From positions 16,383 to 49,404 of IMG/VR virus record IMGVR_UViG_3300030106_008108: a stretch of DNA of 33,022 nt; one strand, given 5' to 3'. The position numbers and the translations under genes were made by a program. This stretch comes from a virus. Each line of letters begins with the position of its first letter. The first letter of the stretch is position 1. Shown here piece by piece: positions 1 to 33,022 of this stretch. The notes under the pieces were generated by a model. The model was not told where the DNA came from and did no database searches. It was given only the letters and a program-made list of their open reading frames with translations.

Positions 1-1
1 A

Positions 2-76
2 GAACTTGTAGCACCACGCCCATATTCACATTACAAACAGGCCATCGACTCACTTTTGGCAGACTTTTTAAAATGA
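2..76 (+). CDS. C-terminal end of an unknown gene (partial)
   Basis: An open frame enters from the left edge and ends at a TGA at 74-76, giving about 24 residues that end in SLLADFLK. The stop overlaps the ATG of the next gene in an ATGA junction (73-76), the same coupling style used repeatedly in this window, which supports it being a real gene end. Too little is visible to name a family. Its position directly before two GDP-sugar genes suggests, but does not show, a role in sugar metabolism. Confidence 0.6.
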   Translation, partial: ELVAPRPYSHYKQAIDSLLADFLK

Positions 77-984
77 AAATATTAATTACAGGATCACATG
101 GCTTTTTAGGTCATCATTTAGTTGAAAGATTAAAGGACAAGCATGAGCTACTAACACCCAATAGCTCTGAGCTAAACGTGCAAGACATAGTTCACCTTTA
201 TAATTATTTATCAAATCATAAACCAGAGGCAATTATTCACTTAGCTGCTGTTTGTGGGGGAATAGGAGCTAATCAAAAATCTCCAGCAGATTTCTTTGCT
301 AAGAACTCCATGATGAGCATAAATATTTTAGCCATGGCTAACCATGTAAAAGTTAAAAAATTAATTACGTTAGGTAGTGTTTGTTCTTACCCAAAATTAA
401 CACCCGTTCCGTTTAAGGAGGAAAATATTTGGGATGGATACCCAGAGGAAACTAATGCTCCTTATGGCATAGCTAAAAAAAGTTTATTAGTTGGCTGTAA
501 AGCTTACAATGATCAGTATGGTGACAACTTCATTCATCTCATACCTGTTAATATGTATGGAGAAAATGACAATTTTGATCTAGACAGTTCCCATGTCATA
601 CCTGCTTTAATTAGAAAACTGCACGAAGCAAAAGTAAACAATCTGGATTCTGTAGAAGTTTGGGGTGATGGAAGCGCTTCGCGAGAGTTTTTATATGCGG
701 GAGACTGTGCAGAGGCTATCGAGCTAGCCCTTGATAAACATGACGATCCTGAACCCATTAATATTGGAACTGGTTCTGAAATCATGATCAAAGATTTAGT
801 TAAAAAAATCGCAATGATAGTTGGATTTGATGGGGAAATTTTATATGACACTGATAAACCTAACGGTCAACCACGGCGATGTCTAGATACAAGCAAAGCA
901 GAGGAGCTTTTAGGATTTAAAGCTACAACTACCTTGTGTGAAGGATTAAGAAAAACTTATAACTGGTACTTAAAGAATGCCTGA
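73..984 (+). CDS. fcl: GDP-L-fucose synthase (GDP-4-keto-6-deoxy-D-mannose 3,5-epimerase/4-reductase)
   Basis: This extended short-chain dehydrogenase should convert GDP-4-keto-6-deoxy-D-mannose to GDP-L-fucose with NADPH in the cytoplasm. The 303 residues open with the dinucleotide-binding glycine motif GSHGFLG (7-13). The catalytic residues known from E. coli Fcl (S107, C109, Y136, K140, H179) all seem to be present, at S102, C104, Y131, K135 and H174, a constant offset of five. This makes true epimerase/reductase activity likely rather than a generic epimerase. The ATG overlaps the stop of the preceding gene, and the 3' end overlaps the start of the GDP-mannose dehydratase gene by 8 bases, so the two consecutive pathway enzymes are translationally linked. 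GDP-fucose genes are known in some marine T4-like phages. Confidence is high. Confidence 0.93.
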   Translation: MKILITGSHGFLGHHLVERLKDKHELLTPNSSELNVQDIVHLYNYLSNHKPEAIIHLAAVCGGIGANQKSPADFFAKNSMMSINILAMANHVKVKKLITLGSVCSYPKLTPVPFKEENIWDGYPEETNAPYGIAKKSLLVGCKAYNDQYGDNFIHLIPVNMYGENDNFDLDSSHVIPALIRKLHEAKVNNLDSVEVWGDGSASREFLYAGDCAEAIELALDKHDDPEPINIGTGSEIMIKDLVKKIAMIVGFDGEILYDTDKPNGQPRRCLDTSKAEELLGFKATTTLCEGLRKTYNWYLKNA

Positions 985-2050
985 AATTAAAAAAATAATT
1001 ATTACAGGAGTTACAGGTCAAGATGGTAGCTTGATGGCTGATTACCTTCTTAAAAATACGGAACACACAATTATTGGAGGAGTAAGAAGGTTAAGTGTCG
1101 AAAATCATAAAAATATACAACACTTGAAAAATAACCCAAGATTTTTTCTTATTGATTTAGATGTATCTGATCCACAAAATACTGAAAAAGTTATTTCGGA
1201 ACATAAACCCTATTACTTTATCAATTTTGCAGCGAATTCTTTTGTTGGTAGTAGTTGGGATATGCCCTTCAATCATATGCAAACTAATTGTATGGCTGTT
1301 TTGCATCAATTAGAAGCGATACGCCGCCACGTACCTCACTGTCGCTACTACAACGCTGGAAGCTCTGAAGAGTTTGGAGATGCCTTAGTAGAACCACAGA
1401 ATGAACAACATTCATTAAGACCGAGAAGTCCTTATGGAGCTTCAAAATGTTCGGCTAGACATTTAGTGAAAGTTTACAGAGATTCTTATAATCTTTATGC
1501 TGTTCAAGGGTGGTTATTTAATCACGAAGGAGTAAGGCGTGGCGAGGAGTTCGTGACAAGAAAAATCACAAAAAATGTTGCACGTATTAGTAATGAATAT
1601 ATTAATAAAAAATCTTTTAAACCTTTAAAACTTGGCAATGTTGAATCTAAAAGAGACTGGAGTGATGCTGAAGATTTCATGGATGGTATATGGAGAATGT
1701 TAAATCAAGAGCAGTATTGGGTTAATATTTGGAAAAAGACACCCGATGATTATGTTTTATCATCAGATCAAACGCATACAATAAAAGAATTCGTTGAAGA
1801 AGCTTTTAATGCGGCAGGATTTCATAGATCAATGTGTAGGTGGGAGGGTTTAGATGAACATTGTAAATATTTTCATGGGGATGATCTTTTAATGGAAGTT
1901 GACCCGCAATTTTATAGACCAGCAGAAGTTGATTTATTATGGGGTGATTCAAGTAGAGCTAGAAATGAGCTTGGTTGGAAACCTAAAAGTAGTTTTGTAG
2001 ACTTAGTAAAAAAAATGGTTGATAACGATTTAAAAATACTCCAAGATTAA
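977..2050 (+). CDS. gmd: GDP-mannose 4,6-dehydratase
   Basis: This should catalyse NADP-dependent conversion of GDP-D-mannose to GDP-4-keto-6-deoxy-D-mannose, the substrate of the enzyme encoded just upstream. At 357 residues it is close to E. coli Gmd (373). Visible are the nucleotide-binding GVTGQDG motif (11-17), the AGSSEEFG segment with S129 and E131 in the place of the catalytic Thr and Glu, and the Tyr/Lys pair YGASK (Y153, K157). The order reductase-then-dehydratase and the 8-base overlap indicate one operon. The product could also feed GDP-rhamnose or related sugars, but the neighbouring GDP-fucose synthase argues for GDP-L-fucose. GDP-mannose itself would have to come from the host or from genes outside the window. 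Confidence 0.92.
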   Translation: MPEIKKIIITGVTGQDGSLMADYLLKNTEHTIIGGVRRLSVENHKNIQHLKNNPRFFLIDLDVSDPQNTEKVISEHKPYYFINFAANSFVGSSWDMPFNHMQTNCMAVLHQLEAIRRHVPHCRYYNAGSSEEFGDALVEPQNEQHSLRPRSPYGASKCSARHLVKVYRDSYNLYAVQGWLFNHEGVRRGEEFVTRKITKNVARISNEYINKKSFKPLKLGNVESKRDWSDAEDFMDGIWRMLNQEQYWVNIWKKTPDDYVLSSDQTHTIKEFVEEAFNAAGFHRSMCRWEGLDEHCKYFHGDDLLMEVDPQFYRPAEVDLLWGDSSRARNELGWKPKSSFVDLVKKMVDNDLKILQD

Positions 2051-2052
2051 AT

Positions 2053-2388
2053 TTGCCCTTAAATAAAATAGAAATAATAGAGAGACTGATAGAAGTTCCT
2101 GAAAAAAGTCCACCAGCTTTTTTTAAGAAACAAATGAAAATGTTAAATACCTTGTGCAAAAGGTATTCAATGGAATTTATGTCTGTAGTATCATTTAATA
2201 AAAAATTTGACTCTCTAGAAGTTTTGATAAGCCCTGCTCTAAAATCAACTCTTGATAAAAAATTCAAAGCTTTCAATTTTAAAGTTGACTTTTCGAAATA
2301 CCCCAAGTATAATCTTGGGCGGAAGTCGGGCAAGGATGCAAATATTATTAAACGTAAAAAAAGTATAAAGGATTTTTTAGATGAGTGA
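2053..2388 (+). CDS. small basic protein of unknown function, next to the recombinase
   Basis: I do not recognise this 111-residue protein. It is mixed in charge at the N-terminus and strongly basic toward the end, with a GRKSGKD segment (about 89-95) and an RKK cluster before an acidic FLDE end. The only start that gives the full frame is a TTG at 2053, two bases after the gmd stop; the first in-frame ATG is at 2134 and would remove 27 residues. The gene overlaps the RecA-like gene by 8 bases, so it is probably expressed with it. By position and size it could be a recombination accessory such as a mediator protein (UvsY-like role), but no sequence motif supports that. Confidence 0.65.
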   Translation: MPLNKIEIIERLIEVPEKSPPAFFKKQMKMLNTLCKRYSMEFMSVVSFNKKFDSLEVLISPALKSTLDKKFKAFNFKVDFSKYPKYNLGRKSGKDANIIKRKKSIKDFLDE

Positions 2389-3490
2389 AGGACCAGACCC
2401 AAATGATATTCTTGGTAATTTTTTGAAATCAAATAAAAGCGACCATTACAATTTTGAAAAAGAGACCGATTACAAAGTTTCTAGCGGCTCTTTACAGTTT
2501 GATTTGAACATGAACGGAGGCTTTGGGCCTGGGTTACATCGCTTCACTGGGCTTACAGAAGGTGGTAAAACTTCTGAAGCTTTAGAGGTTATGAAAAACT
2601 TTTTAAACACTGTAGAAAAACCGAGAGGCTTGTATATCAAAGCTGAAGGAAGGCTTTCTCCAGAAGTAAGAAACAGATCAGGTGTAAAATTTGTGTGGTC
2701 AGCAGATAAGTGGGTAGATGGCACTTGCTTTGTTTTTGAAACAAATATTTATGAAACAGCAATGACCTGCATAAAACAATTGATAGACGATGTAAAAAAT
2801 CCACAAAAATATTGTTTTATAGTAGATTCTATTGATGGTTTGACAGCAAAAAGCGATACTGCTAAAGGTTTTGAAGAGTTTGCTAAAATAGCTTCTGGAG
2901 CTAATATCGCAGCTAGATGGTGCGCTCAAACTAGTATCGCTTTGGGTAAAAGGGGTCACATGGCTATATTTATCAGTCAGGTTAGATCGCAAATGAAAGA
3001 CAAGTATTCTAAAGAGCCTGATAATATAGGGTTGGCTACAGGAGGTTACGCTTTACAGCACTACGCTAATACTTGCATTCAATTTCAACCCAGAATTAAA
3101 GCAGATTTGATCCTGCAAAACCCTACTTTAAAAGCTATAGATGAGAAAAAAAATCCTATTATTGGACACTTTGCAAAAGTGTTAATAGCAAAATCTCCTA
3201 ATGAAAAATCAAACGTGAGGTTATCTTATCCTGTAAGATATAATAGATCGGGAGGCACTTCTATTTGGATTGAAAAAGAAATTGTAGATTTGCTATACGC
3301 TTGGGAGTTTGTAGAAAAAAAAGGTTCTTGGATTAAACCGACAGAAGATTTTAAAGATTTGTTAAAAGAAAATAAATTAGACTTCCCAGAGCAAATACAA
3401 GGAGATAATAATTTATTTAAAACTCTTGATGAAAACAGTAAGCTTTGTAATTTTTTAATAAAATATTTCAAAAAAGAAATTGGAGTATGA
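2381..3490 (+). CDS. RecA/UvsX-family recombinase
   Basis: This is a strand-exchange ATPase of the RecA/UvsX/Sms fold. The 369 residues show a Walker A motif GLTEGGKT (57-64), an IKAEGRLSPE segment after the next strand that matches the catalytic-glutamate region of RecA (Glu about 89), and a Walker B strand ending in VDS (148-150). The length is between RecA (about 350) and T4 UvsX (about 390). A clear Shine-Dalgarno AAAGGA lies 8 bases before the ATG at 2381. It overlaps the small basic gene upstream and the nuclease gene downstream (ATGA at 3487-3490), forming a recombination cassette just ahead of the helicase and primase. In T4-type phages such a recombinase drives recombination-dependent replication; that role here is inference. 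Confidence 0.88.
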   Translation: MSEGPDPNDILGNFLKSNKSDHYNFEKETDYKVSSGSLQFDLNMNGGFGPGLHRFTGLTEGGKTSEALEVMKNFLNTVEKPRGLYIKAEGRLSPEVRNRSGVKFVWSADKWVDGTCFVFETNIYETAMTCIKQLIDDVKNPQKYCFIVDSIDGLTAKSDTAKGFEEFAKIASGANIAARWCAQTSIALGKRGHMAIFISQVRSQMKDKYSKEPDNIGLATGGYALQHYANTCIQFQPRIKADLILQNPTLKAIDEKKNPIIGHFAKVLIAKSPNEKSNVRLSYPVRYNRSGGTSIWIEKEIVDLLYAWEFVEKKGSWIKPTEDFKDLLKENKLDFPEQIQGDNNLFKTLDENSKLCNFLIKYFKKEIGV

Positions 3491-3894
3491 AGTTTATTGA
3501 CCAATATGGTAAAGAAAGAAATCTTAAAAACGCAAAAAAATATTTAATTAATTGGGAAAAACCTAGCAGGAGTAAATTCCAAACAAACGTCAAAAAATTC
3601 TTGCGACTATATTGGGAGAGTGATATCGTTTTTGAGGAGTTTAGAGTTGTCGGCAGTAGGTTGACTTTAGATTTTTACAATGCTAGTAAAAAGATAGCTG
3701 TAGAGGTTCAAGGTGCTCAACACACTAAATTTGTTAAGCATTTTCATAAAAATCACTTCAAGTATGCTGACCAACTTAAAAGGGACGAAATGAAGCTTGA
3801 TTTCTGCAAGGCAAATGCAATAAAGTTAGCAGAGGTTTATCCTCAAGATGAGATACAGGCATCATTATTTAAAAATCAAGATATATACCTATGA
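3487..3894 (+). CDS. small PD-(D/E)XK-type endonuclease (VSR/DUF559-like)
   Basis: The 135-residue protein carries the pattern expected for a compact restriction-fold nuclease: a strand with LDFY (Asp about 62), then a strand IAVEVQGAQH with Glu and Gln in the E-x-Q position of the VSR/DUF559-like families, followed by a lysine-rich helix containing D-x-x-K and a late strand KLAEVYP. From the fold it should cut DNA with Mg2+. It overlaps the recombinase gene (ATGA) and the next small gene by 4 bases, so it is expected to act with the RecA-like protein, for instance on recombination intermediates. A free-standing homing-type nuclease is an alternative, but the tight operon placement argues against this. 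Confidence 0.68.
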   Translation: MKFIDQYGKERNLKNAKKYLINWEKPSRSKFQTNVKKFLRLYWESDIVFEEFRVVGSRLTLDFYNASKKIAVEVQGAQHTKFVKHFHKNHFKYADQLKRDEMKLDFCKANAIKLAEVYPQDEIQASLFKNQDIYL

Positions 3895-4136
3895 ATATTG
3901 AAGATGAGGAGAGTGATTTCCATATACCAAGCGAAATGGTTGATAAGCTATATGAGCTTTCAGGTGGTGCAGACAAATATAAAGGTATTATAATGGCTGT
4001 TTCATCTGAAAATGGCAAGCCTTTAATCTACAGAAAATTTGATTGCGCCATGACTGAATTGGCTTTAACTAAATGCTTGCAAGACTTTTTTGAAAGCTCT
4101 GTTATAGAAAAAACAAGTGAGGATGGTGAAGAATGA
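3891..4136 (+). CDS. acidic 81-residue protein of unknown function
   Basis: I do not recognise it. The N-terminus (MNIEDEESDF) and the C-terminus (ending in SEDGEE) are strongly acidic, and the middle has a short strand-like stretch (GIIMAVSS) followed by a helix. It starts in an ATGA overlap with the nuclease gene and ends in an ATGA overlap with the helicase gene, so it is very likely translated. The place between recombinase/nuclease and DnaB-like helicase would fit a helicase loader or other adaptor, but T4 gp59-type features cannot be seen at this size. The function is open. Confidence 0.62.
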   Translation: MNIEDEESDFHIPSEMVDKLYELSGGADKYKGIIMAVSSENGKPLIYRKFDCAMTELALTKCLQDFFESSVIEKTSEDGEE

Positions 4137-5653
4137 TATACTCTTACGAATTAGAAAAACAGCTTCTGGCAGGTTTGCTAAAAGAACCTCAAGCATTGAC
4201 AGAAATATGTAGTTTTATAAATATTTCTGATTTTTATTCTGAGCAATCATCTTTAAATAGCACTATATTTAGAATTATAGAACAAGCTGTAAATGCTGGT
4301 GAAGATGTTGATGAAATCATTATTGCCCAAAGAGTTAATGATGTAGGGATATCATTTGAGGACAATTTAAATCCATCAGACTACATAAAATCTTTATCTT
4401 TAAGAAAAGTTCCTTCTGGCAATACAATCAAGACAGCTAAAGAACTTAAGAAATATTCTATTAGGCGAGAGATATTTAAATCATCTAATACCATAGCGAA
4501 AAGGATGAAAGGGATGTCTCCTGAGTCCTCTTATTCAGACATTATTGAGGCCGCTGATAAAATTTATAATTCAAAGATAAATTTATATGAGATTGGCAAT
4601 GATATTCCCGTGAATATATATGACGATATGGAAGATATCATTGAGGAAAGAGGTAACAATCCTGTTACTGAGTTTGGTATGCTTGGGCCTCATGAAAAAG
4701 TTAATCAAATATATGGCTCTTTATTAAGACCTGGAAATATAACTGTGGTTGTCGCTAGATCTGGAGTTGGTAAAACTCAGTTTTGCATGGATTATTGTAC
4801 AAAAGTAAGTTTAAAATATAATGTGCCTGTTTTGCATTTTGATAATGGTGAGATGAGTAAGGAAGAACTTATAATGAGGCAGTGTTCAGCTTTATCAAAT
4901 ATTCCAATGCATTTGTTAGAGAGTGGTAAATGGAGACAGGCTGGTAAAAATGTTGTTGAAAAAGTTAGATCGGTTTGGTCAAAGATAAAGGACTTAAAGT
5001 TTTATTACTATAATGTAGGGGGAATGGATGTGGACTCAATGATAAACACATTAAAAAGATTCTATTACTCTAAAGTAGGCAGAGGCAACAACATGGTTTT
5101 TTCTTTTGATTATATTAAAACAACCTCTGAGTCCACTATGAATAAATCTGAGTGGCAAATTGTTGGAGAGATGGTTGATAAATTTAAAAAATGTGTTCAA
5201 AAAGAAATTTTGCATAACAGTGAGCCTATAATACCTATGATTACTTCAGTTCAATCAAATAGGTATGGAATAACAAACAATAGAAATTCAGATTCAATAG
5301 TTGATGACGAATCAGTTGTATCTTTATCCGATAGAATAACACAATTTTGTTCTCATATGTTTATATTGAGAAATAAGACTGCTGATGAAATAGAAAGAGA
5401 AGGGGCATCTTTTGGCACTCATAAACTTATAAATGTCAAGTCTAGACACTTAGGTAATGATATAGCTGGAGCCATAGAGCCTGTTAGAGTTGGAGATGCA
5501 TTAAGAAAAAATTCAATTAATTTAGATTTTAATAATTTTAATATAACTGAAAGAGGAGACTTAAGAGATATAGCTCGTGTATTAAATGGTGAAATCGAGT
5601 TAAACACAGATGGAGAGCAACAAGAAATACCAGACTTTGATCAGCTCGGATGA
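4133..5653 (+). CDS. replicative DNA helicase, DnaB/gp41 family
   Basis: This is a hexameric 5'-3' helicase expected to unwind the fork and to work with the primase encoded next. Of 506 residues, the first 150 form the helical N-terminal domain that begins in typical DnaB style (LEKQLLAGLL). The RecA-like C-terminal domain has Walker A ARSGVGKT (208-215), a DNGEM segment in the place of the catalytic Glu strand (about 238-242), and Walker B ending in FSFDYIK (about 323-329). A later SVQSNR segment matches the glutamine of motif H3. The start is coupled by ATGA to the preceding gene, with a GAGG-like Shine-Dalgarno nearby. The end overlaps the primase reading frame by 44 bases. Confidence 0.9.
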   Translation: MIYSYELEKQLLAGLLKEPQALTEICSFINISDFYSEQSSLNSTIFRIIEQAVNAGEDVDEIIIAQRVNDVGISFEDNLNPSDYIKSLSLRKVPSGNTIKTAKELKKYSIRREIFKSSNTIAKRMKGMSPESSYSDIIEAADKIYNSKINLYEIGNDIPVNIYDDMEDIIEERGNNPVTEFGMLGPHEKVNQIYGSLLRPGNITVVVARSGVGKTQFCMDYCTKVSLKYNVPVLHFDNGEMSKEELIMRQCSALSNIPMHLLESGKWRQAGKNVVEKVRSVWSKIKDLKFYYYNVGGMDVDSMINTLKRFYYSKVGRGNNMVFSFDYIKTTSESTMNKSEWQIVGEMVDKFKKCVQKEILHNSEPIIPMITSVQSNRYGITNNRNSDSIVDDESVVSLSDRITQFCSHMFILRNKTADEIEREGASFGTHKLINVKSRHLGNDIAGAIEPVRVGDALRKNSINLDFNNFNITERGDLRDIARVLNGEIELNTDGEQQEIPDFDQLG

Positions 5654-6683
5654 TTTTCAGCAAACTTTAGAATCTTTAGGTTATAATCTTATAGATTGTG
5701 GAGATCATTGGAGAACCCAAGCTTTATATAGAAATGGAGACAACAAAACTGCTGTAAAAATATATAAAAATACAGGGGTTTGGATGGATTTTGTACAAAA
5801 TAAAGGCTCTCAACCTTTTGAATCGCTCGTTAGAGCTACTGCATCGTTAAGAAACGAGGATTATAGTTCAATCATTTCAAAAATTAAGTCTGGTACTGTA
5901 GAACAATATGTAAAAAAACAGACTATAGAAATGGAAAAAGTTTACCCTGCAAAATCTCTAGACAAATTATTTCCTAATTATAAATTTTATAATGATAGGA
6001 ATATATCTGAGCCAACCCAGAAACTTTTTGATGTTGGGTTAGCTGGCGTAGGAAAAATGTATCGAAGAATGGTTTTTCCAATATATAATGAACATGAACA
6101 AATTATAGGATTTTCTGGAAGAAAAGTTGATAATGACAATAATTATCCAAAATGGAAGCATATAGGCAGGAGAAACAACTGGGTTTACCCTGCATTTAAT
6201 GCAAAAACAGGCGTTAACGAAGCTATTGAACAAAATAAAACAGTAATATTAGTAGAAAGTATAGGAGATGCTCTTGCCCTTTATGAACAAAATATTAAAA
6301 ACGTGCTTGTCATATTTGGCTTATGCGTTAACAACAATATTATTAATTTTCTTAGCAGTAAGTGTGTCAACAATATCTATATTTGTACTAATAACGATGA
6401 CCATAGTTCGCAAAATAGAGGACACATTGCAGCTGTTAAAAATTATTTAAAATTATCTAAATATTTTGATTTGCAAAATTTATGTATAAAAATGCCGCCA
6501 AAACCATATAATGATTTTGGTGATGCTCATTTAGACGATTTTGAACTTAAAAATTGGTACTATGAAAGCTTAGACCAACCTAAACAATTTCAAAAAATCT
6601 TACAATTTATAGATAAGAACAATTCATGCTTCACTAAAAAAGAATTAAAAACTTCCTTAGTGTTAAGCAATGAACCTTCCTGA
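5610..6683 (+). CDS. DNA primase with Toprim domain, zinc ribbon lacking cysteines
   Basis: This should make RNA primers for lagging-strand synthesis, working with the adjacent helicase. The N-terminal 75 residues look like the domain that normally holds the zinc ribbon (RTQALYRNGDNKTA then VWMDFV), but with only one cysteine (C30), so no classical zinc site can form. The Toprim part follows: VESIGDALAL with Glu216, and the acidic TNNDDHSSQNRG (D263/D264) in place of the usual DxD. At 357 residues it is similar in size to T4 gp61. The ATG at 5610 gives a 44-base overlap with the helicase gene; a TTG at 5637 is an alternative start. The ATG at 5650 is in another frame and terminates at once. 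Confidence 0.82.
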   Translation: MESNKKYQTLISSDDFQQTLESLGYNLIDCGDHWRTQALYRNGDNKTAVKIYKNTGVWMDFVQNKGSQPFESLVRATASLRNEDYSSIISKIKSGTVEQYVKKQTIEMEKVYPAKSLDKLFPNYKFYNDRNISEPTQKLFDVGLAGVGKMYRRMVFPIYNEHEQIIGFSGRKVDNDNNYPKWKHIGRRNNWVYPAFNAKTGVNEAIEQNKTVILVESIGDALALYEQNIKNVLVIFGLCVNNNIINFLSSKCVNNIYICTNNDDHSSQNRGHIAAVKNYLKLSKYFDLQNLCIKMPPKPYNDFGDAHLDDFELKNWYYESLDQPKQFQKILQFIDKNNSCFTKKELKTSLVLSNEPS

Positions 6684-7695
6684 GACACCTTTATCTGCCA
6701 GTAGAATTAAAACTGCTGAGTCGTGTTCTTGGCTTTACTGGTGTAAATATAAATTAAATTTACCAGATAAAAGTAACGATGGCGCAAAAAGGGGTTCTAT
6801 TTGCCATTTAATATTTGAAGTTTTAGGCATAAAAAAAAGAAAAAAATATTTCAATAAAATAATAAAAACACAAAATGTTTTTTCTGTTCCCTCTATCAAA
6901 AGGCTTATTTTAAAACATGCCGTTAAAGAAGGTGTTGACGATCATGAAAATATAGAGCTGATGAAAGATATGATATTCAATGGCTTAACTTATGACTTTT
7001 TTGGTCATGAATTAGGAAAACCAACCAAAGAATATTCTGAAAAAGATTTTTTGATTGTAGAAAGTAATGGCGACATACAATATAAGATTAGAGGATTTAT
7101 AGACAAATTGTTTTTATATAAAAGAAAAAAGTTTGCGATTATAAGAGATTTTAAAACAAGCAAATCAGTTTTTAAGGGCAAAGATCATACTGATAATCTT
7201 CAAGATTTAATGTATAGCTTAGCTGTTAAAAAAATGTTTCCAGAGTACGCTACTAGAGTCAGTGAATTTTTATTTCTAAAATTTGATTTAGACGAAAACT
7301 CTGATAATAGCGGTTTAGTAAAAATGAAACCTTTAGATAATGAAGAGCTTTACGGTTTTGAAATGCAATTGTCTGAAATACAAAGGTATTTAGATAATTT
7401 CTCTATAAAGCATGCGAAAAGTAGTTACGCTGCCTATAAAGGCTTTCCAAGCGATGGGTCATTTAGCGGCAAACTTTTATGCGGTTTTGCCAAAAAAAAA
7501 GGTGAATTGAAACTTGACGGTACTCCAAAATGGCATTGCCCTATGAAGTTTGATTTTTTCTATTACAAAGTGTTTGATAAAAAAGGCGATCTACACTCCT
7601 CTGTTTTTGAGGAAGATTTTGATGAAAAATTACTACCTAAGGGTTTTACTTATGAATTGAAATATTATGAAGGTTGTCCTGCTCATTTAAGTTGA
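6670..7695 (+). CDS. RecB/Cas4-like PD-(D/E)XK nuclease
   Basis: The 341-residue protein has the RecB-nuclease family pattern in order: SASRIKTAESCSWLYWCKY (10-28), a His/Glu helix SICHLIFE (H46, E50), the Asp strand GFIDKL (D145), the D-x-K strand RDFKTSK (D160, K162) and a following helix with Gln178. Cysteines at 19, then at 271, 290 and 336, resemble the one-plus-three layout that holds an iron-sulphur cluster in Cas4 and AddB, but the spacing is looser than usual, so this is only suggestive. It should be a DNA exonuclease or structure-specific nuclease in replication or recombination. It overlaps the primase gene by 14 bases and ends just in front of a promoter-like sequence. There are no cas genes nearby, so a CRISPR role is not supported. 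Confidence 0.78.
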   Translation: MNLPETPLSASRIKTAESCSWLYWCKYKLNLPDKSNDGAKRGSICHLIFEVLGIKKRKKYFNKIIKTQNVFSVPSIKRLILKHAVKEGVDDHENIELMKDMIFNGLTYDFFGHELGKPTKEYSEKDFLIVESNGDIQYKIRGFIDKLFLYKRKKFAIIRDFKTSKSVFKGKDHTDNLQDLMYSLAVKKMFPEYATRVSEFLFLKFDLDENSDNSGLVKMKPLDNEELYGFEMQLSEIQRYLDNFSIKHAKSSYAAYKGFPSDGSFSGKLLCGFAKKKGELKLDGTPKWHCPMKFDFFYYKVFDKKGDLHSSVFEEDFDEKLLPKGFTYELKYYEGCPAHLS

Positions 7696-7719
7696 CACCT
7701 AGAAATAAGTCTGTATATT
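7692..7719 (+). promoter_or_regulatory. sigma70-like promoter before the polymerase operon
   Basis: A perfect -35 hexamer TTGACA (7692-7697) is followed, after 16 bases, by TATATT (7714-7719), five of six matches to TATAAT. The ATG of the PHP gene starts at 7726, about where transcription should begin, so the message could be leaderless or nearly so. The promoter straddles the stop of the upstream nuclease gene and lies in one of the few gaps in this block, which supports a real transcription start for the polymerase genes. Confidence 0.5.
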
Positions 7720-7725
7720 TGTTAC

Positions 7726-8445
7726 ATGACCCCAGTTTTTAAGTCAGATTATTCTATAGGCAAAAGCATTTTAACCATAGATAATATTATAAATCTTTAC
7801 AAAAAAAGTAATCAAAAATTTTTATTACTAGTTGAAGATTCAATGACTGGTTTTGTTAAAGCTCACAACCTAACAAAACAAAATAATATACACCTTGTTT
7901 TTGGATTGAGAATTTCTTGTTGTAATGATATCAACAAACAGACTGATAATTCAGAGCATAAAATTGTAATTTTGGCAAAAAATGATAAAGGATGTAAGTT
8001 ATTAAATAAAATATACTCTTTTGCTCATATAGGTAATGAAGGTAATATTGATTTTAATTATTTGAATGAAATATGGGACGACAATAGTTTGCAACTAGTA
8101 ATACCTTTTTATGATTCATTTATATATCAAAACCAGCTGCACTTAAAAAACTGCATACCTAATTTCAATAAAATTAAACCTATTTTTTGGTTAGAAAAAA
8201 ATAATTTACCTTTTGATCATATTGTATCTGAAGCTGTTTTTGATTACTCAAAAGATAAATACGATACAGAATTAGTAAAAAGTATTTTATATGAGAAAAA
8301 AAGTGAAGCAGAGGCTTTACAAACTTATAAAATAATATGTGGGAGAAAGTTTGGTAGACCATCTACTTTAAGTTGCCCTAATTTAAATCATTTTGGCAGT
8401 AATGAATTTTGTTTTGATAGTTTTAAGGAGTACGTAAATGAATGA
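7726..8445 (+). CDS. PHP-domain part of split DNA polymerase III alpha (degenerate)
   Basis: The 239 residues match the N-terminal PHP domain of bacterial DnaE. SDYSIGKSIL (8-17) corresponds to the HSDYS start motif, LLLVEDSMTGFVKAH to the 'ITD..n..G...F' strand, HLVFGLRI to 'KPIIGaef', and IVILAKNDKGCKLLNKIYS to 'lvLLaknxxGyxnLxxL'. The histidines that bind metal in active PHP domains are missing at the start (Lys replaces His before SDYS, and no HxH precedes it), so it is probably structural, as in E. coli DnaE. The gene ends where DnaE passes from PHP to palm. It overlaps the exonuclease gene by 8 bases and is preceded by a sigma70-like promoter. Confidence 0.78.
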   Translation: MTPVFKSDYSIGKSILTIDNIINLYKKSNQKFLLLVEDSMTGFVKAHNLTKQNNIHLVFGLRISCCNDINKQTDNSEHKIVILAKNDKGCKLLNKIYSFAHIGNEGNIDFNYLNEIWDDNSLQLVIPFYDSFIYQNQLHLKNCIPNFNKIKPIFWLEKNNLPFDHIVSEAVFDYSKDKYDTELVKSILYEKKSEAEALQTYKIICGRKFGRPSTLSCPNLNHFGSNEFCFDSFKEYVNE

Positions 8446-9070
8446 CACTTTGTTAAGATTTAATAAAAATCAAAAGTATATTGTTTTTGATACTGAGACC
8501 GAAGGTTTAAATTTAATTAATTCAAGACCTTGGCAAATAGCTTGGCTCGTAGTAAAGGGCGATAAAATTCAAGAAAAGCATGACAAATTTATCCATTGGC
8601 CTAATATAAATGTTTCTGATGGAGCCGCTAAAGTTACAGGTTTTTCAGAAAAAAAATATTACTCAAAAGCTCTAGCTCCAAATCAAGTTTGGGATGAGTT
8701 TTGCAAACACCTTTACGATAAAGATACATTAATCGTGGGTCAAAATTTACTTGGGTTCGATGTATACATGCTTGATATATGGCGTAGAGCCATGGGTAAA
8801 AAATTAGATCAGAGCTATATTAAAAGAATTATAGATACTAAAGCTTTAGCGACTGCCATAGCTAAAAATATTCCATACAACGACGATAAATTTATTAATT
8901 GGCAATATAGACTTTTAAATTATAAAGAGAGAGGTTTAAAAACATCTCAAGGTTTCCTATTGAAGCATTATAATATAAAACATGATCCTAAAAAGCTTCA
9001 TGATGCACTTTATGATATAGAGATGAATTTCAAAATATTTAAAAAGCAACTTTTTGACTTAGAGATATGA
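8438..9070 (+). CDS. DnaQ-type 3'-5' proofreading exonuclease (DEDDh)
   Basis: This is the likely proofreading subunit for the polymerase encoded on both sides of it. Of 210 residues, the four exonuclease motifs are intact: FDTETEG (D18, E20), GQNLLGFD (D108), and the final HDALYD with H188 and D193, so it is a DEDDh enzyme like E. coli epsilon. A perfect AAGGAG ribosome site lies 7 bases before the ATG and fixes the start. The last residues, QLFDLEI, resemble a sliding-clamp-binding peptide, but the match to the usual QLxLF is partial. It overlaps the PHP gene by 8 bases and the polymerase gene by 4 (ATGA), so the three are made together. Confidence 0.9.
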   Translation: MNDTLLRFNKNQKYIVFDTETEGLNLINSRPWQIAWLVVKGDKIQEKHDKFIHWPNINVSDGAAKVTGFSEKKYYSKALAPNQVWDEFCKHLYDKDTLIVGQNLLGFDVYMLDIWRRAMGKKLDQSYIKRIIDTKALATAIAKNIPYNDDKFINWQYRLLNYKERGLKTSQGFLLKHYNIKHDPKKLHDALYDIEMNFKIFKKQLFDLEI

Positions 9071-11637
9071 TATTATCTGATTATAAGACTTATGAAACAC
9101 CATTTCCAGTTGGTGTAAAACTACCAGAGATCAAGATAGAAAAAAAATATTATGACGAGGTTGCTTGTAAAGACCTGGAAGATAACTATCAGTTTTTGAG
9201 AAAGCTTTGTTTCAACAGGTTAAAACAAAAAGGTATACATCAATTACAAAATGCTCAAGTTTACTACGACAGGTTAAAAGAGGAGTTGCAAATTTTTGAA
9301 GATCTTGGGTTTATTGATTATGTTCTTTTAAACTGGGATATAATAAATTTTTGTGTGCAAAATGATATTCCTGTTGGTGCTGGTAGAGGTAGTGCTGCTG
9401 GGTCTTTAGTTCTATATGTAATCGGAGTTACAGATATAGACCCCATAGAGCATGATTTATTTTTTGAAAGATTTGTTTCTAAAAGTAGGGCTAAAAAAAT
9501 AGAACACAAAGGTGAAATATATTTAGACGGCAGTCTATTAGCTGATGTTGATAATGATATTTCTTATGATCGCAGATCTGAGGTTATAGAATATATAGAA
9601 AAAAAATTTAAAGGTAGGACTTCTAAGATTTTAACTTTAAATACTTTAAGTAGTAAGCTCTGCATGAAAGAGTGTTGTAAAATTGTTGAAGAGCTTTCAG
9701 AAGCAGACGTTAATATAATTAGTGAAAGCATACCGAAAACTTTTGGTAAGGTTGCTAGCTTGGATAAAGCATGTGATGAAAGTGAAACATTTAAAAAGCA
9801 TGCAGATGATCATTCAAAAGCTTTTTCTATAGCAAAAAAACTAGAAGGCTTAAATAAAAACACAGGAGTTCACCCATCAGGTATTGCAATATCATTTTTT
9901 GATCTTGAAGACATCATGCCTTTACAATTAACTAATGACGATTCTTTAGTGTCGGCTTACGACATGAATGATGTATCTAGTTTAACAGTAAAGTTTGATA
10001 TATTAGGTTTAAGAACTTTATCAGTGGTTAATGATGTCTGTAAACAGCTTGATATAAATGTAAAGGATATAAATCCTCATGATCCGTCGATATATGCAGC
10101 TTTATCATGTTTGCGCTGCCCTCAAGGATTATTTCAAATTGAAGCTGATACAAACTATAAAGTCTGTCGCACTATATGCCCTAAAAGTTTGGAGGAGTTA
10201 TCTGCTGTTGTCGCTATAGCAAGACCTGGAGCTTTAGAGTTCTTAGATTATTATGCAGCATATGCCAAAACAGGTGATTTTTCATCTGTCCATGAGTTTT
10301 TTGACGACATTTTAAGTTACACAGGGGGGATACCACTCTACCAAGAGCAGCTCATGAAAATGGCTGTAAAGGTAGGATTTAGTCTAGATGAATCTGAACA
10401 GCTAAGAAGAATTATTGGCAAGAAAAAAGTTGATCAGATGCCAGCTTGGAAAGCTAAGATAACACAAAAAATAAAGGACAATAATTTAGATCCTAAAATT
10501 GGTGAAGTCTTATGGAAAGTGGCTGAAGACTCAGCTAATTACTCTTTCAATAAGTCGCACTCAATAAGTTACGCCTATCTAGCTGCAATAACAATTTATT
10601 TAAAGTTTAATTATCCTAAAGAGTTCTTTTTAAGTCTTTTAAAATATGCAAAATATGAGCCAAACTCTCATGAAGAAATAGCAAAAATAACTCAAGAACT
10701 CTCATCATTTAATATTAAACTTTTACCACCTGATCTAAATAAATCTGATATAGATTTTAAGATAGAGGGTTCAAACATAAGATACGGATTGAATTCTATC
10801 AAAGGAGTTTCAGATAAAGTTTTAGAGTCGTTACTAAATTTTAGAGAGGAGAGTTTTTCTAATAAGTATGATATTTTTGTCTCTGCTAAACAGGCTGGAA
10901 TGAATATAGGGATACTATCAGCCTTAATACAAGCTGGATTATTAGATTCTTTTGTTTGTTCAAATAGATGCCGCTTAGTTCTTGAAGCTCAAACATTTAA
11001 TATATTAACTGATAGAGAAAAGCGTAATTTTATAGAGCTTGGATCAACATATGATTTTGATATCTTAAATTCAGTGCATGATCAATATTCTAGCAAGTCT
11101 GTTGGTGATGACGGTAGACTAATGATGACTGAAAAAAGGTTTCAAACTTTTAAGAAAAAGTATGGACCATACAAAGATATTTATGAAATGAATAAAAAGT
11201 ATCTTAGATATGCTAATTGGTTTTTTGAAAATAAGTTGTTAGGATATAGTTACTCGCATAAACTAAAAGACATATTTGATTTGTCTCAAGACTTTATATC
11301 TGCTGAAAAAATTAAGATAGAGTCTAATGAAGAATCCCCTGCTTTTACAGATTTAAAATTTATAGGCGTGGTTACAGATTCCGTAAAAAGAACTAGCAGG
11401 AATGGTAATAAATATGTTAGATTAGATTTACAAGATGAAAGCGCACTTATAAGTGCTTTGTTTATGGATTCTGAAAGAGAGCAAAAATTAACAAATTACT
11501 TAAATTCTGGCAAAAAAATACCTAAAAAAGAGGACATTGTCATAATTAATGGTAGATTAGGAGATGATATTATATTTATTGAAAAAATGCAGTCACTAAA
11601 GGATAAAATCTACATGAAGCTATCTGAGATAAAATAG
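9067..11637 (+). CDS. dnaE: DNA polymerase III alpha, catalytic core (C family, DnaE-like, lacks PHP)
   Basis: This is the replicative polymerase. The 856 residues begin just before the palm, so the PHP domain of normal DnaE (about 1160 residues) is absent and is supplied by the separate upstream gene. Seen in order: GRGSAAGS (106-113); ADVDND (D160, D162, D164) in place of the catalytic PDFDxD; VHPSG (268-272); KFDILGLR with the third catalytic Asp (D311); the LFQIE and RPGALEF segments; LYQEQLMKMA; GKKK (451-454); NKSHSISYAYLA (495-506); a helix-hairpin-helix part near 573-595 (YGLNSIKGV); and an OB-like domain about 763-835. All three catalytic aspartates are retained, so it should be active. 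No clamp, clamp loader or SSB is encoded nearby. C-family polymerases are unusual in T4-like phages, which use a B-family enzyme. Confidence 0.94.
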   Translation: MILSDYKTYETPFPVGVKLPEIKIEKKYYDEVACKDLEDNYQFLRKLCFNRLKQKGIHQLQNAQVYYDRLKEELQIFEDLGFIDYVLLNWDIINFCVQNDIPVGAGRGSAAGSLVLYVIGVTDIDPIEHDLFFERFVSKSRAKKIEHKGEIYLDGSLLADVDNDISYDRRSEVIEYIEKKFKGRTSKILTLNTLSSKLCMKECCKIVEELSEADVNIISESIPKTFGKVASLDKACDESETFKKHADDHSKAFSIAKKLEGLNKNTGVHPSGIAISFFDLEDIMPLQLTNDDSLVSAYDMNDVSSLTVKFDILGLRTLSVVNDVCKQLDINVKDINPHDPSIYAALSCLRCPQGLFQIEADTNYKVCRTICPKSLEELSAVVAIARPGALEFLDYYAAYAKTGDFSSVHEFFDDILSYTGGIPLYQEQLMKMAVKVGFSLDESEQLRRIIGKKKVDQMPAWKAKITQKIKDNNLDPKIGEVLWKVAEDSANYSFNKSHSISYAYLAAITIYLKFNYPKEFFLSLLKYAKYEPNSHEEIAKITQELSSFNIKLLPPDLNKSDIDFKIEGSNIRYGLNSIKGVSDKVLESLLNFREESFSNKYDIFVSAKQAGMNIGILSALIQAGLLDSFVCSNRCRLVLEAQTFNILTDREKRNFIELGSTYDFDILNSVHDQYSSKSVGDDGRLMMTEKRFQTFKKKYGPYKDIYEMNKKYLRYANWFFENKLLGYSYSHKLKDIFDLSQDFISAEKIKIESNEESPAFTDLKFIGVVTDSVKRTSRNGNKYVRLDLQDESALISALFMDSEREQKLTNYLNSGKKIPKKEDIVIINGRLGDDIIFIEKMQSLKDKIYMKLSEIK

Positions 11638-11645
11638 TGTAAATA
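11635..11645 (+). promoter_or_regulatory. 11-base repeat TAGTGTAAATA before the Clp gene (copy 1)
   Basis: The same 11 bases occur at 15149-15159, in front of the modular protein gene. The inner TGTAAATA differs at one base from the T4-type late promoter TATAAATA. Here the motif overlaps the polymerase stop codon and ends only 3 bases before the ATG, so as a promoter it would give a leaderless message. This is a weak call based on repetition at gene starts. Confidence 0.25.
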
Positions 11646-11648
11646 CTT

Positions 11649-14090
11649 ATGATGGGTTTAACAGATTTCAATTTAACTCCAAAAGCTAAAAAATGCATAA
11701 AAGATTCTAAAGCTTTTGCGCAGTCGAATAACCATAAATTGGTAAATATAAGTCATTTAATTTATGGGTGTTTAATTAATTTATCTGATAGTTGCATAGT
11801 TAAATTAAAAAGTTTTGGATTTGATCCAGACATAAAAGAATTCTTAAAGTTATTTAAAGAGTTTTGTAAAGAAAGAAAAGATTTATATGATACTGATGAA
11901 GAAGGTTGGCATGAAGAAGTGAATGAAGTAATCTTTTTTGCCAAGGACTTTTCAGATAACTTTGATAGTTATTTCATAGGAGTGGAGCACATCCTTTACG
12001 TAATTTTTGATATGGATGGAGACTTTGTAAAATTTTTAAAGAATAAAAATATTGATGTACAATATGGCAAAGAAATAATAGAAGCTCATGTTATTGAAAC
12101 AGCAATACCATCTTCAGATCAGGTTAAAAATATTTTTCATATAGAGGGTAAAAAAGTTTTCTCTTTTGAGAAAGCTGACACTAAAAAAGCTTTAAAAAGC
12201 ATAGAAATATTAGACAAATACTGTGTCAATCTAAACCATAAATTTATAACAGAAAACTCTTCAACGATTTCTTGTAGAGACTCAGAAATAAATGAATTGA
12301 TTGAAATTTTATTGAAAAAAAATAAATGTAATGCAGTGCTTATTGGCGATGCTGGCGTTGGCAAAACTGCTATAGTAGAGGGCTTAGCTCAAAAGATTGT
12401 AAATCAAAAAGTGCCGTGCCATTTAGCCTTAATGCAGATATATTCAGTTGATATTACTTCTATGCTGGCTGGCACAAAGTATCGTGGTGAGTTTGAACAA
12501 AGGTTTAAACAATTGATAGATGAAGTTTCTAAAGATGAAAATATTATACTATTTATTGATGAAATACATACTATAATTGGAGCTGGTAGCTCTGAGGGTG
12601 GTGTTGATGCGTCAAATATGTTAAAGCCAGCGTTAGCTCGTGGAAATCTAAAATGTATAGGAGCTACAACTTTTCAAGAATACAAAAAATTCTTTGAAAA
12701 AGACTCTGCGATTACAAGACGATTTGATAAAATCGTAGTTAATCAACCTAGCAAAGCTGATACTAAAAAAATAATAGTAAACACTCTAGAATACTATGAA
12801 GATTTCCATCATGTTAAGTATGAGGAAAAGGAAATAGATTTAATTTTAGATTTGTGTGAAACATTTTTAAGTAATAAGAATTTTCCAGATAAGGCTTTTG
12901 ATGTCATCGATCAAGTCGGAGCTAAAACTAAAATAAAATATTTTAAAAACTCAAATAAAGTAACTGACGCTCGCGGAACTTTTACTGATTTGATAAAAAA
13001 TCTAGATGACGGTTCAGAATTTGACGAGGTTAAATTTACTGAAATTATAAAAGATTATATAACCACAATGTCTACATTTATGAATTCAAAAGGTAAAGGT
13101 AGAAAAAGAAAAATTAGGGAAAAAGATATAATAGATGTTGTCAGTGAAAAAAGTGGTATATCACAAAAAGCCATCATGCAAAAAAAGAATATTTTCTCTA
13201 AATTTATAGAAAATATAAAATCTGAGGTTTTTGGCCAAGATGATGCATTAGAAAAAATATACAGCAATCTATCATGCGCTAAAACTGGCTTATCAGATAA
13301 AAATAAACCCTTATCAAGTTTTTTATTTATAGGTTCTACTGGAGTTGGTAAAACATTTACAGCTAAAAATATAGCTAAATACTTTTTTGGCAGTGAAAAA
13401 TCGTATATACAGCTCAATATGAGCGAATATCAAGACAAAACTAGCATAAATAAATTAATCGGCGCAAGCGCTGGTTATGTTGGTTATGATGATGGAGGTA
13501 TATTATCTGAGCATGTGAGAAACAATCCTAATTGTGTTGTTGTCTTTGATGAAATAGAAAAATGTGAACCTAAAATATTAGATATTTTATTACATTTATT
13601 AGATGAAGGATACATAACAGATAATTTGAATAGAAAAATTGATTTTAGCAACACAATAGTTGTTATGACATCAAATATAGGTCAGAGAGAAAAGCAAAAA
13701 AGAAGTATGGGATTTTTAGATGATTCTGAAAGTCCTAAAAAATTAGAAAGCTCTGCTGTAAAAAAATATTTAAGACCAGAGTTGATTTCAAGGATAGATG
13801 AGATATTAAGCTTCAATGATTTGCAGGATTCTGTTTACTTAAGTATTATTACAAAGGAAATTAAAAAGCTTAAAGAAAGATTGCAGTTAAAAGGAGTTCA
13901 CTTAAAAATAACTCCTCATGTTAAAAAATTCATTTTTAATGAAATAAAAAATAAAAAAATTCATGCAAGAGATATAAAAAGCTTTGTAAAGAAATTTATT
14001 CAATTCCCTGTGTCTAAATATATGATGGAGCATAAAGATGTAGATACTGTTGGAGTTAAGATAAAAAACAAAAGTATATGCTGCTTGTAA
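11649..14090 (+). CDS. ClpA/ClpC-type AAA+ unfoldase with ClpP-docking loop
   Basis: This 813-residue protein has the whole class I Clp layout: a helical N-domain with Clp-repeat-like sequence (about 8-150), AAA1 with Walker A GDAGVGKT (233-240), Walker B LFIDEIH (301-307) and arginine finger RRF (357-359), then AAA2 with Walker A GSTGVGKT (562-569), pore-loop GYVGYDDGG (609-617), Walker B VVVFDEIEK (630-638) and sensor 2 region. Between them in AAA2 lies MGF (687-689), aligned with IGL of E. coli ClpA, the tripeptide that docks on ClpP. It is therefore probably a protease-coupled unfoldase and not a ClpB-type disaggregase, which would also have a long middle coiled coil that is absent here. 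No ClpP gene is seen, so host ClpP is the likely partner. It follows the polymerase gene by 11 bases. Confidence 0.9.
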   Translation: MMGLTDFNLTPKAKKCIKDSKAFAQSNNHKLVNISHLIYGCLINLSDSCIVKLKSFGFDPDIKEFLKLFKEFCKERKDLYDTDEEGWHEEVNEVIFFAKDFSDNFDSYFIGVEHILYVIFDMDGDFVKFLKNKNIDVQYGKEIIEAHVIETAIPSSDQVKNIFHIEGKKVFSFEKADTKKALKSIEILDKYCVNLNHKFITENSSTISCRDSEINELIEILLKKNKCNAVLIGDAGVGKTAIVEGLAQKIVNQKVPCHLALMQIYSVDITSMLAGTKYRGEFEQRFKQLIDEVSKDENIILFIDEIHTIIGAGSSEGGVDASNMLKPALARGNLKCIGATTFQEYKKFFEKDSAITRRFDKIVVNQPSKADTKKIIVNTLEYYEDFHHVKYEEKEIDLILDLCETFLSNKNFPDKAFDVIDQVGAKTKIKYFKNSNKVTDARGTFTDLIKNLDDGSEFDEVKFTEIIKDYITTMSTFMNSKGKGRKRKIREKDIIDVVSEKSGISQKAIMQKKNIFSKFIENIKSEVFGQDDALEKIYSNLSCAKTGLSDKNKPLSSFLFIGSTGVGKTFTAKNIAKYFFGSEKSYIQLNMSEYQDKTSINKLIGASAGYVGYDDGGILSEHVRNNPNCVVVFDEIEKCEPKILDILLHLLDEGYITDNLNRKIDFSNTIVVMTSNIGQREKQKRSMGFLDDSESPKKLESSAVKKYLRPELISRIDEILSFNDLQDSVYLSIITKEIKKLKERLQLKGVHLKITPHVKKFIFNEIKNKKIHARDIKSFVKKFIQFPVSKYMMEHKDVDTVGVKIKNKSICCL

Positions 14091-14091
14091 A

Positions 14092-15144
14092 ATGAGTTTA
14101 CATTTATATAATAATAAAGCTTATGTTTTAAATACTCCAAGCTTACAAAAATCCACTAAAGAATACGTTCTCACAATTATAGATAAAATATATAGTAAGT
14201 TAAATGTTGAATCTGTAACGTTATTAGATAATGGGATCAACTATGACACTTACTCTTTAAAATGTTTAGATGGTAAATTTTATCTTTTAAAAGTATCTCT
14301 TGACCCAGAAAACATTCAGCTATCTAGAGAAAGTTTTTTTTTAAAGCAGTTAAAAAATTTTGCGTCTGCTAAATTTATATGTCTTAAAAAAGTAAAAGTG
14401 GGGGATGACATACTATGTTTATTATCTCAATTTCCTAATTGTATTAATTTAAAAGATGCTGGTAGGGGTTTTTTCTTAGAAAATGCAGATGTATTTTTTT
14501 GGACTCATAAAGCTCTAATTGAACAAATTAAACCAAAAAGATTAAAAAGCGGTTATCTTAAACAATTAACTGAACATCAAGATTTTTCGAAGAATTTTAC
14601 AGACAGAACAAAAAATTTAATAAAAGATTATACTGATTACGATAGGTTAGAAAAAATTTTATTTAGCTTACTTAATGATATTAGGAACACAGCTCCTAAT
14701 ATAAGTGATTTTAGTCCATGTTTGTCAAACATCACGATTGATTCTATATTTTTAACTAATTCATTGTTTTTTTTCGATAAGTTAGAGGACTGTTGCAAAT
14801 ATCACCCATATATAGACTTATGCGATATAATATTGAATTTAAGCTATAAAGATGACGCAAAGGAGCAAATAATATCCATGTATCGATCTAATCACAAAGA
14901 TTTTGATCAGGGAAAGTTTGATAGTTTTTTTAATTTTTGTGTTAAAAAGAAACTATTGGAATGTCTTAGTGATTACCTAAGAGAAGTATATCAATTAAGA
15001 TGCTTTAGAATAAGTAAAATAACTGATATCATGTCTGTATTTTATTCTAATTTCAAAAACTTTAAAAAGCTGCCTGTTTTTATAGATAATCAAGATTTTT
15101 TACTCAAAACAATAACTGAGCCAGTTTTAGGTGTAAAAGCGTAA
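14092..15144 (+). CDS. APH-like kinase-fold protein, probably catalytically inactive
   Basis: The N-terminal 80 residues resemble the small lobe of aminoglycoside-phosphotransferase-like kinases: a glycine-bearing strand turn (LDNGINYDTYSL, about 44-55), the lysine strand FYLLKVS and the helix with Glu (SRESFFLKQL). Later, FFFDKLEDC followed by HPYIDLCDIIL resembles the DFG-like aspartate strand and the 'DLA' helix of the family. The HGDxxxxN catalytic loop expected in front of it seems replaced by SPCLSNITID, without the His-Gly-Asp. So I read it as a kinase-fold protein that may bind a nucleotide or a partner but not phosphorylate. It sits one base after the Clp stop and may be an adaptor or substrate selector for the unfoldase; that is speculation. 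The identification rests on motif order by eye only. Confidence 0.5.
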   Translation: MSLHLYNNKAYVLNTPSLQKSTKEYVLTIIDKIYSKLNVESVTLLDNGINYDTYSLKCLDGKFYLLKVSLDPENIQLSRESFFLKQLKNFASAKFICLKKVKVGDDILCLLSQFPNCINLKDAGRGFFLENADVFFWTHKALIEQIKPKRLKSGYLKQLTEHQDFSKNFTDRTKNLIKDYTDYDRLEKILFSLLNDIRNTAPNISDFSPCLSNITIDSIFLTNSLFFFDKLEDCCKYHPYIDLCDIILNLSYKDDAKEQIISMYRSNHKDFDQGKFDSFFNFCVKKKLLECLSDYLREVYQLRCFRISKITDIMSVFYSNFKNFKKLPVFIDNQDFLLKTITEPVLGVKA

Positions 15145-15148
15145 TATT

Positions 15149-15159
15149 TAGTGTAAATA
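15149..15159 (+). promoter_or_regulatory. 11-base repeat TAGTGTAAATA before the modular protein gene (copy 2)
   Basis: This is an exact second copy of the sequence before the Clp gene. It ends 10 bases ahead of the ATG at 15170 and lies in a 25-base gap between genes. TGTAAATA within it is one base from the T4-type late promoter consensus TATAAATA. A late promoter would suit a structural gene, but two copies are thin evidence. Confidence 0.3.
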
Positions 15160-15169
15160 TTAGTGCAAA

Positions 15170-16027
15170 ATGCCTATTCCAACTCCAAATGATAAAGAGA
15201 AAAGATCTGACTTTATGAGCAGATGTGTTGCTGATTTATCTGAAAAAGGAGAATTTGGAGATAATAAACAAAGAGTTGCTGTTTGCATCTCACAATTTGA
15301 AAAAGCCTCAAAGAAAGCGTCCGTTGCAGTTGGTAACGAGTTTCTAGACGGCAAAGGCCCATGGGATGATCAAGATTTATTTTTTTTATATAACACACCA
15401 CAAATTAAAATGAGCGAAGCCAGCTACCACGATAACGAGAAGTCAAAATCTAAACATCATAAAATGGACGAGAAAGAAACTAAAATATTTAAATCCTACA
15501 TGAGTCATTGCGTTATGAATGATGCCGATATGGTGGATACTAAAGAAATGAACATGGATAATACCATGAAGGCATGCGGTGTTCAGTATAATAAAGACAG
15601 ACCAATACTCATGGAGAATACAAATGGCCAACTCACTGAAAAACAGAAGAAGTTGCCCCCAGCTTTACAAGAGGTTATCCTTAAAAAAATGAAAGAGGAG
15701 GGTAAGGCTAATCATCATTATGGAGATAAAGAGGAGAGTAAAGCAGCTCATCATGAAAAGAAAAAAATGAAAGGTGGCATGCATAAAGATGAAAAAACTA
15801 AGGCGGGCATGCATGAAAAGAAAAAAATGGAAGCTGCTGATGATCCCATGGCTCATTCTTACCCAACAGCTAAAGAGGCTATGAAAGATGCAAAAAAACT
15901 AGGGTTACAGGGTATTCACATGCATAAAGGTAAAGACGGCAAGCCTGTATATATGCCTGGAAAAAGCCATGATGAGTTTATGAAGCGCCATAAGGAGATC
16001 ATGAAAGAAAAAAAAAAGGCGAAGTAA
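15170..16027 (+). CDS. Lys/His-rich modular phage protein, apparently cut short by an A10 frameshift
   Basis: The 285 residues are a chain of short modules that, from memory, recur in many marine phage proteins: an N-terminal segment ending DNKQRVAVCISQF (31-43), a KKLPPALQEVILKKM stretch (160-174), and LGLQGIHMHKGKDGKPVYM then PGKSHDEFMKRH (244-274). Between them lies a low-complexity region rich in Lys, His and Met (about 180-220), with an exact 18-base DNA repeat 60 bases apart (15752 and 15812). No enzyme motif is seen. The frame ends at TAA 16025-16027, just after a run of ten A (16008-16017); the -1 frame continues with another recurring module. A one-base slip would give a 328-residue protein ending at 16155. 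A structural or core/scaffold role is plausible, not proven. Confidence 0.75.
   Translation: MPIPTPNDKEKRSDFMSRCVADLSEKGEFGDNKQRVAVCISQFEKASKKASVAVGNEFLDGKGPWDDQDLFFLYNTPQIKMSEASYHDNEKSKSKHHKMDEKETKIFKSYMSHCVMNDADMVDTKEMNMDNTMKACGVQYNKDRPILMENTNGQLTEKQKKLPPALQEVILKKMKEEGKANHHYGDKEESKAAHHEKKKMKGGMHKDEKTKAGMHEKKKMEAADDPMAHSYPTAKEAMKDAKKLGLQGIHMHKGKDGKPVYMPGKSHDEFMKRHKEIMKEKKKAK
15752..15829 (+). repeat. imperfect tandem repeat within the Lys/His-rich protein gene
   Basis: CATGAAAAGAAAAAAATG occurs at 15752-15769 and again at 15812-15829, and GGCATGCAT occurs twice between them. It encodes the repeated peptide HEKKKM and its variants. It is a coding repeat of the low-complexity linker and a likely site of slippage-driven length change. 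Confidence 0.8.
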
Positions 16028-16155
16028 AGAGTAGTCTTTGGGAAAATATTAGAAAAAAAAGAGATCGCATTAAAAGAGGGTCAGGTGAAAAAATGCGGAA
16101 AAAAGGAGACAAGGGCGCTCCTACCTCTGACCAAATAAAAAAAGCTCAAAGATAA
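15994..16155 (+). pseudogene. C-terminal module of the modular protein in the -1 frame
   Basis: In the -1 frame relative to the preceding gene, an open stretch without an ATG or other good start near its beginning encodes SSLWENIRKKRDRIKRG, continuing into SGEKMRKKGDKGAPTS and ending KKAQR, with TAA at 16153-16155. I recognise this as a recurring C-terminal module of phage and marine-virus proteins (LWxNIxxKRxRIKxGSGEKMRKxGxKGAPT). It lacks its own start; the only in-frame ATG (16093) would leave 20 residues. The A10 run at 16008-16017 is the natural place for joining the frames. It can be a slip-expressed extension, an assembly/sequencing homopolymer error, or a broken end. Confidence 0.7.
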
Positions 16156-16186
16156 TTTTATCTAGAAAAACACTTATTTATTGATA

Positions 16187-16210
16187 GTATCGTACATGAT
16201 TGTACAATAC
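16187..16210. promoter_or_regulatory. near-perfect palindrome across the start codon of the next gene
   Basis: Arms GTATCGTACA (16187-16196) and TGTACAATAC (16201-16210) pair at 9 of 10 positions around a 4-base centre TGAT. The ATG at 16196-16198 begins with the last base of the left arm. It could be an operator for a dimeric regulator, or an RNA hairpin presenting the start codon in its loop and giving translational autoregulation. No Shine-Dalgarno is seen before this gene. Confidence 0.45.
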
Positions 16211-16684
16211 TATAAACCTAATTCAAAAAATACTGGGTGTGCAGTTAGTTTTGATATCGGGCCAAATCAAAAAAATAAAGAGCCTTGTGTTTTTGTAAGA
16301 GCTATAAAACAATTTTCTTGGAATCAAGAAAGAAGAACTGGGTCATTTTCTGAAAATGCTAAAAATACAGAAAAATCTATTTCACTAAAACTTAATGAGA
16401 TAGAGGTTGGCGGCTTGATAAATGCAATAACTAATTATTGTGAATTCTCTGCTTTTCATTCTTATCAAGATAATAAAACAGCTATATCATTTAAACCTTA
16501 TAATAAAAAGGATGGCACAAAAGCTTTTTCTTTTTCTATAAATAGAAACTCAGCTAATAAATTTGGTATTGGAGTCGAAATGTCTGAAGCTTATTCCTTG
16601 CTAGAGTTTCTAAAACTTTACTTGCAAGAGTTGTATTTACATAGGTTGCAAAAAGCAAAAGAAATTAGATCTGGCAATAATTAA
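16196..16684 (+). CDS. conserved phage protein, possible PC4/Whirly-like ssDNA-binding protein
   Basis: I chose the ATG at 16196 (162 residues); an in-frame TTG at 16181 would add five residues. The pattern is of several beta strands followed by one C-terminal helix: YYKPNSKNTGCAVSFDIG, VFVRAIKQFSW, a basic-aromatic turn NQERRTGSF, SISLKLNEIEVGGLINAI, TAISFKPYN, AFSFSINRN, then the helix SEAYSLLEFLKLYLQELYL. This resembles the strand-and-helix design of PC4/Whirly-type single-strand binders, and the exposed aromatics and Lys/Arg of the strand turns would fit. I cannot confirm the family by eye. The start codon lies in a palindrome, which fits autoregulation as known for phage ssDNA-binding proteins. 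The stop shares a base with the start of the next gene (TAATG). Confidence 0.6.
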   Translation: MIVQYYKPNSKNTGCAVSFDIGPNQKNKEPCVFVRAIKQFSWNQERRTGSFSENAKNTEKSISLKLNEIEVGGLINAITNYCEFSAFHSYQDNKTAISFKPYNKKDGTKAFSFSINRNSANKFGIGVEMSEAYSLLEFLKLYLQELYLHRLQKAKEIRSGNN

Positions 16685-18573
16685 TGAGTAAAAAAACAAT
16701 TTTATTTCATTCTAACTTTTGTAGAGCTTTTACTGGGTTTGGTAAAAATAAAAAAAATATATTAAGGTATCTTTATAATACCGATAAATATAATATAATT
16801 GAACTTGCAAACGGCTTTGGGTGGGATGACCCACAGACGAAAACAGTTCCTTGGACTTGTAGGGGTTCTATGCCTCCGCCTAATAAAATGCAAGCATTAA
16901 GTCCAGAAGAGCAAAGACAGGAGGGATACGGAAAATCATTGGTTGATAAAGCAGTTTCAGAGTTCAAACCTGATATTTACATTGGTATAGAGGATATTTG
17001 GGCGTTTGGAGGATATTCTAATAAACCTTGGTGGGATAAAATAAATACAATGGTTTGGACTACTTTAGATAGTTTACCAATTTTACCACAAGCTATTGAT
17101 TTTGCTCCAAAAGTAAAAAATTACTATGTTTGGTCTAGTTTTGCGGAGAGGGAGTTTGAAGCAAAAGGTTATGACCATGTAAAAACATTAAGAGGGTCTT
17201 TAGATACTAACAATTTTTACAAATTATCTGATAAAAATCGCAAATCTTTAAGAGATTCTCACAATTTATCTGATGAATACATAGTAGGATTTGTTTTTAG
17301 GAATCAATTAAGGAAAAGTGTTCCTAATTTATTAGATGGTTTTAAATTATTTAAAAATACAGAGCCAAGAGCAAAATTACTTTTACATACTCATTGGTCT
17401 GAAGGTTGGGACATACCTCGGATGTTAGATGAAAAAAAAATTAACCCTACTGATGTTTTAACTACTTATGCATGCAATAAATGTAAATCTTATGAAGTTA
17501 AAAATTTCGCTGGTCAAGAACTTGATTGTAAAAAATGTGGAGCAAAAAAGTCTGTAAGCACGACAAATACAAATACAGGAGTTACTGAGAAGCAACTTAA
17601 TGAGGTTTATAATCTTATGGATGTTTATTGCCATCCATTCACAAGCGGAGGCCAAGAAATACCAATACAAGAGGCTAAACTAACAGAATTAATTACTTTA
17701 GTAACAAATTATTCTTGTGGTGAAGATAGCTGTTCAAATGAAAGCGGGGGCTTACCTTTATCTTGGAGTGAGTATAGAGAACCTGGAACTCAATTTATAA
17801 AAGCGTCCACTTGCCCTAATAGTATATGTGAAAACCTTAAAAAGGTTCATTCAATGACGGACGTTGAGAAAGATAAGCTAGGTAAAAAATCTAGGCAATG
17901 GGTGATAGATAATTTTTCTATAGAGGTCATAGGTAAAAAACTAGAGCAGATAATCGACGAAATGCCGTCTGTTGATTATGATTTTAATTTAAAAAAATTA
18001 TATTTTAATCCTAGTTACAATCCAAAACAAAATTACCCATCTCCAAAAGAATTTCTAATTGATATATATAAAAACATCTTAAATGAGACTGTAGATGAAA
18101 ATGATACAGGTTTTAAAAATTGGTTTGCTAAACTAAAAGCTGGCGCTAATCCGCAAGAAATTGTTAAATTTTTTCAACAGACAGCGCAAGAACATATAAA
18201 TAAAGCATCTATACCTGATTTAAAAGATATTCTTGATGACGAAGGCAAAGATAAAAGAGTAGGAGTGGTGATGCCAAAAAGTGAAATCGATGTGTTTTTT
18301 ATAAACTGTTTGTTAGATAATTTAAAAAAATTATATAAAAATCACAACATATATGTATTTACTGATCCTAAATACTATCCTTGTATAGATGATAATCCTA
18401 ATGTACATAAGCTATTGCCTTATAGCCCTGTGTTAGAGGATTTTTTGATGATGGAGGGACGCTCTGGGCATGATGGATATTTTGATATATTATTCAACCC
18501 TAACTGTACAACTCAAAAGAATTTAGCATACTTGCATAATGGAAACGATAAAATACAATTTTCTTTAAAATAA
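16684..18573 (+). CDS. multidomain glycosyltransferase: GT4-like, zinc ribbon, DUF4214-like, N-half of GT9-like domain
   Basis: The 629 residues begin with a GT-B glycosyltransferase (1-425) that looks like family GT4: ILFHSNFCRAFTGFG at the start, a VGFVFRNQLRK strand and basic residues (201-211), and SGGQEIPIQEAKLTE (321-335) in the place of the E-x7-E sugar-nucleotide site. A four-cysteine zinc ribbon (C264, C267, C282, C285) is inserted within the nucleotide-binding half. Residues about 454-505 (EFLIDIYKNILNE ... FKNWFAKLKAGANPQEIV) resemble DUF4214, common in surface-glycan proteins. From 525 a new Rossmann-like half starts (RVGVVMPKSEID, then NIYVFTDPKYYP) resembling the first half of GT9; its second half is in the next gene, reached by a TAATG junction. 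It should transfer sugars to an unknown acceptor. Confidence 0.72.
   Translation: MSKKTILFHSNFCRAFTGFGKNKKNILRYLYNTDKYNIIELANGFGWDDPQTKTVPWTCRGSMPPPNKMQALSPEEQRQEGYGKSLVDKAVSEFKPDIYIGIEDIWAFGGYSNKPWWDKINTMVWTTLDSLPILPQAIDFAPKVKNYYVWSSFAEREFEAKGYDHVKTLRGSLDTNNFYKLSDKNRKSLRDSHNLSDEYIVGFVFRNQLRKSVPNLLDGFKLFKNTEPRAKLLLHTHWSEGWDIPRMLDEKKINPTDVLTTYACNKCKSYEVKNFAGQELDCKKCGAKKSVSTTNTNTGVTEKQLNEVYNLMDVYCHPFTSGGQEIPIQEAKLTELITLVTNYSCGEDSCSNESGGLPLSWSEYREPGTQFIKASTCPNSICENLKKVHSMTDVEKDKLGKKSRQWVIDNFSIEVIGKKLEQIIDEMPSVDYDFNLKKLYFNPSYNPKQNYPSPKEFLIDIYKNILNETVDENDTGFKNWFAKLKAGANPQEIVKFFQQTAQEHINKASIPDLKDILDDEGKDKRVGVVMPKSEIDVFFINCLLDNLKKLYKNHNIYVFTDPKYYPCIDDNPNVHKLLPYSPVLEDFLMMEGRSGHDGYFDILFNPNCTTQKNLAYLHNGNDKIQFSLK
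18564..18570 (+). promoter_or_regulatory. candidate -1 frameshift site between the two halves of a GT9-like domain
   Basis: T TTA AAA, read in the zero frame as tct tta aaa taa, is a canonical X XXY YYZ heptamer placed immediately before the stop codon at 18571-18573. A -1 slip would run on through ATA ATG CCG into the next gene without a stop and join the two halves of the glycosyltransferase domain. Such heptamers also arise by chance in AT-rich sequence, and I see no obvious downstream stem-loop, so this remains a candidate. Confidence 0.35.
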
Positions 18574-19715
18574 TGCCGCATTTACTAAAAGAGTACGCAA
18601 AAAATTTAGGTGTAAAAATATCTAAACCTATTTTCAAAGAACATTTTTTTCCATTAGATTTTGATAAGTACATTGTCTTATATAATGAGGATAATGTTCA
18701 ATCTAGAAATTATAAATATTTCAACATTGTACTTAGCATATTAAGGCCATTTTTAAATAAACATAATATAAAAATTGTTCAATTTGGTTTTAATCAACAT
18801 ATAGAAGGTGTTAATAAAACACTAAATTTGCCTTTAAAACAGCAATCTTATTTAATATCAAAAAGCATCTTATATGTTGGCTGTGATGGCATATTAAGCC
18901 AGATAGCTGACTTTAAAAAAATTCCATCAGTAAACTTATATGGGAATATATATGCAAATGCATGCAAACCTTTGATTGGAAACTCATCAAAAACTTGCAA
19001 CATAGAGCCAGATTGGGATAAAAATCCGTCATTTTCAATAGATGACCCAGCAGAGCAAATTAATACAATCAAACCAGAGGTTATAGCTCAATCAATTATA
19101 GATTTACTTAAAATACAAAAAGTAAAAGTAAATTTTAAAACTTTGCAAATAGGTGCTGCTTTTGGTGGCCGAGCTATTGAAATAGTTCCAACTACATTTC
19201 ATAAAATACAAATTAGACCTAATGAGGAAGTATTTTTAAGAACAGATTATGGAGTTAGCGCAAAAGCTTTTAGCCAATATTGCCAAAATCATAAAGTTTC
19301 AATTTTTAGCGATAAACCTATAAATATTAGTCAAATACAGCCATATAAAAACAATATTGAAAATTTGTTTATATTTACAGATATAAATTCTGATCTTATT
19401 AGCCAAGATTATTTTGATACTCTTACTGAATTAAATATCAATTATACTTTACTAGTAAAAGATGAAAAACTTTTGCCAAAAATAAGAAATAATTACTTTG
19501 ATATAAACATTCGGACATATAACTCAGACAGCAAAAAGAAATGTGAAGTTGGCCCTAAATCCAGATTTTTTACAAAAAAAACAATTTTTAAAGATGGTAA
19601 ATTATATACTAGTTTAGCTCATTTGAAAAATAATCTTGACAATAATGATTTAGTGATCGATACTAATGATTTTTGGGGAGAATCACAACAATTTTTTATA
19701 TATGAGCAAAACTAA
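18573..19715 (+). CDS. GT9-like glycosyltransferase C-terminal half with unknown C-terminal domain
   Basis: Residues 1-125 of 380 fit the second half of a heptosyltransferase-like (GT9) GT-B fold: KYIVLYNEDN strand (32-41), then KIVQFGFNQHIE (67-78), then SYLISKSILYVGCDGILSQIAD (92-113) followed by IPSVNLYGN, matching the 'lia.a.l.vg.dsg..hlAaa...P.v.lfG' pattern of the nucleotide site. The first half of the fold is at the end of the upstream gene. The start shares a base with the upstream stop (TAATG), and a U UUA AAA slippery heptamer (18564-18570) directly precedes that stop, so either coupled reinitiation or -1 frameshifting could supply it. The C-terminal 200 residues contain strand-helix repeats I do not recognise. 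The gene overlaps the next by 14 bases. Confidence 0.6.
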   Translation: MPHLLKEYAKNLGVKISKPIFKEHFFPLDFDKYIVLYNEDNVQSRNYKYFNIVLSILRPFLNKHNIKIVQFGFNQHIEGVNKTLNLPLKQQSYLISKSILYVGCDGILSQIADFKKIPSVNLYGNIYANACKPLIGNSSKTCNIEPDWDKNPSFSIDDPAEQINTIKPEVIAQSIIDLLKIQKVKVNFKTLQIGAAFGGRAIEIVPTTFHKIQIRPNEEVFLRTDYGVSAKAFSQYCQNHKVSIFSDKPINISQIQPYKNNIENLFIFTDINSDLISQDYFDTLTELNINYTLLVKDEKLLPKIRNNYFDINIRTYNSDSKKKCEVGPKSRFFTKKTIFKDGKLYTSLAHLKNNLDNNDLVIDTNDFWGESQQFFIYEQN

Positions 19716-20463
19716 AAAGAAATACGGACCAGACATTTACAAAAGGAATGAGCACGGCTTACTTGAAAATGTAGATTACACTTTTAAAGAGGACGGTTCT
19801 ATAGATTGGAGGGCTATGATTAAGCCTGAGTTTTTATATCCAAATAAAGATTGGTTTACTCGTCGCAATAAACCAGTTCCAGATTCAGTTGACGGTTTAG
19901 ATGACAGGCAGCTTCTCATAATGCTTGGTGGTATTAAAGAACTAGCTAAATTAAGGGGTTACTGCGGTGTTCAATTTAAAGTAGATAATGTTTCCGATGG
20001 GTATGTTACTGCTAAATGCACAATTCATTGGCATGAAAATTATGAAACTGTAAACTCTTATTCTACTACTTATGAAGATGTAGCGAATGCTACTCTAGCC
20101 AATACAGACGCTTTCTGCGCTAAGTTTCTTGAGACAATTGCTTGTAATCGCGCTTTTGTTAGATGCGTAAGAAACTACTTAAATGTTCATATTGTTGGTG
20201 CAGATGAGATAGATAAATCAAATGAAGCTGATAATTCTGTCACTGTAGAGCATTACGATACGCCAGCAATTACACCGAATGATCTTTTAGAAAAAATTCT
20301 AAAATCAAAGCATAATGTAAAATCTTATAATGACTTTAAAGATGTCTTAAGAAGTCTTTGGAAGCAAGAGACATATCGAAATGAGGATGCTAAAAATTGG
20401 TCATCTTTCAAAGATATATCAGCTAAAGATGCTAGAAAGTTGATAGCTGTCTTGAAAAAATAA
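19702..20463 (+). CDS. conserved phage protein of unknown function, possible DNA recombination/annealing protein
   Basis: I start it at the ATG 19702 (MSKTKKKYGPD, 253 residues), which overlaps the previous gene by 14 bases; an upstream in-frame ATG at 19666 would add 12 residues and lengthen the overlap to 50 bases without a ribosome site. The middle shows LDDRQLLIMLGGIKELAKL, a beta region GYVTAKCTIHW, then a helix with ANATLANTDAFCAKFLETIA followed by CNRAFVRCVRNYLNVHIVG. The late part, with a helix then 'NRAFxRxVRxxLxxxIVGxDEI', recalls the conserved ending of some Rad52/DdrA-like annealing proteins, but the match is weak. The C-terminal 60 residues are a separate helical, charged segment. 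It ends in a TAATG junction with the GNAT-like gene. Confidence 0.6.
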   Translation: MSKTKKKYGPDIYKRNEHGLLENVDYTFKEDGSIDWRAMIKPEFLYPNKDWFTRRNKPVPDSVDGLDDRQLLIMLGGIKELAKLRGYCGVQFKVDNVSDGYVTAKCTIHWHENYETVNSYSTTYEDVANATLANTDAFCAKFLETIACNRAFVRCVRNYLNVHIVGADEIDKSNEADNSVTVEHYDTPAITPNDLLEKILKSKHNVKSYNDFKDVLRSLWKQETYRNEDAKNWSSFKDISAKDARKLIAVLKK

Positions 20464-20921
20464 TGATAGAAAGAATTACAGATCCAAAGAAATTTGAAAA
20501 AGTTGTAAATGATATACATGAGCTTTTTGGGGAGCAAGATAAAAACGCTTTTCATAAATTCTTACCGCATGATAAAGATTGTATTATAGCGTGTTTTAGC
20601 AACAAGAAAATTTTACAATGGGATTTTTTTGTTTGGTCAAATTTAAATAAAGATGATAAATATGATGCTGTTATTGCTTTTATAAATAATAAAAATGAAA
20701 AGTTTGCCAAAAATATTTTTGCTGAATATATTTGGATATCGGATAATCCAAAAGTAAGTTTTAAATTATTAGGTCAAGCAATGAAGTTCGCTAAAAAACA
20801 AGAGTTTGAATATGTCAGCATGTCTGCTGTTTGCGAGTCAGATAAGTTTGATAAAATATGTAATTTTTACAAAAGAATGGGTTTTGTAAAAGACTCAGAA
20901 ACATACGTTGCCAAAATATGA
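20463..20921 (+). CDS. GNAT-like N-acetyltransferase
   Basis: The 152 residues fit a small GNAT fold: strands in the middle (YDAVIAFI and IFAEYIWIS), then a loop and helix VSFKLLGQAMKFAKKQ in the acetyl-CoA pyrophosphate position, a strand YVSMSAVC, and the typical end with FYKRMGFVKD and a final strand ETYVAKI. The canonical R/Q-x-x-G-x-G/A loop is not clear, so cofactor binding may be altered. The substrate is unknown; a phage or host protein is possible. It begins in a TAATG junction with the upstream gene, and its stop overlaps the start of the next small gene (ATGA, 20918-20921). Confidence 0.68.
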   Translation: MIERITDPKKFEKVVNDIHELFGEQDKNAFHKFLPHDKDCIIACFSNKKILQWDFFVWSNLNKDDKYDAVIAFINNKNEKFAKNIFAEYIWISDNPKVSFKLLGQAMKFAKKQEFEYVSMSAVCESDKFDKICNFYKRMGFVKDSETYVAKI

Positions 20922-21088
20922 ATGGAAGAGTAGCTAAAAAACTTAGAAAAATTTGCCCTCCTATAAATGAGTTTACTAGGAGAGTTTACAGAAATCTAAA
21001 ATCTAAATATAAATCATTACCACATCATGCAAGAAAAGACTTCATCGAAGCCCTTGAACAAAAAACCATCGAAATGGGAAAAAAATAA
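20918..21088 (+). CDS. small basic protein, 56 residues
   Basis: It begins at an ATG in ATGA overlap with the GNAT-like stop and ends with TAA at 21086-21088. The product is basic and helical, with VAKKLRKI near the start, RRVYRNLKSKY (21-31) and HARKDFIEALEQ (37-48). No family is recognised. The ATGA coupling typical of this genome and the amphipathic, charged composition support it as real. It overlaps the next gene by 62 bases in a different frame, which lowers certainty. Confidence 0.5.
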   Translation: MNGRVAKKLRKICPPINEFTRRVYRNLKSKYKSLPHHARKDFIEALEQKTIEMGKK

Positions 21089-21260
21089 GGTTGGGGTTTT
21101 TTGGACTAAAGAGCAACCAAACGGTAAAACTTTTTTATCAGGAAATATAAATATTGATGGAAAGCTCCACAAAGTTTGTATTTTTAAAAATGATTTTAGC
21201 AATGGGAACACTCCACATTTTCAAGCGTTCAAAGTAGATGAAAAATCAAACGAAAAATGA
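21027..21260 (+). CDS. small conserved phage protein, 77 residues (DUF736-like pattern)
   Basis: The sequence NKVGVFWTKEQPNGKTFLSG (20-39), followed by a strand ending KVCIFKND and then HFQAFKVDEK, follows a pattern frequent in short phage proteins: 'iGxfW.k....Gk.yLsG.i......v.vFkN......pdf.v'. It is predicted to be all-beta. The first 62 bases lie over the 3' end of the previous 56-residue gene in another frame. The 3' end overlaps the end of the glycosyltransferase gene on the other strand by 15 bases, so the two transcripts converge here. Function is unknown. Confidence 0.62.
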   Translation: MQEKTSSKPLNKKPSKWEKNKVGVFWTKEQPNGKTFLSGNINIDGKLHKVCIFKNDFSNGNTPHFQAFKVDEKSNEK

Positions 21261-21929
21261 TTTGTAATGTGGCACTCTAATTGATGGGACAACTAAAGGT
21301 TTTATGCCAGTTTTTTTATAACAATTTTGGCAAAAACTAACATCCTCAAAAGATAAATCTTTTAAGTCAAATTTGCCATATTTCCCATTATTACAGTTCT
21401 TGATATTTGCGTGATTCAGCGGAAAATATGGGTATTCCATCTGCTCGAATATAGATCTATGTATCTTGGTAAATCCAAATCCACACCAATCTACTTCAAC
21501 TAATTTATTTGGTTCTTTTTCGCCAACCTCATCTAGCCACTTAACTGAACTAAAAGGCATATGATGATGTTTCCTGAAAAAATCTTCATCCCAATTGCCT
21601 ACCATGGCATTGTCAGAATAATCTGATCTGTACCAACCTGTAACAAATTTTTTATTTGGGTCTATTGACAATAAATGTTCAACCTGTTGTATACTAAAAT
21701 CTACGTCGCAATCTATCCAAAACAACCATTCTGCATCTGGCGGTCTTGTATCTACAAAACCTTTCCCTCCTGTAGCAAGATAGTTGCGAGCAAAGTTTAA
21801 AAATAATCTATGGCAAGTAAGTATAGCTGAGTTATTTCTATCGCACCAAGATTGCAATTTAAGATAATTTGGCACTAAATTACCTGTAATACCATTAGCT
21901 ATAGGGGTTAAAAAAACACAATCAAGCAT
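21246..21929 (-). CDS. small GT-A type glycosyltransferase
   Basis: The 227-residue protein should transfer a sugar from a nucleotide donor. It starts like a GT-A enzyme (MLDCVFLTPIANG) and has a DxD metal motif, WIDCDVDF (D73, D75, D77), a VDWCGFGFTKIHRSIFE segment (147-162) that resembles the acceptor-side 'GGfg.iRR..fe' region, a possible catalytic-base pair E195/D196 in SFEDVSFC, and a late VPSIRVPHYKS with a His (H221) that may complete the metal site. It is the last gene of the minus-strand fibre block, 39 bases after the second fibre gene, so fibre or receptor glycan modification is a reasonable guess. No ribosome site is seen; an AT-rich inverted repeat (21929-21949) abuts the start codon. 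Confidence 0.72.
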   Translation of the reverse strand: MLDCVFLTPIANGITGNLVPNYLKLQSWCDRNNSAILTCHRLFLNFARNYLATGGKGFVDTRPPDAEWLFWIDCDVDFSIQQVEHLLSIDPNKKFVTGWYRSDYSDNAMVGNWDEDFFRKHHHMPFSSVKWLDEVGEKEPNKLVEVDWCGFGFTKIHRSIFEQMEYPYFPLNHANIKNCNNGKYGKFDLKDLSFEDVSFCQNCYKKTGIKPLVVPSIRVPHYKSFFV

Positions 21930-21949
21930 ATTTTAAATATATTAAAATA
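21929..21949. repeat. AT-rich inverted repeat at the start of the GT-A gene
   Basis: TATTTTAA and TTAAAATA form a perfect 8-base inverted repeat with a 5-base centre. It lies in the 39-base gap between the second fibre gene and the glycosyltransferase gene and touches the ATG. Stability would be low, being all A and T. It may be chance in AT-rich sequence, or may mask the start codon. Confidence 0.3.
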
Positions 21950-21968
21950 TACTAAAAATTCTAATTAA

Positions 21969-24900
21969 TTATTGGTGAAGATCACTTTCGTCCTCAAGAG
22001 GGGGAGGTGGATCTTTTACTACTTCTAGATTTTCAACATCTTTTCTTTCGCCATAAACCACATAAAAATAATTAAGAGGTTGCGTGGTATTAGATCCTAC
22101 GCATATGTCTCCATTATAATCTATCCTATCAACGTAAATACTTTGATTAGGTCCGATTGGAGTTACATCAACAGTCATAGAATCAATATGAACTAACCCT
22201 GACCAATATTCTGGAGCTTGTATGCCAGTTTCTTGTGATTTACCTCTAAAGTAAACTCCATTTTCTGGACCCTCAAGACAAGCATGAATTAATCTTTTGT
22301 CAGATTGTGTGGGGTGCTGAATATTAAAAGATTTAACAGTAGATGAAATAGTTCCATTAACATCAAAAGTAGAACCTGGATTGTCAGTACCTATACCAAC
22401 TCTACCTGCGCTGGTGATACGCATTCTCTCCTTAGCGTTGCTTGTGCCATCCCAAGGTGAAGTAGTATTTACTGAAGTATAAAAAGCAATAACAGTTGCT
22501 TGATTGAAGCTTGAAGAGCCGCCTCCAAAACTAATGAAGTTATCACTGCTTTTACTTATTGAAGAAAATATGTTAACATCTTCCTCAGCGTTGGTGTAGT
22601 GTCTACCCAACATCCTATGCAGTTTGTCATTACTGTTTGTTGTGTTATCTGCAATTCTATATGTTCCAACAACATCTAAAGCATGGGCTGGACTGCTGTT
22701 GTTTATACCTACAGCATCTTCAGATACGTCTACATATAGTGTGTCTGTGTCTATAAAAAAATCTGAATTAGTATCAAATCCTCCTTTTAGAGTATTTCCT
22801 TGGCAAAAACGTATTTGTTGAGAAGTGGCTGAATTTAAAAAGGTTTTACCATTACCATCTTGCAATAGAGCGTATTTAGATCCTGCACTAGCAGTTACGT
22901 CGATGTGATGGAATCCAGCATGGTCATCATGACCTACGGTTCCCATACTAGCTAGGCCGATATTAGCATAACCCAGATCATGATTTGTCTCACCTTTGCT
23001 TATATCTAAACCGCTTCCAGAAATTACACCTGTAACTTGAAGCATTGTGGCAGGACTAGTTGTCCCTATACCAACATGACCATCAGTATTAATGGTAATC
23101 TGGTTAGTATTATTAGTCTGTAAATGAAATTTATTAGCTCCTTGAGTTCCTACAAATCCTTCAGTGAGAGCTTTGATATTAACTATTGCACTGTTCCCCT
23201 CTGCTCTTATCTCGGCTCCATTGCTTGTATCTTTAATTTGTAAAACTTTTCTACCAGCAGATGTTGCTTCAGGATTATCTGTTCCTATGCCGACATTGCC
23301 ATCAGAATTTATAGTCATGCGGGTTTGCCCTGCTGCTCCAAAGGATAAGTTGTTTGTGCTATGGCTATATTGCATATAACCCCTGTAAGCTGCATCCCCT
23401 ACTGTGCCATCAGCAAAATAAAGATAACCTGCATTATTATCTTGAGAGAAGATGGTCATACCTTCTGCCCCTGCGCCATCTCCAATAACCAATCTATTAG
23501 CATTAGAATGAAAATTTACCGCTCCAGTTGTACCCATGCCGATTGTGCCGCCATGATTAATTCTCATACTTTCGTACAAATCTCCTGGGCCATCAGTTCC
23601 TCTAGTAAAGAAGGATAAGCCTTGATAATCTCCATCAGCTCTTTCAGATGCCGCTGCAATCATCACTCTACGACGACCCCCATCCAACCAACTAATCGAA
23701 CCAAAGTTTTTGTTGCCGCCACCATCAGTGAATAAAACTATACTGTCCTGCCCAGTAGGATTCATTGATGCAGACCCATCCCCGTCAGAAACAGAATTAG
23801 TATTATAGATATGTAATTTTCCACTTCTTGGACTAGTTGTTCCTATACCTACAGTTCTAGTGTCCTCCTTAATGTACATTGCCGCACTAGGAGAAGCCGA
23901 AACACCTACATCAAATTGCAAGGACGCATCACTTTGTATTTTTGCTTGCGTAGCTTGATTTCTAAAATAAATGCTTCTATCGGTGCTTCCTGCACTATCC
24001 AACCTCATGTTGCCGCGCAGGTCGAGTGTGGTTCCTGGACTATTCGTTCCTATACCTACGTTACCCTCTTTGATAATCATATCAACAGTACCATCTTCAT
24101 CGTCATTATTACGAGCAAATGTTATACTGTCATTAGTTCCATCATTATCTGTATCATAATTAATATGTAGAGAGCCTTTGGCGTTTATAGAAGAAGTATT
24201 AGTGCCTAAGAAATCAATTTGTTGTCTTGATGATCCTCTTGTAGTTATTTCTACTCCATCTGCGTCATCTCTAAAAACTGCAATACTGTCTGAAATAGAG
24301 CCAGAAACTTCTAGTTTCGATGATGGAATTGAGCTTCCTACACCGACACATCCATTACCTAAAATATCAAAAACTGGGCCATTTGAATTTTTAACTTCTA
24401 AAATTTCTCTACTATCAGAAGTAGTGGCACTTTCAAGAAGTAAAACATTTCCGTTAGCTGAGGTTGATATCGTAGCAACCGCGCCAGCGCCTTCATTCCA
24501 AGCAGAGTTAACACGTAAGGTTTGTATATTTGTAGTGCTTTTTATATGTAAAGGTGCATCTGGATTATCCGTTCCTATTCCAACATTACCACCGTTGAAA
24601 TAACTCTCTCCATCGGATTCAATTACAGCTTTTGGCGTTCCTCCAGCATTATTAATCGTAAGTTGGCCAGCCTCACTTGATGCTCCAAGGTTTATAATCT
24701 GTATATTAGAACTATTAGTTCTTGAAATTGTTCCTTTTACGGTCAGTACATGTGGAGCAACATCTGTCCCTACACCAACATTACCATTTGCCAGTATTCT
24801 TATTCTTTCAGTATCATTAGTGTCGAAACGAAGGTATCCGTTTTCTCTATTAACTATTCCAGCATCACTATCTGAAACAAAAATTTCTAAACCTTTATCA

Positions 24901-27900
24901 GCAGCGTAAGTAGTTGTGCTGTTTGCTAATTGTATTAAAGCATTAGTTGAACTACTAGCGACACTCAAATTACGAGCAGCACTATTTGTCCCTATGCCGA
25001 CATTACCTCCTGTGATAAAAGATGCCGAATTATTTACTAAAGATATACTACTTCCGACATTTAATGCTGCCGCTGCTGATCCATCATCTCCTATGCTTAT
25101 ACTTGGAGCATCGCTAGTGTTTGGCGATATTTTAACCATTTCTGATTCATCAGTAGGCGCTCCACCATTATAAGTGCCGAAATAAGTATGTATAGATTTA
25201 GCTAAAAGGTAATTAGCAGAGCCATTAAGCATATTCCTATATAAGATAAGAGGAGCTAAATCACTAGCAGAACCATCACTAGGTCTAATTTGTAAAGGAG
25301 GGTTGGGTGAGTTTTTTTGAATTTCTAATGCATTTGAGGGATTAGTTGTTCCTATTCCTACATCTCTAGAAGTTTTTTTGATAGTTATCGCAGCGGTTCC
25401 TGCGCTTTTTGTCCCATCAACTATTCTAAAATCAAAACCTCCTGCCCCATAACCATAAAGTCCTGCAAACCAGTGGTTATCAAGTTCAAGTCCTTGAAAC
25501 TGACCAGCTGCTGAATCTGTCAGAAAATAAGCCCCAGCGGTTGATTTAGAAACAATACGAGAATCATTTGTTAATCTCTCAACAATCAGTCCATAAGTAT
25601 TACCAGAGCCGACTATTTGAACATCAGCCGTGCTTGAAGTTATTCCTGTATTATATAGATCTAAACGCGCTGCTGGAGAATCTGTTCCTATACCAACATT
25701 AGCAGTATCTCTATCAATCGTAATTACTTTTGTATCATTCGCAAATGTTGTGTCGCTAGTTTTATGAACTCCAATATTAAATTTGTTTGATGATCCATCA
25801 TATTGCAGAAAACCACCTTGATGGACATTTCCTTCTACCAGCCTTAACAAAGCTCCAGTTTCGTTATTGTTTATACAATGAATGCTTGCGGTGGCACTAT
25901 TATCATCACTGCTATATACAGTAAGATCGCTCAATGGAGTAGTAGTTCCTATACCAACATGACCATCAGTATTAATAGTAATTCGGTTGCTATTATTAGT
26001 CTGTAAATGAAATTTATCAGCTCCTTGAGTCCCTATAAATCCTTCAGTGAGAGCTTTGATATTAACTGTCGAGCCGTTTCCCTCTGCTCTTATTTCTGCT
26101 CCATTGCTTGTATCTTTAATTTGTAAAACTTTTCTACCAGCAGATGTTGGTGAAGGATTATCTGTTCCTATACCGACATTACCAGCATTAAAATATGAAT
26201 CTCCATTGCCAGCTATATAGTTAGTTATGGTTCCACCATTATTTCTTACTAAAACAAGACCATGACCATTGCTATCATTACCAATATTAAATGTTCTCGT
26301 CCCAGCGGCATTTTCTGAACGGAAAGTATCTCTAGCGTTAGCTTCGTTTCTTACCGCCATCACTCCCGCAGCATCGTCTGCTATTACTTCTAGTTTAAAG
26401 TTTGGATTATTAGTTCCTATACCAACTTTACCAGCAGTATCGATACGCATAAACTCCGTATCGGTGCTTCCAGCCGTTCCAAGGAATATAAACCCTCCGT
26501 TAGCAGCATTAGCTCTAGAGTAGAGATAAGTATATACTCCAGCTTTTTCTATTACACTATAATGATCTGATAAATCAGAATCTGTTAATCTTATAGTAGC
26601 TTCTGATGCAGCTATCTCTAGTTCTGCATTAGGATTAGTTGTTCCAATACCAACATTACCGTTGGTTCCGTCAATGGTTAAAGCATCATTAGTTCCAAGC
26701 GCACTACCTCTGGCAATTTTAAAATTCTTACTATGACTCTCATCAGTCCCTATCGTAAATCCAAATGTGCCATTATGAGAGAAACTGATAGATGCATCAG
26801 CAGTTGTTGTAGAGTCTATTAAAACATTTGCAGCTCTGGTATTACTTTGGTTATCAATGTGGAGGGTGTGAGTTGGACTATTTGTTCCAATACCAACACC
26901 ATCAGACGTAATTGTAAGTTCTTCTCGACCAGTGACAAAAAGCTTATGAGCTGTTACCCCATCTGCCCCTTTGGACATTTGGTAATCAGTGCTTACAAAT
27001 GAGCCATCTGCTTGACGAGTATTAATATTTAATGCTCCACCAGCAAGCTGAATATCAGTTACATTAAATGTGCTAGTTGCATCAGTTTCTTCTAAGAAAA
27101 TATTTGGGTTTGCCGCATATACATGGAGTTTAGAATTTGGACTATTTGTTCCTATGCCTACATCACCACCTGTAATGAAACTATCACCATCTGATGCAAA
27201 TCTAATATTTTCGCCAAGGCCATCATATATAGCTAATCTTCCAGCAGAAGATTCGTTATTGTTTATAGCAACTCCATTTGTATGACTAGTTTTAATATGA
27301 AAATGACCTCCACCTTGTTGCAAGACAGTGTTTCTTCCAGCAGAGCTAGTTAATGCAATTCTAGATTCGCTACCATACACATCTAGTAATTGTGTTGGAG
27401 AGGTTGTTCCTATACCTATATTATTTGTTGTAGTGTTTCCATTGTCAGTAACGTTTTGCAATGTAAGTGATGCTGCCGCATCTCCTGATACAAGATAAGG
27501 TTTTCCGTCAAGTGCGGTAATTCGATTGCCGATACCAGTACCTAAAAAGTTACCTGATCCAGAGATATTTCCAGCTACTTGAAGTTTTTCATCTAGGGGA
27601 TCACTCATTCCTATACCAACTCTAGTATTTGAATCGACGGTTATTACTTCGGCTCCATTAGTAACTATCGCAAGTCTATTGGGGCCACTTAAAGCTTTAT
27701 AACCCCAATAGTTACCTCCAGCAGTGTAAAGGTCATGAAATATAAAACCATCTGCATCACCACCAACGCCAGCTAAAACTCCAGCATCCTTAGCTTGTAT
27801 ACTACCTGCGACATCAAGTTCGTGAACAGGAGCTGAGCTTCCTATACCAACATTGCCATTGCTAAGAACCCTCATGCCTTCAATAGTCCCTGCGCTTGTC

Positions 27901-28304
27901 CCTACAAATAAAGCCAAGTGAGTTGAAGCGGATGCCCCACCATCAACAGCATACATACCTGCAAATTCCTCACCTTCATTACCTAAACTTAGACCGCCTA
28001 TAATATTGTTATTTGTGTTGCTTCCGTTACTAAAGCCAAGTTTTGCCCCAATGTTGGAGGTGGCTATAGTCTTAGTCATCGCTGTGACCGCAGAACCATC
28101 TTGCCCAACGGCTGTCGCTTTTAAATGAAGAGGACTTGTTGGATTACTTAATCCTATTCCTACATTACCACCAGTAATAAAACTATTTCCCCCATTTCCA
28201 TGCAGCCTTATTGAAGCTGAATTAAGATTAATTGCTGATCCACTAGGATCATTATAGTTAAACTCTAAAATGCCTGATTCTGGGCTTATAACAATATTAG
28301 ACAT
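21969..28304 (-). CDS. giant tail fibre/adhesin with about 24 GNVGIGTxxP repeats
   Basis: The 2111-residue protein is a chain of about two dozen units, each starting with a strand like GNVGIGTxxPxxxLxV followed by 50 to 100 residues of beta-rich, Gly/Ser/Asn/Thr-rich sequence. Such repeats are known from phage and bacterial tail-fibre-domain proteins that form long trimeric fibres. The C-terminal 135 residues form a distinct domain: SFNIQHPT, then LEGPENGVYFRG, PEYWSGLV, TVDVTPIGP and VYGERKD, then an acidic/proline tail. The classical endosialidase chaperone motif (S74) is not seen. Two repeat units are near-copies of each other (23063-23297 and 25946-26180). The ATG follows the stop of the preceding fibre gene by 9 bases. 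Codon composition is richer in G and C than the replication genes. It probably binds receptors at the host surface. Confidence 0.85.
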   Translation of the reverse strand: MSNIVISPESGILEFNYNDPSGSAINLNSASIRLHGNGGNSFITGGNVGIGLSNPTSPLHLKATAVGQDGSAVTAMTKTIATSNIGAKLGFSNGSNTNNNIIGGLSLGNEGEEFAGMYAVDGGASASTHLALFVGTSAGTIEGMRVLSNGNVGIGSSAPVHELDVAGSIQAKDAGVLAGVGGDADGFIFHDLYTAGGNYWGYKALSGPNRLAIVTNGAEVITVDSNTRVGIGMSDPLDEKLQVAGNISGSGNFLGTGIGNRITALDGKPYLVSGDAAASLTLQNVTDNGNTTTNNIGIGTTSPTQLLDVYGSESRIALTSSAGRNTVLQQGGGHFHIKTSHTNGVAINNNESSAGRLAIYDGLGENIRFASDGDSFITGGDVGIGTNSPNSKLHVYAANPNIFLEETDATSTFNVTDIQLAGGALNINTRQADGSFVSTDYQMSKGADGVTAHKLFVTGREELTITSDGVGIGTNSPTHTLHIDNQSNTRAANVLIDSTTTADASISFSHNGTFGFTIGTDESHSKNFKIARGSALGTNDALTIDGTNGNVGIGTTNPNAELEIAASEATIRLTDSDLSDHYSVIEKAGVYTYLYSRANAANGGFIFLGTAGSTDTEFMRIDTAGKVGIGTNNPNFKLEVIADDAAGVMAVRNEANARDTFRSENAAGTRTFNIGNDSNGHGLVLVRNNGGTITNYIAGNGDSYFNAGNVGIGTDNPSPTSAGRKVLQIKDTSNGAEIRAEGNGSTVNIKALTEGFIGTQGADKFHLQTNNSNRITINTDGHVGIGTTTPLSDLTVYSSDDNSATASIHCINNNETGALLRLVEGNVHQGGFLQYDGSSNKFNIGVHKTSDTTFANDTKVITIDRDTANVGIGTDSPAARLDLYNTGITSSTADVQIVGSGNTYGLIVERLTNDSRIVSKSTAGAYFLTDSAAGQFQGLELDNHWFAGLYGYGAGGFDFRIVDGTKSAGTAAITIKKTSRDVGIGTTNPSNALEIQKNSPNPPLQIRPSDGSASDLAPLILYRNMLNGSANYLLAKSIHTYFGTYNGGAPTDESEMVKISPNTSDAPSISIGDDGSAAAALNVGSSISLVNNSASFITGGNVGIGTNSAARNLSVASSSTNALIQLANSTTTYAADKGLEIFVSDSDAGIVNRENGYLRFDTNDTERIRILANGNVGVGTDVAPHVLTVKGTISRTNSSNIQIINLGASSEAGQLTINNAGGTPKAVIESDGESYFNGGNVGIGTDNPDAPLHIKSTTNIQTLRVNSAWNEGAGAVATISTSANGNVLLLESATTSDSREILEVKNSNGPVFDILGNGCVGVGSSIPSSKLEVSGSISDSIAVFRDDADGVEITTRGSSRQQIDFLGTNTSSINAKGSLHINYDTDNDGTNDSITFARNNDDEDGTVDMIIKEGNVGIGTNSPGTTLDLRGNMRLDSAGSTDRSIYFRNQATQAKIQSDASLQFDVGVSASPSAAMYIKEDTRTVGIGTTSPRSGKLHIYNTNSVSDGDGSASMNPTGQDSIVLFTDGGGNKNFGSISWLDGGRRRVMIAAASERADGDYQGLSFFTRGTDGPGDLYESMRINHGGTIGMGTTGAVNFHSNANRLVIGDGAGAEGMTIFSQDNNAGYLYFADGTVGDAAYRGYMQYSHSTNNLSFGAAGQTRMTINSDGNVGIGTDNPEATSAGRKVLQIKDTSNGAEIRAEGNSAIVNIKALTEGFVGTQGANKFHLQTNNTNQITINTDGHVGIGTTSPATMLQVTGVISGSGLDISKGETNHDLGYANIGLASMGTVGHDDHAGFHHIDVTASAGSKYALLQDGNGKTFLNSATSQQIRFCQGNTLKGGFDTNSDFFIDTDTLYVDVSEDAVGINNSSPAHALDVVGTYRIADNTTNSNDKLHRMLGRHYTNAEEDVNIFSSISKSSDNFISFGGGSSSFNQATVIAFYTSVNTTSPWDGTSNAKERMRITSAGRVGIGTDNPGSTFDVNGTISSTVKSFNIQHPTQSDKRLIHACLEGPENGVYFRGKSQETGIQAPEYWSGLVHIDSMTVDVTPIGPNQSIYVDRIDYNGDICVGSNTTQPLNYFYVVYGERKDVENLEVVKDPPPPLEDESDLHQ
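23063..23297 (-). repeat. intragenic duplication in the second fibre gene, copy A
   Basis: About 235 bases match 25946-26180 (offset 2883) at roughly nine of ten positions by eye. Both encode the segment with RKVLQIKDTSNGAEIRAEG, then VNIKALTEGF, then FHLQTNN and TINTDGHVGIGTT. The level of identity is far above that between other repeat units, so the copy is recent or is kept alike by gene conversion. Confidence 0.85.
25946..26180 (-). repeat. intragenic duplication in the second fibre gene, copy B
   Basis: This is the partner of 23063-23297. Differences are mostly single-base changes at third positions plus short clusters that change GNGSTVN to GNSAIVN, FIGTQGAD to FVGTQGAN and NNSNRI to NNTNQI. 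Both copies start and end within the repeat signature encoding the VGIGT strand. Confidence 0.85.
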
Positions 28305-28313
28305 CTTATTTTA

Positions 28314-31300
28314 TTACACTTTTAATGGTTCAATTTCTAACCTATCTATATCTTTACGTTCTCCGTAAATTACATAATCAAAAGAACCCTCGATCCCTCC
28401 AATTTTTATTAATTTATTTGATTTTTTAATTATAAATAAGTCTTGTTTTTTCCCAATTGGGGTTAGATTTACAGTTATTGAGTCCTCATAGACAAGATTT
28501 GACCAGTATTCTGGGAGCTTTATTGTTTCTTTATCTGTTGTCCCTCTGACATAAACTCCGTTTTCTGGACCCTCTAAAGATGCGTACTGGAGTTTTTTGT
28601 TTTCTTTTGTTGGGTGATCAATAAGGAAAGATTTACTTGTTGCTGAGAAGTGGCCGATAACATCAAGAGCATTGCTTGGACTGGTTGTCCCTATACCAAC
28701 ATTACCTGCCGATGTTATTCTAATTTTTTCTGAACCCGCTGTGCTTATGGATAAAGAATCATCTGCATGTCGATAGTCAAATGCGCCTCTTTGTTCAGCA
28801 TCAGAATCTCCAAAAAATAAACTAGATCTACCTGCATTTCCAGCTAAAATAGCCATGCTCGCATAATTACCTGCGCCCTGAGTCATGTCTACGGTAAGCA
28901 TAGTACCTCCACCTAATGATGGTGCGCTATCTCCTCCTCCAACTGAAAGAAGTGCAGCAGGACTATCTGTTCCTATGCCAACTTTACCGTCTTTTGCAAT
29001 ATGTAATCTGACATTAGATCCGCTAGTGTGTAAATTATATGTTCCAGGAGAAGAATTGGCACTTCCTGCATAAAATCTAAAACCGTTAATTAACTGGGTT
29101 CCTGCACTACCAAAATCTATGTAATTACTATTAGCCGTAATGAGAGGTCTTGCATAACTAGTAGAGAAAGCGCCAAGCAATCCTCTACCAGCAGTACTCA
29201 TGAATATAGAGCCAGCCTGATTATCTGTTCCAGCCCAACTATTGTCACCTTCGACTAGCATAGACCCTTGGACATCAAATTTTGCATCTGGAGTATCAGT
29301 TCCTATTCCAACGTTACCCTCTGCTGTGAATCTTGCTACTTCATCCGCAGCAGCATTGCCACTTGTAGTAATTCTTACATAATCTCCTGCTATTTTTAAT
29401 GGATGAGCAGAGGATGTGTCAAAATCAGAGGCGAGTATTCTAGCTTCATTTCCAACAGATGATTGAATTTGAATAGCGTCATTATTAGAAGTGGTTCTTA
29501 TTCTTACATAACCATCATTAACTTGCACTGCATCTGATCCATCTCCAACAACGTGAAGACTTGAGACTGGACTAGTTGTTCCTATACCGAGACGGTTATT
29601 AGTTAAATCTACAGTTAAATTACCAGTGCTAGCTCCTTTGTTGGGTCCAATAGAAAATCTATTATTTTCAGCAGAAAGAATACCAGAAGTATCATCATCT
29701 TGTATTAGAATACTAGCATTGTTGTCATTTGATTTAAAATGAGCAAGGATATCAGAATTACTTTCTACATTTAAATTGTAAGTTAAAGTATCTGTTCCTA
29801 TGCCAACATTATTAGTAAATCTTCCATAATCTATGTAAGAACTACCATATCTAACACTAGATGTTCCAAGGTTTGCTCCACCATCTGTTACAGGTCGAAG
29901 ATCAGCATAATGGCGACCATCATAATATTTATCAATATAATATTGACCACCATAAGATAAATTATTACCAGCAGCATAATCTGCTGCATAAAAATTATTG
30001 ATTCTAAAATAATTTCCCGCTCTAGCTAAACTATATCTAATTCCACTAATCGCGTCCGATCCGCCAGAGTTTGTGCCGACTCTAGAAATGACTGCTGTTT
30101 CGGCGTTATCTGATAAATCTATAAGCTGTTGCCAGCCGCCAGTTCTAGCAACTTCTATTTTTACATGAGTAGCTCTAAAAGAATTAGAACCAAAAATAAC
30201 TCCCACTTGTGCTCCATAATCTAAAGTTACTAAATTTTGAAACATTAACTCAACAACACCAGTCCCTGTTGCATTGGTTCCATTTGGGCCAGAGTCAGTA
30301 TACCAACTGCCTACTGTGTGGTTGTTAGCTTGAAATGCCCTATCAAAATCTCCAGTTTCTGCTTCATTACTATAAGTATAAGACCCCTCACTGCCACCTC
30401 TAGTCTTAAATATTCCAGAGGTGCTCATAGTAACACCGTCCCATTCAGTAAATCCAGCTAGATCGTTAAGGACTAAAGCATTTTGAAAACCATAATCCTC
30501 TGTAGATGTGTTGGCAAAATAACCCTCTAAAGTTGTTGCTCGCCCTGGGTTATTGCCCATAAATCCTTTTATTCCTCCACCTTCTGGATCTTGAGATCTT
30601 ATAGTTCCAGCAACATCTAAAGCGTAAGAAGGACTAGTATCGTTAATACCAACATAACCGTCAGTTTTTGTGATAACAAGCTTTGGACTTGATAAGGCAT
30701 CATTAGAATCATCGAACGCAAAGTAAGTTTGCCCATTAGGTATACCTAATCGCCAAGCAGATGCTCCTGCTCGCTCAAATTTTTGGTTAACCACGCCTCC
30801 ACCAACGTTAGTTAAGTGCAAGGTCGCATCAACACTGTCTTCATTGATACCAACTCTATCGTTAGATGCATCTACATATAATGTGTCAGTATCAACAGCT
30901 AATGCTCCTGCGCTAGTGTTTGTTATTGATATGGCATTTGTTGTAGTTGCTCCATTGTCAGTAACATCTTGCAGTGATGCTGCCGCATCTCCTGATAAAA
31001 GGTATGGGACACCGTTATTAGTAATTCTATTATCAACTCCAGTTCCCAAAAAACTATTCGATCCAGAGACAACTCCTTCTACATGAAGTTTTACACCTGC
31101 CACACAATCGGTAGTTCCTATACCAACTGGGGTGTCATTTTCTCCATAAGGAGCTAATTGAATTTCTCCTACATTTCCTCCATTGTATGGCACGATTTGG
31201 AACTTACCTGCACTTAATGTTCTCTGATAAACATAATTGGTAGCGCTTGAACCCCAAGATAAAGCTGAACTTGAAGATCCATTGGCATCTCGTAATGAAA

Positions 31301-33022
31301 GTTTTGCGGTTCCCCCAGGAGTAGTAGCAGCAGTTGTTCCTATGCCGACATTACCTGCTGAAGTGACGTTAAGATTGTCAGAGGATATGCTTTCATTAAA
31401 TCCAAGACCCATAACATCATTAGAAGCATTATGGTTTATAAAAACACTATCAGTGTTATCTTTTATTCTTATAAAAGCGTCATTATCTTCAGATTCAAAT
31501 CTAGCGACTTCTTCATTAGCTCCACAATTAACGTGGAGTCTACATGCTGGATCTCCAGTTCCAATTCCAACTTCCTGGTTATCACCAATAAATAGTTGAG
31601 GGTCTCCACTTCCTCTTCCAGCACCCTTTGGTTTAGTGAAGAATAATAAATTTGCGCCATTTAAAGTATTATTGCTATGTTCAGCTACCCTAGATTCAAT
31701 AGCCGCAACCGTGTGGTGCGCGTCTGCCTGTCCACTTGAGTGGATAAAGTAAACACCACCCATAATTTCTCCATTTCCAGATTCATTACTCTGTAATAGT
31801 ATATTACCCCTTCCAGTCGTTTGATTACCAATCGTTAGTGTCGTGCTTTCTCCCTCTGTAATTGGATTAAAGTATTGTGCGTTGGTATTTATTTCTGCTA
31901 AAGGATTAGTAGTTCCTACACCGACATTGCCATCTCCTCGCACATGAAGATAACTCGATCCAGCTAAACTACTTACTTCGAAGGAAACATCCGAAGAGTT
32001 TGAGCCACCATCTACCTTTAAGCCATAGTTGGCTCCAGCAGTAGCTTCTGTATTAGTTATTCTAGCAACATAGTCGCCGTCTTGTTCTGCTTTAACGTGC
32101 AGCTTGTGTGTTGGATTAGTTGTTCCTATGCCGACATTACCAGCACTTGTAAAGCCATGTATTTCTTGTGCAACCCCTGCGCTGTTGTAACATTGAAGCT
32201 CCAACAGCCCATTATTGTTTTGGAGCTGGAAGGCTCCATATGAATTATTAAAAATCGCCCCGTCATTTCCATTTCTATTGAAACCAATCATACCCATATA
32301 TTGGGCCGTTGATTTCATCATCGCATAATCTCCTATCCCAATATCTCCTCCAACATCAAGTTTGAAGTCTGGAGAATTTGTTCCTATTCCAACATCACCT
32401 CCATTAAAGTAACTATCTCCATTAGAATGAATTAAAGCTTTTTCTACTCCTCCATGATTTAGAACTGATACCTGACCAGCCTCACTTGCTACTTGAAGGT
32501 TTACAACTTGTATACCATTGCTATTAAGCCTTGAAATTGTCCCTTTTACGGAAAGTTTGTGTGGAGTAGAGTCTGTCCCTATAGCAACATTACCATTACC
32601 ACTGACAGTTATTCTGTCTTCGAGATTTGTAAAATCATGCAATCTAAATGAATTGCTACTGTCATAAACACACCAGCCGTAAGAACCTTGGCTGTTTGTT
32701 GCTTTAAATACTCCTGATCCATTAGTGCCTTCTACTTCAACTCTTGCTGTTCCCGCATTGTATACATGTAATTTTTCTTGTGGATTATCTGTCCCTACTC
32801 CTACATTGTCACCATTAGAATTATTTAAAGATAATTTACCATCGTGCTGTAATGTTATTTCTGCTCCTCCATTACCCGCGTAGGTTATAAAGAAATCACT
32901 ATCTGCATCATCGCTAGCAAAATATTGGTTAACAGTTTCAGTAGAATTTGTAAACCTTAATCCTAAAGTGCTTGAAGTAGCACCAGCTATGTGGAGTTTA
33001 GATGACGGGCTTGGTGTTCCTA
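28314..33022 (-). CDS. giant tail fibre/adhesin with GNVGIGTxxP repeats (5' end beyond the window)
   Basis: The frame is open from the stop at 28314-28316 to the right edge, at least 1568 residues. A TTG at 32640-32642 might be taken as a start, but the same frame continues upstream with clear repeat sequence (KLHVYNAGTARVEVEGTNG, and before it a GDNVGVGTDNP unit), so the gene begins outside the window. About 16 repeat units are visible. A stretch of about 270 residues (29810-30630) lacks the repeats. The C-terminal domain (SFLIDHPT, LEGPENGVYVRG, PEYWSNLV, TVNLTPIGK, VIYGERKD) is a clear relative of that of the next gene. It ends 9 bases before the second fibre gene. It is probably the other fibre or adhesin of the virion, or another section of the same fibre. 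Confidence 0.85.
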   Translation of the reverse strand, partial: GTPSPSSKLHIAGATSSTLGLRFTNSTETVNQYFASDDADSDFFITYAGNGGAEITLQHDGKLSLNNSNGDNVGVGTDNPQEKLHVYNAGTARVEVEGTNGSGVFKATNSQGSYGWCVYDSSNSFRLHDFTNLEDRITVSGNGNVAIGTDSTPHKLSVKGTISRLNSNGIQVVNLQVASEAGQVSVLNHGGVEKALIHSNGDSYFNGGDVGIGTNSPDFKLDVGGDIGIGDYAMMKSTAQYMGMIGFNRNGNDGAIFNNSYGAFQLQNNNGLLELQCYNSAGVAQEIHGFTSAGNVGIGTTNPTHKLHVKAEQDGDYVARITNTEATAGANYGLKVDGGSNSSDVSFEVSSLAGSSYLHVRGDGNVGVGTTNPLAEINTNAQYFNPITEGESTTLTIGNQTTGRGNILLQSNESGNGEIMGGVYFIHSSGQADAHHTVAAIESRVAEHSNNTLNGANLLFFTKPKGAGRGSGDPQLFIGDNQEVGIGTGDPACRLHVNCGANEEVARFESEDNDAFIRIKDNTDSVFINHNASNDVMGLGFNESISSDNLNVTSAGNVGIGTTAATTPGGTAKLSLRDANGSSSSALSWGSSATNYVYQRTLSAGKFQIVPYNGGNVGEIQLAPYGENDTPVGIGTTDCVAGVKLHVEGVVSGSNSFLGTGVDNRITNNGVPYLLSGDAAASLQDVTDNGATTTNAISITNTSAGALAVDTDTLYVDASNDRVGINEDSVDATLHLTNVGGGVVNQKFERAGASAWRLGIPNGQTYFAFDDSNDALSSPKLVITKTDGYVGINDTSPSYALDVAGTIRSQDPEGGGIKGFMGNNPGRATTLEGYFANTSTEDYGFQNALVLNDLAGFTEWDGVTMSTSGIFKTRGGSEGSYTYSNEAETGDFDRAFQANNHTVGSWYTDSGPNGTNATGTGVVELMFQNLVTLDYGAQVGVIFGSNSFRATHVKIEVARTGGWQQLIDLSDNAETAVISRVGTNSGGSDAISGIRYSLARAGNYFRINNFYAADYAAGNNLSYGGQYYIDKYYDGRHYADLRPVTDGGANLGTSSVRYGSSYIDYGRFTNNVGIGTDTLTYNLNVESNSDILAHFKSNDNNASILIQDDDTSGILSAENNRFSIGPNKGASTGNLTVDLTNNRLGIGTTSPVSSLHVVGDGSDAVQVNDGYVRIRTTSNNDAIQIQSSVGNEARILASDFDTSSAHPLKIAGDYVRITTSGNAAADEVARFTAEGNVGIGTDTPDAKFDVQGSMLVEGDNSWAGTDNQAGSIFMSTAGRGLLGAFSTSYARPLITANSNYIDFGSAGTQLINGFRFYAGSANSSPGTYNLHTSGSNVRLHIAKDGKVGIGTDSPAALLSVGGGDSAPSLGGGTMLTVDMTQGAGNYASMAILAGNAGRSSLFFGDSDAEQRGAFDYRHADDSLSISTAGSEKIRITSAGNVGIGTTSPSNALDVIGHFSATSKSFLIDHPTKENKKLQYASLEGPENGVYVRGTTDKETIKLPEYWSNLVYEDSITVNLTPIGKKQDLFIIKKSNKLIKIGGIEGSFDYVIYGERKDIDRLEIEPLKV
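29810..30630 (-). other. repeat-free insertion domain in the first fibre protein
   Basis: Between two repeat units (one reading GYVGINDTSPSYALDV, the next NNVGIGTDTLTYNLNV) about 270 residues contain no GIGT motif. They are richer in Trp, Tyr and Phe, with segments such as FTEWDGVTMSTSG, GSWYTDSGPNGT, GVIFGSNSFRATHVKIEV and GQYYIDKYYDGRHYAD. The composition suggests a folded globular beta domain held on the fibre, possibly a receptor-binding or carbohydrate-binding module. No known fold is recognised by eye. Confidence 0.55.

Follow-up and report, generated by a model that had tools for sequence, protein, structure and literature searches.

A phage-encoded ClpA/ClpC-type unfoldase that keeps the ClpP-docking tripeptide beside a replicative polymerase gene

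Several components of the Clp system have been described in phages with large genomes. Atu_ph07 is reported to encode ClpX, ClpA, ClpB, ClpP and ClpS, and ClpA is conserved in RaK2-like phages (PMC6102473). A jumbo-phage survey deals with phage ClpP, ClpS proteins that bring targets to host ClpAP, and ClpA and ClpX as translocases or assembly helpers (PMC7824862), and Clp proteases have also been noted in huge phages (PMC9723584). Phage ClpA, ClpX, ClpP and ClpS have therefore already been published, as has the idea that a phage supplies targets to the Clp machinery of its host (PMC6102473, PMC7824862). The published docking motif is (L/I/V)-G-(F/L), carried on flexible loops that enter hydrophobic H-pockets of ClpP (PMC8745299); the IGL loops of ClpA dock in ClpP clefts (PMC7707817). 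Neither the phrase "phage-encoded Clp" nor a biochemical test of a phage Clp ATPase was found in the literature searched. Against this background of published phage Clp genes and the host-Clp idea, the gene described here adds a new lineage to a known type. What is new is the lineage itself, its fixation beside the polymerase and the evidence for selection on its docking loop. A second phage Clp clade of ClpC-like origin that also carries the motif, and two clp-linked possible adaptors, are new as well.

The window, the whole 33,022-nucleotide stretch of DNA that was analysed, comes from a large marine phage and comprises positions 16383-49404 of a viral record 49,404 bases long (IMGVR_UViG_3300030106_008108). 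An ORF on its plus strand at 11649-14090 encodes 813 amino acids with no interruption from start to stop. This protein (phage Clp; gene, clp) has Pfam matches to AAA, AAA_2, AAA_lid_9 and ClpB_D2-small, and it belongs to the phage Hsp100 family PHROG 4871, annotated "ATP-dependent protease", which it matches over the full profile (aa 8-809, E 1e-209). The closest solved structures by sequence are those of ClpC, ClpB, ClpE and ClpA, the best phmmer match in the PDB being Staphylococcus aureus ClpC (E 2.4e-136, over aa 9-800). The product is a predicted two-ring, ATP-driven unfoldase of the ClpA/ClpC type, and its features and immediate neighbours are as follows.

9067-11637, plus strand: phage DNA polymerase III alpha (Pfam), ending 11 nt before the clp start codon
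11649-14090, plus strand: ClpA/ClpC-type phage Hsp100 unfoldase, 813 aa, PHROG 4871 (ORF, Pfam, PHROGs, PDB phmmer, AlphaFold2)
11670-12101, plus strand: N-terminal domain, aa 8-151, Clp_N-like (AlphaFold2, two runs of four helices)
12345-12368, plus strand: D1 Walker A, GDAGVGKT, aa 233-240 (sequence, invariant in relatives)
12468-12503, plus strand: D1 pore loop, AGTKYRGEFEQR, aa 274-285 (sequence)
12543-12572, plus strand: D1 Walker B, IILFIDEIHT, aa 299-308, with FIDEIHT at 302-308 (sequence)
12717-12722, plus strand: D1 arginine finger pair, R357/R358 (invariant)
12954-13088, plus strand: helical hairpin inserted in D1 at the M-domain position, aa 436-480 (AlphaFold2 helices 436-453 and 460-480)
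13332-13355, plus strand: D2 Walker A, GSTGVGKT, aa 562-569 (sequence)
13464-13499, plus strand: D2 pore loop, ASAGYVGYDDGG, aa 606-617 (sequence)
13536-13565, plus strand: D2 Walker B, VVVFDEIEKC, aa 630-639, with FDEIEK at 633-638 (sequence)
13674-13733, plus strand: predicted ClpP-docking loop, aa 676-695 (low AlphaFold2 pLDDT; gap-free match to the ClpA IGL loop)
13707-13715, plus strand: docking tripeptide MGF, aa 687-689 (lineage conservation)
13791-13793, plus strand: D2 arginine finger, R715 (invariant)
13965-13970, plus strand: D2 sensor-2, A773-R774, at the position of the ClpA GAR motif (invariant; hhalign to ClpA)
14092-15144, plus strand: 350-aa APH-fold protein, probable pseudokinase (AlphaFold2, Foldseek), directly downstream of clp

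The key motor residues of both D1 and D2 are invariant across 24 aligned relatives, in agreement with a previous sequence-only reading in which both AAA modules were said to have intact Walker motifs and an arginine finger. An AlphaFold2 model for which 24 sequences of the lineage were used (mean pLDDT 76.9, pTM 0.47) aligned best in VIA-align with ClpA in the ClpAP structure 6w20 (Z 33.5, rmsd 5.8, 546 residues aligned), with ClpC a close second and ClpB and Hsp104 also listed. The modelled helices of the N-domain fall at 11-26, 34-43, 47-55 and 62-75, and at 89-104, 112-122, 125-132 and 137-151; the match of this domain to Pfam Clp_N (E 0.0083) is under the Pfam cut-off, and the hhalign alignment with ClpA, which begins at aa 183, does not include it. 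Beyond that point D1 and D2 are collinear with those of E. coli ClpA, at 38% identity over 556 columns, but phage Clp has an extra D1 helical hairpin that E. coli ClpA lacks. This hairpin is shorter than in ClpB, poorly conserved, and lost in one sub-lineage (L089-L097).

In a tree of 48 rows made from D1 and D2, the root of which is drawn at the midpoint only, the window protein falls among 21 rows that form a phage-only group (support 95/95). A split (100/97) separates this group and ClpA from ClpC, ClpB and ClpV, and the branch order on the ClpA side is without resolution. ClpC from S. aureus and Bacillus is the best PDB sequence match and has a D1 insert of similar size. However, phage Clp lies outside the ClpC group, and its own insert is the poorly conserved hairpin that can be lost; its identification as ClpC was rejected because the group containing ClpC and ClpB does not include it. 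A second phage clade (L099-L126), with proteins of about 670 aa and hardly any N-domain, keeps [VI]GF and nests beside ClpC from Flavobacteriaceae and Saprospiraceae bins (Bacteroidota; 100/98). Since two separately placed phage clades both carry the motif, at least two phage lineages of separate origin keep a ClpP-docking motif.

The ClpA-like proteins of RaK2 and Atu_ph07 likewise have two AAA modules, and each carries a tripeptide in the docking loop (IGV and IGF, respectively). They differ from phage Clp in being only about 35% identical to it, in forming a separate branch, and in having an M region of about 10 aa rather than about 61. The genomic setting is also different: the RaK2 gene is found among virion structural genes and the Atu_ph07 gene beside dnaJ, and neither is behind a polymerase gene. 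Other phage tripeptides are IGY in SCTP-2 and MGL in R16F, the latter slightly shifted in the alignment.

The MGF triplet at 13707-13715 had previously been proposed to stand where E. coli ClpA has IGL. The coordinates are exact: hhalign matches TSNIGQREKQKRSMGFLDD to TTNAGVRETERKSIGLIHQ with no gap, and MGF falls on IGL. In the AlphaFold2 model the docking loop sits between the sensor-1 strand (669-675) and a helix at 696-707, so that MGF lies inside it by both methods, and pLDDT is below 50 at 682-688, which fits the expectation for a flexible docking loop. A tripeptide of the form [LIVM]G[FL] is thus present in the D2 docking loop. Methionine in the first place is a mild departure from the canonical I, L or V; some relatives have V or L there, and MGF or MGI is found in some bacterial Clp proteins.

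Relatives were drawn from viral-contig scans, and include 37 close ones (47-98% identity) as well as more distant ones; the lineage set comprises 79 sequences, three of which come from contigs that had been placed in bins of bacteria or archaea. All 79 keep [M/V/L]GF at this place. The first residue is M, V or L in 69, 5 and 5 sequences, and the glycine and phenylalanine are each present in 79/79. G688 is encoded by GGT, GGC, GGA and GGG (27, 24, 18 and 10 sequences) and F689 by TTT and TTC (50 and 29), with no replacement at either. Such synonymous variation without replacement indicates that the two residues are maintained as the DNA sequence drifts; the ten positions after MGF (690-699) are free to change and rank with the most variable in D2. 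Judged from these alignments, the docking loop is under strong purifying selection. Triplets of the form [ILVM]G[FLY] are common enough by chance, with a mean of 1.8 per shuffle of the Clp protein, and the 813-aa sequence has two others (MGL at aa 2-4 and VGY at 611); the chance expectation in a 25-aa loop is about 0.06. A chance origin for MGF is ruled out by its position in the loop, the gap-free match to ClpA and the 79/79 conservation.

In the same alignments the tripeptide is missing from ClpB- and ClpV-type controls, whose M regions span 108-146 aa, versus 61 here. These comparisons bear on the idea that phage Clp is a ClpB-like disaggregase protecting proteins during infection, which could draw on the shared Hsp100 fold and the presence of ClpB and Hsp104 in the VIA-align list. 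With a 61-aa M region against about 129 aa, a docking tripeptide and a place in the tree apart from ClpB, such a role is extremely unlikely. Identification as ClpB or Hsp104 was likewise rejected, E. coli ClpB having the 129-aa M region and no tripeptide.

That clp lies beside replication genes, as had been read from the window, is confirmed by the polymerase, helicase and primase block directly upstream. The order is RecA/UvsX-like, HNH-like endonuclease, small ORF, DnaB helicase and primase, followed by PD-(D/E)XK nuclease, PHP protein, DnaQ exonuclease, Pol III alpha and Clp, and it is kept in relatives down to 37% Clp identity. Pol III alpha adjoins clp in 77/78 lineage loci, the remaining locus beginning inside clp, and the computed gap between the two genes is 9-22 nt in 75 of these 77 and larger in two. 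The fixed synteny, as an association only, favours a role for Clp in or alongside replication. Pol III alpha is itself split into three consecutive ORFs at 7726-11637 (PHP domain, DnaQ-like exonuclease and alpha core), and relatives have the same ORF order. A promoter and terminator scan was not informative (89 promoter-like sites, 72.6 expected).

The strongest rival reading is that phage Clp is a remodelling chaperone independent of ClpP, which pulls replication complexes apart and releases them, the loop being kept for some other contact. The fixed place in a replication block would suit such a role, and ClpX is known to remodel phage nucleoprotein complexes without proteolysis, for instance on the Mu transposase. 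Translocase and assembly roles have also been suggested for jumbo-phage ClpA and ClpX by Iyer et al. (PMC7824862). However, a motor working without ClpP would be expected to let the tripeptide decay, as in the ClpB- and ClpV-type controls that lack it, and here it is invariant; this reading is considered unlikely. A part in virion assembly or capsid maturation, the latter raised in the sequence-only reading, has a parallel in the RaK2 ClpA-like gene among virion structural genes. It found no support in the present lineage, in which clp is in the replication block with no adjoining head genes in every relative inspected, and it is very improbable.

Elsewhere in the window, two giant ORFs on the minus strand (21969-32642; 2111 and 1442 aa) have NVGIGT..SP..L.V repeats and similar C-terminal ends, and look like tail-fibre proteins. 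The first 16 kb of the record (L038:1868-13954) appear by eye to be dense with ORFs resembling glycosyltransferases, epimerases, sugar isomerases and kinases.

The partner protease was sought as PF00574, for which bacterial control genomes give a positive signal. The phage's own record gave no ClpP match, and neither did 37 close records (about 1.48 Mb in total) or 35 further lineage records, so that the search proposed earlier, run on the own record and 72 others, returned none. As all of these viral records are fragments, the absence is suggestive only, and a phage ClpP could lie outside them. A partnership with a phage-encoded ClpP or other phage peptidase beyond these contigs would be in keeping with the ClpP genes of some jumbo phages (PMC7824862, PMC6102473) and with a 226-aa ClpP frame in one record of the distant second clade (G073). 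It is rather improbable, given that none of the 73 lineage records, several of them 70-112 kb long, has such a gene. ClpS, the partner of E. coli ClpA, was not found in 38 phage records, all incomplete. ClpP is near-universal in bacteria, and together with the lack of a ClpP gene in the lineage records this makes recruitment of host ClpP the most economical reading.

Read directly from the sequences are an intact motor, a docking loop under selection, a fixed place in the replication block and no ClpP gene in the available records. In the reading that we favour, phage Clp probably docks on and recruits host ClpP, which would degrade proteins chosen by the phage. Phage Clp would assemble as a hexamer, its N-domain and pore loops would grip substrates, and six MGF loops would dock the hexamer on the host ClpP barrel. 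Host ClpP would then degrade the chosen proteins in competition with the host's own Clp ATPases. The substrates would probably be related to replication, through turnover of the replisome or an initiator, or through early removal of host factors. Of the original proposal that the phage redirects host ClpP, the assignment of the docking loop has held (hhalign, 79/79), and the binding itself is predicted.

Two neighbours could act as Clp adaptors. The 350-aa protein has an aminoglycoside/choline-kinase fold (AlphaFold2 pLDDT 88; Foldseek match to APH(9)-Ia, E 4.1e-10), and its fast-evolving gene is linked with clp among the relatives. In these proteins HGN or HGx mostly stands in place of the catalytic HGD, which the window copy lacks, and because the HGD Asp is lost in most copies the protein is probably a pseudokinase. 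The other neighbour is a conserved 74-aa protein (GRFFGLYT..NAQ..ET..V.VYDRN; for example, L007:12458-12682) with no confident family match. Its gene starts about 10 nt past the clp stop codon in 60/75 relatives, and it is absent from the window and the window's own sub-lineage. It is possible, though doubtful, that Clp works with the APH-fold pseudokinase-like protein and, in most relatives, also with the 74-aa protein as a module for targeted degradation that is specific to the phage and linked to its replisome; both partners would select substrates and host ClpP would destroy them.

Assignment of a host from bins was rejected. The matches in Flavobacteriaceae, Verrucomicrobiales, Lokiarchaeota and Saprospiraceae bins (L039, L040, L041 and L042) are mutually discordant, carry the phage synteny, and are apparently viral contigs that ended up in these bins. 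Shine-Dalgarno-like 4-mers show no enrichment before genes (3/19 window gene starts, against a 16% background). In Bacteroidota and their phages such motifs are not enriched, and the result would agree with a Bacteroidota host without being proof of one.

With MGF invariant and the gene so closely linked to the polymerase, a clear and inexpensive test is possible, namely ClpP binding with or without the tripeptide. Should phage Clp indeed dock on host ClpP, then marine phages of a widespread and apparently uncultured group would steer the main regulated protease of their hosts, and would do so with a motor of their own rather than a small adaptor.
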